Source: Actinotalea soli
Lineage (GTDB): Bacteria > Actinomycetota > Actinomycetes > Actinomycetales > Cellulomonadaceae
NCBI RefSeq assembly: GCF_017565425.1
Contig: NZ_JAGEMK010000004.1
Coordinates: 62,001-126,000, forward strand
Direction of reading: 5' to 3'
DNA: 64,000 nucleotides
The notes beneath the pieces are model-generated. The model was given only the letters and a program-made list of their open reading frames with translations, had not been told where the DNA came from and searched no databases. Shown piece after piece: positions 1 to 64,000 of this stretch (positions are counted from its first letter, which is position 1; every line of letters begins with the position of its first letter). The position numbers and the translations under genes are program-made.

Positions 1-2286
1 CTCGCGCACCGGACCGGGGGCGGCCTCCCCGCCGAGGACAGGGTGCTCGGGGGCTGCGGTGTGCAGGCGTCCCCACTGCCACTCGTCGGCGGTCTTGCCG
101 AGCTCGACCGTGAGCTCGAGGCGGGCCTCGGTGAGAGCACGGACGAGGATCTCGTCCCGGCTCTCGACCACGTTGACCGTGCGGCGGTCGTCCCACCACG
201 CGCTGTCCGGGTCGTCGAGGAGGTCCTCGACGACGGCGAGCCACCGGCTGTTGCCGCTGGGCCACTGGTCCTCGGGCAGGTCGTCCCAGAAGGTCAGCTC
301 CAGGAGCTTGGCCCACACGGCGGAGAAGTACGCGGCCGCGGCGGAGTCGGTGCCCTGCACGTGGTCCCAGTCCCGCAGCAGGTCCACCCCCTCCTCGGTG
401 AAGGCGTCGACCTCGAGCTCGAGGAGGGCAGGGATGAGGCTCTCGGCGTACGGGCTCCAGGCGTCGTTCTGGAGCTCGTTGGTCATCTCGACGTCGATCC
501 GGGTGCCGTCCGCGACGAGGGCGTCGAGCTGGTCGCGGATCCGCTGCGACCGGTACCCGTAGTCCCAGTCCGCGGTGAGGAAGGGCTGGGTCCCGGAGGC
601 GGTCACGGCCTGGTTCGCCGCGACCACGTAGCCGACAGCCGGGTCGAGGACCGCGGGCATCGAGGAAGGCTCGACCCAGCCCTGCCAGTCGTAGCGCGAG
701 TCCCAGCCGGGCCGGGGCCAGGTCCCGTCCGAGGGCACCGGGCCGTCCAGGACCCGTGCTCGCACGGGGATCCGCCCCGGGGCCTGGTAGCCGATCTGGC
801 CCTCGGTGGTCGCGAACACGATGTTCTGGGACGGCACGTCGAAGAGGGCCGCGGCCGCCGCGACGTCGGCGGCGTCCGAGGCCGTCGCGAAGGCGAGCAC
901 GGCGTCCGCGGTGTGGCCCGGCTCGAGCGCCGTCCACGCGAGGGCCACCTCGGTGGTGCGCCGGCTGCCCTCGGCGGTGGGCGAGGCTGCGACCCGTCCG
1001 AGGTCCATGACGTCGGAGATGATCGGGCCGTGCACCGTGGTGCGCACCTCGATCTCCTCCGACGGCCCCCCGGCGACCTCGATGGTCTCGGTGCGCGTCT
1101 CGAACGGGACCTGCTCACCGTCGCGCAGGTAGGTGTCGCCGGCGGGGCTGGTGCGCTGGAGGAAGAAGTCCGTGACGTCGGCACCGAGGTTCGTGATGCC
1201 CCAGGCCAGCTCGGCGTTGTGACCGATGATGACCCCGGGGAACCCCGAGAAGCCGAAGCCCGAGACGTCGTAGGGGCACTCGGGACCGACCGCGGTGCAG
1301 TGCAGGCCGACCTGCGACCAGATGCCCGGGGCCGAGATCGACAGGTGCGGGTCGTTCGCCAGGATCGGCGAGCCCGAGACCGTGTGCTCCCCGGAGACCA
1401 CCCAGGAGTTGGATCCCGTGCCGTCCCCCTCGCCGAGGAGGTGGGGCACCGCGCCGAGCACCTCGGCGGTCGCGTCGAGGGCCCGCTGCAGCTCGGCGCC
1501 CAGCAGCGTGCCGTCAGGGTCGGCACCCGGGTGGTCGGGGGCGCCGCCCACTCCGGCGGCGGTGGGCCTCACGTCACCCTCGGCCACGATCGGGGCGTTG
1601 ACGTCCTGCGGGTACCGGGGAAAGAGGTCGTTGACCCGGCCGACGTCGCGGACGGTCGCGTAGATCAGGGCGCGTGAGAGCTCCTGGTCGTAGTTGCCCT
1701 TGAGGTCCCACGCCATCGCCTTGAGCCAGGCGAGGGAGTCGATCGGGTCCCACGGATCAGGGTCGGCGACGTCGATCTGCAGGCCCAGCACCGCGTACTC
1801 GACGCCCAGGGACTCGGTGGGGGTCGCGTCGAGGTACGCGTTGACCCCCTCGGCGTAGGCCGTGAGCGCCTCGCGGGTCTCGGGGGCGAGGATCTCCCAC
1901 TCCTGCTCGGCGACGGCGCGCCAGCCGAAGGTCCGGATGACCTTGTCGGCCGCGAGGGCCTCGTCGTTCTCCCCGACCAGCTCCGAGAGACGTCCCGCGG
2001 TGACGTGCCGGCGGTAGTCCATCTCGAAGAACCGGTCCTGGGCGTGCACGTAGCCCTGCGCCCGGAACAGGTCCTCGGCGGTCTCGGCGTAGATGTCTGC
2101 GACCCCGCGCTGGTCCCGCAGGACCGTGACCTCGGCCCCCAGCCCCGCCAGGTCGGCGGTGCCGCCGTGGTCGGGCAGCGGACGACGGACGACGGTCGCC
2201 GCGACGGCCGCGACGGCGACGATCGCGAGCACGAGAACGGCAGCGGTCCCGAGCAGGACGAGGCGGAGCGGACGACGACGGGGCAC
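1..2286 (-). CDS. Penicillin acylase-family (Ntn) hydrolase, 3' end cut by window edge
   Basis: Secreted or membrane-anchored N-terminal-nucleophile hydrolase of the penicillin/acyl-homoserine-lactone acylase family; substrate cannot be told. 762 codons are open to the window edge, so the C-terminus is missing. Residues 1-10 are Arg-rich, followed by one hydrophobic helix (about 9-30) that is a signal anchor or signal peptide. The autocatalytic site is visible as TGSNSWVVSG near residue 291: family knowledge puts cleavage before the first Ser of SNSW (codon 1411-1413), which becomes the N-terminal nucleophile of the beta chain. The GTG start is fixed because an in-frame TAG lies only 9 nt upstream, leaving no room for a Shine-Dalgarno site, so the mRNA is probably leaderless or starts slightly downstream. 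It is divergent from the FmdB gene. Confidence 0.9.
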   Translation of the reverse strand, partial: MPRRRPLRLVLLGTAAVLVLAIVAVAAVAATVVRRPLPDHGGTADLAGLGAEVTVLRDQRGVADIYAETAEDLFRAQGYVHAQDRFFEMDYRRHVTAGRLSELVGENDEALAADKVIRTFGWRAVAEQEWEILAPETREALTAYAEGVNAYLDATPTESLGVEYAVLGLQIDVADPDPWDPIDSLAWLKAMAWDLKGNYDQELSRALIYATVRDVGRVNDLFPRYPQDVNAPIVAEGDVRPTAAGVGGAPDHPGADPDGTLLGAELQRALDATAEVLGAVPHLLGEGDGTGSNSWVVSGEHTVSGSPILANDPHLSISAPGIWSQVGLHCTAVGPECPYDVSGFGFSGFPGVIIGHNAELAWGITNLGADVTDFFLQRTSPAGDTYLRDGEQVPFETRTETIEVAGGPSEEIEVRTTVHGPIISDVMDLGRVAASPTAEGSRRTTEVALAWTALEPGHTADAVLAFATASDAADVAAAAALFDVPSQNIVFATTEGQIGYQAPGRIPVRARVLDGPVPSDGTWPRPGWDSRYDWQGWVEPSSMPAVLDPAVGYVVAANQAVTASGTQPFLTADWDYGYRSQRIRDQLDALVADGTRIDVEMTNELQNDAWSPYAESLIPALLELEVDAFTEEGVDLLRDWDHVQGTDSAAAAYFSAVWAKLLELTFWDDLPEDQWPSGNSRWLAVVEDLLDDPDSAWWDDRRTVNVVESRDEILVRALTEARLELTVELGKTADEWQWGRLHTAAPEHPVLGGEAAPGPVRE

Positions 2287-2352
2287 GGAGCGAGACTAAC
2301 GGCTCCCCCACGGTGACCGAGGACCGGGGGTACCCGCCCCGGTGTCGTAGCA

Positions 2353-2379
2353 TTGGCACTCGGATCGTGAGAGTGCCAG
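2353..2379 (+). promoter_or_regulatory. CIRCE-type operator (HrcA site) upstream of the FmdB gene
   Basis: TTGGCACTC, then nine bases, then GAGTGCCAG. The arms pair at 8 of 9 positions and the 9-9-9 spacing is exactly that of the CIRCE element bound by HrcA, the heat-shock repressor (consensus TTAGCACTC-N9-GAGTGCTAA). It lies 24 nt before the GTG start of the FmdB gene, a typical repressor position. HrcA binding is inferred; the element itself is seen. Confidence 0.75.
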
Positions 2380-2402
2380 TCGTGATCGTGCCAGGAGGAA
2401 CC

Positions 2403-2849
2403 GTGCCCACCTACGCCTACGCGTGCACCGCGTGCGACCACCGCTTCGACGTGCAGCAGGCCTTCACGGACGACGCGCTGACCGAGTGCCCGGCCTGCGC
2501 CGGCCGCCTGCGCAAGCTGTTCTCCGCCGTGGGCGTGGTGTTCAAGGGGTCAGGCTTCTACCGCACCGACTCGCGCGACGAGAAGCGCAGCAGCGGCGCC
2601 CGGAGCTCCTCCTCGACCTCCGGGTCGGGGAGCTCGTCGGGGTCGAACGGCGCCGCCGGGACGGGCGACAAGGCCGGCTCGAGCTCCTCGGGCGGCGACT
2701 CCTCGTCGGGCGGCTCCTCGTCAGGCAGCTCGTCCTCCGGGAGCACGGGGTCGAGCAGCTCGGGGTCGGGCGGCTCCGGGTCCAGCAGCTCGGGCTCCAG
2801 CAGCTCGGCGTCCGGCGGGTCCTCCTCGACCTCGGCTGCCGCAGGCTGA
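2403..2849 (+). CDS. FmdB-family zinc-ribbon protein with Ser/Gly-rich tail
   Basis: 148 residues. The first 45 residues are a classic FmdB zinc ribbon: MPTYAYACTACDHRFDVQQA, then CPACAGRLRK, giving two CxxC pairs to bind Zn. The motif FKGSGFYRTD after it is also typical of the family. The last 80 residues are almost pure Ser and Gly, a low-complexity tail much longer than the core needs. The family has no firmly established function; the name comes from formamidase regulation. The GTG start follows AGGAGG with ideal spacing. Control by HrcA/heat shock is suggested by the CIRCE-type element just upstream. The SAF-domain gene and mscL follow on the same strand, an arrangement common in actinobacteria. 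Confidence 0.9.
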   Translation: MPTYAYACTACDHRFDVQQAFTDDALTECPACAGRLRKLFSAVGVVFKGSGFYRTDSRDEKRSSGARSSSSTSGSGSSSGSNGAAGTGDKAGSSSSGGDSSSGGSSSGSSSSGSTGSSSSGSGGSGSSSSGSSSSASGGSSSTSAAAG

Positions 2850-2945
2850 CCCTCAGCGGGTCCACAGGGCCGGCGCCCCTCGCCCCCTCCACACCGTGGG
2901 CGGCCCCTCCCCGGAGCCCGTCGTGCACGTCCCTAGCGTCGCCGC

Positions 2946-3674
2946 ATGGCCCGAGGCTCCACGGACGACCGCCCCCCTCCCCTCATCACGCTGCGCATCC
3001 TGCTGTGGAAGGGCCGCGGGGCGATGCTGGTCGGCACCCTCGTCGTCGCCGGGTGGGCGGTGGTCCAGCAGCTCGCCCCGAGCGGGCCGACGACCGCTCC
3101 CGTGGTCGTGACCACCCGTGAGGTGCCCCGCGGTGAGGTGCTCGAGGCCGGGGACCTCCGCGTCGCGCACCTCCCCGCACGCCTGGCGCCCGAGGGGGCT
3201 CTGGGTGATGCGACCGCCCTGGTGGGCCGGGCCACCGCCGTCGGGCTGACGGCGGGCCTTCCGGTGGTCGACCCGTTGCTCGAGGGGGCACGGTTCGGCG
3301 TCGAGCCGCCACCGGGGACCGTCGTGGTGCCGGTCCGGCTGGCCGACGCGTCGGTGGTGGGTCTGCTGCGGGCCGGGGACCGGGTCGACCTGGTCGGGCC
3401 GGCCGAGTCGGGGCCCGTGCTCGGGATGGCGACCGGAGCCGAGGACACGGGGAGCCCCCTCCCTCAGCCGGTCCTCCTGGCGCAGGGGGCGGTGGTGCTC
3501 GACCTCGGCGGGGGCACCGAGGAGGAGGGGCGGCTCGGTCTGGGCGGCGTCGCCGGGGCGACCTCGACCTCCGAGGCCGCCGCCGTCACGGTCGTGGCGG
3601 TCTCCCCCGAGGAGGGGCGGGCACTGGCAGCGACCGGTTCGTGGACCGCGCTCGGAGCGGTGCTCGTGGACTGA
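2946..3674 (+). CDS. SAF-domain membrane-anchored protein (CpaB/FlgA-like)
   Basis: 242 residues. An N-terminal basic segment is followed by one membrane helix (about 25-46) and then an SAF domain (about 50-120), recognisable by TREVPRGEVLEAGDLRVAHL and LVGRATAVGLTAGLPV. SAF domains occur in pilus-assembly protein CpaB and flagellar chaperone FlgA; actinobacterial members beside fmdB and mscL have no proven role. The C-terminal half is acidic and low in complexity. A TAGCGT box at 2934-2939 ends six bases before the ATG, so this gene probably has its own leaderless promoter rather than only reading through from fmdB. No pilus genes lie nearby, which argues against a simple CpaB role. Confidence 0.8.
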   Translation: MARGSTDDRPPPLITLRILLWKGRGAMLVGTLVVAGWAVVQQLAPSGPTTAPVVVTTREVPRGEVLEAGDLRVAHLPARLAPEGALGDATALVGRATAVGLTAGLPVVDPLLEGARFGVEPPPGTVVVPVRLADASVVGLLRAGDRVDLVGPAESGPVLGMATGAEDTGSPLPQPVLLAQGAVVLDLGGGTEEEGRLGLGGVAGATSTSEAAAVTVVAVSPEEGRALAATGSWTALGAVLVD

Positions 3675-3813
3675 GGGTCACCACCCGTCGGGCCAGGCTC
3701 TGCGGTCGCGCGGCCGAGCACCGCCCGCGTGCTGGTGAGGCGCCAGGGCCCGCTGACATGATCACCGCGGCGGGCCGCTCGGCGCCGTCGTCCCTCTCGG
3801 TCCAGGAGACGTC

Positions 3814-4206
3814 ATGATCGCCGGTTTCAAGAGCTTCATCCTGCGAGGCAACGTGATCGACCTCGCGGTCGCCGTCGTCATCGGTGCGGCCTTCTCGGCC
3901 GTGGTCGCCGCCATCGTCGAGGGGTTCCTCAACCCGCTCGTCGCGGCGATCTTCGGTCAGCAGGACCTGTCCGAGGTCGCGACCTTCACGATCAACGGGG
4001 CGGACTTCTCGATCGGCCTCGTCCTCGACGCGATGCTGACGTTCCTGCTCGTCGCCGCAGCGATCTACTTCGTCATCATCACCCCGATGAACGCCCTCGC
4101 GGCCCGTCGCAAGCAGGGGGCCGAGCCCGAGCCGGCCGCCCCCGCCGAGGACATCCTGCTCCTGCAGGAGATCCGTGACCTGCTCGCGAGCCGCCGGGAG
4201 CCCTGA
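3814..4206 (+). CDS. mscL: Large-conductance mechanosensitive channel MscL
   Basis: 130 residues, normal MscL length. The hallmark N-terminal helix and first membrane segment are clear (FKSFILRGNVIDLAVAVVIG, residues 5-24), followed by a second membrane segment around 70-92 and a cytoplasmic helix ending DLLASRREP. It opens when membrane tension rises on osmotic down-shock and releases solutes. An AGGAG Shine-Dalgarno sequence precedes the ATG. The gene converges on a small reverse-strand gene 33 nt away. Confidence 0.97.
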   Translation: MIAGFKSFILRGNVIDLAVAVVIGAAFSAVVAAIVEGFLNPLVAAIFGQQDLSEVATFTINGADFSIGLVLDAMLTFLLVAAAIYFVIITPMNALAARRKQGAEPEPAAPAEDILLLQEIRDLLASRREP

Positions 4207-4239
4207 GTCCCCGAGGCCCCGCGCCACCGCGGGACGAGC

Positions 4240-4497
4240 TCACCAGTGCGGAGGCTTCTCCCTGAGGAGCCGTTCGTCGTCGCCCTGGTCGGGGTCGGAT
4301 CGCTCGCCCCAGCCCACGTCGACGTCGTCAGCGCTGCGCACGGGGAGCACCGGGGCGGCCTCACGCACCGTCTCGGTCGACCCGGAGGTCGACCGAGGTA
4401 CCTCGCGCGCGGCATCCTCCCGACCGAGCCCGGCGGCCCCCGGTGCGGGCGTGCCGCCCGTGGCCCGTCGGGGCCGACGCGGAGGTGAGCTGCTCAT
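4240..4497 (-). CDS. Small acidic hypothetical protein downstream of the helicase-like gene
   Basis: 85 residues, not assigned to a named family. The N-terminus is basic and Pro-rich; the C-terminus is acidic and ends DDERLLREKPPHW. I recall similar PPHW-ending tails on small actinobacterial proteins, but cannot confirm this. Codons of the C-terminal part almost all end in G or C, as in real genes here. The ATG follows GAGGT at about 8 nt. It starts 19 nt after the helicase-like stop codon on the same strand, so the two are probably co-transcribed. Confidence 0.6.
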   Translation of the reverse strand: MSSSPPRRPRRATGGTPAPGAAGLGREDAAREVPRSTSGSTETVREAAPVLPVRSADDVDVGWGERSDPDQGDDERLLREKPPHW

Positions 4498-4516
4498 CGA
4501 CCGGGACCTCGCCCCG

Positions 4517-7500
4517 TCACAGCCGCCGGACCGCGCTGAGCACAGCGGTGTCGACCCTGGTCCCGCGGCGTGAGATGCCGAGCTCGGCACGCAGGGCCGC
4601 CGCGAGCTCCTCCTCGGTGCGCTCGACCCCGTCCGAGGCGATCCACACCGCGACCTCGTCGAGCTCGTCGTCGCTGTACGCCGCGATGGGCAGGCCCTGC
4701 TCGACCGCGGGGCGCGGGCCCCGGGCCGAGGGGCCGGGCGTGACGGCCGAGACCGGGATGAGCTCACCCTGCTCACCGTCCAGGTCAGGGGCCAGCGGCC
4801 CTGCCGCAGCGTGCACCGCGGGAGCCTGTGCTGCGGGAACCTGCACCGCGGGAACCTGCACCGCGGGGATCGCCTCGGAGCGCGCTTCCGCGACCACGTC
4901 CGGGGCGGCGTCGGCCAGCACCTCGGGGCGTCCCGGCCGTACGGGACGGGCCTCGGTGCGCTCGGCCGTGCGGCGGGCGCAGGCCTCGACGGTCGCGGCG
5001 AGCACCGCGTCGGCCTCGCCCTGCGGGTCGAGGAAGGCTGCGGCCGACCAGACCTGGACCACGGTCCAGCCGAGCCGCTCGAGGCGTTCGGCGTCCTGGC
5101 GGTCGCGCACCCGCACGCTCGGCTCGCCGACGTAGGCCTCGTCGTCGGTGAGGACGGCCACGAGCATCTCGCCGGGCAGGTCCGGGTGACCGACGACGAG
5201 CGGGATGCGCGCGTCGGTGCCCAGGCCGTGGTCGATGTCCACCACGAGGCCCTGGCGCCAGAGCCGCTCGGCGAGGTCCAGCACGAGGCGGTCGGGCTCG
5301 GGCCCGGTGGCCTCGGGCTCGTGACGCTCGCTCCGCGTCGGGGCGGCAGAGCGCGCCTCGGCGAGGGCCAGGAGGTCCGCGAGCATCCGAGCCCCGGGCG
5401 ACTTCAGCCGGTCGGGGTCGAGGTCGGTCGAGGAGAAGCAGCTCACGACGGTGAGCCGTTGGCGGGTCGCACCGAGGGCCTCGAGCAGGCGTCCGTCGCC
5501 GCCCGGCTCGCTCACGGCACCGAAGCGGTGCAGCACCCGCCCGTGCGGGGTGCGGCCGTAGCCCACCGAGAAGATGACCGCCTCGCGGGTGAGGCCCTGC
5601 GTGGCCCCGATCTCGACCACGGCGAAGGGCTCAGGCTGGTCCGGTCGGAAGAAGGTACCGAGGGAGGGGTTGTCCCGGACCTCGGCCATGACGGCCTCAC
5701 GCAGCCGCTCGGTGTGCACCGGGGACGCGCTGACGACGGCGAGGGACTCGTCGGGGCGGCTCAGTGCGTGCTCGAGCACGAGGTCCACGACGTGCGTGAT
5801 CTCGGCCTGCGTGGCCTCGACCGCGCCGTTGGCGGCGGGCATCCCCGCCCCGTCGACCACGTCCAGGCGCAGCAGCGAGGCCGTCGAGGGCAACGGGGTC
5901 GCGGTGAGGCAGCCGGCGTAGCCGTGGTCGGACAGGAAGGCCGTCAGGTGCGGGTCGCGACGGGAGGTGTCCGCGTGCAGGGCGAGGGAGGGCAGCACCT
6001 CGGCCAGCTCGGCGAGGGCGGTGCCCGAGGCGCACCGGGTGTCCCCGACCACGAGCACCTGGCGGCCACGGGCCAGCGCTCCGACGACGGTCTCGATGGG
6101 CAGGTGGCTCGCGGCGTCGAGGATCACGAGGTCCTCCGAGCGGCGCCCGGGCAGCACGTGCGGCACCAGCATCGGTGAGGCGACGAGGCAGGGGCGCAGG
6201 TGCCGGGTGACGTCGGGGTAGCGGTCCACGGCCTGGCGCACGCCGCCGAACCTGTCCTCGACGATCTCCCCGAACAGGTCCTGGGTCTGCTGGTCGGCCG
6301 CGCGCAGCCGGACGCGCAGGTCCTCGCGGGCCGCCGCCAGGGCGAGCACCCCGCGGTCGGCGACGTAGCGGCGGTCGAGGGTGCGGAACTCGGCGACCAG
6401 GCGGGCGAGGGCTGCGCCGTCGTACCCGGCCAGCGCAGGGTCCTGGCGCAGGATCTCCTCGAAGACGGTGCTCCACCAGGCCAGCTCGAGCTCGGCGCTG
6501 ACCAGGGCCGCCGGCACCCGGCGGTCGGCCAGGTCCTCGAGCAGGTCCCCCAGGCCGCGTCGGTCCAGGTCCCGGACGATGGCGGTGCGCTCGGGGAGGG
6601 TCTCGAGGGCCGACCGGTCCTGCTCGAGCCGGCGCAGCCGCTCCCGGAGCGACCTCCACGAGAGGGTCTCGAGCTCGCCCCCGTCGGGGGTGTTGGCCAG
6701 CACCGAGCTCAGCCTGGCGAGGTCGCCGCGGATCACCTGGAACTCGCGCTCGATCGCCGCGAGCCCTTCGGGGATCCGGGGCCAGCCACCGGCCGGGCAG
6801 TGCGCCTGCCACACCTCCCGCTGGGACTGCACGTCGACGAGGGCCGCGTGCAGGTCCTCGACGGGGCGCCCGGGGCGCAGCATGTCCTTGGCCTGCTTGC
6901 GGAAGCGGCGGCGCAGGCCGCGTGGCATGTCGAGGCCCCGTTCGGCGCGCCACGCGGGTGTAGCGGTCGCGGCGACGAGGTCGGCGGCGGAACGCTCGAA
7001 GACGATGGGCTGGAAGACGTCGAGGGCGCCGCGCACCCCTGCGAGCATCTCGAGCTGCTCGCCCCACTCGGCCGGTGTCGCGGCAGGGGTCAGCCCGGTG
7101 GTCTCGGCGACATGGGCGACCTCCTCCTCGAGCCGCGGCAGGCTCTCGTCGAGCAGGTGGTCCAGCCGCGCCAGCACGGCGGCGGCGCGGTCGTTGGTGA
7201 GCAGGTCCGCGCCGTACCAGGCGGTCGAGCGGGCCGAGGTGGAGAAGGCCCCGAGACCGGCCGCGCGCACCAGGTCGGCGGCAGCCTGGGCACGGCGCTC
7301 GGCGTTGAGGGACTCGGCCACGGGCACGGTCAGGCGCACCCGGGTCTGCGCCGCGGGTCGGCCGGAGGTGAGGCGCGCGAGGGCCTGCAGGGCGTCGTAG
7401 GCCGAGGCCCCCCACGGGTCGCGCTGCACGTGCAAGCCGTCGATGTACCCGCTGAGCCGGGCGCGACGGTCCAGCAGCTCGCGCTGCACGATCGCGACGT

Positions 7501-8866
7501 GCGAGGCCTCGACGTGCACCGGCTCGACCGTCATCGCGCCGAGCAGGCGGCGGGCGGCCTGGGCGCGCCAGCCCGAGTCCGGCGCGATGTCCAGGACGAG
7601 GCTCTCGAGCCCCAGCTCGGTGAGACGGTCGACCAGGGCCGCGCCCGCCCGGCGATGACCGGGGACGTAGAGGACCGTGCGCCCGGCCGCTGCGGCGTCG
7701 GCCACGACGGCGGCGAGGGTTCCGGGCACGTCGCTGCCCGCGGGGGCGTCGACCAGGAGGTGGTGGCCGGCGGCGATCGCGTCGAGCACGTGGGTCTGCG
7801 CGGGGTCGAGGTCGCCGACGCCGCGCTCCTGGTCGAGGGGCCGGTCGCCACGCAGGGGACGGGGCAGGGGGTGGGTGAGCGCCTCGACGGACCGGTGGTC
7901 CCCGGCCAGGGCTCGGAGGACCTCGTGCTCGACCAGGTGGGCGCCCTGGGCCTCGAGGTCGTCGACGAGCACCTGCTCGGGGTGCACGAAGGTACCCACC
8001 AGGAGGCGCTCCTCGAGGCGGAAGTCCTCCAGCACGGCAGCGCCCAGGGCGCGCAGCCGCCCGAGGGCCGGGCGGGGGTCGAAGCCGGCCTCGGTGAAGG
8101 TGCCACGGGCGAGGGCGGCCGGGTCCAGCAGGGCGCCGCGGCGGCGCAGCGAGGCCGCGAGCAGCGGGTTGATCTCGAGGGAGGGTTCGAGGGAGAGGTC
8201 GTAGTCGCTCTCCCCCCGGCCGCGGGGGTGGATGGCAACAGGGCGGAGCAGGACCGGGGCCCGGACCGTCCTGACGTGCGGGGCGTCCTCGGACTCGGTG
8301 GCGCGCGAGGACTCCTCGGGGACTGCCCCGTCGGCCACGCGGTCGGCCTCGGCGGCCTCGTGCGCCTCGATCGCGCCCGGGACGACGGCGACCTGGGCGA
8401 TCGCCTCGAGGTCGTCACCGTCGACGGACTGGGCCGTCCGGGTGTCGAGGGGCTCGGTCCAGGTCGCGACGCCGATGGCGAGGAAGGCGGAGGCGATGCC
8501 GTAGCGCTGAGCATGGTCCTCGGCCAGAGCGCCGACCGCCCGGGCCCGACGCTTCGCGGAGGAGAGAGCACTGCCCTCGCGGACGAGATTGGACAGCCGT
8601 GTCTCGCGGCCCGCGAAGAGCTGCGCGATGCCTGAGGGGTGGGCCGCCGAGAGATCGAGCTGGGCCTCACCGAGACGGCCGACGTCGGCCAGGGCCGAGT
8701 CGCCGGCGCGCGCCACGAGAGCCTCGCGCCACCGCGCGGCAGCACGGTCGACGAGCACGGCCGGGTCAGGCTCGGGGACGACGGCGGGACGCACGACCTC
8801 TTCCCCGTCGGCCTTCTGGGGGTGTCCGTCGGGCCCCGGGGCGTGGATGCGCACGGGAGCTGTCAC
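4517..8866 (-). CDS. Large SF1-helicase-like protein with C-terminal nuclease-like domain; degenerate Walker A
   Basis: 1449 residues. The architecture resembles actinobacterial proteins described as AAA/DNA helicases with a C-terminal REase_MTES_1575-like domain. Helicase-like motifs appear in order: DAPAGSDVPGT (about 372, where GPPGTGKT is expected), VILDAASHLP (about 914, motif II DEAS-like) with VLVVGDTRCAS after it (motif III), and VIFSVGYGRTPHGRV (about 1099, motif V). The nuclease-like part spans about 1210-1300 (GHPDLPGEMLVAVLTDD, then LERLGWTVVQVWS). The Walker A lysine and the second acidic residue of motif II are missing, so ATP hydrolysis is doubtful. The GTG start at 8866 is chosen because homology-like sequence starts there; upstream reading is Arg/Pro-rich shadow. 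A defence or DNA-repair role is possible but unproven. Confidence 0.8.
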   Translation of the reverse strand: MTAPVRIHAPGPDGHPQKADGEEVVRPAVVPEPDPAVLVDRAAARWREALVARAGDSALADVGRLGEAQLDLSAAHPSGIAQLFAGRETRLSNLVREGSALSSAKRRARAVGALAEDHAQRYGIASAFLAIGVATWTEPLDTRTAQSVDGDDLEAIAQVAVVPGAIEAHEAAEADRVADGAVPEESSRATESEDAPHVRTVRAPVLLRPVAIHPRGRGESDYDLSLEPSLEINPLLAASLRRRGALLDPAALARGTFTEAGFDPRPALGRLRALGAAVLEDFRLEERLLVGTFVHPEQVLVDDLEAQGAHLVEHEVLRALAGDHRSVEALTHPLPRPLRGDRPLDQERGVGDLDPAQTHVLDAIAAGHHLLVDAPAGSDVPGTLAAVVADAAAAGRTVLYVPGHRRAGAALVDRLTELGLESLVLDIAPDSGWRAQAARRLLGAMTVEPVHVEASHVAIVQRELLDRRARLSGYIDGLHVQRDPWGASAYDALQALARLTSGRPAAQTRVRLTVPVAESLNAERRAQAAADLVRAAGLGAFSTSARSTAWYGADLLTNDRAAAVLARLDHLLDESLPRLEEEVAHVAETTGLTPAATPAEWGEQLEMLAGVRGALDVFQPIVFERSAADLVAATATPAWRAERGLDMPRGLRRRFRKQAKDMLRPGRPVEDLHAALVDVQSQREVWQAHCPAGGWPRIPEGLAAIEREFQVIRGDLARLSSVLANTPDGGELETLSWRSLRERLRRLEQDRSALETLPERTAIVRDLDRRGLGDLLEDLADRRVPAALVSAELELAWWSTVFEEILRQDPALAGYDGAALARLVAEFRTLDRRYVADRGVLALAAAREDLRVRLRAADQQTQDLFGEIVEDRFGGVRQAVDRYPDVTRHLRPCLVASPMLVPHVLPGRRSEDLVILDAASHLPIETVVGALARGRQVLVVGDTRCASGTALAELAEVLPSLALHADTSRRDPHLTAFLSDHGYAGCLTATPLPSTASLLRLDVVDGAGMPAANGAVEATQAEITHVVDLVLEHALSRPDESLAVVSASPVHTERLREAVMAEVRDNPSLGTFFRPDQPEPFAVVEIGATQGLTREAVIFSVGYGRTPHGRVLHRFGAVSEPGGDGRLLEALGATRQRLTVVSCFSSTDLDPDRLKSPGARMLADLLALAEARSAAPTRSERHEPEATGPEPDRLVLDLAERLWRQGLVVDIDHGLGTDARIPLVVGHPDLPGEMLVAVLTDDEAYVGEPSVRVRDRQDAERLERLGWTVVQVWSAAAFLDPQGEADAVLAATVEACARRTAERTEARPVRPGRPEVLADAAPDVVAEARSEAIPAVQVPAVQVPAAQAPAVHAAAGPLAPDLDGEQGELIPVSAVTPGPSARGPRPAVEQGLPIAAYSDDELDEVAVWIASDGVERTEEELAAALRAELGISRRGTRVDTAVLSAVRRL

Positions 8867-9063
8867 AGGTGCACGGTAACCGCGCGACGGGGCGAGATGG
8901 CGGTGCCGCGCCGTCGCGTCGGCGTCCGCCGGGACTGGCGACTCTGGCAGGAGGCCTCGCCAGGGGTCCCGCCCGCAGCCGCAGCCTGTGGGGCCGGGGC
9001 GATCGACGCTGGACTCCTCGGGATCGGAACCTCGGGGAGTGTTCACCCGGGACCGGAAGTAGA

Positions 9064-9102
9064 ACAGTGCGCACCGCGCAGGGGGCAGGCGATGCGCACT
9101 GT
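9064..9102. repeat. Inverted repeat upstream of the helicase-like gene
   Basis: ACAGTGCGCA (9064-9073) and TGCGCACTGT (9093-9102) pair perfectly over 10 bp with a 19-nt spacer. It lies about 200 bp upstream of the GTG at 8866, inside the 464-bp divergent region 8867-9330, which has no gene I can support. An operator with two half-sites or an RNA hairpin are both possible. Confidence 0.5.
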
Positions 9103-9237
9103 CAGGGCCCAGTTTGCACCTCCCACCGGTGAGCGTCAAACCCCCGGGGTTCACCCCCGCCACGGGGGCGCGCCGCACCGCCTGCCCACAGGGAGCCGGG
9201 CGCCCGACATACGCATCACCGACGTTTCATTAGTGAC

Positions 9238-9256
9238 TAAGGAATGCCTCACCTCA
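9238..9256 (+). promoter_or_regulatory. Weak DtxR/IdeR-like box before the DUF1540 gene
   Basis: The 19 bases starting TAAGGAATGCCTCACC match the iron-box consensus TTAGGTTAGGCTAACCTAA at 12 of 19 positions. Just upstream, TTAGTGACTAA (9230-9240) is a 5-1-5 palindrome. The whole stretch 9220-9310 is strikingly AT-rich for this genome, as expected for a promoter. Regulation by iron is only a guess. Confidence 0.3.
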
Positions 9257-9330
9257 GAATTCTGGGTATTGCCCTATGGCATTCTTGGTGTGATTCTTGA
9301 GGAACACGATCGACGATTCGAGGAGCCACC

Positions 9331-9627
9331 ATGACCGCCACGATGCCCGAGGTCAGCGAGTGCACCGTCGCTGGCTGCTCGTACAACCACGACGGCTGCC
9401 ACGCCTTCGCCATCACGGTGAGCGGTGCGAACGGCTCGGCCGACTGCGGCACCTTCATCCCGCTGAGCACCAAGGGCGGCCTGGACCGGGTCGTCGCCCA
9501 GGTCGGTGCGTGCTCACGGGCCGACTGCGTGCACAACAGCGCCCTCGAGTGCACCGCCACCGCCGTGCGCATCGGCGCAGGTGCGGGTGGGCACGACGCG
9601 AACTGCCTCACCTTCCAGCAGGGCTGA
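9331..9627 (+). CDS. DUF1540 domain protein, two Cys-rich repeats
   Basis: 98 residues with eight cysteines arranged as two DUF1540-like units: EVSECTVAGCSYNHDGCHAF (about 7-26) with a following DCGTF, then ACSRADCVHNSALECTATAV (about 65-84) with a following NCLTF. The Cys spacing suggests metal binding, probably zinc or iron; the family has no known function. GAGGAG precedes the ATG. It is monocistronic, with an unusually AT-rich promoter region. Confidence 0.85.
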   Translation: MTATMPEVSECTVAGCSYNHDGCHAFAITVSGANGSADCGTFIPLSTKGGLDRVVAQVGACSRADCVHNSALECTATAVRIGAGAGGHDANCLTFQQG

Positions 9628-9687
9628 GCCCGCACTCAGCGCGGCACACCACGCTTCGCCGAGGGACCCCCCGCCTAGAGTTGCCCC

Positions 9688-10314
9688 GTGCCCGAGCCCC
9701 GCATCGACGTGCAGGAGGTCCTCACCGCGCACGGACCGGCACGGGCCCACCTCCACGTCCCCGCACGGGCCCGGCGAGGGCTGCTCGTTCTCGGCCACGG
9801 CGCCGGGGGTGGGGTCGACGCCCCTGACCTCCTCGCCGTGGCCGCCGTCGCGACCGAGCTCGGGATGACCACCGCCCTGGTCGAGCAGCCCTACCGCACG
9901 GCCGGCCGTCGCGGGACCCCCCGGGCCCCGACCCTCGACGCAGCCTGGACGGAGGTCCTCGCGCACCTGGTCGCCGGGCACGGCGGCCACCTCCCCCTGG
10001 TCACCGGCGGACGCTCGGCAGGGGCACGCGTCGCGTGCCGCACCGCCGGGGCGACCGGAGCGGACGCCGTGCTGTGCCTCGCCTTCCCGGTCCAGCCCCC
10101 GGGGCGTCCCGACCGGCCGAGCCGACTGCCCGAGCTCGACGGTGCGGTCGTCCCGGTCCTGGTGGTGCAGGGCGACAGAGACCCCTACGGCCTGCCGCCG
10201 TCGGCCCCCGGCCGCACGGTCGCCGTCGTGCCCGGGGACCACTCCTTGCGTCGCGGGCTGGGCGAGCTGCCTGCGACGGTGCGGCCCTGGCTCGAGGCCC
10301 TCCTCTCCCGCTGA
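9688..10314 (+). CDS. Small alpha/beta hydrolase (TEX30/KANL3-like)
   Basis: 208 residues. The alpha/beta-hydrolase core is clear: oxyanion region LGHGAGGGVDAPD (about 35-47), nucleophile elbow GGRSAGARVA (Ser near 112), acidic residue in VQGDRDPYG, and catalytic His in PGDHSLRR. This short form matches the dienelactone-hydrolase/TEX30-like family, which hydrolyses small esters or acts on unknown substrates. The GTG start has no ribosome-binding site; TAGAGT at 9676-9681 ends six bases before it, so the mRNA is probably leaderless. Independent of neighbours. Confidence 0.8.
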   Translation: MPEPRIDVQEVLTAHGPARAHLHVPARARRGLLVLGHGAGGGVDAPDLLAVAAVATELGMTTALVEQPYRTAGRRGTPRAPTLDAAWTEVLAHLVAGHGGHLPLVTGGRSAGARVACRTAGATGADAVLCLAFPVQPPGRPDRPSRLPELDGAVVPVLVVQGDRDPYGLPPSAPGRTVAVVPGDHSLRRGLGELPATVRPWLEALLSR

Positions 10315-10318
10315 TCGA

Positions 10319-10338
10319 GGGTGACGCACGTATCACCC
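10319..10338. terminator. Short stem-loop after the alpha/beta hydrolase gene
   Basis: GGGTGA and TCACCC pair around an 8-nt loop, starting 5 nt after the hydrolase stop codon. No T-run follows, so it would be a weak intrinsic terminator. Confidence 0.35.
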
Positions 10339-10447
10339 CTCTGGGCCTCACGGCCCTGGCCCGCACGTCGACGGGGGTGCACCATGGAGGTGGTCGGCAA
10401 CCCCGGCCACCTCACACGTCCCCGCGAACCACACCCAGGAGCGCATC

Positions 10448-10675
10448 ATGAGCACCATCACCGCCCAGCCCCGCCACGACGGCACGATGTCGGTCCGCGA
10501 CACGTTCCGCTGGATCCGCGAGACCCCCGCCCCCTACTGGGACGCCGAGGACTCCACCAAGGGCCGGTACGTCGCGTGGCTGGGCATCAGCGCCCTCGCG
10601 TGGACGGTCGTGGGGATCGCGGGGACGGCACTCGTCGGCGAAGGGCTGCGCGGGCTCGCGGGCCTGCTCGGCTGA
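10448..10675 (+). CDS. Small single-pass membrane protein, unknown
   Basis: 75 residues, no family recognised. The N-terminal half is soluble and rich in charged/aromatic residues (RDTFRWIRETPAPYWD), followed by one hydrophobic segment (about 43-63, ISALAWTVVGIAGTALVG). AGGAG is well spaced before the ATG, supporting a real gene. It may sit near other membrane proteins, but nothing nearby points to a role. Confidence 0.65.
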   Translation: MSTITAQPRHDGTMSVRDTFRWIRETPAPYWDAEDSTKGRYVAWLGISALAWTVVGIAGTALVGEGLRGLAGLLG

Positions 10676-10789
10676 CACCCCGGGTCGGCTCGCGCTCGCG
10701 GAGACAGGCCCGACCGCTTCCGGGTGAACCTCGGACGAGCGCCGGTCGTTCGCCTGACTCCTCGGGCGATGTGGGCCATCATGTCCGGT

Positions 10790-11128
10790 ATGCGATCCGC
10801 CCTGTCGATGGTCGTCCTCGCCGCCGTCGTCGCCACCACCGCGGCCTGCGGTGGCTCGGACCTCCCGTCCCGCACCCCCGACGTCAGCGGCGTCGTCGAC
10901 CGCGAGGCCGGGTCCGAGAGGGTGACCCTCTCAGGGCCGTCGAACCCGTACTACGACGGCATGGACCTCCTGCGTGGCAGCCCGGTGATCGTCGCCCGGA
11001 GCGACGAGAGCGCCCTGGCCCCCGAGGACCTCGCCGGCGGCGACGTCGTCGACGTGTGGATCGAGGGCGCCTGTGCCGAGTCCTCCCCGGTCCAGTGCAC
11101 GGTCACCGCGCTGAGGGTCCGCGACTGA
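10790..11128 (+). CDS. Putative lipoprotein
   Basis: 112 residues. An N-terminal signal of about 20 residues ends in a lipobox-like ATTAAC, with Cys as the expected lipidated residue, followed by GGSDLPSRTPD. The remainder is a small beta-rich domain with a second Cys pair (EGACAESSPVQC). I recognise no family. In-frame ATG codons also lie at 10769 and 10781; I chose 10790 because it gives the tightest signal peptide. The 3' end overlaps the convergent TIGR02611 gene by 26 bp. Confidence 0.65.
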   Translation: MRSALSMVVLAAVVATTAACGGSDLPSRTPDVSGVVDREAGSERVTLSGPSNPYYDGMDLLRGSPVIVARSDESALAPEDLAGGDVVDVWIEGACAESSPVQCTVTALRVRD

Positions 11129-11435
11129 CACCGCGCCGGCCGCGCCACCACGCTACGACGCGGTCCTTGCCCTTGCGGAGCACGTCGAGGATCCGCACCA
11201 GCAGGCGTCTGGCCCACGGGAACTCCGCTCCGAGCACCGCGAGCCCCAGCAGGATCGTGGCGATGCCCGGTCCGGGCAGGACCAGCATCGCGACGCCCGC
11301 CACGATGATCACCGTGGCGACCGTCGCCACCACGATGCGGTAGCCCAGCGACGTGGCGGGGTGCGCCCGGAGCCGATCGCGCAACCGCGTGACCGGATGG
11401 GCCCGTGTCCGGGTGGCGGTGTCGGTGTCGCTCAC
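11103..11435 (-). CDS. TIGR02611-family (PGPGW) membrane protein
   Basis: 110 residues with two membrane helices. The signature MLVLPGPGIATILLGLAVLG, followed by AEFPWARRLL, is that of the actinobacterial TIGR02611 family, whose function is unknown. The GTG start is preceded by CACAAT seven bases upstream with no ribosome-binding site, indicating a leaderless promoter. Its 3' end overlaps the lipoprotein gene from the other strand, so antisense interference is possible. Confidence 0.85.
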   Translation of the reverse strand: MSDTDTATRTRAHPVTRLRDRLRAHPATSLGYRIVVATVATVIIVAGVAMLVLPGPGIATILLGLAVLGAEFPWARRLLVRILDVLRKGKDRVVAWWRGRRGVSRGPSAR

Positions 11436-11612
11436 CAGACGATTGTGCCCTGCCTCACAAGCACGGGTCGACGGGGTTCGGGCAGGACATGGGGTGAACC
11501 TGTGTGCATCTGAGGATGCGCCGGGGCGAGCACCGACGGTGGCGGCATGGACGACAGCGGTGACCGAGGACCACACTCGGTGCACCTGCTGACCTGACGC
11601 TCGGAGGACGCC

Positions 11613-12629
11613 GTGACCACCACGCTCCCCCTGAGCCGCGAGCAGGTCATGGCCCACCGCCGGCGAGTCGGTGTCCTCGACGAGCGCCTGCCCAGCGGCC
11701 CCGAGGCACGACACCAGGCAGCAGCGGCGGGCCTGACCGACAGCGGGCCGCGGGCCGCGCTGCTGTCGCTGCACGCACGGGTCGAGGGCACGAGGTCGTC
11801 GGACTGGGAGGCCCCGGGGCTCGTGCAGCTGTGGGGTCCACGGTTCAGCGCCTACGTGATCGCCGAGGAGGACCGGGCCACGTTCTCCCTCGGCAGGCTG
11901 CCGACCAGGGGTGCGCGGCGGGAGCTCGCCGAGGACCTCGCCGAGCGGCTCGACGCGGTGCTCCGCGGACGCGAGATGCCCTACGGGGAGGCCGGACGCG
12001 CCGTCGGCGTGCACCACAACCAGCTGCGGTACGCGGCCCTCACCGGGCGGGTGCTGATCCGGTGGGACGGCGCCCGGCAGCCGACGGTCCGATGCGTCCC
12101 ACCGCCGCCGGTCGACACGTCCACGGCACGGCTCGACCTGGCCCGCCGGTACCTGCACGTGATGGGCCCGGGGACGGCCGAGGGCTTCGGCCGTTGGGCA
12201 GGGCTGCACGGGCGCTCGACCCTCCCGGCCTTCGAGGCCCTCGGGCCCGAGCTCCTCCCGGTGCGGACCGTCGTGGGCGAGGGGTGGATCCTGGCGGGGG
12301 ACGAGGCGTCCCTCCGGTCCTCCCCCGGCCCGGCGGCCGCTGCGCGGCTGCTGCCCAGCGGAGACAGCTACACCCTCTTCTGGGGGCCTGACCGCGAGCT
12401 GCTCGTCCCCGACGCGGGAGACCGGGCCGCGCTGTGGACGCCACGGGTGTGGCCCGGTGCCGTCCTGGTGGGCGGCGAGGTGGTCGGGACGTGGCGGCGC
12501 GCGGAGGAGAAGGTCACGGTCACCGCGTTCCGCGCGCTGACCGCCCGAGAGCGCGAAGCCGTCGAGGAGGAGGCCGTGGGCCTGCCCCTGCCGGGGCTCA
12601 CCGCGCCGATCTCGGTGCGCTGGTCCTGA
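11613..12629 (+). CDS. Winged-helix AlkZ/YcaQ-like protein (HTH_42)
   Basis: 338 residues of the COG3214/HTH_42 family. Diagnostic stretches are PRAALLSLHARVEGT (about 45-60), VQLWGPRFSAYV (about 70-81) and the C-terminal WTPRVWPGAVLVGGEVVGTW. Characterised relatives (Streptomyces AlkZ, E. coli YcaQ/AlkX) are DNA glycosylases that unhook DNA crosslinks or alkylated bases. I do not see a clear catalytic QxQ pair here (VQLW stands nearby), so glycosylase activity is uncertain. GTG start after GGAGGAC. Divergent from the TIGR02611 gene across 177 bp with no clear operator. Confidence 0.8.
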   Translation: MTTTLPLSREQVMAHRRRVGVLDERLPSGPEARHQAAAAGLTDSGPRAALLSLHARVEGTRSSDWEAPGLVQLWGPRFSAYVIAEEDRATFSLGRLPTRGARRELAEDLAERLDAVLRGREMPYGEAGRAVGVHHNQLRYAALTGRVLIRWDGARQPTVRCVPPPPVDTSTARLDLARRYLHVMGPGTAEGFGRWAGLHGRSTLPAFEALGPELLPVRTVVGEGWILAGDEASLRSSPGPAAAARLLPSGDSYTLFWGPDRELLVPDAGDRAALWTPRVWPGAVLVGGEVVGTWRRAEEKVTVTAFRALTAREREAVEEEAVGLPLPGLTAPISVRWS

Positions 12630-12662
12630 CACGCCCCCGGCGGTGCAGGACGCGCGTCGCCC

Positions 12663-13508
12663 TCAGGTCAGGCCGAGCTCCGCGAAGGCGGCGATCAGGC
12701 CCTCGTCCTGCGGCCCCTGGGCGACGCGGTCGGCGACGGCGATGACCTCGGGCGGTGCGCCGACGATGGCCACACCCGTGCCTGCCCAGGCGAGCATCTC
12801 GAGGTCGTTGAGCCCGTCCCCGACGGCGACGACGTCCTCCCGGGCCAGGCCGAGGTGCGTCGCGACGAGGTCGATGCCGATCGCCTTGTGCACCCCGTCG
12901 AGGTAGAGCTCGCCGGCTGAGTCCCCCATGCCGGGGATCGAGCTGGGCAGCACACCGACCCCGGCACCGATCGCGTCGAGCAGGGCCCCACCGGCCAGGG
13001 GTGACTCGAAGTAGGTGATCTTGCCGAAGGAGACCTCGGTGAGGTCCTCGGCCATGCGGAGGGAGTCGAGGATGTCCGTGGGACCGTCCCGGTCGTCGCT
13101 CGGGCCGAAGCGACCGCGGTGCATCTGCCGGAGCCTCTCGTCGACCCCGGGCCGCCCGTGCAGCACGTCGGGACCCTCGAGGACGTACGCGATGTCGTGC
13201 TCGTCGAGCGTCCTGACCGCGCGGGCCGCGAGGTCCGCGGGGAAGCGCTGGTCCTTGAGCACCGCGCCGTCCACCTCGACGTAGGCCCCCGCCGCCGCGA
13301 CGAGGCCGTCGAAACCCGCTGCGAGGATGCGCTCGGGGAGCATGGCACGCGGTCGGCCCGTGCACAGGAGCACCAGGTGCCCCGCGGCACGCGCTGCCCG
13401 GACGGCATCGACATGCCCCGGAGGCACGATGCCGTGGTGGGCGTACGTCCCGTCGACGTCGAGAAACACCGCCCTGCGCGGGCTGGTCGGCACACCGTTC
13501 GTCGTCAT
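12663..13508 (-). CDS. HAD-superfamily phosphatase (Cof-type)
   Basis: 281 residues. HAD motif I is FLDVDGTYA (about 15-23), motif II LLCTGRPR, and motif IV VGDGLNDLEML near the C-terminus, with a large C2-type cap between them, typical of Cof/sugar-phosphate phosphatases. Substrate unknown. The gene follows the ECF sigma gene by 12 nt, but a leaderless -10 box TAGACT (complement of 13518-13523) overlaps the sigma stop codon TAG and ends nine bases before the ATG, so it likely also has its own promoter. Confidence 0.9.
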   Translation of the reverse strand: MTTNGVPTSPRRAVFLDVDGTYAHHGIVPPGHVDAVRAARAAGHLVLLCTGRPRAMLPERILAAGFDGLVAAAGAYVEVDGAVLKDQRFPADLAARAVRTLDEHDIAYVLEGPDVLHGRPGVDERLRQMHRGRFGPSDDRDGPTDILDSLRMAEDLTEVSFGKITYFESPLAGGALLDAIGAGVGVLPSSIPGMGDSAGELYLDGVHKAIGIDLVATHLGLAREDVVAVGDGLNDLEMLAWAGTGVAIVGAPPEVIAVADRVAQGPQDEGLIAAFAELGLT

Positions 13509-13520
13509 GTCCGTCGCAGT

Positions 13521-14708
13521 CTACGGCCATCCCGCGGGGTGCGACCGTCCTCGGGGCGAACGCTCGGGCGGCTCGACCGACTGCCCCAGACGGGCCGCCT
13601 GCACCCGGAGGTGATCGCGTTCGGCGGTGCTCGCGGCGAGACTCGCGGCCTCGGCGTAGAGGTCCCGGGCCCGCTCGAGCTCGCCCGCACGCTCACGCAA
13701 CCACGCGGCGACCGCCGTCCGCCGTGGGACGCCCTCGGGCACCGCAGCGAGGGCGGCCAACCCGACCTGGGGCCCGTCGACGTGCCCGACGGCCATCACG
13801 CGGTTCAGGGCGACCACGGGCGAGGCGGTGAGGCGCAGTAGCTCGTCGAACCACTCGAGGATCTGCGCCCAGTCGGTCTCCTCGGTCGAGGTCGCGTCGC
13901 AGTGCAGCGCGGCGATCGCGGCCTGGGCCTGATACTCCCCGAGCCGGCCCTGGGCGAGAGCCGCCTGCAGGACGTCGACCCCCTCAGCGATGAGCGCGGT
14001 GTCCCACCGAGCACGGTCCTGCTCGGCCAACGTGACGAGCGCACCGCTCTCGGTCCATCGGGCGCCGCGCCGGGCATGGTGCAGCAGCATCAGCGCCAGG
14101 AGCCCCGCGACCTCCGCGTCGTCGGTGAGGCCGCGCAGGGTGCGCGCCAGCCGGATCGCTTCCGCGGCCAGGTCGACGTCGCCCGAGTAGCCCTGGTTGA
14201 AGATCAGGTACAGGACACTCAGGACATCGCGGAGATCACCTGGTGCCCCGATCCCTTCGCGGGCCACGGTGCGCTTCGCCCGGCTGATCCGTTGGGCCAT
14301 CGTCGCCTCGGGCACGATGTACGCGTCCGCGATCTGCCGTGTGGTCAGACCGCCGACCGCGCGCAGGGTGAGGGGGACGGCCGACGCGGGGGTCAAGGCC
14401 GGGTGACAGCACAGGAAGAGCAGCTGGAGGGTGTCGTCCTCCTGCCGCACCGGCCCCGGTCCTCGCCGGTCGGCAGCACGCGCCTCGCGGGCTCGGCGGG
14501 CCGAGTCGGCGCGGCCGGCGTCGACGAGCTTGCGCCAGGCCACCGTCACCAGCCAGCCCTGGGGGTCGTCCGGAGTGGTGTCGGGCCAGCGTCGGACGGC
14601 CTCGACCAAGGCCTCCTGGACGGCGTCCTCGGCCGCCGGGAAGTCAGCTCCCCGGCGGACGAGGACGCCGATCACCCGCGGGATGAGCTCCCGGAGGTAG
14701 GCCTCCAT
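13521..14708 (-). CDS. ECF42-type sigma factor with TPR-like C-terminal extension
   Basis: 395 residues. Sigma region 2 spans about 1-75 (AAEDAVQEALVEAVRRWP), region 4 about 110-165 (LTTRQIADAYIVPEATMAQR), followed by the conserved FNQGYSG segment and a long helical C-terminal extension (DUF6596/TPR-like) that marks group ECF42. Established studies show ECF42 needs its C-terminal extension and is encoded beside YCII/DGPF proteins rather than an anti-sigma factor. That partner lies 3 nt upstream here. Target genes cannot be read from the window. Confidence 0.9.
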   Translation of the reverse strand: MEAYLRELIPRVIGVLVRRGADFPAAEDAVQEALVEAVRRWPDTTPDDPQGWLVTVAWRKLVDAGRADSARRAREARAADRRGPGPVRQEDDTLQLLFLCCHPALTPASAVPLTLRAVGGLTTRQIADAYIVPEATMAQRISRAKRTVAREGIGAPGDLRDVLSVLYLIFNQGYSGDVDLAAEAIRLARTLRGLTDDAEVAGLLALMLLHHARRGARWTESGALVTLAEQDRARWDTALIAEGVDVLQAALAQGRLGEYQAQAAIAALHCDATSTEETDWAQILEWFDELLRLTASPVVALNRVMAVGHVDGPQVGLAALAAVPEGVPRRTAVAAWLRERAGELERARDLYAEAASLAASTAERDHLRVQAARLGQSVEPPERSPRGRSHPAGWP

Positions 14709-14711
14709 CGG

Positions 14712-15125
14712 TCAGTCGGTCACCGTGGGCGGGGCCTCGAGGAAGGGTCGCACCTCGATCCACTCCTGGAGCGGCACACCGCCCTGGCCGGGGGCGGCCG
14801 AGAGGAACGCCGCGGCCTCGTGGGCGCGCTCGACGGACTCGACGTCGATCACCATCCACCCGGCGATGAGGTCCTTGGTCTCCGCGAAGGGACCGTCGGT
14901 CACCGGGCGCCGTCCCTCGCCGTCGTACCGCACGAAGGTGCCCTCGGGGGACAGGGCCTGCGCGTCGACGAACTCCCCCCGTTCCCCGAGCACGTCGGCG
15001 ACGTGGTTCATGTAGGCGATGTGCGCGGACACCTCGTCCGGGGCCCACCGGTCCATGGGCGTCTGGGCGCTGGGCATCTGGTCCGGCCCACCCCGGTAGT
15101 GCTTCAGCAGCAGGAACTTCGCCAT
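14712..15125 (-). CDS. YCII-related (DGPF) protein, partner of ECF42 sigma
   Basis: 137 residues. Contains the DGPF core VTDGPFAETKDLIAGWMVID in the second half; YCII-like folds bind small molecules, and DGPF proteins are the usual ECF42 neighbours, although a direct regulatory contact has not been shown in general. The start at 15125 is chosen because GGAGGAG lies 8 nt upstream; an in-frame ATG five codons earlier sits inside that site. The gene ends 3 nt before the sigma start, so translation is probably coupled. Confidence 0.88.
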   Translation of the reverse strand: MAKFLLLKHYRGGPDQMPSAQTPMDRWAPDEVSAHIAYMNHVADVLGERGEFVDAQALSPEGTFVRYDGEGRRPVTDGPFAETKDLIAGWMVIDVESVERAHEAAAFLSAAPGQGGVPLQEWIEVRPFLEAPPTVTD

Positions 15126-15283
15126 CGGTCTCTCCTCCATCGTTCTCTGTCCGTGGCACCGGTCCCGGTGCCCTTGCTCCTAGGACGGAGCCGACGGACG
15201 GTTCTCGACGTCGACGAGGGAAGGATGCTCACGTCCGTGGTGCGGCCGCGCCGGACCGAAGGCCTGGCGCGGCCGCACTCACG

Positions 15284-16786
15284 TCACACCGAGGGCCCGG
15301 TGCCCCGTCCCTGCACGAGCTCCATGAGGTCGATGCCGGTCTGAGCCTTGAGGAGCTCGGCGAGCTCCTGCACCCCGGTCGCGACCTGACCGGTCATGCG
15401 GCCGGCGCCGTCCTTGTCGATGATCGTGATGCCGTCGATGCTGCCGAGGGCGTCGGCGTAGGGCTGGGCCAGCTTGGGCATGGCCTCGAGGACCATCTGC
15501 AGGCGAGCAGAGTCGGGGAACGTCTCGTAGGCGCCGGACTCGGCCTTGATGGCCGCGGCCTTGGCCTCACCCCGTGCGCGCTCGGATGCCGCCTCGGCCT
15601 CACCCCGGGCCTGGATGCCGTCGGCCTCGGCGCGGGCCAGGGCGAGAGCACCCTCGGCGCGACGCTGCTGCTCGACGAGGGCGGCCTCGGCACGGGCACG
15701 CGAGGCGGAGGCCTCGGCGTCCGCCTGGGCGGTGGTGCGCTGGGCCTCGGCCTCGGCCTTGCGGATAGCTGCGGTCTTGCTGGCCTCGGCCTCCTGCTCG
15801 GCGGCGTACTTGCGGGCGTCTGCCTCCTGCGCGGCCTCGTACTTGCGGGCCTCGGCGGGCTTGCGCACCTCGGTCTGCAGCTCCTGCTCGCGCAGGGCCG
15901 CACGGCGCTGGGCCACGAGCTCCTGCTGCTCGAGGACGGCCTGCTGGGCCTCGGCCTCGGCACGCTCCTTGGCCGCGTGGGCCTCGGCCTCGGCCTGCGC
16001 GGTCTCCTGCTGGATCTGGGCGTTGCGCAGCGAGAGGGCCTTGTTCGACTCGGCGATCTGGACGGCCGACTCGTTGGAGCGCTCGGTGCTCTCCTGCTGC
16101 GCCTGGGCCTCGGCGATCTCGGCGTCACGGGCGACGGCTGCGGCCCGCGGGCGGCCGAGGTTGGTGATGTAGGCGCCCGAGTCCTCGACGGTCTGGATCT
16201 CGAAGTTCTCCAGGACGAGCCCGCGCTCGGCGAGCATCGGCACGGCGATGTCCTTGACCTCCTTCGAGAAGTCCTGGCGCTCGTAGAGGATCGACTCGAC
16301 GGTCAGGGTGCCCGCGATGGTGCGCAGCACACCGACCAGCACCTCGCTGGTCTGGCCCTCGATGACCTGTTCCTGGCCGCGACCGGCGAACCGCTGGGCG
16401 GCGGCCCGCACCATGCGCTCGGTGCCGCCGACCTTGACGACGGCGATGCTGCGCAGCGTCACGCCCACGCCGCTCTTGGTGGTCGCGTCCTCGGCGGTGA
16501 CGGGGAAGCTCTGCGAGGCCAGGGACAGCCGCGCGACCTGCTCGAAGATCGGCTTGACGAACGTTCCGCCCCCGATCACGACCCGCTGGCCGGAGAGGTC
16601 GGTCGTCTCCTCGCCCGTCTCGGGGTTGATCACGGGGGTGCCGCGCTTGCGCCCGGTGATGATCAGCGCCTCGTCGGGCGTAGCGATCTTGAACCGCACC
16701 TTGGCGTAGATGCCACCGACGATCGCGAGCGCCACCAGGGCGACGATCGCGATGACGGTGGTCAGAACGGGACCAACGAGCTCCAT
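15284..16786 (-). CDS. Flotillin-family (SPFH) membrane scaffold protein
   Basis: 500 residues. N-terminal membrane helix (about 8-28), SPFH/band-7 domain (about 30-200, with GTFVKPIFEQVARLSL and VLENFEIQTVEDSGAYI), then a very long Ala/Glu/Gln/Lys/Arg-rich coiled coil (about 210-410), then a C-terminal globular end. This is the domain order of bacterial flotillin (YuaG/FloT), which oligomerises at membrane microdomains and affects membrane fluidity, secretion and signalling. GAGGAG precedes the ATG. No NfeD-family partner is seen next to it. Confidence 0.93.
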   Translation of the reverse strand: MELVGPVLTTVIAIVALVALAIVGGIYAKVRFKIATPDEALIITGRKRGTPVINPETGEETTDLSGQRVVIGGGTFVKPIFEQVARLSLASQSFPVTAEDATTKSGVGVTLRSIAVVKVGGTERMVRAAAQRFAGRGQEQVIEGQTSEVLVGVLRTIAGTLTVESILYERQDFSKEVKDIAVPMLAERGLVLENFEIQTVEDSGAYITNLGRPRAAAVARDAEIAEAQAQQESTERSNESAVQIAESNKALSLRNAQIQQETAQAEAEAHAAKERAEAEAQQAVLEQQELVAQRRAALREQELQTEVRKPAEARKYEAAQEADARKYAAEQEAEASKTAAIRKAEAEAQRTTAQADAEASASRARAEAALVEQQRRAEGALALARAEADGIQARGEAEAASERARGEAKAAAIKAESGAYETFPDSARLQMVLEAMPKLAQPYADALGSIDGITIIDKDGAGRMTGQVATGVQELAELLKAQTGIDLMELVQGRGTGPSV

Positions 16787-16951
16787 GGGACTCCTCAGGG
16801 GCAGGCCCCCTGCGGCGGAGGCGCTGGCGTGGGCGCAAGACCGAGGTGCTCGCGCGGGGTCACGCCACCGGTGCCACGACCGAAAGAAGCCCCCCGACCG
16901 CCGACCGGCGACGGTCGAACTCTAGGGCCAGAGGACCGCGCCGCGCGGCCC

Positions 16952-16970
16952 GTCCACCCGATCGGTGGAC
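16952..16970. terminator. Perfect 7-bp hairpin between alcohol dehydrogenase and flotillin genes
   Basis: GTCCACC, loop CGATC, GGTGGAC. It lies 41 nt after the dehydrogenase stop codon, on the same strand as both flanking genes, so it is best read as that gene's terminator, though there is no T-run. It could also be a repressor site far upstream of flotillin. Confidence 0.45.
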
Positions 16971-17010
16971 ACGCGCTGTCCCACGGCGGGTCACGGGCGG
17001 GCGACAGGGG

Positions 17011-18063
17011 TCATGCGGACGGGCGGACCTGCACGACGGACTTGCCCCGGGTGCGCCCGGCGGTCAGGTCCCCGATCGCCTCGGCGACCTCCTCGAGCGG
17101 GTACACCCGCCCGACGGCGGGGACCAGGGTGCCCGCGACCATCGCGTCGCGCAGGCGCCGGATACCGGCCCCCTCCTCCTTGGCCACGAAGAAGGTGAGC
17201 CGCTGCCGCACGAAGGGCGAGAGCAGCGCCGCGCCGATCGGCCGCCCGAGCCCGCCGGTCCACCGGTCACCGCCCTCGCTCCCGACGATCACGAGCGTCC
17301 CCGCCGGGGCGAGGATGCGGCGCAGGCGTCCGACGCGGACGCCGCCGCCGTTGTCGATGATCACGTCGTAGCGGACCGCCCCCTGCGTGACGTCGGCCGT
17401 CCCGTGGTCGACCACGTGGTCAGCACCCAGGGAGCGGACGAGGTCGAGCTTCGCGGCGCTGGCGGTGCCGGTGACCTCGGCCCCGGCCGCCTTCGCGATC
17501 TGGACGGCGTAGGTCCCCACCCCGCCCGACGCCCCCAGGACCAGCACCCGCTGCCCCGCGTGGACCCGTGCCACGTCATGCACAGCCTGCTGCGCCGTCA
17601 GGCCCGAGATCGCCACCGCGGCGGCCTGGACGGCGGAGATCCCGGCAGGACGGTGGACGAGCTTGTCGGCTCGGGCCCGGGCGTACCCCGCGAAGGTCGC
17701 GACGCCGATCCCGAAGACCTCCTCCCCCACGGAGAAGTCGCTGACCTCGGGGCCGACCGCGACGACACGGCCGGCGAGGTCCATGCCCAGCCCGCGCTGC
17801 CGCGGTCGGCGCAGTCCCAGGGCCAGACGGACGAGGTAGGGCTCCCCGGCCATGAGGTGCCAGACCCCCCGGTCGAGACCTGCCGCGTGCACCTCGACGA
17901 GCACCTCCCCGCGGCGTGGCGAGGGGGTGGGGACCTCCAGCACGCGCAGGTGCTCGGGTCCGCCGTACCGGGAGCGCACCACGGCCGGCATCCGCGCCGG
18001 CACCGCCCGCGCGCCGGAGGTTGGTGCCGTCCTCGTGCCGTCCTGCTCTCGAGAGCTGACCAT
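17011..18063 (-). CDS. NAD(P)-dependent alcohol dehydrogenase / quinone oxidoreductase-like (MDR)
   Basis: 350 residues of the medium-chain dehydrogenase superfamily. GroES-like N-terminal domain (about 25-150), then a Rossmann domain with VLVLGASGGVGTYAVQIAKA (about 173-192) that binds NAD(P)H. The catalytic zinc Cys and structural-zinc Cys cluster are absent, so it belongs to the zinc-free quinone-oxidoreductase-like branch. The ATG is preceded by an AGGAGG-type site. The gene is divergent from a TetR regulator across two matching operators and is the likely target of that repressor. Confidence 0.88.
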   Translation of the reverse strand: MVSSREQDGTRTAPTSGARAVPARMPAVVRSRYGGPEHLRVLEVPTPSPRRGEVLVEVHAAGLDRGVWHLMAGEPYLVRLALGLRRPRQRGLGMDLAGRVVAVGPEVSDFSVGEEVFGIGVATFAGYARARADKLVHRPAGISAVQAAAVAISGLTAQQAVHDVARVHAGQRVLVLGASGGVGTYAVQIAKAAGAEVTGTASAAKLDLVRSLGADHVVDHGTADVTQGAVRYDVIIDNGGGVRVGRLRRILAPAGTLVIVGSEGGDRWTGGLGRPIGAALLSPFVRQRLTFFVAKEEGAGIRRLRDAMVAGTLVPAVGRVYPLEEVAEAIGDLTAGRTRGKSVVQVRPSA

Positions 18064-18085
18064 CGGGGCCTCCTGGCTTCTGCCT

Positions 18086-18131
18086 TACTTAGTACGGCTG
18101 GCTTGCCCGACGATAGACGTACTAAGTACGG
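18086..18131. promoter_or_regulatory. Paired TetR operator between dehydrogenase and tetR genes
   Basis: TACTTAGTACGG (18086-18097) and TACTAAGTACGG (18120-18131) are direct copies differing by one base; each contains a short palindrome (TACT-T-AGTA; GTACT-A-AGTAC). The two copies are 34 bp apart, about three DNA turns, so two dimers could bind the same face. It lies in the 96-bp divergent region. Confidence 0.8.
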
Positions 18132-18159
18132 TCGGTCAAGAGCCGAGAGGACGGTGCAC

Positions 18160-18831
18160 GTGGCCCCACCTGCCGAGGACACCCCCCGGGCACCCTTGAC
18201 CCGCGACCGCGTGCTCGAGACGGCCCTCGGGGTCGCCGACCGGGTCGGCGTCGACGCCGTGACCATGCGCAGGCTCGCGGTCGAGCTGGGCGTCAAGCCC
18301 ATGTCGCTGTACCACCACGTGCCCGGCAAAGACGCGATCCTCGACGGGCTGGTCGACCGCGTCTTCGCCGAGATCGACGTGCCACCTGAGGGCCTCCCGT
18401 GGAAGGACGCGATCCGTCTCCGGTGCCTCTCGGCCCGTGCTGTCCTGCGCCGTCACCCCTGGGCGACCCCCCTCCTCGAGGGACGGACCTCCCCCGGTCC
18501 GGCGACCTTGCACCACCACGACGCGGTGCTGTCCTGCCTGCGCCGAGGCGGGCTCTCGCTGGCGCTCACGGCGCACGCGTACGCCGTCCTGGACAGCTTC
18601 GTCTACGGCTTCGCCCTCCAGGAGGCGACGCTGCCCTCCGGCGGCGACGAGGGGATCGCCGAGCTCGCGGAGCACATGGTCGAGACCTTCCCGGCCGGGG
18701 CCTACCCCCACCTCGTCGAGCTCGCGACGCACCACGTGCAGCAGCCCGGCTACGGCTTCAGCGCGTCCTTCGAGTTCGGGCTGGACCTGCTGCTCGACGG
18801 CATCGAGGCGGCGGCCGGGCGCAGGCTCTGA
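18160..18831 (+). CDS. TetR-family transcriptional repressor (TetR_C_1 type)
   Basis: 223 residues. The N-terminal HTH is VTMRRLAVELGVKPMSLYHH (about 28-47), followed by the LYHHVPGKDAILDGLVD segment typical of TetR proteins with the tetracycline-repressor-like C-terminal fold, the sensing domain. Ligand unknown. GTG codons at 18154 and 18160 are both possible; 18160 gives better spacing to GAGAGG. It likely represses itself and the divergent dehydrogenase through the paired operator. Confidence 0.88.
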   Translation: MAPPAEDTPRAPLTRDRVLETALGVADRVGVDAVTMRRLAVELGVKPMSLYHHVPGKDAILDGLVDRVFAEIDVPPEGLPWKDAIRLRCLSARAVLRRHPWATPLLEGRTSPGPATLHHHDAVLSCLRRGGLSLALTAHAYAVLDSFVYGFALQEATLPSGGDEGIAELAEHMVETFPAGAYPHLVELATHHVQQPGYGFSASFEFGLDLLLDGIEAAAGRRL

Positions 18832-18859
18832 CGACCGCGTGACGCCACCCCGGGCCGGG

Positions 18860-19516
18860 TTACGCCGGGGTGCGCCGGGCCAGGAGCGTCGAGTCGTGGA
18901 GGTGGTGGGTGACTCCGTCGCGGGTCGTGGTCCGAGGCCGCTGCTCGACGAGGAGAGGCTCGACCCCCTCGGTCAGCCCGGGCAGCAGCTCCCCGGCCGT
19001 GAACATCGCGCGCCGCCGGCTCTCGGTGATCCCCGGGAAGCTCTCGTCCGGGGCGTGCCCGACCACGAGCAGGTGCCCACCGGGAGCCACGGCACCGCAC
19101 AGCCGACGGACGACGTCGACCATGCCGCCGTCGGGCGGGTGCAGGAAGTGGGTGGTCACCAGGTCGAAGGTGCGGCCCTCGGCCGTGAAGGTGCGGGCGT
19201 CGACCTGCCACCAGTCGGTACGGTCGCTGACGGCCGCCTCCGCGGCGTGGCGGGCCGCGCGGGCCAGGCCGTTGGCGGAGAAGTCCGCGCCCGTCGCGTG
19301 CCAGCCCTGCTGGGCCAGCCAGATGACGTCCCCACCCTCCCCGCACCCGAGATCGAGGGCACGACCCGGGGTCAGCCGGGAGGCCTCGGCCACCAGCTGT
19401 GCGTTCGGACGGCCGGACCAGATCTGCTCCGCTCCCGCGTAGCGCTCCTCCCAGGCGGCAGGCTCGAACATGGCCCGGGAGTCCTCCTCGGCGGGGGCGT
19501 GCTGGTGCTCGGCCAT
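18860..19516 (-). CDS. Class I SAM-dependent methyltransferase
   Basis: 218 residues. SAM-binding motif I is ALDLGCGEGGDVIWLA (about 50-65), with post-motif acidic ATGADFS, and FDLVTTHFLHPP as motif IV/post region. This resembles the TehB/thiopurine-type small methyltransferases that modify small compounds; target unknown. ATG follows GAGGAGACC. It ends 28 nt after the convergent tetR stop codon. Confidence 0.87.
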   Translation of the reverse strand: MAEHQHAPAEEDSRAMFEPAAWEERYAGAEQIWSGRPNAQLVAEASRLTPGRALDLGCGEGGDVIWLAQQGWHATGADFSANGLARAARHAAEAAVSDRTDWWQVDARTFTAEGRTFDLVTTHFLHPPDGGMVDVVRRLCGAVAPGGHLLVVGHAPDESFPGITESRRRAMFTAGELLPGLTEGVEPLLVEQRPRTTTRDGVTHHLHDSTLLARRTPA

Positions 19517-19781
19517 CAGAGGTCTCCTCGAGGGATCGGCGCGGGCGCAGCTCCGGTGTGCCGGTGGTGCGTCGCGTGGTGGTGCGCCGTCGAGCGCGCT
19601 CTGCCCAGCCTCACCGACCACACCGCTAGGCGCAAGAGCCCTTGCTGTTCCGGCAAGACGCTGGCCCGTGCATGTCACCGTGCGGGACCTGCGACCGATG
19701 AGTTCGCACGCCTCCGTCGGTCCACCCCTACGCACCAGACGCGAGCAGCGCGTCGGCGCCCCGCCGAGCACTGGAGGAGCC

Positions 19782-20573
19782 ATGACCGAGTTCGCCACGA
19801 CAGCCCACGGAGACCGCGTCGCCTACGACCGTCGGGGCGAGGGGCCCGGGCTGGTCTTCATCGCCGGTGGCGGCCCGATCTTCCGAGCGAACGACCCCGT
19901 GACGAGCGCGACGGCCGAGCTCGCGTCGGCGGCGGGGCTGTGCACCGTGGTGTACGACCGCCTCGGCCGCGGGGAGAGCCGTGCGGGCGGACGACTGACC
20001 CTCGAGCGCGAGCTGGGCGCCGTGGCCGCGATGCTCGAGGTGGTCGGCGGTCGAGCCGTGCTGTGCGGCCACTCCTCAGGGTGCTCGATCGCGCTGGCGG
20101 CGGCCGACGCCGGCCTGCCCGTCGCATCTCTGGCTCTGTGGGAGGCGCCGCTGGGTGACCCCTCAGAGAAGGTGCGGAGGTGGTTCGCCGAGTTCGAGCG
20201 ACGCCTGGACGCCGAGGACTACGTCGGGGCGACCGAGCAGTACATGGAGGACATGCCCCCCGAGTGGCTCGAGGGCCTGCGCCAGTCCCCCGACTTCGCC
20301 GAGATCGCGCGAGGGGCGGTCAGCCAGCGCGCCGACGGCGAGTCCCTCGTCTGGGCGACGCACGCGCTCGAGGACGGCAGCCTCGCCGGGCTGCACACCC
20401 CGCTGCTGGCGATGTACGGCACGAGCACCCTGCCCGAGATGCCGTCGGCCGCCGCCTGGATCGCGTCCGTGGTCACAGGGACGTCCGTCGAGGAGATGCC
20501 AGGGACGGACCACACCTGGGAGGCCGAGCCGATGGCGCGGCGACTGGCGGAGCTCGCGCTCACGCACCCCTGA
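19782..20573 (+). CDS. Alpha/beta-fold hydrolase
   Basis: 263 residues. FIAGGGPIF is the oxyanion-hole loop, VVYDRLGRGESRAGG the usual strand/turn, GHSSGCSIALA the nucleophile elbow (Ser near 91), and GTDHTWEAEP carries the likely catalytic His. A general esterase/hydrolase of unknown substrate. A GGAGGAG site precedes the ATG at 6 nt. It converges with the HxlR gene, separated by only 3 nt. The 265-bp upstream stretch 19517-19781 shows no gene I can support. Confidence 0.87.
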   Translation: MTEFATTAHGDRVAYDRRGEGPGLVFIAGGGPIFRANDPVTSATAELASAAGLCTVVYDRLGRGESRAGGRLTLERELGAVAAMLEVVGGRAVLCGHSSGCSIALAAADAGLPVASLALWEAPLGDPSEKVRRWFAEFERRLDAEDYVGATEQYMEDMPPEWLEGLRQSPDFAEIARGAVSQRADGESLVWATHALEDGSLAGLHTPLLAMYGTSTLPEMPSAAAWIASVVTGTSVEEMPGTDHTWEAEPMARRLAELALTHP

Positions 20574-20576
20574 CGG

Positions 20577-20945
20577 TCAGCTCGCCTCGAAGCGGTCGCG
20601 TGCGGCCTCGATCTGGGGCAGGGCCGCCGCCGTCCACCGCAGGAGGGCCTCGATCGGCTCGCGCAGGGACTTGCCGAGAGGCGTGATGCGGTACTCGACG
20701 GCGACCGGACGGGAGCTCACGACCGAACGCTCGACGATCCCGTTGCGCTCGAGGCGCCGCAGGGTGGCCGTCAGGGACTTCTGGGTGACCGCCGGGATGG
20801 CCCGGCGCAGCTCGTTGAAGCGCAGAGGTCGCTCGCACAGCTCCTCGAGCACGTGGACCGACCACCGGTCGAGGACCTGGTCGAGCAGCTCACGGTGAGA
20901 CGGTGCGATCTCGAGCCGTCCGGACGGGTGCGTGGTTTCCGGCAT
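20577..20945 (-). CDS. HxlR-family transcriptional regulator
   Basis: 122 residues. Winged-helix of the HxlR type: RWSVHVLEELCERPLRFNEL, then AVTQKSLTATLRRLERNGIV (recognition helix). Many relatives sense electrophiles or aldehydes, but no sensor Cys is obvious beyond the one in EELCERP. ATG at 20945 is preferred; an in-frame GTG/ATG further upstream would run into the operator. Divergent from the RidA-like gene. Confidence 0.88.
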   Translation of the reverse strand: MPETTHPSGRLEIAPSHRELLDQVLDRWSVHVLEELCERPLRFNELRRAIPAVTQKSLTATLRRLERNGIVERSVVSSRPVAVEYRITPLGKSLREPIEALLRWTAAALPQIEAARDRFEAS

Positions 20946-20965
20946 GACACCTGGTCTCGTTGAAG

Positions 20966-21000
20966 TGCCTTGAGGCAACTAGGTATAACACAGATACCTA
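20966..21000. promoter_or_regulatory. HxlR operator region
   Basis: TAGGTAT (20980-20986), seven bases, ATACCTA (20994-21000): a perfect 7-bp inverted repeat 14 bp before the RidA-like start. Next to it TGCCT-TG-AGGCA (20966-20977) is a second small palindrome close to the HxlR start. Both lie in the 69-bp divergent gap. Confidence 0.75.
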
Positions 21001-21014
21001 CAACGAGGAGCCTC

Positions 21015-21428
21015 ATGACCGTGCACCTGTTCAGCCCCGACGACCTCATGCAGCCCGTGCCGTACCACCACGTGGCTGTCGCGACCGGCAGCCGCCACGT
21101 GTACGTCGCCGGCCAGATCTCCCGCGACGCGGCGGGCACCCCCCTCGCCCCCGGGGACCTCGCGGGCCAGACCGCCCAGGCCCTGCGCAACACGGGCGCC
21201 GCGCTCCGGTCGGCCGGCGCCTCCTTCGACGACGTCGTCCGGCTGACCTTCTACGTCACCGGGTGGAGCCCGGACAAGATCGGTGGGTTCATGGCCGGTG
21301 TCGAGAGCGTGGCCGAGGAGCTGGGCCTGCCCACTCCCCTGCCCCCGGCCTCCCTGATCGGTGTGGAGATGCTCTTCGAGCCCGACGTGCTCGTCGAGGT
21401 CGAGGCGACCGCCGTCCTCGACGCGTAG
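21015..21428 (+). CDS. RidA/YjgF-family protein lacking the usual catalytic Arg
   Basis: 137 residues, usual RidA length. Recognisable core: VYVAGQISRDAAGTPLAPGD, then QALRNTGAALRSAGASFDDV and RLTFYVTG. Canonical RidA deaminates reactive enamines/imines using an Arg in a PAR motif near the C-terminus; here the matching stretch reads PPASLIGVEML, with Ser in place of Arg. It therefore belongs to a divergent Rid subgroup whose reaction may differ. GAGGAG precedes the ATG. Likely controlled by the divergent HxlR protein. Confidence 0.85.
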   Translation: MTVHLFSPDDLMQPVPYHHVAVATGSRHVYVAGQISRDAAGTPLAPGDLAGQTAQALRNTGAALRSAGASFDDVVRLTFYVTGWSPDKIGGFMAGVESVAEELGLPTPLPPASLIGVEMLFEPDVLVEVEATAVLDA

Positions 21429-21468
21429 GCCGGGTGCGTCGACGCGGAGGGTGCCCGCGCCGAGGTCC

Positions 21469-24400
21469 TCAGGCCCGGGCGCCCCACCGCCGCCGCACCA
21501 TCAGCACCGCAGCACCGCTGAGCAGGAGCACCACGGACAGCAGGCTCATCGTGATCGCCTCGGCACCGGTGGCGCCGAGCTGACCACCCCCGGAGCTCCC
21601 CGGACCGCCTGCGGCACCCGAGCCGCCCGTGCCCGGCCCTGATCCGGACCCGCCGTCCCCGCTACCGGCCCCACCCGGGCCTGGGCCACTGCTCCCGCCG
21701 CCAGACCCACCGCCGGGCCCGTCGCCCTCCGGGTCGACCGGTGCCGCGAGCACGTTCAACGTGACGGGCTCGAGCTCGGTGGTCCCGACGGCGCTGGTCA
21801 CGCGCAGGCGCAGCTGGAGGCCGTCGTCCGCGGAGGTCGGGGTGTAGCGCAGGGTGAAGGTCCGGGTCGTGAGGTCCGCGGCGGCCGCCGTGACGACCCC
21901 GGCGCTCTCGGCGAGGTCCCTGCCGAAGGAGGGCGATGCGGAGACCTGGTCGGTGACCGCGCCCGAGGGCAGCGGGCCCCACGTGGCACCACCGTCCCGG
22001 GACGAGGACCACTCGGCCGAGGTGAGCAGACCCTCGACGGTGTAGCGCAGCTCGAAGGCCCTGCCCGCGGTCACGGTCGCGACGCCGTCCGCCCCGACGG
22101 TCACCCCGTCGGGGCCGGAGATGAGCTCGGGCACCTCGGCGACGGTGAGCACGGCCGTCGCACTGGTCGCGGTGGTGCTGCCGGCCACGAGGGTCGAGGT
22201 CGCACGAGCACGCACCTGCAGCCCGTCGCTCGCGAGGGTTGCCATGAGGTCCAGCTGGGGGCCGGTGACCCCGGCCACGGGCTCCCAGGACGTCCCGTCG
22301 GCCGAGGTCTCCCAGGTGACGGTGGGCGTGGGAGTGCCGCCCGTCACGACGGTGAAGCGCGCCTGCTCACCGGGGGCGACGGCGACGTCTGCCGGTGCGC
22401 TCACCGTCGGTGGGGTCAGGACGGTGAGACGGGCGGTACCGCTGGGTACGTCCGCCTCGACCGTGTTCGTGGCGAGGGCCCGGACGTCGAGATCCTGGGT
22501 GGCGGTGAGCTCGAGGGTGCCACCGGCCGCCCCGTCGACGTCGGTCCACGCACCCCCGAGCGGTCGGGTCTGCCAGCGCAGGGTGGGGTCCGGGGTGCCG
22601 GAGGCCGCCGCGGTGAAGGTCGCGGTGGTACCGACGTCGGCGGTCAGGTCCTGCGGCTGCGTGGCGAAGGCCGGTGCCTCGCCGACGGACAGCACCGCGG
22701 CGACCGAGACCGTGGTCCCCGCGCTGTTGGTCGCGCGGGCCCGAACCTGGGCGCCGTCGCTGGTCACGTCGGCGGGGGTGATGCTGAGCGTGGTCCCGGT
22801 GCCCGCGGGCTGCCAGACGCCGTCGGCGTCGAGCTGCTCCCAGAGGACCGTCGCGGTCGGTCGGGCGTCGACCGCCACGGTGAAGGTCGCCGTCTGGCCC
22901 ACCTCGACCGCGGTCGACGTGGGCTGCGTGGTGAAGGAGGGGGCCCAGTGCACCGTGAGCGCAGCAGCACCGGTCACGACCTCGTGCGGGCCGTCGACCA
23001 GGGTGGTGGCCGCGCGGGCCCGGTACTCGGCCCCGTCGAGGGCCCGAGCCGCGGTGATCTCGAGGGTCGCGGTGGTCAGGTCGCCGTCGGTCGAAGCCGT
23101 GCCACCGGGCGCCGCCACCCAGGACGACGCCCCGACGAGCCTGCGCTCCCAGGTGACCCCGCTCGGGGCGGGCGAGCCCTCGACCGTGGCGGTGAAGGTC
23201 GCGACCTCCCCGTCGACGACGGTCGCGGCCGAGGGTGAGCTCGCGACCGCGAGGGGGGTCTGCACCGTGAGGGTCGCGACCGTCGAGGGCACGGCGCCCG
23301 TGGTCCCCGTCAGGACGGCCCGCACCTGGAGGTCGTCGTCCGCGGCGGAGGTGGTGCGCACATAGGTGGCGCCGGTGGCTCCAGGGACATCGACCCACGG
23401 CGCCTCACCCGAGGACCGCACCTGCCACCGGACGGTCGGAGCAGGGACCCCGGCCGCGGCGACCTCGAAGGTCGCGTCCTGACCCGCGACGACGACGACG
23501 TCCTGGGGTGCCGCGCTGATCTCGGGGCCCCAGGTCACCGTGAGGGTCGCGGCCGCACTGGTGACGGTGCCGGCGCTGCTCGTGGCGACGAGCCGGTACC
23601 GGTCCCCCTGGAGGTCGCGCCCGGCGTCCACCGTCAGGGTGCCGGTCGTCGCCCCGGCGACGTCGGCCCAGCTCGAGGTGCCGGCAGGCGCGGTCTGCCA
23701 CTGGAGGGTGGGTGCCGGGTTCCCGGTGACCGTCGCGGTGAAGCTCGCGGTCGCCCCCTCGACCGCGCTCGCGTCGGCCGGGCCTGCCGTGATCGCCGGG
23801 GGCACGGCGCGCTGCACGGTCGTGGTGCGGGTGGCGCCGTCGAGGGTCGTCTGCACCAGGGCCTCGAGGGCCGCACCTGTCGTGTAGGTGTGGGTGGCGG
23901 TCCCGTCGGCGAGCAGGGTCGCGCCCCCGGTGCCACCGGTCGCGGCGTCGGCGGGGGCGGTGGACCAGCCCACGGGCCTGCCGGCGAGCAGAGCCAGCAG
24001 GCGCGGGTCGGCCGCACCGCCCTGGGAGGACCGCACGGTCGCGGTGACCGCCACGTCGTCGTTCTCGTTGGGCTGGGTCGGTGCCGCCTGGGTGAACAGC
24101 CCCACGAAGGACGCCGCGGTCGCACCCCCGGCGAGGGTCTGGCACCCGGCGGCCGGGCCGTCGGCGCAGCCCCACCAGTTGCCACCGGCCGCGACCGGAC
24201 CCGTGACGGCGACGTTCCGCGTGGTGCCGCCGATGGTCTCGGTGCTGCCGACCAGGCGTGACGCGGTGACCGTGCTGCCCGCCGGGAGAGCCAGGGCCCC
24301 GCCCGACCCGGGACCGTCCAGACCGCCGGAGACCGTGCTGGACTCGACGCTCGACGCCTCGACCGTGGTCGGCCCCGTCGCGTACACGGCCCCGCCTCGC

Positions 24401-25272
24401 GGGCCGGAGGCCGTCGCCGCCGCCGTCACGGAGCTGCCGCTGAAGGTGCTCGCCGTGATCGTCGCGGGGGCCTCGGTGAACACGGCGCCGCCGCCCAGCA
24501 CGCCCGCAGCGTCCCCGACGTTCGTCACGGCGTTGCCCGAGAAGCTCGTCCCGGTGATGGTGAGCCGGTCGCTCGCGCTGCTGGCGAGCATCGCGACCGC
24601 GCCGCCCGGGGCGCCGTCGGCGGTGTTGCCCGTGAAGGTGCAGTCGGTGATCTCGAGGAGGCCACCGTTCATCTGGATCGCCCCGCCCGGGGCTCCCGCG
24701 TCCCCGGTGCCGGTGACGTTGCGGTTGTCCCGGACGGCGCAGTCCTCGAGGCGCAGGGTGTCGGGCTGGGCCGGGTCGCCGGTGCCCGCCAGGACCGCGC
24801 CACCGCCGGCGTAGGGGTCCTCGACGGTCTCGTCGCCGTGGCCGCCGACCAGCTCGACACGCGCCAGGGTGACGTCGACGCCTCCGACGAGCTCCGGGTC
24901 GACGTCGAGGATCCGGCCACCAGCACCGTCGACCGTGAACCGGCCGCCCGAGCCGGCGACGGTGATGACGCTCGCGCCCGTGGGGGCGACGCTCAGGGGG
25001 CCCGCCGTCAGGGTCACGGTGGTCCCGGCCGGCACCACGACCTCACCTCCGCCCGACGCGGCTGCGACCTCGCACAACGCCTCGCGCAGCGTGGTGCCAC
25101 TCGTGCCGTCGTCGCACCCCGTGAGCAGCGCACGGTCCCCGGCGTCTGTCACGGTGACGGTCGTCGCTGCGCTCGCCTCCGCCACGGGCACCACGACGGC
25201 GAGCGCCGCGGCGAGGGCGACAGCCGCGACGCCGGCCAGGACGCGCGGGGAGGGCGAGGTCACCGGGGGCAC
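21469..25272 (-). CDS. Cell-wall-anchored surface protein: beta-helix plus six to seven Ig-like domains, LGATG sorting signal
   Basis: 1267 residues. Signal peptide about 1-36. Residues about 40-400 look like a right-handed beta-helix (many short GGAV/SGN repeats as in pectate-lyase-like or POMP-type proteins). From about 500 to 1180 there are six clear Ig-like domains, each starting like VEGATASFTATVTGNPAPT and followed by LQWQ/VRWQ, plus a divergent seventh. A Gly/Ser-rich linker leads to LGATG, a membrane helix and RRRWGARA: a sortase (class E-like) wall-sorting signal. Likely an adhesin or substrate-binding surface stalk. The GTG start has no strong ribosome-binding site. It faces the tail-collar cassette across a shared dyad. 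Confidence 0.85.
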   Translation of the reverse strand: MPPVTSPSPRVLAGVAAVALAAALAVVVPVAEASAATTVTVTDAGDRALLTGCDDGTSGTTLREALCEVAAASGGGEVVVPAGTTVTLTAGPLSVAPTGASVITVAGSGGRFTVDGAGGRILDVDPELVGGVDVTLARVELVGGHGDETVEDPYAGGGAVLAGTGDPAQPDTLRLEDCAVRDNRNVTGTGDAGAPGGAIQMNGGLLEITDCTFTGNTADGAPGGAVAMLASSASDRLTITGTSFSGNAVTNVGDAAGVLGGGAVFTEAPATITASTFSGSSVTAAATASGPRGGAVYATGPTTVEASSVESSTVSGGLDGPGSGGALALPAGSTVTASRLVGSTETIGGTTRNVAVTGPVAAGGNWWGCADGPAAGCQTLAGGATAASFVGLFTQAAPTQPNENDDVAVTATVRSSQGGAADPRLLALLAGRPVGWSTAPADAATGGTGGATLLADGTATHTYTTGAALEALVQTTLDGATRTTTVQRAVPPAITAGPADASAVEGATASFTATVTGNPAPTLQWQTAPAGTSSWADVAGATTGTLTVDAGRDLQGDRYRLVATSSAGTVTSAAATLTVTWGPEISAAPQDVVVVAGQDATFEVAAAGVPAPTVRWQVRSSGEAPWVDVPGATGATYVRTTSAADDDLQVRAVLTGTTGAVPSTVATLTVQTPLAVASSPSAATVVDGEVATFTATVEGSPAPSGVTWERRLVGASSWVAAPGGTASTDGDLTTATLEITAARALDGAEYRARAATTLVDGPHEVVTGAAALTVHWAPSFTTQPTSTAVEVGQTATFTVAVDARPTATVLWEQLDADGVWQPAGTGTTLSITPADVTSDGAQVRARATNSAGTTVSVAAVLSVGEAPAFATQPQDLTADVGTTATFTAAASGTPDPTLRWQTRPLGGAWTDVDGAAGGTLELTATQDLDVRALATNTVEADVPSGTARLTVLTPPTVSAPADVAVAPGEQARFTVVTGGTPTPTVTWETSADGTSWEPVAGVTGPQLDLMATLASDGLQVRARATSTLVAGSTTATSATAVLTVAEVPELISGPDGVTVGADGVATVTAGRAFELRYTVEGLLTSAEWSSSRDGGATWGPLPSGAVTDQVSASPSFGRDLAESAGVVTAAAADLTTRTFTLRYTPTSADDGLQLRLRVTSAVGTTELEPVTLNVLAAPVDPEGDGPGGGSGGGSSGPGPGGAGSGDGGSGSGPGTGGSGAAGGPGSSGGGQLGATGAEAITMSLLSVVLLLSGAAVLMVRRRWGARA

Positions 25273-25289
25273 GAAGCGAGGCTAGAGGG

Positions 25290-25325
25290 TTTCACCCGGT
25301 CACAACCGGTTCCGGCCGGGTGAAA
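25290..25325. promoter_or_regulatory. Concentric 36-bp dyad between surface-protein and tail-collar cassette genes
   Basis: TTTCACCCGG (25290-25299) and CCGGGTGAAA (25316-25325) pair perfectly; AACCGGTT (25304-25311) is a perfect palindrome sharing exactly the same centre (25307.5). Only the two 4-bp linkers break the symmetry. It lies in the 110-bp gap between divergent genes, placed to control both. A smaller inverted repeat CGATC-GCTTT-GATCG follows at 25338-25352. Confidence 0.75.
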
Positions 25326-25382
25326 GGTCATAGGCTCCGATCGCTTTGATCGTTCCTGACGCTGACCTCCCGAGGTGACCCT

Positions 25383-25748
25383 GTGCCCACGCTCACGCGC
25401 CGCACCGTGCTCGCCGTGGGCGCCGTCGCGACAGGTGTCGCGGTCGCGGGGGGCGTGCAGGTCGTGCGTCGGCGCCACATCCCCCTCGAGCTCGCGGTCC
25501 TGCAGCCCCTGGTCGGGTCACGCTTCCGCGTCGAGGGCCGCACGGTGACGCTCAGCGCCGTGACCGGGCCCGGCGACGCCCGGCCGACAGCCAAGGCCTT
25601 CCACCTCACCTTCACCTCCCCCCGTCCCCTGGACCTCCCGGGGGAGATCCGCACCCTCGAGCACGCCGACGGCGACCTGGTGGTGCACCTCGAGCCCGTG
25701 GGCGCGGAGGGCACCGCCCTCGAGGCCGTCGTGAACCGGTCCGTCTGA
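25383..25748 (+). CDS. Tat-signal DUF6916-like protein
   Basis: 121 residues. The N-terminus LTRRTVLAVGAVATG is a twin-arginine signal followed by a hydrophobic helix, so it is probably exported folded or membrane-anchored. The body (about 40-120: LVGSRFRVEG, FHLTFTSPRPLDLPG, LEHADGDLVVHLEPVG) matches the DUF6916 pattern, a family usually encoded beside tail-collar/Mdp proteins; function unknown. GTG start. The stop codon overlaps the next ATG by one base, so it heads a translationally coupled cassette. Confidence 0.75.
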   Translation: MPTLTRRTVLAVGAVATGVAVAGGVQVVRRRHIPLELAVLQPLVGSRFRVEGRTVTLSAVTGPGDARPTAKAFHLTFTSPRPLDLPGEIRTLEHADGDLVVHLEPVGAEGTALEAVVNRSV

Positions 25749-26260
25749 TGCCCGACAGTCCGCTGCTGGTGCGTCCCTCGACTCCCGCCGACGCCCCGTT
25801 CCTCGCAGTCCTGCACGACGCCGTGCGCGGCGAGGAGGTCGCGACCTTCGGGTGGCCGCCCGACGTCGCGGAGGCCTTCCTCGCCCAGCAGCGGGTCCTG
25901 CGTGACGCCCAGTACGCGGCGGCCTACCCCCACGCGCAGCAGGTCCTCGCCGAGGTGGACGGCGCCCCCGTCGCGCGCCTGCTCGTCGACGCCCGGACCA
26001 CCCACCGGCACATCGTCGACCTCGCCGTGCTGCCCGCCCATCAGGGACGTGGGATCGGGACCGTGCTGCTCCACGGCGTGCTGGAGCAGGCGGCGGCCGA
26101 GGGCGTGCCCGTGCGGCTGACCGTGCGTGCCGACAACGCCGGTGCTCGGCGCCTGTACGCGCGGCTCGGCTTCGCCGTCGTGCGGGACGACGGCCTCGAC
26201 CTGGCCCTCGAGGCCTCGACCGACCAGGAGGTGGCGCGTGGCCGGACAGTACATTGGTGA
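25748..26260 (+). CDS. GNAT-family N-acetyltransferase in the tail-collar cassette
   Basis: 170 residues. The acetyl-CoA-binding motif A is VLPAHQGRGIGTVLLHGVLE (about 97-116), followed by ADNAGARRLYARLGFAVVRD (motif B). Could acetylate a peptide or small molecule; the fixed position inside the cassette suggests the neighbouring collar proteins or their ligand as a target, which is inference. Starts on the last base of the DUF6916 stop (TGATG) and overlaps the first collar gene by 23 bp. Confidence 0.85.
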   Translation: MPDSPLLVRPSTPADAPFLAVLHDAVRGEEVATFGWPPDVAEAFLAQQRVLRDAQYAAAYPHAQQVLAEVDGAPVARLLVDARTTHRHIVDLAVLPAHQGRGIGTVLLHGVLEQAAAEGVPVRLTVRADNAGARRLYARLGFAVVRDDGLDLALEASTDQEVARGRTVHW

Positions 26261-26759
26261 GATCCGCATCTTCGCGGGGGCTTTCGCCCCGGCGGGGTGG
26301 GCGTGGTGCGACGGGCAGCTGCTGCCCATCAGCGAGAACGCGGCCCTCTTCCAGCTCATCGGCACCACGTACGGCGGGGACGGGGAGAACACCTTCGCCC
26401 TGCCGGACATGCGCGGACGGTTCCCCGTGCACGCAGGGACGGGGCCGGGCCTGAGCGCGCACATGGTCGGACAGACCGGTGGTGCCGAGGAGGTCACCCT
26501 GACGCGCAACCAGATGCCGGCGCACCGGCATGTCGCTCGCGGGTCGGTCGCCGCCGCGACGGCCACCACCCCGCAGGGCGGTGTGTGGGCGGCGTCGAGC
26601 GGACCTGCCTTCGTCCCGTCGACCGGTCCGGCCCCTGCGCCCCTTGCGGCCGACGCCCTCGGAGCCACGGGCGGCAGCCAGCCGCACGAGAACCGTCCGC
26701 CGTTCCGGGTGATGAGCTTCATCATCTCCCTGTACGGCATCTTCCCGAGCCGGACCTGA
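26238..26759 (+). CDS. Phage tail-collar / microcystin-dependent (MdpB-like) protein 1
   Basis: 173 residues. One phage Tail_Collar (COG4675) module: FAPAGWAWCDGQLLPISENA (about 14-33), TYGGDGENTFALPDMRGRFP (about 44-63), then a Thr/Ala/Pro-rich middle and a conserved end NRPPFRVMSFIISLYGIFP. In phages this domain sits in tail fibres; free-standing bacterial copies occur in sets of three, with unproven role (proposed adhesion or secreted surface fibres). GTG start after GGAGG, inside the GNAT 3' end. No signal peptide. Confidence 0.88.
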   Translation: MAGQYIGEIRIFAGAFAPAGWAWCDGQLLPISENAALFQLIGTTYGGDGENTFALPDMRGRFPVHAGTGPGLSAHMVGQTGGAEEVTLTRNQMPAHRHVARGSVAAATATTPQGGVWAASSGPAFVPSTGPAPAPLAADALGATGGSQPHENRPPFRVMSFIISLYGIFPSRT

Positions 26760-26767
26760 GGAGTGAC

Positions 26768-27271
26768 ATGAGCGAGCCGTTCCTCGGCGAGGTCCGCATG
26801 ACCAGTGTGAACTTCGCCCCGAAGGGCTGGGCGTTGTGCGACGGGCAGCTGCTGCTCATCAACCAGCACCAGGCGCTGTTCGCGCTCCTCGGGACCACCT
26901 ACGGGGGCGACGGGAGGACCACCTTCGCCCTGCCGGACCTTCGAGGACGCATGCCGGTCGGTGGTGGCACCGGGCCCGAGGTCCAGCTCGGGCAGCGTGG
27001 CGGGGCTGAGCAGGTGACCTTGACCCAGAGCCACCTCCCCCCGCACTCGCACTCCGCCAGGGCAGCCTCCGGTCCGGCCACCACCGCCGACGCCGCCGGC
27101 GGTCGTTGGGCCGCCACAGACCAGCCGCACTACGGCCCCTCGCCCCAGGTGGCGATGGCCGACGGGCTCGTCGGCCAGGACGGCGGGAGCCAACCGCACC
27201 CCAACGTCCCCCCGTACCTGACGGTGATCTTCATGATCGCCATCCAGGGCATCTTCCCGAGTCAGAGCTGA
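26768..27271 (+). CDS. Tail-collar (MdpB-like) protein 2
   Basis: 167 residues; paralogue of the preceding gene. Core NFAPKGWALCDGQLLLINQH, then TYGGDGRTTFALPDLRGRMP and the end NVPPYLTVIFMIAIQGIFPS. The His-rich LPPHSHSAR segment matches the collar-domain PxHxH motif seen in metal-binding phage fibres. ATG 8 nt after the previous stop codon with GAGGAG in the gap, so co-transcribed. No signal peptide or membrane helix. Confidence 0.88.
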   Translation: MSEPFLGEVRMTSVNFAPKGWALCDGQLLLINQHQALFALLGTTYGGDGRTTFALPDLRGRMPVGGGTGPEVQLGQRGGAEQVTLTQSHLPPHSHSARAASGPATTADAAGGRWAATDQPHYGPSPQVAMADGLVGQDGGSQPHPNVPPYLTVIFMIAIQGIFPSQS

Positions 27272-27280
27272 GGAGCGACC

Positions 27281-27817
27281 GTGTCCGATCCCTTCGTGGG
27301 TGAGATCCGCATGTTCGCGGGGAACTTCGCACCCTCCGGCTGGGCCCACTGCGCGGGGCAGCTGCTCCCGATCTCCCAGAACACCGCGCTCTTCTCCTTG
27401 CTGGGCACCAACTACGGGGGCAACGGGACCAGCACCTTCGCCCTGCCAGACCTGCGCGGCGCGACCCCCGTGCACCTGGGCCAGGGGCCCGGCCTGTCCC
27501 CGTACGACATCGGCCAGTCGGGCGGGGCAGCCGCGGTGGCGCTGACCGTCGACGATCTCCCCGCGCACACCCACCCGGTCTCCACGGTCGCGGCCGGGAC
27601 GCGGGGCACCACGGGCAACCCCTCGGGAGCCGCCTGGGCCCGCTCGCAGCAGGGGCGCACCACCGAGAAGCTCTACACCGACGACGCGGGCACCGTGGCG
27701 ATGCACACCGGGAGTGTCGGATCTACTGGCGCCGGGGCTCCCCACGAGAACCGCTCGCCCTACCTCGGGGTCACGTTCATCATCGCCCTGCAGGGGTTCT
27801 TCCCGCCGCGATCCTGA
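27281..27817 (+). CDS. Tail-collar (MdpB-like) protein 3
   Basis: 178 residues; third paralogue. Core NFAPSGWAHCAGQLLPISQN, then NYGGNGTSTFALPDLRGATP, LPAHTHPV (PxHxH motif) and the end SPYLGVTFIIALQGFFPP. The middle (about 100-150) differs completely from the sister proteins, as expected if that is the variable ligand-binding tip. GTG start 9 nt after the previous stop, with GAGGAG. Last gene of the cassette; the DivIVA-motif gene converges 20 nt away. Confidence 0.88.
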   Translation: MSDPFVGEIRMFAGNFAPSGWAHCAGQLLPISQNTALFSLLGTNYGGNGTSTFALPDLRGATPVHLGQGPGLSPYDIGQSGGAAAVALTVDDLPAHTHPVSTVAAGTRGTTGNPSGAAWARSQQGRTTEKLYTDDAGTVAMHTGSVGSTGAGAPHENRSPYLGVTFIIALQGFFPPRS

Positions 27818-27837
27818 CAGCGAGGCGGAACGCTCCG

Positions 27838-28404
27838 TCAGCCCCGCAGCGTCGTCACGACCCGGGCCAGCAGGGCGTCGACGGCGTGGCGGTCGAAGCC
27901 CGGCGTCCACCACGTGGTGGGGAGCTGCGCACCGGCCACCTCGTCGGCGCCGGGTGAGGGACGCAGGCCGCGGGCGTGGAGGTCGAGGGAGCCCGCTGCG
28001 GCGTTGACGATCGCCGCGACCGCGTCGGGGTCGTAGCCGGCGCGCATCCGGCGGGGCTGCAGGGACGCGAGCTCGGAGCGGAGCCGGGCCGCGTCGATGG
28101 GCTCGGCGGGCTGCCCCGCCGGTCCGGCTGCGGCGCCCGCTCCTTCGCCCGCGCGGAGGCTGGCGACGACGCGGTCCAGGAAGTCGTCGACCTGGTCCTG
28201 GTCGTACCCCTCGGTGAACTTGGTGGCCTTGAACCTGGCGTTCAGGACGTCCTCGGCCGTCACCCCGGGCGCCTCACCGGTCGCAGCGGCATCGAGCCCT
28301 GCGGCCACCCGCGCCATCAAGGCGTCGACCTGCTCGGGCTCGTAGCCCTCGCGGAACTTGGTGGGCGTGAACCTCGCGGAACGCACCTCGGCAGCGCTGA
28401 TCAT
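27838..28404 (-). CDS. Protein built of four DivIVA-like motifs
   Basis: 188 residues. Two strong DivIVA N-terminal motifs (RFTPTKFREGYEPEQVDALM at about 10-29 and RFKATKFTEGYDQDQVDDFL at about 55-74) and two weaker ones (RRMRAGYDPDAVAAIV, WTPGFDRHAVDALL). In DivIVA/Wag31 this single motif binds curved membranes and starts a long coiled coil. Here there is no coiled coil, only four motif repeats with Gly/Ala/Pro linkers. It may act as a small multivalent adaptor of the polar DivIVA machinery (inference). GGGGGAG precedes the ATG. Confidence 0.8.
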   Translation of the reverse strand: MISAAEVRSARFTPTKFREGYEPEQVDALMARVAAGLDAAATGEAPGVTAEDVLNARFKATKFTEGYDQDQVDDFLDRVVASLRAGEGAGAAAGPAGQPAEPIDAARLRSELASLQPRRMRAGYDPDAVAAIVNAAAGSLDLHARGLRPSPGADEVAGAQLPTTWWTPGFDRHAVDALLARVVTTLRG

Positions 28405-28538
28405 GCTGACTCCCCCTTGTCGGTGCCGGCCGGTCACGGCCAGCACTCTCCCCCGTAGGGCATCACCGTAGGGGCGAGGACCGACGCCGGTGGACGGTCT
28501 GCGACTCTCGACGGCAGCAGGCGCTGAAGAGCACCCGT

Positions 28539-29216
28539 TCAGCCCAGCCAGGAGCTCCCGTGGAAGGCCTCGGTGTGCCGCGGGAGGTGCACCGTCTCCC
28601 CCGCGGCGAGGCGTCGGCAGAGGTCGAAGGCCACGTCGAACTCCGGTCCCCGTCCATCGCTGCTGGCGCTGCCCCCGCCCGGGTGCCACTGGGCGTGCCA
28701 CGTCCTGCCCTGCAGGACGACGAAGGGCCCACCGACGACGTCGACGACGGCGGCGTCGACCGCTTCGAGGAGGTCCTGCGAGCCGCTGTCGCAGGCGTCG
28801 CAGCCGCAATCCGGCTGGAGCGCGACGACGACGCCGGGCCGGGTCACGCACACCTCCAAGACGGCGAGCGTCGCGTCGGCCTCGTCCTGCGCGACGTCCC
28901 GTTCGAGCAGCAGCAGGGCGAGGGCGTCGCGGCGCTGCGGGGTGAGGCGCAGACCACGGTCGAACTCGGGCCGACCGTCACGGCCCGTCGACGGCACGAT
29001 CTCCTCGACGCTTGCGCCGAGCACCTCGGCGAGCACCGCGGCCCACACCCGCGCACGCTCGTGGACGATCCGGTAGCGCCCCGGGTCGGTGACGCGCGAG
29101 TACTCCTCCTCGCGCGGCGAACCGCCGTCGGGCCGGGGGTCTGGCCATGACGGGAGGTCGAGCCGCTCGTAGCGCGCGAGGACGAGCGCCTGCAGGTCCG
29201 CGACGGTGGTCTCCAC
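28539..29216 (-). CDS. DUF6226 family protein
   Basis: 225 residues. Distinctive QPDCGCDACDSGSQDLLEAVD stretch shortened here as PDCGCDACDSGS (about 139-150) with three close cysteines, plus the N-terminal half with YSRVTDPGRYRIVHERARVW. This matches the actinobacterial DUF6226 family, function unknown; the CxCxxC cluster could bind a metal. GTG start with no ribosome-binding site; TAGGTT lies about nine bases upstream, so leaderless. The 134 bp to the DivIVA-motif gene show nothing clear. Confidence 0.8.
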   Translation of the reverse strand: METTVADLQALVLARYERLDLPSWPDPRPDGGSPREEEYSRVTDPGRYRIVHERARVWAAVLAEVLGASVEEIVPSTGRDGRPEFDRGLRLTPQRRDALALLLLERDVAQDEADATLAVLEVCVTRPGVVVALQPDCGCDACDSGSQDLLEAVDAAVVDVVGGPFVVLQGRTWHAQWHPGGGSASSDGRGPEFDVAFDLCRRLAAGETVHLPRHTEAFHGSSWLG

Positions 29217-29263
29217 CCGACGAACCTACGGCGCTGAGCGCCGACCGTGCCTGCGCTGCGAGG

Positions 29264-30625
29264 ATGACGCCTGTGACCCCGCCTCCTCGTCCACGCGCCG
29301 CCGACGTCGTCGTGGCTGCCGGGACCTGGCTCGTCGCGGGGGTGCTGCTGCTGTCGATGCCTGCCATCGCCGCCATGGACCCCGAGGTGGCCATGGCGGC
29401 ACCCACGCCAGGAACCCTCGCGTGGTGGCTGGGCCTGGGCATCATCACGGTGCAGGCCGTCGCGCTGCTCTGGCGCCGGCCCCACCCGCGGGTGGTGCTG
29501 GTCGCCGTCGCCGGGGCGGTGCCGGTGGGGGGCCTCGTCGGCCTCGACGACGCCCTCGGCACCACGACCGTCGCGCTGCTGGTGGCCGCCTACGCCGCCA
29601 CTGTCTGGGGTCCCTTCCGGCGGACAGCTCCCGCCCTCGCCGCCGCCGCAGGTCTGATGGGGCTCGGCACGCTGCTCTCCCTGCCCGAGGGCGGGGTCCT
29701 CACGCTGCTGACCGTGGGCGCCGCCCTGGGCCAGGCCGTCGGCACCATCGGGCTCGCGGTCCTGGCCGGGGTCGTGGTCCGCGCGCGCCGGGAGACCTCG
29801 CAGGCGCGCGAGCGTCAGGTCCAGGCGCTGCGCCGCGAGCACGAGGCACGCGTCGAGACGGCCGTGGCCCGCGAGCGCGCCGCGATGGCCCGTGAGCTGC
29901 ACGACGTCGCCGCCCACCACCTGTCGGGCATCGCGGTGATGACCGGGGCCATCGGGCGACAGATCGACGTCGACCCCGAGGCTGCGAAGGCCGCGGTGCA
30001 GCGGGTGCGCGGGGAGACCACCGCGATGCTCGACGAGCTGCGCAGCCTCGTCCGCCTGCTGCGAGACCCACCCGCGGCCGGGCAGGGCACGGAGATGGAA
30101 GAGGCCCGGGTCGAGACCCTCGCGACCATCCCCGCGCTGGTCGAGCGGGTCCGCGCCTCCGGGGTCGAGGTGAGCCTCGAGGTGCTCGGCACCGCGGACG
30201 GCCTGCCACCGCGGGACGTCGTCGGGCCCCTCGCCCAGCTGTCCGTCTACCGCACCGTGCAGGAGTGCCTGGCCAACGCCGCTCGGCACGCGCCGGGGGC
30301 GGCCTGCGTGGTGGTGCTGGACGCGCGGGACCCGGCCACCCTGGTGGTCAGCGTGCGCAACGGTCCGCCGACCTTCACCTCGGCGCCGCCTGCGCACCAC
30401 GGGTTCGAGCCCGGCCGCGGGCGCGGGGACCAGGAACCCAGCGACGACCGCCCGGGCGGTGGCCTGGGCCTGATCGGCATGCGCGAGCGCGCCGAGCTCA
30501 CCGACGCCCACCTGACCCACGGCCCCCAGCCCGACGGCGGCTGGCTGGTCACCCTCACGCTGCCCGCCCACGGCACGGTCGGACCTCCACCCGCCAGTGC
30601 CTCGACCGAAGGGACCCCCGGATGA
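29264..30625 (+). CDS. Sensor histidine kinase (HisKA_3/NarL-type partner)
   Basis: 453 residues. About four to five membrane helices in residues 10-165 form a membrane sensor without a large outer domain. The dimerisation/phosphoacceptor motif is ERAAMARELHDVAAHHLSGI (His near 215); the ATPase N-box is VQECLANAARHAPG and the G-box GGGLGLIGMRERAEL. Signal unknown; kinases of this shape often sense cell-envelope stress or antimicrobials when next to a MacB-like exporter, as here. ATG 29264 is taken; GTG 29273 is an alternative. Overlaps the response-regulator gene by four bases (ATGA). Confidence 0.92.
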   Translation: MTPVTPPPRPRAADVVVAAGTWLVAGVLLLSMPAIAAMDPEVAMAAPTPGTLAWWLGLGIITVQAVALLWRRPHPRVVLVAVAGAVPVGGLVGLDDALGTTTVALLVAAYAATVWGPFRRTAPALAAAAGLMGLGTLLSLPEGGVLTLLTVGAALGQAVGTIGLAVLAGVVVRARRETSQARERQVQALRREHEARVETAVARERAAMARELHDVAAHHLSGIAVMTGAIGRQIDVDPEAAKAAVQRVRGETTAMLDELRSLVRLLRDPPAAGQGTEMEEARVETLATIPALVERVRASGVEVSLEVLGTADGLPPRDVVGPLAQLSVYRTVQECLANAARHAPGAACVVVLDARDPATLVVSVRNGPPTFTSAPPAHHGFEPGRGRGDQEPSDDRPGGGLGLIGMRERAELTDAHLTHGPQPDGGWLVTLTLPAHGTVGPPPASASTEGTPG

Positions 30626-31287
30626 TCCGCGTCGTGGTGGCCGACGACCAGCCCCTGGTGCGGGCCGGGCTGAGCGCGATGCTCGGCGTCGAGCCGGACA
30701 TCGAGGTGGTGGCCGAGGCGCCCGACGGCGTCCAGGCGGTCGAGGCGGCCCGACGGCTGCGCCCGGACATGGTCTGCATGGACGTGCGGATGCCCGGCCT
30801 GGACGGTATCGCCGCGACCCGGGAGCTGTGCGGCCCAGGGGTCGAGCACCCGATCCCCGTCCTGATCCTCACCACCTTCGACGTGGACGACTACCTCTTC
30901 GGGGCCCTCGAGGCAGGGGCCTCGGGGTTCCTGCTCAAGGACGCCGAGCCGACGACGGTGGTCGAGGCGGTGCGGTCGGTCGCGGCGGGGAACGGGACCC
31001 TCGCGGACACCCTGACCAAGCGCGTGGTGCGGGAGCTGCTCGAGCGGCGTCGCACCCAGCCCGTGACGGCGGCCCGCGCGACCGAGCTGCTCACGGCCCG
31101 CGAGCTGGACATCCTGCTGCTCCTGGCGCAGGGCATGTCCAACGAGGAGATCGCGCGCAGCCTCGTCCTGGAGGTGTCGACCGTGAAGTCGCACCTGGCG
31201 CGGATGATGCCCAAGCTCGGGGTCCGGTCCCGCCTGCAGGCCGTCGTCTGGGCCTATCAGAACCGCGTCGTCGACATCCCCACCTGA
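30622..31287 (+). CDS. NarL/LuxR-type response regulator
   Basis: 221 residues. Receiver: VVVADDQPLVRAGL (acidic pocket), phosphoacceptor Asp in MVCMDVRMPGLDG (near 53), LLKDAE (conserved Lys near 105). C-terminal LuxR HTH about 152-210: LTARELDILLLLAQGMSNEE, then LEVSTVKSHLARMMPKLG. Pairs with the overlapping kinase; the MacB/FtsX-type exporter 180 bp downstream is the obvious target (inference). Confidence 0.94.
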   Translation: MIRVVVADDQPLVRAGLSAMLGVEPDIEVVAEAPDGVQAVEAARRLRPDMVCMDVRMPGLDGIAATRELCGPGVEHPIPVLILTTFDVDDYLFGALEAGASGFLLKDAEPTTVVEAVRSVAAGNGTLADTLTKRVVRELLERRRTQPVTAARATELLTARELDILLLLAQGMSNEEIARSLVLEVSTVKSHLARMMPKLGVRSRLQAVVWAYQNRVVDIPT

Positions 31288-31347
31288 CCCGTCTCGTGTC
31301 AGAACCTGGGGTGCCCAGGGCACCCTGAGGTTCTGACACGAGACGGG
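31288..31347. terminator. 60-bp near-perfect palindrome after the two-component genes
   Basis: CCCGTCTCGTGTCAGAACCT (31288-31307) pairs perfectly with its complement at 31328-31347; inside it GGGTGCCC (31309-31316) pairs with GGGCACCC (31318-31325) around one A. It begins directly after the response-regulator stop codon. The helix is far longer than an ordinary terminator and no T-run follows, so besides terminating transcription it may be a dispersed palindromic repeat or a cruciform site. Confidence 0.8.
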
Positions 31348-31466
31348 GCGGGGACGGTTGCATCGAAGGATGGAACCTGGTGGAGCCCTCCTTCCGGGGC
31401 TCGATGGGATCCCCTCCCGGTTCCTAGCGTCGAGAGCGACATCGCACCTCGACCCCAGGAGCCACC

Positions 31467-32237
31467 GTGCCCACCACGAGCACCACCACCAGCCACCCGA
31501 CGCAGGACCACCGGACCACCCCCGCCGTGCGCCTGGTCGACGTCCGCAAGACCTACCCCGGCCGTGAGCCGGTGCACGCGCTGCGCGGGATCTCCCTCGA
31601 CCTGCGCGCCGGCTCGGTCACGGCCGTGGTCGGCCAGTCCGGCTCGGGCAAGTCGACCCTGCTCAACTGCGCCGCCGGCCTCGACTCCCCCAGCCACGGG
31701 CAGGTGCTGGTCGCGGGGCACGACCTGACCACGCTGCGGCCCGACGACCTGACGCGCTTCCGCCGCGAGCACGTCGGCTTCGTGTTCCAGTCCTACAACC
31801 TCATCGGGCACCTGAGCGCGGTCGAGAACGTCCGTCTGCCGCTGGTGCTCGCCGGGCGCGTGCCGGACCCCGCCTGGCAGGCCGACCTGCTGGCCTTCCT
31901 CGGTGTCGCCGAGCTGGCTGACCGCCTCCCGGGGGAGCTCTCGGGCGGGCAGGCACAGCGCGTCGCGATCGCGCGGGCCCTGATCACCCGCCCCGCGGTG
32001 GTCTTCGCCGACGAGCCCACGGGGGCCCTCGACTCCCGCACCGGGGCCGCGGTGCTGCAGGTGCTCCGCGAGACGGCACGAGCCCTCGCCCAGACGATCG
32101 TCGTGGTCACGCACGACAGCACGGTCGCCGCCGCGGCCGAGCGGGTGATCGTCCTCGCCGACGGCCAGGTCGTCGACGAGCTCGAGGCACCCACGGCCGA
32201 GCAGGTCACCGCCGCGCTGCTGAACCGGGCCCGGTGA
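31467..32237 (+). CDS. ABC transporter ATP-binding protein (MacB/LolD-type)
   Basis: 256 residues. Walker A VVGQSGSGKSTLLNC (about 55-69), Q-loop VFQSYNLIGHL, signature LSGGQAQRVAIARAL, Walker B VVFADEPTGALD and the switch His in VVTHDS. This is the MacB/LolD/FtsE class that powers FtsX-type mechanotransmission exporters of antimicrobial peptides or lipoproteins. GTG start with AGGAG. Stop overlaps the permease start (GTGA). Confidence 0.95.
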   Translation: MPTTSTTTSHPTQDHRTTPAVRLVDVRKTYPGREPVHALRGISLDLRAGSVTAVVGQSGSGKSTLLNCAAGLDSPSHGQVLVAGHDLTTLRPDDLTRFRREHVGFVFQSYNLIGHLSAVENVRLPLVLAGRVPDPAWQADLLAFLGVAELADRLPGELSGGQAQRVAIARALITRPAVVFADEPTGALDSRTGAAVLQVLRETARALAQTIVVVTHDSTVAAAAERVIVLADGQVVDELEAPTAEQVTAALLNRAR

Positions 32238-34183
32238 TCGGGATGTGGAGCCTGGCCACCTCAGCCGCCCGCGCCCACCGTGGCGCCTTCGCCGGCACCG
32301 CGATCGTCCTGGCCCTGGCCGCCGCCCTGGTCGCCGTCACAGGCGTGATGTTCGAGTCGGGGCTGCGCGCCCCGGCCACCTCGCCGCGCGACGCCCTGGG
32401 CGGGGACATGCTCGTCGCCGTCGCCTCGTCCTTCTCGGGCTTCGCCCTGGTCGTGGTCATGATCGTGGTCGCGGCGACCGTGAGCCTCGCGCTGCGGGGC
32501 CGTCGCCGCGAGCTCGCCCTCCTGCGGGCCGTGGGCGCCACCCCGCACCAGGTCCGGCTGCTCGTGACCCTCGAGCTGGTCGTGGTCACCCTGGTCGCGG
32601 CCCCGGTGGGTGCCGTCCTCGGGTTGCTCGGAGCGCGGCTGCTGGACCCGTTGCTCATCGACTCCGGGGTCGTCGCCCCTGACTTCGTCTCGACCCTCTC
32701 CCCCTGGCCCGTGCTCGGCGCGCTGCTGCTCGTGCTCCTCACGGCCGTGCCCACAGGCCTGATCGCGGCGCGGGAGGCAGCCCGCACCGAGCCGACCTCG
32801 GCCCTGCGGGAGAGCGCCGTCGAGCAGAGCGAGGTCGGACCCGCACGGCGGTGGGGCGCCCTGGCCATGGCTGCCGCCGGGCTGGCGACGGCGTTCTCGC
32901 CGATGGTCGTGCCCGGTACGGTCGGCAGCGCGGTCGCAGCGGTCTCGGCGTTCCTGCTCGTCGGTGCGGCCGCCATGGCCGGACCGGTCCTGGTCGGCTG
33001 GATCTTCGACCGGCTGGCCCACCTGGGCGGCCCGCTCGGCCGTCCCGCCCCGATGCTCGCGGTCCGCAACGTGCGCGGCTTCTCACGGCGGCTGACGACG
33101 GTCGTGGTACCGCTGGCGCTGATCGTGACCGTCGCGACCGTGCAGACGAGCGTCGATCGCGCCGTCACGACGGCGGCGGGTGAGCAGCTCGAGGCTGCCC
33201 TCGCCGTCGACCTCGTCGGGACGGCAGACCACCCCCTCGACGCCGATGATCTCGACCGGCTCGCCGCCGTGCCCGGCATCGCGACCGTCGAGCCACTGAC
33301 GGATGTGCCCGCGCAGGTGATGATCGACACCGACGAGGACCTCGCCTGGGCCGAGGGACTGATCTGGGAGAGCACGATGCTGCGCCTGGTCCCCGCAGTC
33401 GGTGCCACCGGCCAGGACGCCGGCACACGATCGGCACCCTTCGACCCCGGCGTGGTCGAGGGCACCCTGGCCGACCTCGCCGCCCCAGGCACGGTCGCGA
33501 TCAGCACCGACGCCGCCTTCGAGGTCGGTGCGCGCCTCGGCGGCTCGCTCGCGCTCCGGTTCGGCGAGGAGGTCGTCGAGGCCCGCGTGGTCGCGCTGTA
33601 CTCGCGTGGCCTCGGAGTCGGGGACTACCTCATCGGCACCGGGACCGCCGCCGCCCAGGGCCTGGACGGCCGTCCCGGCACGGTGCTGGTCGGCATCGAG
33701 CCCGGCGCCGACCCGCACGAGGTCTCTGCGGCGCTGGAGGGGATGGGTGTCACGTCGACCGACGTGCCCGGCTACGTCGACGAGGCGATCGGGGCGGGGG
33801 CCGCAGACCGACGTCTCTCGGCCGCGTTGCTGCTCGTGCTGATGGTCGTCGTGGCCCTCGGGGCCGCGACCACCCTCGCGCTGACGACCGCCTCACGGCG
33901 TGAGGAGCTCGGGCTGCTGCACCGCACGGGCACCACCCGTCGTCAGCTCATGGCCATGACCACCATCGAGGCCCTCGTCACGGGGCTGACGGCGTGGGGG
34001 CTCGGCACCCTGGCGGTGATCCCCGCGGTGGTCGGGGTCAGCGCGGGCCTGCTCGGCGCGAGGGTGCCCGTCGTGGACGTGCCCATCTACGCGATGGCGA
34101 GTGCCGGCGTCGTCGTCCTCGCGGTCCTCGCCGTGGGGCTCGCCTCCCGGCAGGCGACCCGCTTCACGCCGGCCGCCGTCTGA
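32234..34183 (+). CDS. FtsX-like ABC permease
   Basis: 649 residues with about eight to ten membrane helices. Two FtsX domains: one near about 60-180 (ALRGRRRELALLRAVGATPH, the typical cytoplasmic elbow) and one at the C-terminus (about 530-649, with ASRREELGLLHRTGTTRRQL). An extracellular domain lies between helices in the middle (about 310-520). Forms an exporter with the overlapping ATPase. Together with the upstream kinase and regulator this is the classic layout of an envelope-stress or drug-responsive MacB system. Confidence 0.92.
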   Translation: MIGMWSLATSAARAHRGAFAGTAIVLALAAALVAVTGVMFESGLRAPATSPRDALGGDMLVAVASSFSGFALVVVMIVVAATVSLALRGRRRELALLRAVGATPHQVRLLVTLELVVVTLVAAPVGAVLGLLGARLLDPLLIDSGVVAPDFVSTLSPWPVLGALLLVLLTAVPTGLIAAREAARTEPTSALRESAVEQSEVGPARRWGALAMAAAGLATAFSPMVVPGTVGSAVAAVSAFLLVGAAAMAGPVLVGWIFDRLAHLGGPLGRPAPMLAVRNVRGFSRRLTTVVVPLALIVTVATVQTSVDRAVTTAAGEQLEAALAVDLVGTADHPLDADDLDRLAAVPGIATVEPLTDVPAQVMIDTDEDLAWAEGLIWESTMLRLVPAVGATGQDAGTRSAPFDPGVVEGTLADLAAPGTVAISTDAAFEVGARLGGSLALRFGEEVVEARVVALYSRGLGVGDYLIGTGTAAAQGLDGRPGTVLVGIEPGADPHEVSAALEGMGVTSTDVPGYVDEAIGAGAADRRLSAALLLVLMVVVALGAATTLALTTASRREELGLLHRTGTTRRQLMAMTTIEALVTGLTAWGLGTLAVIPAVVGVSAGLLGARVPVVDVPIYAMASAGVVVLAVLAVGLASRQATRFTPAAV

Positions 34184-34185
34184 CC

Positions 34186-34198
34186 GTCCCTCGGGGAC
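34186..34198. terminator. Small hairpin between convergent permease and Xre genes
   Basis: GTCCC-TCG-GGGAC right after the permease stop codon in a 31-bp convergent gap; could serve as a weak bidirectional terminator. Confidence 0.35.
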
Positions 34199-34214
34199 GC
34201 GCTGCGGCGCGGGC

Positions 34215-35084
34215 CTACCTCGGGGCCCGCGTCGCGGCGACCTCGGGGCTCAGGTCCTGGGTGCCGATGACCCGGAGGAGCGCGAGCTTCTCGGCGGCGT
34301 CGGTGCGAGGCGGGGCGGTGAGCACGAGCAGGCACTGGGACTGGTCCTCGGTGAACAGCGCCTGGCAGTCGAGCTCGATGGGCCCGGCCTGGGGGTGGAG
34401 CAGCACCTTGTGGTCCTCGAACCGGCGCCGCACCTCGTGACGCTGCCAGATCTCGGCGAACTCGGGGCTCTCACGCTCCAGGGCACGGACGATCTCCCCC
34501 GCCCGCGAGCGCGGCCCGAGCACCCCGTAGGCCACCCGCAGGGAGGACACCTGGGCCCGGGACTGGCGGTCACGGTCCTCGGGCGGGTAGATCCGCCTCG
34601 CTGCGTCGGGGTCGGTGAACCACCGGTACACCTCGCTGCGCGCCAGACCGCGGTACCCGGACCGGTCGCCCAGCAGGGCGACGGCCATGGTGTTCATCAC
34701 CAGCGTCTCTCCCAGCCAGGTCAGCACGAGGGCCGGGGTGTCCTCGAGCCGGTCCAGGACGCGCTGCAGGGCGGGGGCGACGAACCGGCCCCCTGCCTCG
34801 GGGCCGGGCGGGTTGCGGCCCGCGAGCCGGTAGAGATGGTCGCGTCCGTCGCCGTCGAGTCGCAGGGCGCGGGCGAGGGAGGCCAGCATCTGCTCGCTGG
34901 GCTGAGGGCCGCGCCGTTGCTCGAGGCGGGTGTAGTAGTCGGCGGACATGGCCGCGAGCTGGGCGACCTCCTCGCGCCGCAGCCCAGGGGCCCGACGGCG
35001 GGGCCCGGCCACCAGCCCGACGTCCTGCGGGCGCAGGGCCGCACGGCGTCGGCGGAGGAAGTCGGCGAGGGCAGGTCGGTCCAC
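34215..35084 (-). CDS. Xre/MmyB-type transcriptional regulator with ligand-binding domain
   Basis: 289 residues. N-terminal HTH_31 about 5-65 with LRREEVAQLAAMSADYYTRL and EQRRGPQPS, the hallmark of MmyB-like regulators; the C-terminal MmyB LBD (about 100-265) holds APALQRVLDRLEDTPALVL and NTMAVALLG. Structural work on the family found fatty-acid-like ligands. GTG start in a 123-bp divergent region with an SDR gene, the usual target of such regulators. Confidence 0.9.
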   Translation of the reverse strand: MDRPALADFLRRRRAALRPQDVGLVAGPRRRAPGLRREEVAQLAAMSADYYTRLEQRRGPQPSEQMLASLARALRLDGDGRDHLYRLAGRNPPGPEAGGRFVAPALQRVLDRLEDTPALVLTWLGETLVMNTMAVALLGDRSGYRGLARSEVYRWFTDPDAARRIYPPEDRDRQSRAQVSSLRVAYGVLGPRSRAGEIVRALERESPEFAEIWQRHEVRRRFEDHKVLLHPQAGPIELDCQALFTEDQSQCLLVLTAPPRTDAAEKLALLRVIGTQDLSPEVAATRAPR

Positions 35085-35207
35085 GTGGCCATCGTGCCTG
35101 GCGAGCGGGAGCAGGACCAGGTCCCGGGCGCTCCGGAGCCAGGGACCGCTGATCCCCCGATCACCGCTCCGCTCCCCTCCGCAGGCTGCCCGCACCACGG
35201 TGGTGCC

Positions 35208-35972
35208 ATGGACATCAACGACAGCACCGTCTTCATCCCCGGCGCGACCAGCGGGATCGGTCTCGCCCTGGCCCTGGCCCTGCACGACGCCGGCAGCACC
35301 GTGGTGGTCGGCGGGCGCCGCACCGAGCTCCTCGAGCAGATCGCCGCCGAGCACCCCGGCCTCGGCACCGTGCACGTGGACACCACCGACCCCGCGAGCA
35401 TCCAGGTCGCGGCCGAGGAGGTCATCGCCCGGTGGCCCGGTCTCGACACCCTCGTGACGATGGCCGGCGTGATGCAGGCCGAGGACTGGCACCACCCCGA
35501 CGGCTTCCTCGCGAGCGCCGAACGCACCATCACGACCAACGTGCTGGGCCCGGTGCGCCTGATCGCGGCCTTCCTCGAGCATCTCCGGTCCCGGCCTGCC
35601 GCGACGATCATGACCGTCTCCTCAGGGCTGGCCTTCGTCCCGCTCCGGGTCACCCCGAGCTACAACGCCAGCAAGGCAGCGATCCACATGCTCAGCGAGA
35701 GCCTGCGCCTGCAGCTCGCGGACACCGCGGTGCGGGTGGTCGAGCTGGTGCCGCCGAGCGTCCAGACGGACCTCATGCCCGGCCAGGCCACCAACGAGAA
35801 CGCCATGCCCCTCGCGGAGTTCATCGCCGAGGTGATGACCATCCTGCGCGAGCAGCCCGAGGCCCCCGAGGTGCTCGTCGAGCACGTGAAGCTCCTGCGC
35901 TTCGGCGAGGCCCGGGGTGACTACCCGCAGGTGGTCGCGGCGGTCAACGCGAGCGACCCGCACGGCAGGTAG
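35208..35972 (+). CDS. SDR-family oxidoreductase (DltE-like)
   Basis: 254 residues. NAD(P)-binding FIPGATSGIGLALALAL (about 9-25, variant TGxxxGIG), NNVLG-like TTNVLGPVRL, catalytic Ser in MTVSSGLAF and YNASKAA (Tyr/Lys). Short-chain dehydrogenase of unknown substrate, similar to DltE-type. It is divergent from the MmyB-type regulator and probably regulated by it. The ATG lacks a strong Shine-Dalgarno site. Confidence 0.9.
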   Translation: MDINDSTVFIPGATSGIGLALALALHDAGSTVVVGGRRTELLEQIAAEHPGLGTVHVDTTDPASIQVAAEEVIARWPGLDTLVTMAGVMQAEDWHHPDGFLASAERTITTNVLGPVRLIAAFLEHLRSRPAATIMTVSSGLAFVPLRVTPSYNASKAAIHMLSESLRLQLADTAVRVVELVPPSVQTDLMPGQATNENAMPLAEFIAEVMTILREQPEAPEVLVEHVKLLRFGEARGDYPQVVAAVNASDPHGR

Positions 35973-35990
35973 GCCGGCCCGGCGGGCGGG

Positions 35991-36584
35991 TCAGGGAGCA
36001 GACCCTGACCCGCCAGCGCCGAACCGCAGCCCGTCGACCACGAGGTCGAGCAGCCGGCGGACCTGGGCGTCCCACTGGTCGCCGTCGGGCACCAGCCAGA
36101 CGGCCGACATCGCGAGCACGACGTCCTCGGCACCGACGTCCGAGCGCACGGAGCCCTCCGCCCGGCATGCCTCGAGCAGCACGTCCAGGGCACCGACGAT
36201 GCGCTCACGGGTCTCGGCGAACAGCGGGGAGTCCGAGCCGACGGCGGCGCGGAGCGTCGCGGCGAGGCCACGCTTGGCCGCGGCGTACCGCACGAAGTGC
36301 CCCGCCCAGTCACGCAGGGCCTCGATCGCCGGGCGGTCACCGTCGAGCAGGAGGGGCGCCGCGTCGCAGAGCTCCTCGACCTCGTGCCGGTAGACGGCCT
36401 CCACGAGGACGTCCCGGTTCGGGAAGTGGCGGTAGAGGGTGCCGATCCCGACCTGGGCGCGCTCGGCGATCGTCTCGAGGGGCGTGTCGACGTCCTCGAG
36501 CAGCGCGGCGGTCGCCACCGCGAGCAGGCGGTCACGGTTGCGCTGGGCATCAGCACGCAGCGGCTTGATCGTGGCGGTCGGCAC
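35991..36584 (-). CDS. TetR-family regulator
   Basis: 197 residues. HTH TIAERAQVGIGTLYRHFPNR (about 38-57). The C-terminal region is the type found in TetR proteins of small-molecule responses (SbtR-like), with RAAVGSDSPLFAETRERI. GTG start after AGAGGAG. Divergent from a VOC protein across two identical-core palindromes. Confidence 0.9.
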   Translation of the reverse strand: MPTATIKPLRADAQRNRDRLLAVATAALLEDVDTPLETIAERAQVGIGTLYRHFPNRDVLVEAVYRHEVEELCDAAPLLLDGDRPAIEALRDWAGHFVRYAAAKRGLAATLRAAVGSDSPLFAETRERIVGALDVLLEACRAEGSVRSDVGAEDVVLAMSAVWLVPDGDQWDAQVRRLLDLVVDGLRFGAGGSGSAP

Positions 36585-36602
36585 AGCTCTCCTCTTGCTA
36601 AT

Positions 36603-36650
36603 CGGAGGAACCTCCGCTTAGTCTGTCGGTACGAAGCGGAGGCGCCTCCG
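36603..36650. promoter_or_regulatory. Double CGGAGG-NN-CCTCCG operator between tetR and VOC genes
   Basis: CGGAGGAACCTCCG (36603-36616) and CGGAGGCGCCTCCG (36637-36650) are two perfect 6-2-6 palindromes, 34 bp apart centre to centre. One sits 19 bp from the TetR start, the other about 67 bp from the VOC start. Strong candidate sites for the adjacent TetR protein. Confidence 0.82.
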
Positions 36651-36716
36651 TTCAGGCTACGCGGCTCGAGGGCCGAGGTCTACCCGAGGCACCGCCCCCT
36701 CCCCGAAGGAGTCCCC

Positions 36717-37148
36717 ATGACCACCACCGCCACCGCCCTCTCGCAGCACCGCGCCACCCGGCCCGCCGACCGCGCGTCCCGGACCACGACCTTCGCCGGC
36801 CTCGCGTACGACGCCTTCGACGCCCTGGCCGCCGCCCAGTTCTGGGCCGCCGCCCTGCGCGTGGACCTCTCCCCCGGCGCCAGCCCGGCCCGCGCCGAGC
36901 TCGTCACCGGGAGCACCGCGGGGATCCCTCCTCTGGTGTTCCGCCAGGTCACCGACGGCCGCACGCTGACCACGCCGCTGCACCTGCAGCTCACCACGAA
37001 CGACCTCGACGCCGAGTCCCGCCGGCTGCAGCAGCTCGGCGCCCGCCGGGTCGGCAGCGTGAACGACCACGGCCGGCGCTCGATGACCCTCATCGACCCC
37101 GAGGGCAACGCCTTCGACCTCGTCGACGGCGGAGGGCTCGGGCGGTAG
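36717..37148 (+). CDS. VOC-family (glyoxalase-like) protein
   Basis: 143 residues. A single glyoxalase-like unit pair: GLAYDAFDALAAAQFWAAAL at the start and RRSMTLIDPEGNAFDLV at the end, matching Glyoxalase_6-type VOC proteins. The first metal ligand His is not evident, so it may bind rather than transform its ligand. AAGGAG precedes the ATG. Probably the repressed target of the divergent TetR. Confidence 0.82.
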   Translation: MTTTATALSQHRATRPADRASRTTTFAGLAYDAFDALAAAQFWAAALRVDLSPGASPARAELVTGSTAGIPPLVFRQVTDGRTLTTPLHLQLTTNDLDAESRRLQQLGARRVGSVNDHGRRSMTLIDPEGNAFDLVDGGGLGR

Positions 37149-37188
37149 CCGGCGCCCTACCTGCGCCGACCACCGCCGCCCGCCGTCC

Positions 37189-37614
37189 TCAGGCGCCGTC
37201 GTACGCCGCCGCGACGTCGAGCACCCAGACCACGCCGAACCGGTCGCGCAGCATCCCGTAGAGCGGGGCCCAGCCGGCCGGGGCCAGCGGGACGATCACG
37301 GTGGAGCCGACGGCGAGGCGTTCCCAGCGCTCGGTGATCTCCTCGGCCGAGGCGCCGCGCACCGAGACGAAGTAGGCGTTCTGCCCAGGCTCCCAGGGCA
37401 TCGAGGACGGCACGTCGTAGGCCATGACGTGGAACCCGTCGGCCGAGACGACCTGGCCCCACATGACCTGGTCCGCCTCGGCGGGGTCCTGGACGGCGTG
37501 GGCATCGGCATAGGTGACGGCGGTGAGCTCGCCCCCGAAGACCGACTGGTAGAGCTCGAGGGCGGCACGGGCCTCGCCGCGCAGGTTGATGTGGGTGACG
37601 GTGCTGATGGACAT
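37189..37614 (-). CDS. PhnB-like VOC protein
   Basis: 141 residues. Starts with TVTHINLRGEARAALELYQS and ends DRFGVVWVLDVA, the layout of PhnB/3-demethylubiquinone-methyltransferase-like VOC proteins. Substrate unknown. The start 37614 follows GGAGAC; an upstream in-frame ATG would put the operator into the coding region. Divergent from a WYL regulator, the likely controller. Confidence 0.87.
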   Translation of the reverse strand: MSISTVTHINLRGEARAALELYQSVFGGELTAVTYADAHAVQDPAEADQVMWGQVVSADGFHVMAYDVPSSMPWEPGQNAYFVSVRGASAEEITERWERLAVGSTVIVPLAPAGWAPLYGMLRDRFGVVWVLDVAAAYDGA

Positions 37615-37681
37615 GGTGTCTCCTCCGAGAACGGGTGCGCCGCGCGGTCTGGCGATGCACCTGCACACTCACAGACCAACT

Positions 37682-37696
37682 GGACAGGATGTGTCC
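37682..37696. promoter_or_regulatory. Inverted repeat between PhnB-like and WYL regulator genes
   Basis: GGACA-GGATG-TGTCC in the 106-bp divergent gap, 25 bp before the WYL regulator GTG. Candidate operator for the WYL protein. Confidence 0.5.
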
Positions 37697-37720
37697 GGAT
37701 AGCACGGCACACTGGACGAC

Positions 37721-38719
37721 GTGCCCACCACCTCCTCCCGGCTCCTGACGCTCCTGTCCCTGCTGCAGGCGCGACGGGACTGGCCGGCGACCGTGCTGGC
37801 CGACCGCCTCGAGGTCAGCGACCGCACGGTGCGTCGCGACGTCGACCGCCTGCGCGAGATGGGGTACCCGGTCACCAGCACCCGAGGGCGCGAGGGCGGG
37901 TACCGGCTCGAGGCCGGTGCCACCCTGCCGCCCCTGCTCTTCGACGACGAGCAGGCCGTGGCCCTCGCCGTCGCGCTCCGGACCGCGGCAGGGACGGGCG
38001 CGGACGTGGAGGAGGCCGCGACCCGCGCGCTGGCCACGGTCCGCCAGCTCCTGCCCGCCAGGCTGCGGCACCGTGTCGACGCCCTCGACGTCCGGGCGGT
38101 GCCCGGTGCGGCCGTCGCCGACCCGGTGGACCCGGACGTCCTGACGGCGGTGAGCGCCGCGATCCGCGCGCACGAGGTGCTCCGCTTCGACTACCGCAGC
38201 CCCGGCGGCCAGCGGGCCGAGTCCCGCGGGCCCCGTCGCGCCGAGCCCCACCACCTGGTCACCCGCGCCGGCCACTGGTACCTCGTGGCCTGGGACCTGG
38301 ACGTGGACGACTGGCGCACCTTCCGCCTCGACCGGCTCGATCCACGCACCCCGGGTGGCGCGCGCTTCTCGCGGCGCGAGGTGCCCGGGGGCGACGTCGT
38401 GGACTTCGTCACCGGGAGGTGGCGCGGGGCGACCGCCCCGTCGACCGGGCCGGGAGCGTGGCCCTGCGAGGGCGAGGTGATCCTGCACGCCCCCCTCCGC
38501 GACGTGGTGCCCTACGCGTACGACGGCGTGGTCGAGGACCTGGGCGACGGACGCTGCCGGGTGGTGCTGGGCGCCTGGTCCTGGGTGGGGCTCGCGGCGA
38601 CCCTGGGAAGGTTCGACGTCGAGATCGAGGTGATCGGCCCTGCGGAGCTCACGAGGGCGTTCGGTGAGCTGGCCGGGCGTCTCGCACGCGCAGCCGCCAG
38701 CGCCGGCGGCGTGGGCTAG
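37721..38719 (+). CDS. WYL-domain transcriptional regulator (YafY-type)
   Basis: 332 residues. N-terminal HTH_11 (about 5-55: LADRLEVSDRTVRRDVDRL), then the WYL domain (about 145-215) with LRFDYRSPGG and GHWYLVAWDLD, then the WCX extension. WYL domains bind nucleic acids or small ligands and are common local regulators. GTG start; CACACT eight bases upstream suggests a leaderless message. The 3' end overlaps the antiporter gene by four bases. Confidence 0.92.
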   Translation: MPTTSSRLLTLLSLLQARRDWPATVLADRLEVSDRTVRRDVDRLREMGYPVTSTRGREGGYRLEAGATLPPLLFDDEQAVALAVALRTAAGTGADVEEAATRALATVRQLLPARLRHRVDALDVRAVPGAAVADPVDPDVLTAVSAAIRAHEVLRFDYRSPGGQRAESRGPRRAEPHHLVTRAGHWYLVAWDLDVDDWRTFRLDRLDPRTPGGARFSRREVPGGDVVDFVTGRWRGATAPSTGPGAWPCEGEVILHAPLRDVVPYAYDGVVEDLGDGRCRVVLGAWSWVGLAATLGRFDVEIEVIGPAELTRAFGELAGRLARAAASAGGVG

Positions 38720-40347
38720 GCCCCAGGAGACTCAGCCTCGGGGCCGTGCGACGGACCCCGGTCGGCCGTGCCCAGCAGCAGCTCCGCCGCGTGATCGGCG
38801 AGGGCGGTGCCCGCTGAGCCGTAGAGGTGGAAGACGGCGTCAGCCCCGTGCCGCCTCAGCTCGGCGACGTCGTCGTCGTACCGGGCCACGGCGGCGACCG
38901 TCCCTGTGAAGCCTGCCGCCTGGAGGCGGTTGAGGGCGATGAGGTTCGCGTTGTGGAACGGCATGGCGAGCACCGCCACCTTGATCTGCCCGGCGCGCTC
39001 GACCCGGTCCCAGAACTCGACGTCGGTGGCGTCCGCGCGGAGGACCTCGAACCGATCAGCCCCGAGCTCGGCCACCCGCACCGCGTCGTGCTCGACGCCG
39101 AGGACGGACAGGCCGTACCTGTCTCGCAGCTGGGAGTAGGTGGCCGCGCCGATCCGACCGAGCCTGATGACCAAGGCGTCGGCCCTGCCGACGTCGACGA
39201 GCCTGTCGTCGGGGTGGAGCTGCTGGGTGCTGTGGTGCGGGAGCAGCGGGACCATCCTGGTGGCGAGCTCGACGCCGCGGCGGTTGAGCAGGGCCGAGAC
39301 CGCGAAGCTGATCGCCACGGCGAGAGAGATCACGACCACCCACCGTGCGTCGAGGAGGCCGGCCGAGGCCCCGACCACCGCGACGATGATCCCGAACTCG
39401 GAGAAGTTCGCCAGGACGAGCCCCGCGAGGAAGGCCGTGCGGCGCCGCAGCCTCATCACCCAGAGGAGCACCGCGTAGAAGGCGACCTGGAAGGGCAGCA
39501 CGGCCAGCAGCGCCACAGCAAGGCGGGCCTCCTCGAGCCCGGGGCGCCCGTGCAGACCGATCTCGAGGAAGAACGCGACGAGCATGAGGTCCTTGAACGT
39601 CATCAGGGACCGGTAGAGCTCGGAGGAGCTGGGGTGCTTGGCGAGGAGCGCACCCATGACGAGGGCACGGAGCTCGCCGTTCACGCCGAAGGCCTCGAAG
39701 ACGCCCCACCCGAGGGCGACAGCGACCGTCACCCCGAACAGGGCCTGCAGCTCGCCGTGCCCGATCCGGTCCCAGATGCGGTGCAGCGGCCAGGCGGCGG
39801 GGATCACGAGGACCAGGAGCAGCGCCCACGGGCTCGGCACGTGACCGCCCGCGGCAGCCATGAACGCGACGGCGGCGACGTCTTGGAGCACGAGCAGCCC
39901 GACGGCGATGCGCCCGTACAGAGAGGTCGCGTCGGAGCGGTCCTCGAGCACCTTGACGACGAACACCGTCGAGGAGAACGAGAGGGCGAACCCGACGAGC
40001 GCCAGGGCACCGAAGGACTCCCCGGCGACCAGGGGGACACCGATCACGACGAGCAGTCCGAGGAATCCGAGCCCGACGGCGGTCGAGAGCGCCATGTGGA
40101 CGCTCGCGGTGAGCCAGATCTCGCGGCGCAGCAAGGTCCGCGCGTCGAACTTGAGCCCGATCGTGAAGAGCAGGAGCACCACGCCGATCTCGGCGATCTG
40201 CTCGAGGCCGGCGGGGGCGGGAGAGTCCAGGGCACCCAGCGCGAACCCCGCTGCGAGATACCCCACGAGGGGAGGGAGCCGGATCGCCGAGGCGAGCAGA
40301 CCCCCGACGACTGCGGCCGCGAGGTACAACGCGAGCTCCATGCGCAT
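38716..40347 (-). CDS. CPA2-type cation/proton antiporter with TrkA_N domain (KefB/YbaL-like)
   Basis: 543 residues. Residues 1-370 carry 11-12 membrane helices of the Na_H_exchanger fold (GYLAAGFALGAL, LFTIGLKFDARTLLRREIWL, FALSFSSTVFVVKVLEDR). Residues about 395-510 are a TrkA_N/RCK nucleotide-binding domain (VIRLGRIGAATYSQL, VLGVEHDAVRVAEL). Relatives exchange K+ or Na+ for H+ and are gated by NAD(H) or glutathione adducts. ATG 40347 chosen; the second ATG two codons later is also possible. Confidence 0.93.
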   Translation of the reverse strand: MRMELALYLAAAVVGGLLASAIRLPPLVGYLAAGFALGALDSPAPAGLEQIAEIGVVLLLFTIGLKFDARTLLRREIWLTASVHMALSTAVGLGFLGLLVVIGVPLVAGESFGALALVGFALSFSSTVFVVKVLEDRSDATSLYGRIAVGLLVLQDVAAVAFMAAAGGHVPSPWALLLVLVIPAAWPLHRIWDRIGHGELQALFGVTVAVALGWGVFEAFGVNGELRALVMGALLAKHPSSSELYRSLMTFKDLMLVAFFLEIGLHGRPGLEEARLAVALLAVLPFQVAFYAVLLWVMRLRRRTAFLAGLVLANFSEFGIIVAVVGASAGLLDARWVVVISLAVAISFAVSALLNRRGVELATRMVPLLPHHSTQQLHPDDRLVDVGRADALVIRLGRIGAATYSQLRDRYGLSVLGVEHDAVRVAELGADRFEVLRADATDVEFWDRVERAGQIKVAVLAMPFHNANLIALNRLQAAGFTGTVAAVARYDDDVAELRRHGADAVFHLYGSAGTALADHAAELLLGTADRGPSHGPEAESPGA

Positions 40348-40465
40348 GCCGCCACGGTGTGGCCGTCGTCGGTCAGGGCTTCGCCCCTGCCCAGGGCACG
40401 ACCGTAGGTCAAGGATCGCGATGGCCGCATCGTCGACGGCCGGGCCCGAGATGCGGCTAGACACT

Positions 40466-40488
40466 ATACGTAGACGTATGCATATACT
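40466..40488 (+). promoter_or_regulatory. Promoter and operator of the EXLDI-ABC operon
   Basis: A good -10 box TATACT (40483-40488) directly follows the inverted repeat ATACG-TAGA-CGTAT (40466-40479), which would occupy the -10/-35 spacer and block polymerase when bound. The stretch is sharply AT-rich. Start codon at 40513. Confidence 0.65.
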
Positions 40489-40512
40489 CGGTGCCATGCC
40501 TACGATGGCCTC

Positions 40513-41031
40513 ATGCCGAACAAGACGATCTACGTCTCCGACGCCGACCTGCCCGTCTTCCAGCGCGCGCAGGAGCTCACCGGCGGCAACCTCTCCGCGG
40601 CCATCACCAAGGCGTTGCACCGGCTCGTCGAGGTCGAGGAGGGGCGCCTCGCGGGCTTCGACGAGATCACCGTCGGCGTGGGCCCCGGTGCCAAGAAGCT
40701 GCAGCGCTTCCAGGGGGTGCAGCTGGCGGAGTGGTCCCGGTCCACCAGCTACGGCAACGAGGAGCACCGGGTCTACCGCACCCGCACCGGCCGCTACGCC
40801 CTGCACGTCACCCACCCCCCGGAGTGGGTCCACACGGCCGGCAAGGACGGAGACCTGACCGGCTGGCGCAAGCACCTCAGCAGCGAGCAGCAGTGGGGCA
40901 CGACGAGCACGTCGGCGACCCTCAGCGTCTTCGAGAGCTTCGACGAGCTGCGCGCGGCCGTCCCCGCCGAGCTGGCCGCCCTGGTGGAGCCCTACACCAC
41001 CGAACCCGAGGTCGAGGACCTCGACATCTGA
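40513..41031 (+). CDS. EXLDI family protein
   Basis: 172 residues. N-terminal ribbon-helix-helix-like start (KTIYVSDADLPVFQRAQELT) and the name-giving C-terminal end EDLDI. The family (TIGR04342) is found beside DrrAB-type ABC exporters; the N-terminal part suggests DNA binding and control of the operon (inference), which fits the operator just upstream. It is followed after 48 nt by the ATPase gene. Confidence 0.88.
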   Translation: MPNKTIYVSDADLPVFQRAQELTGGNLSAAITKALHRLVEVEEGRLAGFDEITVGVGPGAKKLQRFQGVQLAEWSRSTSYGNEEHRVYRTRTGRYALHVTHPPEWVHTAGKDGDLTGWRKHLSSEQQWGTTSTSATLSVFESFDELRAAVPAELAALVEPYTTEPEVEDLDI

Positions 41032-41079
41032 CGCTCCCCGCATCGCCGGGAGCCCCCGGCACTGCCCAGAGGAGTCAGC

Positions 41080-41865
41080 ATGCCCACCACCCCTGCCCCC
41101 GCGATCGAGGTCGCCGGGCTCCACAAGCGGTACGGCGACCAGACCGTGCTCGACGCGCTGGACCTCACCGTCCCCGTCGGCACCGTCACCGCCCTGCTCG
41201 GCCCCAACGGCGCCGGCAAGACGACCACCGTCTCGATCCTGTCCACCCTGATCCCGGCCGACGGCGGCACCGCCCGCGTGCTGGGCCACGACGTCGCCCG
41301 TGAGCCCCAGGCCGTGCGGCGGCTGATCGGCGTGACCGGTCAGCTCTCGGCCGTCGACCCGCTGCTCACCACGGTCGAGAACCTGCGTCTCATGGCCGAC
41401 CTGCTCCACCTCCCTCGCCTCGAGGGCCGACGTCGCGTCACCGATCTTCTCGAGCGCTTCGGCCTGACCGACGCAGCACGCAAGCAGGGGCAGCAGCTCT
41501 CGGGGGGGATGCAGCGCAAGCTCGACCTGGCCATGACCCTCGTCGGCGGACCGCAGGTGGTCTTCCTCGACGAGCCCACCACCGGTCTGGACCCGCGGGC
41601 CCGACGCGACCTCTGGGACCAGGTCCGCACCCTCGTCGCGGGTGGCACCTCGGTGCTGCTGACCACCCAGTACATGGAGGAGGCCGACCAGCTCGCCGAC
41701 CACGTCGCGGTGCTGCACGAGGGCCGTCTGGTCGCCCACGACACCCCGACCGGCCTCAAGGCCACCCATGACGCCGGCTCCCTCGACGACGTCTTCCTCG
41801 CCCTGACCGACCCTGACCGGGCCGGCTCCGCCCGCGCCGGGCACGACTCGACGGAGGTGGCGTGA
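41080..41865 (+). CDS. ABC exporter ATP-binding protein (DrrA-like)
   Basis: 261 residues. Walker A LLGPNGAGKTTTVSIL (about 45-60), Q-loop VTGQLSAVD, signature LSGGMQRKLDLAM, Walker B VVFLDEPTTGLDPRARRDLW, switch His replaced by Gln (LTTQYMEEADQLAD), as is usual for the DrrA branch. Energises the DrrB-like permease; family members export daunorubicin or other hydrophobic drugs. GGAG precedes the ATG. Confidence 0.94.
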   Translation: MPTTPAPAIEVAGLHKRYGDQTVLDALDLTVPVGTVTALLGPNGAGKTTTVSILSTLIPADGGTARVLGHDVAREPQAVRRLIGVTGQLSAVDPLLTTVENLRLMADLLHLPRLEGRRRVTDLLERFGLTDAARKQGQQLSGGMQRKLDLAMTLVGGPQVVFLDEPTTGLDPRARRDLWDQVRTLVAGGTSVLLTTQYMEEADQLADHVAVLHEGRLVAHDTPTGLKATHDAGSLDDVFLALTDPDRAGSARAGHDSTEVA

Positions 41866-42719
41866 TGACCGCCGCAGCTGCTCCTGCTCCCCCGCTCACC
41901 CGGACCGCGCCGTCGGGGTTCGGCGGGGCCACGCACGACCTGGTCACGATGACGCGACGCAGCCTGCTGCGGATCCTGCGCAACCCGTCCATGACGGTGC
42001 TCCTGGTCGGCACCCCGGTGGTCCTGCTCCTGCTGTTCGTCTACGTGTTCGGCGGAGCCTTCGGGGCTGGCGTCGCACCCGGCATCACCCCCGGGGCTGC
42101 CGGCCGCGAGGTCTACCTGGACTACATCACCCCCGCGGTGCTGATCCTGACCGCCGCGAGCATCGCCCAGGCCACCGCGATCGGCGTCGCGATGGACATG
42201 ACCGGCGGGATCGTCACCCGGCTGCGGACCATGCCGGTCGCCTCCGTGGCCGTGCACGGCGGGCACGTGGTCGGCGCCGTGGTGCAGACCCTCCTGGCCA
42301 CGGCCGTGGTGCTCGGGGTGGCCGTGCTGCTCGGGTACCGGCCCGGCGCGAACCTCCTTGGGTGGCTCGGGCTCGCAGGCGTCTTCAGCCTCGTGGCCCT
42401 GACCCTCACGTGGCTGTCCGTGGCGATGGGCGCAGCCGCGCCGAGCGTCGAGACCGCCTCCAACACCCCGATGATCCTCATGCTGCTGCCGTTCTTCGGC
42501 AGCGGGTTCGTCCCGGTGGAGACCATGCCCACCGCAGTCCGCGTGTTCGCCGAGCACCAGCCCTTCACCCCGATCATCGAGGTGGTGCGCGGGCTCCTCG
42601 CGGGAACGACGGTGCCGACCACGACGGCGTGGACGGCCCTCGCCTGGTGCGTCGGGCTCACGGTGCTGGGGTGGCTGTGGGCCCGGGCCTCCTACCGCAA
42701 GCCACGGGTCACTCGTTGA
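41865..42719 (+). CDS. ABC exporter permease (DrrB-like, ABC2 type)
   Basis: 284 residues with six membrane helices. ABC2 family features: SLLRILRNPSMTVLLVGTPV at the start, GITPGAAGREVYLDYITPAV before helix 2, and the NTPMILMLLPFFGSGFVPVE segment. Start by ATG (TGATG junction) is preferred over the GTG one codon earlier because of spacing to GGAGG. Its last 11 bp overlap the convergent arr gene. Confidence 0.92.
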   Translation: MTAAAAPAPPLTRTAPSGFGGATHDLVTMTRRSLLRILRNPSMTVLLVGTPVVLLLLFVYVFGGAFGAGVAPGITPGAAGREVYLDYITPAVLILTAASIAQATAIGVAMDMTGGIVTRLRTMPVASVAVHGGHVVGAVVQTLLATAVVLGVAVLLGYRPGANLLGWLGLAGVFSLVALTLTWLSVAMGAAAPSVETASNTPMILMLLPFFGSGFVPVETMPTAVRVFAEHQPFTPIIEVVRGLLAGTTVPTTTAWTALAWCVGLTVLGWLWARASYRKPRVTR

Positions 42720-43131
42720 TCGCCTCGACGCCCTCCTGCCGAAGCTTCTCCAGGTGGTCCAGCATCCCCTGGAGGACCTCGGGCGGGTGCCCCTCCCAGT
42801 CGAGGACCTCCTCGAGCACCCGCAGCGGCTCGCGGGTGCGGTAGGAGCGGGTGGGGTTGCCCACGAACCTCGTGTTCGTCAGGTTGGGGTCGTCCTCGAG
42901 GGCGCCGGTGGGTTCGACGAGGTAGATCCGACCGGGCCCCTCGCCGACCGCGAGCTCGGCTCCCCAGATGGCCGCGTCCATCGTGGCCGTGAGGTACACG
43001 AAGGTCGCGGAGCGACGTGCCCCGAAGTTCGAGCTGCGTCCCGGCTCGATCAGGTCACCGGTGCTCAGCGCCGCTTTGGTGCCGTGGAAGAAGGGCCCCG
43101 GGTCGTCGACCGAGGAGGCCGCCGTGCTCAT
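42709..43131 (-). CDS. arr: NAD+--rifampin ADP-ribosyltransferase (Arr)
   Basis: 140 residues, the normal Arr length. Contains the core FFHGTKAALSTGDLIEPG (about 14-31), GARRSATFVYLTATMDAAIW, RIYLVEPTG and TRFVGNPTRSYRTREPL. The enzyme transfers ADP-ribose from NAD+ to the C23 hydroxyl of rifamycins and inactivates them; this is a widespread chromosomal resistance gene in actinobacteria. Its start overlaps the methyltransferase stop (ATGA), so the two are coupled. Confidence 0.95.
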   Translation of the reverse strand: MSTAASSVDDPGPFFHGTKAALSTGDLIEPGRSSNFGARRSATFVYLTATMDAAIWGAELAVGEGPGRIYLVEPTGALEDDPNLTNTRFVGNPTRSYRTREPLRVLEEVLDWEGHPPEVLQGMLDHLEKLRQEGVEAINE

Positions 43132-43919
43132 CGCGCACCACCGGCGAGGCGCACCTTCTCGGCGGTGACGACGAACATCGCCAGGGTCGCGACGAACGGC
43201 CCCTGCCGCAGGGCGGCGACCCACTCGCGCGCCTCGGTGGCCAGGTGCCCGGAGGCGATGGCGCGCTCGACGTTGCGCTCGATCCCCAGGATCGTGTCCG
43301 CCAGGGCGAGGTCTCGGAACACCCCGGGCACGACGTCGACGCCCGTCACCTGCAGCCCGACGGCGTGCGCGTGGCCGGCGAGCTGACGCCCGATGTGACC
43401 GTTCCGGACGACGACGTCGCGCACGTGGTCGCGGAAGCGCCGACTCGCCTCGACCTCCTCGGCGGCGATGGCCAGGGTGTCCCAGTCCGGCTCGGCGAAG
43501 ACCGCCCGGCCACCGGGACGGAGCACCCGGCGGACCTCGTCGACCGCGCGGCGCGGGTCGACCACGTGCTGGAGCACGCGGTCGGTGCGCACCCTGTCGA
43601 CCGTGGCGTCGGCCAGCGGCAGGTCGTGGGCGTCGCCCTGCCGCACCTCGACCACCGACCCCTCCGCCACGGCGCCGGCGCGCTCCAGCATGGTCGGGTC
43701 CCGGTCGACGCCGAGGACCGATCCGGTAGGCCCGACGGCGTCGGCCAGGGCCCGCAGGTCTGTCCCCGGGCCGCAGCCGACGTCCACGACGTCGAGCCCG
43801 GGCCGCAGATCGAGGGCGTTCCTCGCGAAGGCCTTGTACTCACGACCGGGTGCGCTGCCCGCGACCACGCCCATGTACGACGCAGCGTCGAGCACCAAGG
43901 GCTCGGGTCCTGCCACCAT
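43128..43919 (-). CDS. Class I SAM methyltransferase coupled to arr
   Basis: 263 residues. Motif I is VVDVGCGPGTDLRALAD (about 44-60), then VLGVDRDPTMLERAG, QGDAHDLPLADATVDRV and a ubiE/Methyltransf_11-type C-terminal. Substrate unknown. Because it overlaps arr by four bases, both genes are likely expressed together; a link to antibiotic modification is possible but not shown. Confidence 0.9.
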   Translation of the reverse strand: MVAGPEPLVLDAASYMGVVAGSAPGREYKAFARNALDLRPGLDVVDVGCGPGTDLRALADAVGPTGSVLGVDRDPTMLERAGAVAEGSVVEVRQGDAHDLPLADATVDRVRTDRVLQHVVDPRRAVDEVRRVLRPGGRAVFAEPDWDTLAIAAEEVEASRRFRDHVRDVVVRNGHIGRQLAGHAHAVGLQVTGVDVVPGVFRDLALADTILGIERNVERAIASGHLATEAREWVAALRQGPFVATLAMFVVTAEKVRLAGGAR

Positions 43920-43959
43920 GTGCCCCAGTAGACCAGATCGATCAAGACCCGTAGAACAG

Positions 43960-43982
43960 CAACTAGTTGTTGACTATCGATA
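43960..43982. promoter_or_regulatory. Palindrome pair upstream of DUF2975-Xre genes
   Basis: CAACTAGTTG (43960-43969) and TATCGATA (43975-43982) are both perfect palindromes in an AT-rich 83-bp divergent gap, 20-40 bp before the DUF2975 start. Likely promoter and operator of the small Xre protein. Confidence 0.6.
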
Positions 43983-44002
43983 TGTCGTCGTAGGGTGGGC
44001 CC

Positions 44003-44470
44003 ATGGAGACCAAGATCCTGCGACTGCTCTTGTTCGTCCTCGCCGGCGGGGTCGTCGCCGCGGCCGGGGTCCTGTACCTGCTCAGCCTCGAGTCGGCAGC
44101 GACGTTGCCCGAGTACGCGCATCTGCGCCTGCCGACCTACCTGGGTGCGGTCGCCGGGTTCCTGCCCGTGCTGGTCGGGATCGGTCTGCTGCTGCGCTTC
44201 CTGCGGCTGGTCGACGCTGGCGAGGCCTTCTCCACCCCGACGGTGCGGGTCTTCCGGCAGGTCAAGCTGCTCATCGCCGGGGTCGCCGTCTACTACCTGG
44301 TCGGGCTGGTGGCCTTCAACCTCGCGTTCGGGCAGGGACACCCCGGGGTGTTCCTCGCCTGGCTCGGGCTGGAGATCGCGATCCTGCTGCTGCTGGGCGG
44401 CTTCGCGCTGCTCGAGCGGCTGTTCCGCGCCGCGCACGCCCTGCGTCAAGACGTCGAGCTGACGGTCTGA
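44003..44470 (+). CDS. DUF2975 membrane protein
   Basis: 155 residues with four membrane helices (about 8-28, 48-68, 90-110, 118-140). Matches the DUF2975 pattern LRLVDAGEAFSTPTVRVFRQ between helices 2 and 3. DUF2975 proteins are nearly always paired with a YozG-like Xre regulator, as here (2 nt downstream); function unknown. Confidence 0.9.
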   Translation: METKILRLLLFVLAGGVVAAAGVLYLLSLESAATLPEYAHLRLPTYLGAVAGFLPVLVGIGLLLRFLRLVDAGEAFSTPTVRVFRQVKLLIAGVAVYYLVGLVAFNLAFGQGHPGVFLAWLGLEIAILLLLGGFALLERLFRAAHALRQDVELTV

Positions 44471-44472
44471 GC

Positions 44473-44727
44473 ATGGCGATCATCGTCAACCTCGACGTCG
44501 TGCTCGCCCAGCGCAAGATGCGCCTGACCGAGCTCAGCGAGCGCGTGGGCATCACCCTCGCCAACCTCAGCAACCTCAAGACGGGCAAGGCCCGCGCCAT
44601 CCGCTTCAGCACCCTCGAGGCCATCTGCGAGGTCCTCGAGTGCCAGCCCGGCGAGATCCTCGAGCACCGGCCCGACGCGGGGGACGACGACTCCCCCGCC
44701 GCACCTCAGGCGGCAGACCGGGGCTGA
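44473..44727 (+). CDS. YozG-like Xre regulator
   Basis: 84 residues. Single Cro/CI HTH: RKMRLTELSERVGITLANLS, then LKTGKARAIRFSTLEAICEV and LECQPGEILEH. Partner of the DUF2975 protein; the pair forms a common two-gene unit, perhaps membrane signal plus repressor. ATG 2 nt after the DUF2975 stop. Confidence 0.93.
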   Translation: MAIIVNLDVVLAQRKMRLTELSERVGITLANLSNLKTGKARAIRFSTLEAICEVLECQPGEILEHRPDAGDDDSPAAPQAADRG

Positions 44728-44728
44728 G

Positions 44729-45502
44729 TCAGAACAGCGGCCACGGCACCGCGGGCATGTCGCCGTCGGGCCCGGGGAACTGGCCCGCGGCGAGCAGGCG
44801 GTCGCAGCGCGCGGCGAGGGCTGCGACCTCCGGCGCGCTGAGCAACGCCGAGAGCTCCTCCCCCAGGTCACCGCCCAGCCCGGAGCGCACCAGCTCGACG
44901 CCGGCCACCTCGTCGGGGTCGAGTGGATCGCCGAGCCACCCCCACAGCACGGTGCGGAGCTTGGGCTCGACGTGGAAGGTGACGCCGTGGTCGACCCCGT
45001 ACCGGTGGCCGTCGGGCAGCGGGAGGATGTGCCCGCCCTTCCGGTCGGCGTTGTTCACGAGCACGTCGAACACGGCCATGCGTCGCAGGGCGGCGGTGTC
45101 CTCGTGGATGACGGTGACGGTGCGCCCGCTCTCGTCGCTGCCCTCGAGCACGGTGCGCCAGCCCTCGTCCGGGACCTCGGCCGAGGGGACGACGTCGACC
45201 GGGTCCTGCGCGGGGTCGGGCTCCTGCCACAGCTGGACCATGCCGACGCCGAGGGGCCCGTCGCGCAGCCAGGTGCGGGGGACGATGTTCCACCCGAGCG
45301 CCTCGGACACCAGGTAGGCGGCGACCTCGCGGCGGGCCAGGGTGCGGTCGGGGAAGTCCCACAGCGGCCGTTCCCCGGCCTCAGGCTTGTAGACGACGGC
45401 GACCTCGCCGATCGTGCCGACGAAGGTCGCGTTCGAGGCGACGGTGATCCGCCCCTCGAGGTGCAGCTCGCCGCCGTCGAGGTCGACCTCCGGGACCGTC
45501 AC
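44729..45502 (-). CDS. SCO1664 family protein (PI3/4-kinase-like)
   Basis: 257 residues. Family-typical TVASNATFVGTIG (about 17-29), VVYKPEAGERPLWDFP, and the FDVLVNNADRKGGHILPLPD loop (about 136-155) resembling a PI3/4K- or HipA-like catalytic loop. No biochemical role established. GTG start overlaps the DUF3090 stop (GTGA). In Streptomyces and Mycobacterium the family lies next to mshC (mycothiol ligase), which is not seen here. Confidence 0.9.
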   Translation of the reverse strand: MTVPEVDLDGGELHLEGRITVASNATFVGTIGEVAVVYKPEAGERPLWDFPDRTLARREVAAYLVSEALGWNIVPRTWLRDGPLGVGMVQLWQEPDPAQDPVDVVPSAEVPDEGWRTVLEGSDESGRTVTVIHEDTAALRRMAVFDVLVNNADRKGGHILPLPDGHRYGVDHGVTFHVEPKLRTVLWGWLGDPLDPDEVAGVELVRSGLGGDLGEELSALLSAPEVAALAARCDRLLAAGQFPGPDGDMPAVPWPLF

Positions 45503-46053
45503 TCCTCGGTGAGGTCGCAGACGTGACCGTCGGGGTTGACGGGCTGTCCGCAGAGCGGGCACAGCGGGCGCCCCGAGTGGACGACCTTCCGGGTGCGCTG
45601 GGCGAAGGCACGGGCGGTCCCGACCGGGATGCGTACACGGAGCATCTCGCTCGGCTCGTCGTCCTCCTCGTCCGGGGCGAGGCCGTCGTCCTCACGCGGC
45701 AGCTCGACGGGGAAGGCCTCGAGAACCACCTGTGCCGTGCGCGGGTCCCAGGCGAGGCGCATCGCACCAGCGCGGAACTGCTCCTCGACCGGCTGGTCCA
45801 GGGGGTCGTCGTCGACGAGCTCGACGGGGATCTCCGTGGGGGCGTTGACGGGGTTGTCCTCGTCGGCCGTCAGCTCGTCGAGCAGCTCGTCCATCTTGTC
45901 GGCGAGGAGGAAGGACTGCTCCTTCTCGAGGGCGACGCTGGTGAACCGGGCGCCGGCGCGCGCCTGCAGGTAGAAGGTCCGTTCGCCGGGGCGACCGACG
46001 GTGCCGACGACGACGCGATCCGGCCAGTCGTACTCATGGACGAGGGTCCGCAT
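45499..46053 (-). CDS. DUF3090 family protein
   Basis: 184 residues. Begins VHEYDWPDRVVVGTVGRPGE (about 6-25), matching DUF3090; ends in a zinc-ribbon-like CPLCGQPVNPDGHVC (about 164-178). Function unknown, but a constant partner of SCO1664 and the phosphatase gene upstream. Four-base overlap with SCO1664 downstream. Confidence 0.93.
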   Translation of the reverse strand: MRTLVHEYDWPDRVVVGTVGRPGERTFYLQARAGARFTSVALEKEQSFLLADKMDELLDELTADEDNPVNAPTEIPVELVDDDPLDQPVEEQFRAGAMRLAWDPRTAQVVLEAFPVELPREDDGLAPDEEDDEPSEMLRVRIPVGTARAFAQRTRKVVHSGRPLCPLCGQPVNPDGHVCDLTEE

Positions 46054-46062
46054 GAGGTCAGT

Positions 46063-46821
46063 CTACGAGCGAGCCGACGGGCTGGCCTGCTCGGCGCCGT
46101 CCGCATCGCCCGTACCGCGCTCGTGACCTGTGCCGTCCTCGTGCCCGGCTCCGCCCCCGACGGGCGCGTCGGTGACCGGCCCGCTCGATCGCAGCCAGCC
46201 GAGGTCCCCGAACTCGGTGTTGGTCGAGACGACGTCGGGCCGGTGGGTCCCGTACCGGACCACGGAGATCGAGGCCGGGCCCACGGTGACGCGCTGGAAG
46301 AGGTCGAGGTGCATGCCCAGGGCGTCGGCCAGGACGGACTTGATGATGTCCCCGTGGCTCACGACGGCCCACACCGCGCCCGCGCCGTGCTGCTCGTGGA
46401 CCGCGGCGTCGCGGCGCCTGATCGCCGCCACCGCGCGGGCCTGCATGGCCGGGAGGGACTCGCCGCCGGGGAAGACGACGGCTGAGGGCTGGCTCTGGAC
46501 CACCGACCACAGCGGCTCCTTGGCCAGCTCGCCGAGGGCCCGCCCCTGCCACTGCCCGTAGTCGCACTCGGTGACGGCCTCGTCGATCTGCAGCTCCGGG
46601 GCGTCCTGCTGCTGGTCCAGGAGCGCCTGGGCGGTCTGCCGGCAGCGTTCGAGGGGGCTCGACACGACCCCGACCAGGGGGACGACGGCGAGCCGTTCGG
46701 CCGTGCGCTCGGCCTGCTGACGCCCGACGTCGTCGAGGTTCACCCCTGCGGTGCGCCCGGCGAGGACACCGTCGACGTTCGCCGTGGAGCGGCCGTGCCG
46801 GACGAGGATCACTGTGGCCAT
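46063..46821 (-). CDS. Histidine phosphatase family protein (MSMEG_4193-like)
   Basis: 252 residues. Catalytic LVRHGRSTANVDGVLAG (His near 9), SPLERCRQTAQA, ECDYGQWQGR and the second His in VVSHGDIIKS. Matches the MSMEG_4193 subfamily of phosphoglycerate-mutase-like phosphatases. The last 30 residues are a Gly/Asp/Glu-rich tail not needed for the fold. First gene of the conserved trio, 9 nt before DUF3090. Confidence 0.93.
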   Translation of the reverse strand: MATVILVRHGRSTANVDGVLAGRTAGVNLDDVGRQQAERTAERLAVVPLVGVVSSPLERCRQTAQALLDQQQDAPELQIDEAVTECDYGQWQGRALGELAKEPLWSVVQSQPSAVVFPGGESLPAMQARAVAAIRRRDAAVHEQHGAGAVWAVVSHGDIIKSVLADALGMHLDLFQRVTVGPASISVVRYGTHRPDVVSTNTEFGDLGWLRSSGPVTDAPVGGGAGHEDGTGHERGTGDADGAEQASPSARS

Positions 46822-46884
46822 GGGGGCAGCCTAGGCAACGGCACGCGGCGGCCGTCGCCGTCGAGAGGGCGCAGCGCCTCCTCC

Positions 46885-47394
46885 CTACCCGGCGCGCGCC
46901 GGTCCCGGCGTCGTGAGCGGAGCCAGGCACCAGGGCGCAGCGACCCACACGGCGACGGCACCGAGGCCCCCGGCGACGAGCACCCCGACCCAGCCGAGCG
47001 CGGTCACCGCACCCCACCCGCCCCCTGAGCTCAGGATCACGTACGGCGCGAGCATGGCGCCCAGGACGGGCAGCGGCAGCAGCACGAGCCGCATCGCGGC
47101 GGGGCGCATCTCCGGGCGCAGAGCCCTGGCGATGTGCAGCACGCTCGCGTTGAGTACCTGGACCGCGAGCCCTGCGACCAGGCCGACCATCGCGGCCACC
47201 GGGGCGTACCCCAGGGCGAGGAGGACGTCTTCCGGACCGCCCGCCACGACCATCGTCACGCCACCGATGGCGAAGCCCGCCAGCAGCCCCGCCCACAGCA
47301 GACGCCCGAGGACGGCGAACCCTGGAACATGCTGCTCGCCGAGCGCGACGTCAGCCCGTGGATCCTCACCCGTACGCACAGGCCATCGTTGCAC
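46885..47394 (-). CDS. Four-helix membrane protein, unknown
   Basis: 169 residues, no family recognised. Four hydrophobic segments (about 27-52, 55-82, 102-124, 130-153). Start is uncertain: the GTG at 47394 lacks a ribosome-binding site and the first 20 residues may not be translated. It lies 63 bp upstream of the phosphatase trio on the same strand. Confidence 0.55.
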   Translation of the reverse strand: MQRWPVRTGEDPRADVALGEQHVPGFAVLGRLLWAGLLAGFAIGGVTMVVAGGPEDVLLALGYAPVAAMVGLVAGLAVQVLNASVLHIARALRPEMRPAAMRLVLLPLPVLGAMLAPYVILSSGGGWGAVTALGWVGVLVAGGLGAVAVWVAAPWCLAPLTTPGPARAG

Positions 47395-47510
47395 TCGCGG
47401 AACCCCGGTCGCAGGTCAGGGGCCGTACCGAACCGCGTCTCGCCCAGCGCACCCAGACAGCACTAGCCTTCTGGCAGCGGCGCACGTGCGCCGGCGGGGA
47501 GAGGGAACCC

Positions 47511-47798
47511 ATGAGTCTCGACCAGAGCACCACGCCGTCCGTCGCGCGGCGCCATGGGGTCCGCTCGCTGGCCCGCGGACTGGCCGTCGTGGCCGCGGCC
47601 CTCGCCGTGGCCGACCTCTTCCGCTGGGGCAACCGCTGGTACGTCTCGACACAGTTCGCAGCCTCGGACGAGGCCTACGCGTCCCAGCTGCTCGCGAGCG
47701 CTCACGCCCCGCTCGTCAGCGCGGTGGTCTGGGTGCTCGTCGCCACCGCGGCGACCGCGATCGGGTGGCGCCTCCGCGTGGTGCGGGCCCGCGGCTGA
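47511..47798 (+). CDS. Small two-helix membrane protein, unknown
   Basis: 95 residues, no family recognised. Two membrane helices (about 21-40 and 68-88) with a short outside loop NRWYVSTQFAASDE. GAGAGGGA precedes the ATG. Divergent from the preceding membrane-protein gene; its product could be a subunit or accessory, but nothing shows this. Confidence 0.65.
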   Translation: MSLDQSTTPSVARRHGVRSLARGLAVVAAALAVADLFRWGNRWYVSTQFAASDEAYASQLLASAHAPLVSAVVWVLVATAATAIGWRLRVVRARG

Positions 47799-47842
47799 AC
47801 CCGCCGGTTGCGCCCCACCTACCCCGCGGCGACCATCGCCCG

Positions 47843-49072
47843 ATGAGCTCCTCCCCCCGCGACCACGACATCGTCGTCTTCGGCGTCACCGGCTTCGTCG
47901 GTGCGCTCGTCGCCGAGCACCTCGCCGAGCACGCCCCGGAGGGCACCCGCATCGCCCTCGCGGGCCGCTCCCGCAAGAAGGTCGAGCTCGCCCGGGACGG
48001 TCTGCCGAGCCGCGCGCACAGCTGGCCGGTCCTCGTCGCCGACTCCACCGACCCGGACTCCCTCGCAGCCATGGCCGGCAGCACATGCGTCGTCGTGACC
48101 ACCGTGGGCCCGTACCTGCGCCACGGACTGCCGGTCGTCGAGGCCTGTGCCCGCGCGGGCACCCACTACGCAGACCTCACCGGCGAGACGCCGTTCATCC
48201 GCCAGGCCATCGACCGGTACGGCGACGCCGCCCAGGCCTCGGGCGCGCGCATCGTCCACGGCTGCGGGTACGACTCGATCCCGTCCGACCTGGGCATGCT
48301 CACCCTGCACCGCCAGGTCCAGGGCGACGACGCCGGGACGCTCAGCCACGTGCTGGCCGTCGCGCGGGCCCGGGGCGGGGTGAGCGGTGGGACGATCGAG
48401 TCGATGCGCGGCATCGTCGAGCTCGCGGCGAGCGACCCCTCGGCGCGGCGCCTGCTGGGCGACCCCTACTCGTTGAGCCCGGACCGCGAGGCCGAGTCGA
48501 CCACGCCCCAGCCCTCGGACTCCCCCGCACCGACCAGGCTGAGCGACGGCCGGTGGATCGCGCCGTTCCCGATGGCCTCGGTCAACTCCCGCATCGTGCG
48601 GCGGTCCAACGCCCTGCAGGGCTGGGCCTACGGTCACGACCTGCGGTACGGCGAGGCCATGGGGGTGGGCCGTGGCGCACGCGGCGCGATGCAGGCGGTC
48701 GGCCTCACGGCGGGCCTGGGCCTGGGCGCCGCCGCCTTCATGCTTCCCCCGACCCGCGCCCTGCTCGCCCGCGTGCTCCCCGCCCCCGGCACCGGGCCCG
48801 ACGAGGACACCCGCCGCCACGGCTGGTTCCGCACCGACCTCCGGGCGATCACGACGACCGGCCAGCAGTACCTCGCCGTCGCCGCCGGCCGGGGCGACCC
48901 GGGGTACGCCGCCACCGCCGTGATGCTCGGCCAGTCCGCCTTGGCCCTCGCCCACGACGGCGACGCCCTGCCGGACCGCGCGGGCTCGCTCACCCCGGCC
49001 GCGGGGATCGGGGACGCGCTGATCGACCGGCTCCGCGCCGCGGGGCACACCTACGGCGCCGCACCTCGGTAG
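47843..49072 (+). CDS. Saccharopine dehydrogenase-like / trans-acting enoyl reductase family protein
   Basis: 409 residues. N-terminal Rossmann domain with IVVFGVTGFVGALVAEHLAE (about 9-28), GRSRKKVE, and GPYLRHGLPVVEACARAGTH, then YADLTGE. Matches the Sacchrp_dh_NADP family including the mycobacterial trans-acting enoyl reductase (Rv2953) of phthiocerol lipids. True substrate here unknown; no polyketide synthase is nearby. ATG has no clear Shine-Dalgarno site. Converges on the LacI gene. Confidence 0.9.
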   Translation: MSSSPRDHDIVVFGVTGFVGALVAEHLAEHAPEGTRIALAGRSRKKVELARDGLPSRAHSWPVLVADSTDPDSLAAMAGSTCVVVTTVGPYLRHGLPVVEACARAGTHYADLTGETPFIRQAIDRYGDAAQASGARIVHGCGYDSIPSDLGMLTLHRQVQGDDAGTLSHVLAVARARGGVSGGTIESMRGIVELAASDPSARRLLGDPYSLSPDREAESTTPQPSDSPAPTRLSDGRWIAPFPMASVNSRIVRRSNALQGWAYGHDLRYGEAMGVGRGARGAMQAVGLTAGLGLGAAAFMLPPTRALLARVLPAPGTGPDEDTRRHGWFRTDLRAITTTGQQYLAVAAGRGDPGYAATAVMLGQSALALAHDGDALPDRAGSLTPAAGIGDALIDRLRAAGHTYGAAPR

Positions 49073-49090
49073 CCCGCCACCAGCCCGTGC

Positions 49091-50116
49091 TCAGGCCGGA
49101 GGCGGCGCCGTCGACTCACGGACCACGAGCTCGGCGGCGATCAGCTCCTGGCCGGTGGTGGAGTCGCCCTCGAGGGCGGCGAGCACCATCTCCAGGGCGA
49201 GGGCACCCAGCGCGGCGAAGTCCTGCCGCACAGTCGTCAGCGGAGGCAGGAAGTGCGCGGCGTCGGGGAGGTCGTCGAACCCGACGACGCTGACGTCCTG
49301 CGGGACGCGGATGCCACGGCTCGCCAGACCGTGGAGCAGCCCGAGGGCCATCTGGTCGTTGCCCACGAAGATGGCGGTGGTCTGCGAGAAGTCATGGGTC
49401 GCACCGACGTGGTGCCCGAACCCGGACGTCCAGTCCCCGACGACCGGTTCGACGACGGGCAGCCCGGCTGCGGTGAGGGTCTGGCGCCAGGCCTGCTCCC
49501 GCCCGCGGGCGTCGTACCAGTCCAGCGGGCCCGCGAGGTGCATGATGCGGCGGTGCCCGAGCTCGATCAGGTGCGAGACCGCGAGCGACGCACCGGCCTG
49601 CTGGTCGACGGCCGCCGTGTGCATGGCGGTCTCCGGCTCAGCCTTGATCACCACCGTCGGCATCCCCAGCCCCTGCTGCCGCAGCACGTCGAGGGACGAG
49701 GCTCGGGGCGCGATGACGCACAGCGCCTCGATCCCCTGCGGGACGAGCTCGACGAGGCCGCTCTCGATCTGGTGGTCCTCGTCCTCCGACAGGGAGAAGG
49801 CGCTGATCGCGTAGCCCGCACGCCGGGCGGCGCTCTCGAGGGCGCGCAGGGTGCTGTTCGGGCCGTACTGGACCGGGGCGTCGACGATGACGCCGATCCG
49901 CATGGTCCGCCGGGTCGCCAACGCCCGGGCGATCGAGCTGCGCGTGAAGTTCGTCTCCGCGATGGCCTGGAGCACCTTGGTGCGCGTGGAGTCGCGGATG
50001 TTCGGGTGGCCGTTCAGCACCCGGGACACCGTCATGTGGGACACCCCGGCGACCTTTGCAACGTCGTAGATGCTGGGCCGTTGCTGTCGGACGCTGCGCG
50101 TCGTCTGCTCGGCCAT
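49091..50116 (-). CDS. LacI-family transcriptional regulator of the GH43 locus
   Basis: 341 residues. HTH SIYDVAKVAGVSHMTVSRVL (about 15-34) and hinge helix STRTKVLQAI... RSSIARALATRR, followed by a periplasmic-binding-protein-like sugar sensor (about 70-335, with VGNDQMALGLLHGLASRGIR and VVGFDDLP). LacI regulators bind palindromes with a central CG; such sites lie at all promoters of the LamG-GH43 genes to the right, making it their probable repressor, induced by an oligosaccharide (inference). No such site is seen at its own promoter. Confidence 0.92.
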   Translation of the reverse strand: MAEQTTRSVRQQRPSIYDVAKVAGVSHMTVSRVLNGHPNIRDSTRTKVLQAIAETNFTRSSIARALATRRTMRIGVIVDAPVQYGPNSTLRALESAARRAGYAISAFSLSEDEDHQIESGLVELVPQGIEALCVIAPRASSLDVLRQQGLGMPTVVIKAEPETAMHTAAVDQQAGASLAVSHLIELGHRRIMHLAGPLDWYDARGREQAWRQTLTAAGLPVVEPVVGDWTSGFGHHVGATHDFSQTTAIFVGNDQMALGLLHGLASRGIRVPQDVSVVGFDDLPDAAHFLPPLTTVRQDFAALGALALEMVLAALEGDSTTGQELIAAELVVRESTAPPPA

Positions 50117-50169
50117 CCCCGGTCACTCCTGCCCTGGCGGGCGGTCCACCGGTGTGGCACCGTCCCGAC

Positions 50170-50190
50170 GTGGCCGTTCCTCACGGCCAC
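50170..50190. terminator. Perfect 8-bp stem-loop between the WxL-like gene and lacI
   Basis: GTGGCCGT-TCCTC-ACGGCCAC in the 214-bp gap 50117-50330. On the minus strand it lies after the DUF916-like gene and 54 nt before the lacI start, so it may be a terminator or a lacI leader element. Confidence 0.45.
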
Positions 50191-50330
50191 TGATCGCGAC
50201 GCCACCCCACCACCGCTCCGAGCAGTGTAGGCAGGAGGGCGGGCATACGGGACAGGTGCGCGGGCTGTACGCACCACTTTCACCCGCCCGGCGACCAGGC
50301 TCGACGGGCGCGAGAGCCGTGGACCGCGGG

Positions 50331-51389
50331 TCATGGCGCGGGCACCGAGACCGAGCGACGCCCCTCGTCGCGGGCACGGGCCAGGAGGATGTCGAGCCGA
50401 CGACGCCGACGCCGGCGGTTCCCGACCGCGGAGTAGGCCACGAGAGCCAGACCGAGCAGGACGAGCAGCTGGGGCCACGGCACCGCCCACATCCGGACCT
50501 CTGCCGTGACCGGGGTCATCTCCGGCGTCGACCCGTCGACGGTGAGGACGACGGGATCGAGCTCGACGGTGACAGGAAGGGACACCAGGGGCCACACGTC
50601 GTCCACCTCGACGGACACCGTCCGGGAGTCACCGGGGAGGAGCTCCTGGCGGCCCGCCTCCTCGCTGGGGAAGGCGACCTCCTGACCGCCGACAGCCACC
50701 GACCCCTCGGCCAGGAGCCGGGTGTTGCCGTCGTTGAGGACGTCGAACGTGACGGTCGCGCTGCCGGGGCGCGCGGGGTTCCAGCGGACCTCGTACCCGG
50801 GGTCCACGCCGGAGATCGTCGCCCCAGGCGCGATCTCGCCGTTGACGCGGGTGATCACCCGGAGCCCGACCCTGCTCTCGACGCCGACCTGCGCCCCGTC
50901 CCCGTCGGACTGCACCGAGGACACCGAGGCGGTGATGCCTGCTGCGTGGTCACCGGGCTCGGCGTCCTCCGGCACGGCGATCGCGAACGGGACGAGGGCC
51001 GTCTCCCCGGGCCCGACCGTGACCTGCTCGGGCAGGGTGACCCACGTCCCTGCGCCCACCGACTCCTGGTCGGCGGGCAAGATGTCGAAACGTCCGGTCC
51101 GCGTGGTGAACCCGTCAGCCGCGAGCAGCCGGAAGGTCGCGCCGACCCGGCTCAGGTTCCTGACGGCGAGAGAGTCCTCGACGCCCTCACCAGGATCGAG
51201 GGCATGCTCGATCGCGCTCCTCTCGTCCGCACCCGACTCGTCCGCGGGGCGCACCGACCAACGGATGTCGGCCGTGTCGTCCTCCGCGGCCGCAGACGCG
51301 GCTGCGGAGGACGACATCAGGGCACCTGACGCGACGGCCAGCACCATGAGGGCGCGCAGGGCGACGGCAGGGACGCAGAACCTGGGCAC
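50331..51389 (-). CDS. WxL-peptidoglycan-domain (DUF916-like) membrane protein
   Basis: 352 residues. Signal peptide (about 1-38), then a beta-rich WxLIP/DUF916-like domain (about 40-170, with NLSRVGATFRLLAADGF, PFAIAVPEDAEPGDHAAGIT), a second beta domain (about 180-300), one membrane helix (about 308-328) and a basic RRRRRRRLD tail. In Gram-positive Firmicutes such proteins anchor WxL proteins to the cell wall. Here it follows a small secreted protein with a WxL-like end, 44 bp upstream. GTG start; an internal ATG 14 codons later could also serve. Confidence 0.75.
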   Translation of the reverse strand: MPRFCVPAVALRALMVLAVASGALMSSSAAASAAAEDDTADIRWSVRPADESGADERSAIEHALDPGEGVEDSLAVRNLSRVGATFRLLAADGFTTRTGRFDILPADQESVGAGTWVTLPEQVTVGPGETALVPFAIAVPEDAEPGDHAAGITASVSSVQSDGDGAQVGVESRVGLRVITRVNGEIAPGATISGVDPGYEVRWNPARPGSATVTFDVLNDGNTRLLAEGSVAVGGQEVAFPSEEAGRQELLPGDSRTVSVEVDDVWPLVSLPVTVELDPVVLTVDGSTPEMTPVTAEVRMWAVPWPQLLVLLGLALVAYSAVGNRRRRRRRLDILLARARDEGRRSVSVPAP

Positions 51390-51433
51390 GGGCTAGTCCA
51401 GACGTGGGATCCGAGGCGGGCCGGGGGGCTCGC

Positions 51434-52054
51434 TCACCAGACGTCGTCCCACAGCGTCAGCGTGAGGGTCGCGGAGTAGCTCCCCGGGGTGACGTCGACG
51501 GGCGTCTTGAGGAAGAGGTCGGCGTTCGCCTCCCAGGTCCCGACGGGCCGCGCCTCCCCGGCGTCGAGGGCGAGGGCGAGCAGCTCCTCGCTCACGAGTC
51601 CGACGTTGGGCGCGGTCTCGTCGAGCACCGTGTTGACCTGCTCGCCCTCGGCGACCTCGCCGTCGGCCTCGGTCAGGAGGCGTGGGGTCCACCCGAGGTG
51701 GCCCGCGGCGATCGACTCACCCCCGGCACCGGTGAAGGCCGAGGACTGGCCGACCACGTACCAGTAGGACTGGTCCGGCACCTCCTCGCGGTCGTCGGTG
51801 ACCGTGACCGTCGGGAGCACGCCGCGGAACTCGCGGACGTCGAGCTCGCCGGAGTCGACCTCGGTGAGGGTGGCGGAGTCCGAGGCGACCGTCATGGCCA
51901 GCTCCCCGGCCGGGGCCAGCTCCTCGATCTCGACGTTGACGTCGACCTCGTCCTGCCCGAGCTCGTCGGCCATCGCCGCTCCGCCCACACCGACCAGCAG
52001 CAGACCTCCAGCAGCCCCGACAGCCGTGCGGGCCAGCACGCTCCTTGTGTCCAT
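51434..52054 (-). CDS. Secreted WxL-like surface protein
   Basis: 206 residues. Signal peptide (about 1-28, ending GGAAMADE) and a beta-rich body ending PGSYSATLTLTLWDDVW, which resembles the terminal YxATLTWTL element of WxL domains that bind peptidoglycan, although the second WxL motif is not obvious. Probably held on the cell surface by the DUF916-like protein encoded 44 bp downstream. ATG follows GGAGAGAAG. Its promoter region carries LacI-type operators shared with the GH43 gene. Confidence 0.65.
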   Translation of the reverse strand: MDTRSVLARTAVGAAGGLLLVGVGGAAMADELGQDEVDVNVEIEELAPAGELAMTVASDSATLTEVDSGELDVREFRGVLPTVTVTDDREEVPDQSYWYVVGQSSAFTGAGGESIAAGHLGWTPRLLTEADGEVAEGEQVNTVLDETAPNVGLVSEELLALALDAGEARPVGTWEANADLFLKTPVDVTPGSYSATLTLTLWDDVW

Positions 52055-52322
52055 CGCTTCTCTCCAATCCCCGGTCCCGCGCCAGTGCGGGACCGAGTTC
52101 GCTGACGAGCGGACGTTCCGATCGTCGAGGTGGTCAGCGTCTCGCTCGTGGGCTCGTGCCCGGAGAACGCCGCTGCGGCGAGGTCGTCGTCATGGCCGGG
52201 CACCGCGACCGAGAGCGAGCTCCGGGCACCGCGGCCCCGGGCTCGCGGACGGCGAGATGGGGTGCGTCTTCAGCATCAGGCACCTTTGCGCTGGATCCGA
52301 CGTGGACGTGTCGCCGTCAGCG

Positions 52323-52351
52323 AGGTTAGCGCTACCTGTTAGCGAGAACAA
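52323..52351 (-). promoter_or_regulatory. Reverse-strand promoter with two LacI-type operators
   Basis: On the minus strand TTGTTC (-35) and TAACCT (-10) stand 17 bp apart. TAGCGCTA (52327-52334) and TGTTAGCGAGAACA (52337-52350) lie inside it, covering spacer and -10. It points to the WxL-like pair, with a long leader of about 260 nt (52055-52316) that holds no gene I can support. Confidence 0.6.
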
Positions 52352-52445
52352 CCCCTACGGGCCGGACGCCCGCCGCCCGCCAGAAAGCGGCCTCACGCAC
52401 GGCCGTGGTCTGCGACGACGGCCGTCGCTCGCCTGGTCGCCACCC

Positions 52446-52474
52446 TTGTGACCTCTGGTAGTGAGCGCTAACAT
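52446..52474 (+). promoter_or_regulatory. Forward promoter with LacI-type operator upstream of the first GH43 gene
   Basis: TTGTGA (52446-52451), 17 bp, TAACAT (52469-52474). The operator AGTGAGCGCTAACA (52460-52473) matches TGTTAGCGCTAACA at 12 of 14 and overlaps the -10 box, the classic repressing position. Leader of about 100 nt to the GTG. Confidence 0.7.
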
Positions 52475-52582
52475 CCACCTGCCGGGTCCGCCCGTGCGGG
52501 ACGTCCGGCGCTCGACCTCCCGCCGCGGTCGGCGGGCGCCTCGCGCCGGTCGGCACGTGCCACACACAGCAAAGGAGCTGAC

Positions 52583-55270
52583 GTGACAGGCCACCCCTCA
52601 CCACCCTCCCGGGGCCGTCCGAGGACCGCCCGCGCCGCCGCGGGGACCGTCGTCCTCGTCGCAGCCCTCCTGCCGCTCACCGCGACGGGCGTCGCGGCCG
52701 AGCCCTCCGACGCCCCTCGCGCCGGTCTGGTCGCCGAGTACCTGTTCGACCAGACCTCGGGCACCAGCGTCCCGAGCAGCACGGGTGACGCGATCGGCCC
52801 CGCCACCGTGGTCAACGGCACCGACGAGCTGTGGACTGGGTCCTCCCTCGTCCTGACCGGCGGGGCAAAGAGCGGCCCCGGCAGCTGGGTGCGCCTGCCC
52901 GAGGACCTCCTCGAGGACCGCTCCTCCGCCACGGTGACGATCGAGACCAGGCTCGACGCCTCGATGAAGACCAGCTGGAACTTCCTCTGGAACATCGGCA
53001 GCGACTCCACGACCGAGTACTACTTCGCCTCGGTCCGGGACGCTGCGCGCACCGCCATCACCGCGAGCGGCGGGGGCGGGGAGGCCAACGCGCGCTCGGG
53101 CAGCGCCCTGGACGCCGACCGCTGGTACAGCCTCACCTCCGTGCTCGACGGCGAGGCGGGCCGCCTGACCTTCTACGTGGACGGCGAGCAGGTCGGCTCG
53201 ACCGCGACGACGCTCACCCCGGCGGCGATCACCGACCAGTCCCTCAGCACGATCGGGCGGGCGCCCTACGACGACCCTCTCTACCGTGGCGAGGTGTCCA
53301 CCTTCCGCGTCTACGACCGGGCGCTGAGCCCCACCGAGGTCGCCGCCGTCTCGACCGCTGACGCCACCATCCATGCCGCGACCCACGAGGCTGCGGCGCA
53401 GGCCGTCCTGGACCGGGTCAGCCCCGTGACGATCGACGAACCCGTCACGACGCTGCCCAGCTACGGCGGGCGCGTGACCTGGACCTCGACCGACCCCAGG
53501 CTGACGATCGGCCAGGACGGCGTGACGGTGACCGCGGAGCAGCCGGCCCCGGGGACCGACCCGATCTCGACGACTCTCACCGCGACGGCGACGGTCCGTG
53601 GCACCCAGGCGACCGACGAGGTCTCCGCCACGGTGCGCGCGACCCCCGCGGCCGACGAGCCGTTCGGCTACGCGATGGTGCACTTCATCGAGGACTCGGC
53701 CGGGTACGCCGAGAAGATCTACCTCGACGTCTCCCGAGGCGACGACCCCGAGCGGTGGGACCCGCTCAACGGTGGCGAGCCGATCCTCGCCTCGCACCTG
53801 GGCACCACCGGGGTGCGCGACCCGTACCTGACCTACAACCCCGAGACGGGGACGTACTACATCATCGCCACGGACCTGCGGGTCTTCGGCGGGGACCGCG
53901 GCGCGGGCAGCTGCGTCGAGTGGTGCCACTGGAGCTCGCAGGGCAGCACGAAGCTCAACGTCTGGGAATCGCCCGACCTGATCACCTGGAGCGGCGTGCG
54001 CCAGGTCGACGTGGCCCTCGACGTCGACGGCACCACCCCGGCCGAGCTCGGCATGGCCTGGGCCCCCGAGGCCACCTGGGTCGAGGACTACTACCCGGAC
54101 GGCAGCGGCGCCTTCGTCCTGTACTGGTCCTCGAACGTCTACACCGACGCCCAGCACACCGGGCCGACCTACTCTCGGGTGCTGTGGGGAGCGACCTCTG
54201 ACTTCACGCAGGAGACCTACGAGTACGGCGGGGTCTTCATCGACGAGGGTGGCAACACGATCGACACGACGATCACCCAGCACGACGGGACCACCTACCG
54301 CGTCACCAAGGACAACTCGGCCGGCAGGGGCCTGTACATGGAGTCCACCACGGCCCCCCGGTGGTGGGAGCCGTCGGCGACGTGGTCGACGATCCAGACC
54401 ACCATCGGCGCGTCCTGGGCGGGCGGGGACCCCGGCGGCGTCGAGGGCCCAGCCATCTTCAAGGCCCACGGTCAGGACCGCTGGTACCTGTACGTCGACG
54501 TCATCCCCACCACCGGGTACCGCCCGATGGTCACGACCGACCTGGACGCCGGCTGGACCGTGCTGGACAGCCCGGGCTTCTTCATGGCGCCGAGCACCAA
54601 GCACGGCGGCATCATCCCCCTCACCGGCGAGCTCTACGCGGACCTCCGAGCAGCCGACGCGACCGGAGCGGTCACCACCGACCTGGGCAGCGTCGAGGTG
54701 CCCGAGGGGGCCGACGACGACGTGCTCCGGGCCGCCCTGCCCGGTTCGGCCGAGGTGACCCTCGCCTACGGGCGCGGCACGGCCGAGCAGCCCGTCGACT
54801 GGGACCTCGCCACCGTGGACCGCACGACCGCCGGGACCTACCCGGTCACGGGGACCGTGCGCACCATCGGCGCGAACCTCAACCAGTGGGTCGGGGCGGG
54901 CGGATCGACGGCCTGGGACGCCGCCGGCCGTGAGCCGTACAGCTCGACCGCCGTCGTCGTCGAGGCCGAGGTGGTGGTCGTCGACGCCGCGGCGCCGGAG
55001 GTGGGGGTGGCGGCCCAGACGCGGTGCGTCGCCGGGTCGGTCGTCCTCGCCGTCCGGGTGACGAACGAGGGGGAGGTCCCGGTCAACGCCACGGTCACCA
55101 CGGACCACGGTGCCCGCACGGTCGGCTCGCTCGAGGCCGGGAGGAGCGCGTCGGTCGCCATCTCGACCCGTCAGCCCGCGATCACGGCGGGGAGCGTCAC
55201 GGTGACCGCGGAGGCCGACGGCAGGACGGCGTCCGGGACCAGCCCGTACGCCGGGGCTGACTGCGGCTGA
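52583..55270 (+). CDS. Secreted LamG-GH43 glycoside hydrolase 1
   Basis: 895 residues. Signal peptide (about 1-40); LamG/concanavalin-like lectin domain (about 48-260, LVAEYLFDQTSGTSVPSS, then DRALSPTEVAAV); a bacterial Ig-like domain (about 275-355); a GH43 five-bladed propeller (about 365-690) with catalytic base in GVRDPYL (near 412), the helper acid position as AWAPEATW (near 493, Glu where Asp is usual) and the general acid in VEGPAIF (near 620); an Ig-like domain (about 695-800); and a C-terminal two-Cys domain (TRCVAGSVV... ADCG). GH43 enzymes cleave arabinan or xylan side chains; exact substrate unknown. GTG after AAAGGAG. Confidence 0.9.
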   Translation: MTGHPSPPSRGRPRTARAAAGTVVLVAALLPLTATGVAAEPSDAPRAGLVAEYLFDQTSGTSVPSSTGDAIGPATVVNGTDELWTGSSLVLTGGAKSGPGSWVRLPEDLLEDRSSATVTIETRLDASMKTSWNFLWNIGSDSTTEYYFASVRDAARTAITASGGGGEANARSGSALDADRWYSLTSVLDGEAGRLTFYVDGEQVGSTATTLTPAAITDQSLSTIGRAPYDDPLYRGEVSTFRVYDRALSPTEVAAVSTADATIHAATHEAAAQAVLDRVSPVTIDEPVTTLPSYGGRVTWTSTDPRLTIGQDGVTVTAEQPAPGTDPISTTLTATATVRGTQATDEVSATVRATPAADEPFGYAMVHFIEDSAGYAEKIYLDVSRGDDPERWDPLNGGEPILASHLGTTGVRDPYLTYNPETGTYYIIATDLRVFGGDRGAGSCVEWCHWSSQGSTKLNVWESPDLITWSGVRQVDVALDVDGTTPAELGMAWAPEATWVEDYYPDGSGAFVLYWSSNVYTDAQHTGPTYSRVLWGATSDFTQETYEYGGVFIDEGGNTIDTTITQHDGTTYRVTKDNSAGRGLYMESTTAPRWWEPSATWSTIQTTIGASWAGGDPGGVEGPAIFKAHGQDRWYLYVDVIPTTGYRPMVTTDLDAGWTVLDSPGFFMAPSTKHGGIIPLTGELYADLRAADATGAVTTDLGSVEVPEGADDDVLRAALPGSAEVTLAYGRGTAEQPVDWDLATVDRTTAGTYPVTGTVRTIGANLNQWVGAGGSTAWDAAGREPYSSTAVVVEAEVVVVDAAAPEVGVAAQTRCVAGSVVLAVRVTNEGEVPVNATVTTDHGARTVGSLEAGRSASVAISTRQPAITAGSVTVTAEADGRTASGTSPYAGADCG

Positions 55271-55277
55271 CCTGCAG

Positions 55278-55320
55278 GGTTCGAGGGCCCGCCGGGCACC
55301 CCCGGGCGGGCCCTCGAACC
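55278..55320 (+). terminator. Strong terminator hairpin of GH43 gene 1
   Basis: A perfect 16-bp stem: GGTTCGAGGGCCCGCC (55278-55293) and its complement (55305-55320) around an 11-nt loop, 8 nt after the stop codon. Confidence 0.85.
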
Positions 55321-55349
55321 CCGCGGCGGCCGGGCTCCGGCCGCCGCGG
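55321..55349. repeat. Second perfect hairpin
   Basis: CCGCGGCGGCCGG (55321-55333), GCT, then the exact complement (55337-55349): 13-bp stem with 3-nt loop, abutting the terminator before it. Together they form a double roadblock. Confidence 0.7.
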
Positions 55350-55445
55350 GTCCGTCGAGGGAGGCGACCTCCCCCATCAGCTCGGGACGCTGCGCGTCAC
55401 CCGAGCCTCGCCCCACACCTCGTCCGCACCGGAGACGTCGCCATC

Positions 55446-55694
55446 GTGGACGTGCTCTCCGTCCTGTCCTGGGTCGCGACCACCGCCCGGTCGGGGTCCT
55501 CCTCCGTGGCCAGGGCCGCGCAGCGGAACATGCCCGACGGCGTCCGTGTGGAGCTGGCCGGCCGGGGCGTCCTCGTCCAGGACGTCCACCTCGGGGCCGC
55601 CGACACGGACATGACCGCGGGGAGCGACGGGCCGAAGATCGATCCGGGAGAGGTCGCGCGGGCCAGCCTCGGCCAGGCCCGGCTGGACTGCTGA
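55446..55694 (+). CDS. Possible orphan gene or gene remnant before the G-tract
   Basis: 82 residues from a GTG, no family recognised (VDVLSVLSWVATTARSGSSS... GQARLDC). About 96% of its codons end in G or C while second positions are near 50% GC, the signature of real coding sequence here; the frame stays open further upstream (HLVRTGDVAIVDV), so the true start may be earlier or lost. It ends 12 nt before a poly-G tract. It could be a 3' fragment of a decayed gene. Confidence 0.35.
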   Translation: MDVLSVLSWVATTARSGSSSVARAAQRNMPDGVRVELAGRGVLVQDVHLGAADTDMTAGSDGPKIDPGEVARASLGQARLDC

Positions 55695-55698
55695 GCAG

Positions 55699-55782
55699 AC
55701 CCGTCGGGGGGGGGGGGGGGCCGCGGGCCCCCCCCCCCCCGGGGGGGGGCCGGCCCCCGCGCGCCCCGCCCCCCGACGGGTC
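55699..55782. repeat. Extreme G/C tract bounded by a 14-bp inverted repeat
   Basis: GACCCGTCGGGGGG (55699-55712) and CCCCCCGACGGGTC (55769-55782) pair perfectly. Between them lie long runs of G, then C, then G. The complement of the right half would fit the left half well if the left half were not flattened to G. This may be a real bidirectional terminator between convergent genes with a sequencing artefact in it. Confidence 0.6.
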
Positions 55783-55809
55783 ATCGGATGTGCGAGACCT
55801 GGCGTGCCC

Positions 55810-58800
55810 TCACGAGCAGGTCACCGCGTCGAAGGCCACCTCCTGCGAGGTCGAGACGCTCTGGCCGTCGACCGTGGCCTCGGCATCGATCGTCACGGTG
55901 CCCGCCTCGACGGACGGCAGCCGGCTGCTGAACGCGTGGGTGACCCCCGCGCCCGGCTCGAGGGACGAGGTTCGCGTCCCGTACGGCGAGGTGCTGGTCA
56001 CCGAGGCGGGCACGTCGTCCTCGTTGCGCAGCGTCACGGTCTGCACCACCCGGCCCACCACGCACCGAGCACCCACCGAGGCGACCACGTCGACGGTGGG
56101 ACCGCCGGCGCCCGTCACGGTGACCGTCACCGTGACGGTCCGGTTCTCCGGGGCGACCTCCTCGTCGCTCTCCTGGTCGAAGACGGGCATGCCGTCCGCG
56201 GCCCAGTGCACCCGGCGCACGAAGGTGTCGCGCCCGCTCAGGCCACGGTTGTCGGTCCGGGCGTGGAACACGTAGAGGAGGTTGTCGTCCTCGTCGTAGG
56301 ACCACATGCCGTGCCCGGTCCCGAGCTGCCACTCGCCGTTGAACACCCCGGACTTCTGGACCGGGTAGTTGAGCTTGGTCCACGCCTCCGGGTCCGTGAG
56401 GTCCACACCCTCACCGGCCGTGGCGGTCGCCAGACCGGTCGTGTAGGTGTCACCCACGAGGGAACCCGAGTAGATCATGTACAGGGTGCCCTCGTGCGCG
56501 ATGACGTTGGAGCCCTCGGCGATGGTGTTGTCCCAGGCGTACTCAGGGACGACGATCCGCACGGGCGGCGAGGTGAGCCTCGTGGGGTCCGCCGGGTCCA
56601 TCCTCGCGATGAAGACCGCGCCGAGCATCTGCCACGAGTAGTACGACTGACCCGAGTCCTCGAAGTAGGTCATGTCCAGGGAGATGTTCTGGATCGGGTT
56701 GAGGATGCTCCCGTCGGCCCGCAGCACCTTCTCGGCCTTCGTCCAGTTCTCCGGTACGGCCGGGTCGAGGTCGTTGCCCTCGGCGTCCTGCTCGAGCTGG
56801 ATGATGCTCGCCCGCCCGGTCCACATGTCGGGCTGCCCGTTCGACCCGTTGTAGCAGGGCATGAACAGCACCGACAGCTTCCCCCCGATGACGTGGAACT
56901 CAGGTGCCCAGAAGCACCCCGTCATCACGCCGCCGTCGGCGTCCGTGTCCCCGGCCACCAGCAGGTCGATCTCGGTGTTGCGGCCCTCACGGATCGCGTC
57001 GTCCGAGAGGTCGTCGATGGTGTCGGCGACCCGGATCGGCATGTGCGGGCCGTTCGCCGGGTTGACCGGGTTGAGGTTGAGGTCCTCGGTCGCGATCATC
57101 AGGAACTTCGTCTGACCGTTCCAGTCGAATCGGAAGATCGACGGGTCGGCCCGCTCGTCGGCGAACGGCGTCGGGTACTCGGGCTGCTTGACCGTCCCGG
57201 TGACCTCGTAGGTGCCGGGGGTCGAGGTGTCGACGGCGGCGATGGAGCTCTCGTCCCAGGCGATCGCGCGGGTCGACGTCGAGCCGTCGCTGTAGGCGAG
57301 CTCGGCCCGTCCGGGCAGTGCTCCCGCGTCCAGGGTGGTTCCCGCAGGGATCTCGACGCCGTCGAGGTCCCCGATGCCGGTGTTGACCGCACGACCGAAA
57401 CGCACGTCGAGGGCCTCGGCCACCTCGGCCGTCACGGGCAGGGCGTTGCCGGTGGCGTAGTTCGGCACAGCCGCCTCGCTGACACCGGCCGTCGCGGCGA
57501 CCGTGCCCCCCAGGACTGCTCCGCGCGTCGCGGGGTCGGTCAGGTCGGTGAAGGTGGTTCGGCTCGGCCGTCCGGCGTCGGAGGTCCACGTCACCACGTA
57601 CCTCTCGGCCGCGGAGTCCCACACCACCGCCGGACCGTTCACGCCACCACTGACTCCCAGGTCGACCATCCCGATCTCCTCGTACGAGAGCAGGTCGGCG
57701 CTGCGGGCGAGCAGCATCTGCCCGGCCTGGGTGCCGTCCGAGCCACCGCCCCGGGCGGTCCTGGTCGCGACGAGGCCGAAGCTCCCGTCGGCGAGGTAGA
57801 ACAGGTGCGGGTCACGCAGGCTCCGCAGGATGTTCGCTGTCGTCCCGCTCGCGGCCGGTGTGGTGGCGGTGCGCGGGAAGAAGATCCCGTAGTTCTCGTT
57901 CAGCGGGGTCCACCCGTCCTCCTGCTCGAGGGCGAGGTGCATGCTCAGGGCGATGTCGGCGTTGTTGGCCTCCGCCGCGGTCGTCGGGGTGCGGTGGTAG
58001 GCGAGGAGCAGGGGCGAGCCCTCGGCCGGGAGCACCCGGACCGCGAACTCCCTCTCCGCGGCGAGTCCCGACGCGCTGTCCGTGAGGCGCACCGTGACGC
58101 GACCGTCCACCGTCTCGGCGGAGGAGGAGACGATCGCGTCACCGACCTCGAGGTCGCCGCTCACGCCGATCACCTCGAGGGTCGCCCCGTCAGGGGCAGC
58201 CGGCAGGGCGTCACCCGACCGGACCACCGGTGGGATCACGAAGCGCTCCGCGAGGCGGTCGGCCCGGTCCTGCGCGGTCTCGTCCGAGGGCTGCACGGTC
58301 ACCGTGATGTCGGTGCTCGCGCTGACGCCGCGGATGGTCACGGTCGCCGTCAAGGTCACCTCGGCCGCGGGCTCACCCTCCAGCGGCGGGGTCACCAGTC
58401 CGTTCGGTGCGACGACCTCCGGGGCGCTCGAGGTCCAGGTGACTCGCCCTGAGGCCGTGGGCAGGTCGATGTCACCGCTGGTCTCCAGGTTCGTCAGACC
58501 GAGCCCGTCCAGCACCGCCTGGGCCTGGGCACCGAGCTCGGCCTGGTGGGGCAGCGCGTCCTGGGCCGCGAGGGCTGCGACCTCCTGGGCACCGAGGGCA
58601 CGGTCGTAGACGCGGAAGGCAGAGATGGCCCCCTGGAAGAGGGTGTCCGGCCACGGGGACCGGGCGATCGTGTTGAGCGATTGGTCAGAGATGTCCGCCG
58701 GCGTGGCGGCGACGGCCCCCTGGGCCGCGAGGACCCCGTCCAGGTAGAGCGAGGCGGTGCCGTCGGCATCGACCACGGACGCGACGCTGACCCACTGGTT

Positions 58801-59337
58801 CGCCGTCACCCCGCACGTGCCGGACTGCACCAGCTGCTCGACCCCACCGGCCTTGATGCCCACCAGGGGGGTGCGGCTGTTGCCGCAGTTCAGGGAGGCG
58901 AAGAAGTACTCCGTGGCTGAGGACTCGTTCCCGACGTTCCACAGGAAGTGGAAGGTGCTGAGCATCGCGGTGGAGGCCTTGACCTCGGCGACCACCGTCG
59001 CGGTGCTCGCCCCGCTCAGGATGTCGTCCGGGAGCTCGACCCAGGTGCCGTTCGAGGTCTTCGCGCCGCCGCGCAGCGTGAGCGCGGTGCCGGTCCAGTC
59101 CGCGGCCTGGACGTTGCGGACCACCGCGGCGTCGAGCTCGGAGCCGTCCGCGGTGTTGGGCACCGTCGCGCCCGAGGCCTGGTCGAAGAGGTACTCGGCG
59201 ACGAGCCCGTCGGGGGGTACGGCGGCCTGGACCTCGGTGGGCGCCGTCGCCTGAGCGCCGGTCACTCCCAACCCGAGGACCATGCCGCTCAAGGCGGTGA
59301 GCGCCGCTACCGCGCGCCGTGGGGTGGACAACTGCAT
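55810..59337 (-). CDS. Secreted LamG protein with tandem GH43-like propellers 2
   Basis: 1175 residues. Signal peptide (about 1-38), LamG domain (about 42-255), Ig-like domain (about 265-350), a linker domain, a first propeller-like part (about 430-600) that keeps SLRDPHL (near 507) but lacks WAPE and EGP signatures, an Ig-like unit (about 620-710), and a complete GH43 propeller (about 720-1070) with ADERADPSIF (near 731), CFWAPEFH (near 807) and IAEGSNVI (near 940); then the two-Cys C-terminal domain (ARCVVGRVV... VTCS). Probably an exo-acting arabinofuranosidase or related. The upstream GH43 gene 3 is 126 bp away on the same strand, likely co-transcribed. Confidence 0.88.
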   Translation of the reverse strand: MQLSTPRRAVAALTALSGMVLGLGVTGAQATAPTEVQAAVPPDGLVAEYLFDQASGATVPNTADGSELDAAVVRNVQAADWTGTALTLRGGAKTSNGTWVELPDDILSGASTATVVAEVKASTAMLSTFHFLWNVGNESSATEYFFASLNCGNSRTPLVGIKAGGVEQLVQSGTCGVTANQWVSVASVVDADGTASLYLDGVLAAQGAVAATPADISDQSLNTIARSPWPDTLFQGAISAFRVYDRALGAQEVAALAAQDALPHQAELGAQAQAVLDGLGLTNLETSGDIDLPTASGRVTWTSSAPEVVAPNGLVTPPLEGEPAAEVTLTATVTIRGVSASTDITVTVQPSDETAQDRADRLAERFVIPPVVRSGDALPAAPDGATLEVIGVSGDLEVGDAIVSSSAETVDGRVTVRLTDSASGLAAEREFAVRVLPAEGSPLLLAYHRTPTTAAEANNADIALSMHLALEQEDGWTPLNENYGIFFPRTATTPAASGTTANILRSLRDPHLFYLADGSFGLVATRTARGGGSDGTQAGQMLLARSADLLSYEEIGMVDLGVSGGVNGPAVVWDSAAERYVVTWTSDAGRPSRTTFTDLTDPATRGAVLGGTVAATAGVSEAAVPNYATGNALPVTAEVAEALDVRFGRAVNTGIGDLDGVEIPAGTTLDAGALPGRAELAYSDGSTSTRAIAWDESSIAAVDTSTPGTYEVTGTVKQPEYPTPFADERADPSIFRFDWNGQTKFLMIATEDLNLNPVNPANGPHMPIRVADTIDDLSDDAIREGRNTEIDLLVAGDTDADGGVMTGCFWAPEFHVIGGKLSVLFMPCYNGSNGQPDMWTGRASIIQLEQDAEGNDLDPAVPENWTKAEKVLRADGSILNPIQNISLDMTYFEDSGQSYYSWQMLGAVFIARMDPADPTRLTSPPVRIVVPEYAWDNTIAEGSNVIAHEGTLYMIYSGSLVGDTYTTGLATATAGEGVDLTDPEAWTKLNYPVQKSGVFNGEWQLGTGHGMWSYDEDDNLLYVFHARTDNRGLSGRDTFVRRVHWAADGMPVFDQESDEEVAPENRTVTVTVTVTGAGGPTVDVVASVGARCVVGRVVQTVTLRNEDDVPASVTSTSPYGTRTSSLEPGAGVTHAFSSRLPSVEAGTVTIDAEATVDGQSVSTSQEVAFDAVTCS

Positions 59338-59407
59338 GTCACTCTCCTCCAGATGAGGTCTGAACGTCGTCGGTCAGAGACCGCCGTCGGCGGTCGATGC
59401 TCACGAG

Positions 59408-59444
59408 GGGTCGAGGGCCGCCCGGTCGGGGCAGCCCTCGACCC
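59408..59444. terminator. Hairpin in the gap between GH43 genes 3 and 2
   Basis: GGGTCGAGGGC (59408-59418) and GCCCTCGACCC (59434-59444) pair perfectly around a 15-nt loop. It may end some transcripts of gene 3 or stabilise its mRNA within the operon. Confidence 0.6.
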
Positions 59445-59463
59445 TCCGCCGCGGTCTGCGTCG

Positions 59464-62400
59464 TCAGGCGCAGGTCGTCGGCGAGGACGAGGCCTCGGCC
59501 GAGGTCGTGGAGCCGTCCGCGGCGGTCGCCGTCGCGCTCACGGTGATCGCGGGCAGCGTGCCCTCCCGCGAGCTGAACGCCGAGGTCACCGTCCTGCCCG
59601 CCTCGAGCACGGCGGTCCGCTGGCCGAACGGGGTGCGGACGACCGTGTCGAGCGGGCCGTCGGAGGAGCTCGACACGGTCACGGTCAGCACCACCGCGCC
59701 CCGCACGCACCGGGTGGCGGTGCTGAGGGACATCGGGGTACCGGCCTCGACGAGGACCGTGACCTCGACCGTGGCCCTGGACGCGTCCTGGGCCACACCG
59801 GTGACGGTGAAGCTGCCCGGTGAGGCATAGGCCGCGGGGTCGATCTCCGCCCAGTCGACGTCCACCGTCTGCGCGGACCCGTCGGCCATGGTCAGCTCCG
59901 CCCGAGGGAGGGTCGGCGCGACCCCCGGGGAGGTCGTCACCTCCATCGCCGCGACCGAGGTCACCGCGATGTCCGGGGCGTAGGCCTCGAGGACCTTCTG
60001 GTACTCGGCCCGGGTCACGGGAATGACGGTGCCGTGGCGCGGCTTGCCGCCGTCGGCGTTCTGCGGCAGGTTCTCGCGCAGCTTGGCACCCACGGGCTCC
60101 CACGAGTCGCCGTCGTCCAGGTCGTCCGAGCCGAAGGGGATGTAGTAGTTCGGCCCACCGTGGTAGTCGGGCTGGTCGATGAACAGGAACCAGTCGTGGT
60201 CGTTGACGTCGCCCTCGTTGGCGCGGAACAGGTTGGGGCCCTCACCGCTGGTGAAGGTCCCGCCGGGCTCGCCGTTGGGCAGCCCCGTGGCGATCCGCTC
60301 CTTGATGAGCGTCCACTCGTCGGCCGCCCCGGTGGTGCCGGGCAGCGAGCCGCTCACGGTCGCGAGCAGGTCGGTGGACTTCTCGGCGCGGATGGTCATC
60401 GACGCCTCGTCCTTGGTGAAGCGGTAGTACGTGTCGTCGATCTGGGCGACCGTCGAGTCGATCATGCCGCGACCGTTGCCCCGACGGACGTCGATCCACG
60501 GCCGGGCCTCGGAGAAGGTGACGAAGTCGTCCGTGGTGGCGTACATCATCCGGTTGTAGGTGACCGCGCTGCGCTCGGCCGGGTTGGTCGTCGGGTACAG
60601 GTTCGACGCCCAGAACACCACGAACGTGTCGAGCTCGTCGCTCCAGAACGCCTCGGGGGCCCAGGTGTTGCCCGCGTAGTCCGAGGAGACCTTGACGTGG
60701 CGCTGCTCGGACCAGGTGACCAGGTCGTCGGACTCCCAGACCTCGATGTGCAGGGAGCCGGAGAGCTGGGCCGTGGTGAAGCCACCGGGCAACCCGGCGA
60801 CCTTCAGGTCGGTGGCGATCATGTAGAAGCGGTCGCCCTCGGGGGCGCGGATGATGAACGGGTCACGCAGGCCCTGGGTCCCCTCGTCCGAGACGAAGAG
60901 GGGCTGCCCGTCGTTGAGCGTGTTCCAGGCCAGAGCGTCGTTGCCGCGCGAGGCCGCGAGGCTCACCTGCTCGGCCCCGTCGCCCTCGCCGGTGAAGAAC
61001 GCCCACACGTAGGCCTCGGTCTGGTCGGTGCCGCTGGGCATCGGACGCAGGCGGAGCACGAACTCGCGGGTCTGCGTGGCATCACCGTTGGTCGCGGTCG
61101 CCGTGAGGACGACCTCCACGGGGTCCGTCCCTGCGGCCGGCCGCTCGACCGCGATGGTGCGCGAGGTCGGCGTCACGCCGTCCCGCACGGTCACGTGGTC
61201 GGCGTCCTCGGTCCTCACCGACCAGGAGATGGACGAGCCCTGCTCGCCCGTGGTCGGCACGGAGAAGTTGGTCCGGACGTCGTCGAGGCCGTCGAGCTGC
61301 AGGGCGGCGAGGTCCTGAGCCGCCTTGTCCGACGCGGCGGCGTCCTCGGGGACCTCGACCGCGTAGGTCACCGTCCGGGTGGACTCCCCCGCGGTGAACG
61401 TGGCGGTGAGGGTGACCGTCGCGGCACCGCTGCCCGCGGCGGGACGCGTCACGACGCCCGTCCCACCGTCCACCTGGATCGCGGGGTCGTCCGACTCCCA
61501 GGTCACGGTCGTGCCGTACACGAGGGTGGGGAGGGTCAGGTCAGCGGTGGTGCTGGCCGGAAGGACGAGGGAGGCGACGGCCTTGTCGATCGCCTGGCCG
61601 GCGAAGAGCTCCCCGACCTGCGCTGCGTCGAGGGCCTGCCCGTAGACGGCGAGCTCGTCGACCGTCCCGTTCCACCCGGCGTCGGCGTAGGTCGAGCGGC
61701 CGAGGTAGGCGACGAGGTCGCTGCCGAAGGAGGCGACGTCGCGGTCGATGGCCACCTGCCCGACGGGGGCACCGTTGACGTAGACGCTGAGCTGGCGGCT
61801 CGTCCCGTCGATCACGGTCGTGTACAAGGCCATCCCGGCAGGGGTGCGGATGCCGCTCGTCGCGGCGTTGGTGCTGCCCGGGCCCACCTCGGTGGTCCAC
61901 GGCGAGGTGGCGTTGACCGTGTTGGTGACGACGGACTTCACGTAGCCGCTCGGGTTGGTCGGGTTGAGCAGCCAGTAGGCGGTCGAGTGCTGCGCGCCGC
62001 TGGCCACCGGCGCGCCGATGAAGGCTGCCGCGGTGTTGCCAGCCCCGGACCGAGGGCTCAGCCAGGTCGAGATCGTCAGGTCCTGCTGGCCGACCAGCCC
62101 TGCCGTGGGGATCTCGAGGTAGGGGGCCGCGGTCGCACTGCCGCCCGGAAGGCTGAGCACACCACCGGCGACCTGGGCGCCGGTGCGTCGGAGGGTGGCG
62201 TCGTAGCCGTTCCCGCTGGTGTCGGGGATGCTCGGGCCGGTCGCGTCGTCGAACGTGTAGTGGATCAGCGGCGCGGGGCCGTCGTCCGCAGCGGAGGCTG
62301 CCGCGGGCGTGAAGGCTCCGAGCAGCGCCACGGCGCCCGTGACCGCCGCTGCGATGGCCCGCCGTCGCGGTGCGGGGCCGCGGGGCCACGTGGGCGGAGC

Positions 62401-62496
62401 CCCGGCACGGCGCTGGCCGCGCGATGAGCTCTCGTCGTGGTGCGGCTCCGCCCCACGACGTCGGGTGCCGGTCGCCACGTGCTTGAGGTGCCCCAT
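59464..62496 (-). CDS. Secreted LamG-GH43 glycoside hydrolase 3
   Basis: 1010 residues. Long basic signal region with a hydrophobic core near 50-75; LamG domain (about 80-285, LIHYTFDDATGPSIPDTSGN); two Ig-like domains (about 290-500); GH43 propeller (about 510-830) with base in GLRDPFI (near 543), NTWAPEAFW (near 610) and general acid in GEGPNLF (near 751); Ig-like unit (about 840-920) and the two-Cys C-terminal domain (TRCVRGAVV... TTCA). ATG follows AAGGGATC; reading further upstream would enter the operator. First gene of a likely two-gene operon with GH43 gene 2. Confidence 0.9.
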   Translation of the reverse strand: MGHLKHVATGTRRRGAEPHHDESSSRGQRRAGAPPTWPRGPAPRRRAIAAAVTGAVALLGAFTPAAASAADDGPAPLIHYTFDDATGPSIPDTSGNGYDATLRRTGAQVAGGVLSLPGGSATAAPYLEIPTAGLVGQQDLTISTWLSPRSGAGNTAAAFIGAPVASGAQHSTAYWLLNPTNPSGYVKSVVTNTVNATSPWTTEVGPGSTNAATSGIRTPAGMALYTTVIDGTSRQLSVYVNGAPVGQVAIDRDVASFGSDLVAYLGRSTYADAGWNGTVDELAVYGQALDAAQVGELFAGQAIDKAVASLVLPASTTADLTLPTLVYGTTVTWESDDPAIQVDGGTGVVTRPAAGSGAATVTLTATFTAGESTRTVTYAVEVPEDAAASDKAAQDLAALQLDGLDDVRTNFSVPTTGEQGSSISWSVRTEDADHVTVRDGVTPTSRTIAVERPAAGTDPVEVVLTATATNGDATQTREFVLRLRPMPSGTDQTEAYVWAFFTGEGDGAEQVSLAASRGNDALAWNTLNDGQPLFVSDEGTQGLRDPFIIRAPEGDRFYMIATDLKVAGLPGGFTTAQLSGSLHIEVWESDDLVTWSEQRHVKVSSDYAGNTWAPEAFWSDELDTFVVFWASNLYPTTNPAERSAVTYNRMMYATTDDFVTFSEARPWIDVRRGNGRGMIDSTVAQIDDTYYRFTKDEASMTIRAEKSTDLLATVSGSLPGTTGAADEWTLIKERIATGLPNGEPGGTFTSGEGPNLFRANEGDVNDHDWFLFIDQPDYHGGPNYYIPFGSDDLDDGDSWEPVGAKLRENLPQNADGGKPRHGTVIPVTRAEYQKVLEAYAPDIAVTSVAAMEVTTSPGVAPTLPRAELTMADGSAQTVDVDWAEIDPAAYASPGSFTVTGVAQDASRATVEVTVLVEAGTPMSLSTATRCVRGAVVLTVTVSSSSDGPLDTVVRTPFGQRTAVLEAGRTVTSAFSSREGTLPAITVSATATAADGSTTSAEASSSPTTCA

Positions 62497-62550
62497 TGCA
62501 GATCCCTTGCGTCGCGCACCGGTCACCGTTGACCGACGCTGGCTCGGCGA

Positions 62551-62604
62551 TGTTAGCGAGAACATGCCGTTCGCCAGGCTATGAGGGGGCAGGTGCGCCG
62601 TCAA
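62551..62604 (-). promoter_or_regulatory. Promoter and LacI operator of the GH43 genes 3-2 operon
   Basis: On the minus strand TTGACG (complement of 62599-62604), 17 bp, TAGCCT (complement of 62576-62581). The operator TGTTAGCGAGAACA (62551-62564) begins just after the expected start of transcription, the typical roadblock position. The same 14-mer occurs at 52337-52350. Confidence 0.75.
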
Positions 62605-62706
62605 GGGATCCGCGGGGTGCGAGCGGCTTCTCCCCGTCCCCGCACCGACCTGACCGGGTCGCTCGTCTGGCCGATGCGCACGGCCGAGTCACGCTGCTGG
62701 GCGGGC

Positions 62707-63819
62707 CTACTCCTCGGGGAACGTCACCGGCAGCCCGAAGGCCTCGACGTGCTCCCGCCCCAGGAACGAGGTCACCTGGCAGATCCGTTCACCGCTGATC
62801 GTGAGCACGTTGATCGACCAGGCCTCGAACGGTCCACCGTCCGGGGACAGGTAGCTCACGACGGCGAGCTGCCCGTTGGCCGTGGTCGGCAGGTGGCGCC
62901 ACTGCCCGCAGGTGCTCAGCGGGAGCGCGCGGGCGAAGTTCATGACGGCCTCCTGGCCGCGGTACCAGTGCGGCAGCGGCGGCATGGACCAGGTGACGTC
63001 CTCGGTGAGGAGCGCGACGAGCGCACCCGCGTCACCGGCTTCCATGGCGGACATGAACCTCTCGACGACGTCACGCCGCCCGACGTCCCCGAGCTGCTGC
63101 AGGGTCTGCTGCTGCGCGCCGGCGGGCACCTTCTGGTCGATGAGGCGGCGGGCCCGTTGCAGTGCGCTGGTGACCGAGGCGGTGGTGGTGTCCATGAGGT
63201 CGGCGATCTCCCGGGCGGAGAAGCCCAGCACCTCGACCAGCAGCAGGACGGCGCGCTGGTTCCCGGGCAGGTGCTGCAGGGCAGCGACGAAAGCGAGCTC
63301 GACCGCTTCGCGCTGCTCGTAGCGCGCGGCCGGGCTCGACGCCCCGCCCTCCATCCCCACGTCCGAGTACGGCCCGAGCCAGGCGACCTCGGTGAGGGGC
63401 GTGTCCCCGACGACGGCGTCGTGGCTCGGGCTGGTCAGGTCCATCGGCAAGGCCCGACGCCCCCGCGCCGCAACCGCGTCCAGGCAGGTGCGGGTGGTGA
63501 CCCGGTAGAGCCAGGTGCGCAGGGAGCTGCGCCCCTCGAAGCGCGGGAGTGCTCGCCAGGCGCGCAGGAGGGCCTCCTGGAGCGCGTCGTCGGCGTCGTG
63601 CGTGGAACCGAGCATCCGGTAGCAGTGGGCGTGCAGCTCCCGGCGCAACGGGTGGACGAGGCGGGTGAACGCGGCGTCGTCGCCGGTCCGGGCGAGAGCG
63701 AGGTCGTCGGCCACCGAGTCGCGCACGAGCTCAGGCTCGATCGGCACCTCGCCCTCGAGCGATGAATCAGACCTGTTCTCGCAGTCTCCCCTCGGAGACA
63801 TCGCCACCGACCGCATCAC
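62707..63819 (-). CDS. Sigma-70 factor of the SigJ/TIGR02960 type with SnoaL-like C-terminus
   Basis: 370 residues. Region 2 about 40-105 (DADDALQEALLRAWRALPRF, then SLRTWLYRVTTRTCLDAV), region 4 about 175-235 (LGFSAREIADLMDTTTASVT), then a SnoaL/NTF2-like domain (about 250-365, WSMPPLPHWYRGQEAVMNFA) that usually controls such sigma factors by binding a ligand. No anti-sigma gene adjoins. Start uncertain: GTG 63819, ATG 63816 and ATG 63801 all lack a ribosome-binding site. Divergent from the DUF1905 gene, an expected target. Confidence 0.9.
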   Translation of the reverse strand: MMRSVAMSPRGDCENRSDSSLEGEVPIEPELVRDSVADDLALARTGDDAAFTRLVHPLRRELHAHCYRMLGSTHDADDALQEALLRAWRALPRFEGRSSLRTWLYRVTTRTCLDAVAARGRRALPMDLTSPSHDAVVGDTPLTEVAWLGPYSDVGMEGGASSPAARYEQREAVELAFVAALQHLPGNQRAVLLLVEVLGFSAREIADLMDTTTASVTSALQRARRLIDQKVPAGAQQQTLQQLGDVGRRDVVERFMSAMEAGDAGALVALLTEDVTWSMPPLPHWYRGQEAVMNFARALPLSTCGQWRHLPTTANGQLAVVSYLSPDGGPFEAWSINVLTISGERICQVTSFLGREHVEAFGLPVTFPEE

Positions 63820-63830
63820 AGGAGGACACC

Positions 63831-64000
63831 ATGCCCGAGCCCGCCCCCGCTACTCCCACGGCGCATGAACCCCAGCCCCTCGACCACCGCTTCACCGCCC
63901 CGATCGAGAAGGACGGCTCCTTCGCCACCTACCTGACGGTGCACGGGTCGGCCGAGCTGCTCGGCACCGGCAAGGCCGTGAAGATCACCGGGACCATCGA
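63831..64000 (+). CDS. DUF1905/YdeI-like protein, 3' end cut by window edge
   Basis: 57 codons present. After a Pro/Ala/Thr-rich start the DUF1905 beginning is clear: RFTAPIEKDGSFATYLTVHG, then SAELLGTGKAVKITGTID. Function unknown; members often occur next to SigJ-type sigma genes and carry a C-terminal OmdA/YdeI part. GGAGGAC lies 5 nt before the ATG. Only 11 bp separate it from the sigma gene start, so their promoters overlap. Confidence 0.8.
   Translation, partial: MPEPAPATPTAHEPQPLDHRFTAPIEKDGSFATYLTVHGSAELLGTGKAVKITGTI

Follow-up and report, generated by a model that had tools for sequence, protein, structure and literature searches.

The three enzymes and their neighbours

The stretch of DNA analysed here, referred to as the window, is 64,000 nucleotides of Actinotalea soli (assembly GCF_017565425.1, contig NZ_JAGEMK010000004.1, positions 62,001 to 126,000). 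It contains three neighbouring genes for large GH43-type proteins, which we call A, B and C. Protein A (52583-55270, + strand, 895 aa) has a LamG_3 domain, a GH43-type catalytic part (NCBIfam NF052546, E 2.2e-30, below its cut-off), Big_4 and the C-terminal domain described below, and a signal peptide was recognised by eye. Protein B (55810-59337, - strand, 1175 aa) has LamG_3, aBig_2, Big_4, GH43 (Pfam, 73 bits) and the same C-terminal domain. Protein C (- strand) has LamG_3, two aBig_2 stretches, a GH43-type part (Pfam 24.7 bits and NF052546 E 1.7e-54, both below cut-off), Big_4 and the C-terminal domain. Its open reading frame, 59464-62604 (1046 aa), reaches a TTG at 62604, but the ATG at 62496 is the likelier start. 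Just outside the region of the three genes lie two smaller genes on the - strand. One (51434-52054) encodes a small secreted WxL-like (CscB-like) protein of 206 aa with a D-x-R...W-x-V motif and no Pfam match, and the other (50331-51389) a DUF916/WxLIP-like (CscA-like) protein of 352 aa with a hydrophobic N-terminus, a C-terminal TM-like segment and an Arg-rich end. The latter matches Pfam WxLIP_PGBD with E 7.4e-5 and 23.2 bits, below the cut-off of 27.3.

A first-pass annotation made from the sequence alone had claimed that the three proteins share an unnamed C-terminal domain with two Cys, and this observation is confirmed. The tails lie at 54962-55267 (+, protein A), 55813-56133 (-, protein B) and 59467-59772 (-, protein C), and read TRCVAGSVV...DCG, ARCVVGRVV...TCS and TRCVRGAVV...TCA. 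The last two Cys are at 815/894 of 895, 1092/1174 of 1175 and 966/1045 of 1046, so that one is near the start of the domain and one is 1 residue from the end. Pairwise local alignment scores are 166, 151 and 147, against means of about 40-42 and maxima of 67-74 in 1000 shuffles each (z 15-17). A profile of the three tails, which matches protein A up to its last residue, finds four copies in this genome: these three and one on another contig, at the end of another GH43 protein.

Sequence and predicted fold of the tail

No Pfam family reaches its cut-off in the three tails. The only listed one that lies there is CARDB in protein A (E 0.094, 13.4 bits, cut-off 22.7), and no LPXTG motif was seen by eye. 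A clear match to a described CBM or anchoring family, which had been named beforehand as the result that would refute the idea of an undescribed module, was not found. When 145 tails from the wider census below were scanned, only scattered weak hits were obtained among the families listed (25 of 44 for Pfam and 25 of 42 for NCBIfam, without their cut-offs): the best were Pfam DUF4232 at 1.7e-4 and NCBIfam choice_anch_T at 2.2e-4 (2 tails). DUF4232 was hit by 22 of the 145 tails at E up to 0.1, CARDB by 2 (best 0.0031) and CBM_35 by 5 at E up to 0.1 (best 0.018). Kinship with DUF4232 was rejected, as profile-profile comparison with eight members of that family gave a probability of 8.6%.

AlphaFold2 gives a confident all-beta model for the tail of protein B (mean pLDDT 92.6), a generic Ig-like sandwich. 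A sequence search of the PDB returned designed Ig proteins at E 4e-5 and 6e-5, which we read as a shared Ig sequence pattern and not as kinship. The best Foldseek match has E 4.9e-3, and VIA-align gave Z up to 9.9 to Ig-like domains of transglutaminase, COPI, GH2 and MSP, so the fold is generic and no family is inferred from it. Of 145 tails, 139 have both Cys, 6 have neither and 0 have one alone, and it is therefore very likely that the two form a disulfide. Arg/Lys is conserved at alignment positions 23, 54 and 71 (133, 137 and 138 of 145), while the last residues are variable.

Host proteins and distribution

The census gave 147 copies, with up to 63 matches in one genome. There is one copy per ORF in 147 of 147, and 145 of 147 end within 2 residues of the ORF end, leaving no room for a terminal LPXTG motif, TM helix and basic end. 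One tail, in the genome labelled G035, is followed by a CBM5/12 region. The host proteins belong to unrelated families. Among 97 scanned hosts of the two tail-rich genomes, G025 and G028, are members of GH43, GH92, GH76, GH2, GH32, GH49, GH59, GH106, pullulanase, rhamnogalacturonan lyase, GDSL lipase, S8 and M28 peptidase, metallophosphatase and ThuA, and a GH31 host was also found. By a crude test, 127 of 139 tailed ORFs have a signal-like N-terminus, against 74 of 618 untailed ORFs of at least 350 aa in any frame (these include non-genes). GH43 ORFs are tailed in 9 of 9 cases in G025, 6 of 11 in G028, 2 of 2 in the genome G082 and 3 of 7 in the genome G000, and of the 9 untailed ones 6 show no signal by eye. 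Of 42 distinct homologues of the GH43 part of protein C in 24 genomes, 17 end in the tail, 4 in LPXTG-like/TM ends and 1 in SLH, i.e. other anchors are found at the same end.

A linked pair of WxL-like and DUF916-like genes

A search of 18 genomes for the DUF916-like protein gave 32 matches, in 12 of 12 tailed genomes and 2 of 6 tail-free ones. Of the 21 matches examined, 14 (the 14 best) are paired with a small WxL-like gene, and 9 of these have a tailed ORF in the same stretch; the other 7 are paired with a long protein, and 0 of them have a tailed ORF. The form paired with a small WxL-like gene was found in the 12 tailed genomes and not seen in the 6 tail-free ones, although this leaves out 11 of the 32 matches, among them one of the four in tail-free genomes, and was made without a separate search for the small gene. 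From the tail side, 10 of 20 loci of a tail search hold a gene of the pair, 7 of them both. The small gene lies 17-2006 bp from a tailed ORF in 21 loci, with the DUF916-like gene also in the stretch in 19, and the distances between tails and between small proteins co-vary (Mantel r 0.65, without species control). In the tail-rich genomes no pair lies beside a tailed locus (0 of 40 loci of G025, 0 of 28 of G028). Among the tailed loci retrieved for the GH43 comparison only 2 of 11 show the small gene (0 of 23 untailed ones), so that this control alone is weak, and no pair was seen in the stretches retrieved from six further tailed genomes (G002, G027, G031, G035, G048 and G057), a result limited to those stretches. 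For the Nonomuraea locus, the database record has no annotation there.

The pair was compared with the csc/WxL surface clusters of Firmicutes, in which a DUF916-DUF3324 'WxLIP' protein occurs with small WxL and large WxL proteins (PMC9772566, PMC10599100, PMC1534035). In both cases a membrane-anchored DUF916-type protein and a small secreted protein with a D-x-R...W-x-V motif are encoded beside large secreted proteins with a common C-terminal domain. Of 29 members of the DUF916-like family, 27 match PF06030 at E<=1e-3 (best 3e-9), and 27 have a TM-like end, the other two being cut by the end of the locus. The family also matches the solved EfmWxLIP1 (9i25_C, E 1e-5). However, DUF3324 is not among the 4 Pfam families matched by the 29 members at E<=1e-3. 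For the small protein, no Pfam WxL model is among the 7 families matched by 31 members (7 of them from the long proteins) at E 0.1; the first motif, D-x-R...W-x-[VI], is present in 31 of 31, but the C-terminal strand reads like LTLSL, without the second W. A model of the small protein (mean pLDDT 82.5) gave fold matches of low TM-score to GH123 and pilin-type chains, with no chain named WxL among the 50 listed. No large protein with a C-terminal WxL domain was found beside the small-gene pairs, where tailed enzymes stand in its place. The tail itself is related neither to the small WxL-like nor to the DUF916-like proteins, with hhalign probabilities of 0.5% and 5.4%. The clients also differ from those of the Firmicutes clusters in being catalytic, and there can be dozens of them.

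Possible role of the tail

The reading we consider best, with a probability of about 0.5, is that the tail is a C-terminal docking (surface-retention) domain. In this view the enzyme is exported by its N-terminal signal peptide, the tail folds outside the cell into an Ig-like sandwich whose two ends are clasped by a Cys-Cys bond, and it docks on a csc-like surface platform made of the membrane-anchored DUF916/WxLIP-like protein and the small WxL-like protein. The enzyme would thus be kept at the cell surface, near the sugar transporters that take up its products, and the tail would do the job of the C-terminal WxL domain of 'large WxL' proteins with an unrelated domain and many client enzymes per genome. 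Of these steps, what the analysis shows is the genetic association of tail and pair. The fold is predicted, the bond is inferred from the joint presence and absence of the two Cys, export is inferred from sequence, and contact, binding and retention near the transporters are inferred as well. Linkage and co-variation may also reflect co-inheritance of a polysaccharide-use cluster, and in the tail-rich genomes one unlinked pair would have to serve dozens of clients. The two tails of the genome G024 that flank a pair lack both Cys, so the clasp is not essential. A Cellulosimicrobium dextranase that probably ends in this tail was purified from culture supernatant as about 71 kDa, its catalytic part (PMC9691899), which fits shedding but also free secretion. 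That it carries the tail is inferred: the paper assigns no domain to its last 100 residues, and a G028 protein with the same order of GH49, glucodextranase-B and glucodextranase-C parts ends in the tail. Its proteolysis was set aside as specific evidence, because a C. cellulans glucanase with CBM13 is also cut (PMC1458353).

The first-pass annotation had suggested that the module is closed by a disulfide and binds a wall polymer or substrate or serves as an export tag, and this interpretation is partly supported. A very likely disulfide-closed, undescribed module is supported, and a role in holding proteins at the surface is favoured by the partner genes and by the homologues with LPXTG-like/TM or SLH ends. 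Substrate binding is disfavoured, as the tail sits on unrelated activities. A general export tag is also disfavoured, because exported Cellulosimicrobium glucanases are described with a C-terminal CBM13 (PMC1458353) and an untailed GH43 with a signal peptide is present in this genome.

If the docking reading is right, it would supply a rule for where many actinobacterial polysaccharide-degrading enzymes end up, held on the cell when tailed or otherwise released. It would explain an unannotated end on dozens of enzymes of Cellulosimicrobium-like genomes, offer a natural tag for displaying enzymes on Gram-positive cells, and extend csc/WxL surface platforms to enzyme display in Actinomycetota; over 91% of 938 WxL sequences are in Firmicutes (PMC9772566). 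A wider possibility, more tentative than the above, is a general protein-docking system of Gram-positive actinobacteria, in which a small WxL-like/DUF916-like receptor pair on the cell surface receives up to dozens of different exported enzymes through one shared C-terminal domain, as a cell-bound counterpart of cohesin/dockerin or of type IX display, and which has spread between actinobacterial groups and onto plasmids as a unit.

Alternative explanations

The alternative that survives best, although we consider it unlikely, is that the tail binds a wall polymer of its own cell directly (peptidoglycan, teichuronic or another glycopolymer) as a single-copy wall-binding module, with the WxL-like pair being a separate surface component of the same gene clusters. 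The logic of surface retention is the same, the conserved Arg/Lys could face an anionic polymer, and the tail-rich genomes do not keep the pair next to tails. On the other hand, the distribution of the DUF916-like protein and of its small-gene pair over tailed and tail-free genomes speaks against it, and wall binders such as LysM or SLH are usually repeated, while a second copy of the tail was found in 0 of 147 ORFs.

Less likely still is a structural cap, where the clasped sandwich protects the C-terminus of long multi-domain exoenzymes from proteolysis and helps folding, with no partner. The Cys are at the two ends of the domain, the client activities share little else, and C. cellulans exoenzymes are exposed to proteolysis (PMC1458353). 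However, a cap explains neither the linked gene pair nor the 6 of 145 copies without Cys, and the untailed exported GH43 of this genome also speaks against it.

It is also doubtful that the tail is a sorting signal that is recognised and cut or exchanged by an unknown enzyme, as type IX CTDs are by PorU. As described for T9SS CTDs of Bacteroidota (PMC4804311), the tail is a single Ig-like domain (here by prediction) at the extreme C-terminus of many unrelated exported proteins, and the probably tailed dextranase is found cut in the medium. But phylum and envelope differ, no outer membrane is known in these organisms, the tail has two-Cys ends although the pair is dispensable, its last residues are variable, and the dextranase product, as deduced in the paper from an unverified site, ends near residue 637 of 1,065 (PMC9691899), far upstream of the tail. 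No T9SS model was among the 25 of 44 Pfam and 25 of 42 NCBIfam families listed for the tails. A carbohydrate-binding module for the substrate is the least likely, since, although many clients degrade polysaccharides and a beta-sandwich is the common CBM fold, the tail is single and almost always terminal, matches no CBM family over cut-off in the three window tails, and is also found on a subtilase, an M28 peptidase, metallophosphatases, lipases and ThuA proteins and in proteins that carry CBMs of other families.

Two further comparisons were made. Counts of LPXTG matches, taken as a proxy for replaced anchoring, were 0-5 in 8 tailed genomes and 3-13 in 6 tail-free ones, which overlap and are not decisive. 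Homogenisation of tails within a genome was rejected: in 25 reciprocal-best pairs between G025 and G028 the tails are 58% identical on average, compared to 51% and 45% for paralogues within a genome and 46.5% for non-orthologues across the two, so that tails are mostly inherited with their enzymes.

Confirmation of the shared C-terminal domain

The first-pass annotation had described three secreted hydrolases (here the GH43-type proteins A, B and C) that end in the same unnamed domain with two Cys residues, and this observation holds, as the three ORFs, their ends and their Cys positions are as it described. Scores between the tails are 147–166, against maxima of 67–74 for shuffled sequences. 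The architecture consists of LamG_3, aBig_2 (below the cut-off in A), a GH43-type catalytic part (over the Pfam cut-off in B only), Big_4 and the tail. No Pfam family over its cut-off covers the tails. The suggestion made at that stage, that the module binds a wall polymer or substrate or serves as an export tag, is only partly supported.

Distribution and anatomy of the tail

Genomes in the set are denoted here by G numbers, and individual stretches by L numbers. A profile of the three tails finds four copies in the genome of Actinotalea soli itself and gives matches at E≤0.01 in 16 of 59 genomes, A. soli included, with 63 matches in G025 and 36 in G028. G005 holds the locus of Actinotalea sp. 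C106 (100% over 12,261 bp) and is grouped in the same genus, and stretches of G025 and G028 are about 79–90% identical in DNA to Cellulosimicrobium loci. With a profile of 145 tails, 72 of 150 genomes of the family match at E≤1e-8 (at most 32 candidates scored per genome), and 4 of 296 genomes over the phylum, A. soli included, match at E≤1e-6 (16 scored per genome). Named carriers from one tail search are Actinotalea, Cellulosimicrobium, Microbacterium, Frigoribacterium, Rathayibacter, Tessaracoccus, Glycomyces, Microbispora, Dactylosporangium and two unclassified records, with Clavibacter and Nonomuraea coming from another (4 records in all).

Among 147 distinct copies in the stretches examined, 141 end exactly at the ORF end and 145 within 2 residues. 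The exceptions are stretch L028 (9 residues) and a G035 protein with a CBM5/12 region after the tail. Each of the 147 ORFs holds one copy, even when searched at maximal sensitivity. In the alignment of 145 rows, from which L028 (which lacks Cys) and one fragment were left out, both Cys are present in 139, both are absent in 6, and in no case is one found alone (Fisher p 8.6e-11, although the rows are not independent). The AlphaFold2 model of the tail is all-beta, with a mean pLDDT of 92.6 and a pTM of 0.82, a predicted Ig-like sandwich without a specific relative. From strand order alone it can be inferred, but not as a measurement, that the conserved R23, C24, Y51-G52, R/K54, R71, Y101 and C106 should lie at one end of the sandwich, that of the C-terminus and away from the enzyme; other conserved residues (N37, G61, Y65, Q66) do not lie there. 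The family may be wider than the profile reaches: in G467, the 638-aa ORF of L214 ends in a divergent tail with two Cys and a terminal GCA, matching at 20 bits.

Enzymes that carry the tail

Of 98 host proteins in G025 and G028, 97 were scanned for domains, cut to 1,700 residues, in sets of 44, 36 and 17. They belong to many unrelated enzyme families, with peptidases and phosphatases among them, which argues against substrate binding. GH43 allows a test within one family: tailed GH43 ORFs are 9 of 9 in G025, 6 of 11 in G028, 2 of 2 in G082 and 3 of 7 in G000. Of the nine untailed ones, six show no export signal by eye (two of them with unsure starts), two have an N-terminal membrane segment, and one has a signal peptide. 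Among 42 distinct homologues of the GH43 part of protein C in 24 other genomes of the order, 17 (in 5 genomes) end in the tail. Of the other 25, four have LPXTG-like or TM ends and one SLH, while CBM5/12 (2), ricin (1), AbfB (1) and Big_3_5 (5) domains occur in their last 420 residues; one ORF runs off its stretch, and one of the 25 is the G467 protein with the divergent tail. G502 has both tailed and LPATG paralogues.

A candidate partner gene pair

Upstream of protein A, and outside the region first annotated, lie a small secreted protein at 51434-52054 (-) and, at 50331-51389 (-), a protein with a weak WxLIP_PGBD (DUF916) match. The family of the second protein matches PF06030 in 27 of 29 members as well as the solved E. 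faecium WxLIP1 (E 1e-5), and it ends in a TM-like segment in 27 of 29, the other two being cut by the end of the locus. It occurs in 12 of 12 tailed and 2 of 6 tail-free genomes, with 32 matches in all. The surroundings of 21 of the 32 were read, among them the 14 best. Those 14, in the 12 tailed genomes, stand next to a small WxL-like gene; nine of them (G000, G005, G082, G437 three times, G474, G502, G504) have a tailed ORF in the stretch of 8–16 kb, and five (G025, G028, G062, G081, G087) have not. The other 7 (G025, G028 twice, G437, G026 twice, G036) stand next to a long protein of 563–1153 aa (open frame) that ends in a distant relative of the small one, and none has a tailed ORF in its stretch. 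With the small-gene profile, the two kinds score 203–303 and 51–90 bits. Long proteins of this kind, each with a DUF916-like gene next to it, lie at L246 2279-5737 (+), L248 3933-5633 (+), L249 3230-5194 (+), L253 2167-5565 (+), L254 6307-8271 (-), L255 6663-9227 (-) and L257 6271-7959 (-). Five have D-x-R-x5-W-x-I and two a longer spacing. They look like actinobacterial large-WxL clusters and occur also in tail-free genomes.

Seen from the tail side, 10 of the 20 loci of the first tail search, the one that named Actinotalea, show a pair gene within at most 12.3 kb: both genes in 7, and only the small gene in 3, one of these being a match of 60 residues. Against that, 0 of 40 and 0 of 28 tail stretches of the tail-rich G025 and G028 hold the small gene. 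In the stretches fetched for the GH43 comparison, 2 of 11 tailed, 0 of 23 untailed and 0 of a further 9 untailed ones do, the untailed ones being shorter on the whole. In 21 loci with both (most of them fetched because they hold tails) the small gene lies 17–2006 bp from a tailed ORF, measured to the open frame; they include Actinotalea, two Microbacterium, Glycomyces, Frigoribacterium, Microbispora, Tessaracoccus, two Dactylosporangium, Clavibacter, Cellulosimicrobium and Nonomuraea, and the DUF916-like gene is in the stretch in 19. Distances co-vary, with a Mantel r of 0.65 for tail with small protein (21 loci), 0.58 for tail with DUF916-like and 0.82 for small with DUF916-like (19 loci), in all cases without species control.

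In Nonomuraea the tail gene, the small gene and the DUF916-like gene follow one another on one strand. In G024 (L126 1493-10832) two tailed genes whose tails lack both Cys flank a small WxL-like/DUF916-like pair. On plasmids of Clavibacter phaseoli (pCCh, L258) and Cellulosimicrobium protaetiae (pCPRO01, L259) the pair is annotated as 'DUF916 domain-containing protein' plus 'hypothetical protein' among GH43/LamG genes. Each plasmid has four tailed ORFs in the stretch read, together with the pair, and is a possible vehicle of spread.

A possible docking role

In the csc clusters of Firmicutes, a DUF916-TM protein, a small WxL protein and a large protein with a C-terminal WxL domain are proposed to form a surface complex in which DUF916 binds WxL (PMC10599100, PMC9772566, PMC1534035). 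Here, enzymes with the tail stand where the large WxL protein would be. We therefore read the tail as the docking domain of enzymes for a csc-like platform. The analysis itself establishes the shared domain, its position, the co-occurrence of the Cys residues, the range of clients and the genetic association, while the disulfide, export, docking and retention are inferred. Strict membership in csc/WxL fails on DUF3324, on WxL models and on the second W-x-L motif, so the system would work like csc rather than be it. A limited literature search, covering open-licence PMC papers only, found no paper that describes this tail.

An experimental hint comes from the dextranase CeDex of Cellulosimicrobium sp. 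THN1, which has 1,065 residues, with domains assigned up to residue 965, and was purified from the medium as about 71 kDa, near the predicted 68.2 kDa of the GH49 part alone (PMC9691899). A G028 protein of the same domain order ends in the tail. This fits release from a retained C-terminal part, but proteolysis of a C. cellulans glucanase with CBM13 is also described (PMC1458353).

Neighbouring genes

Next to the pair lies a LacI-type regulator, identified by eye, at 49091-50116 (-), and the Cellulosimicrobium protaetiae plasmid also has an annotated LacI regulator and a sugar ABC transporter in its tailed cluster. Next to protein C, at 62707-63819 (-), is a sigma factor with sigma-70 regions 2 and 4 and a C-terminal SnoaL_2 domain.
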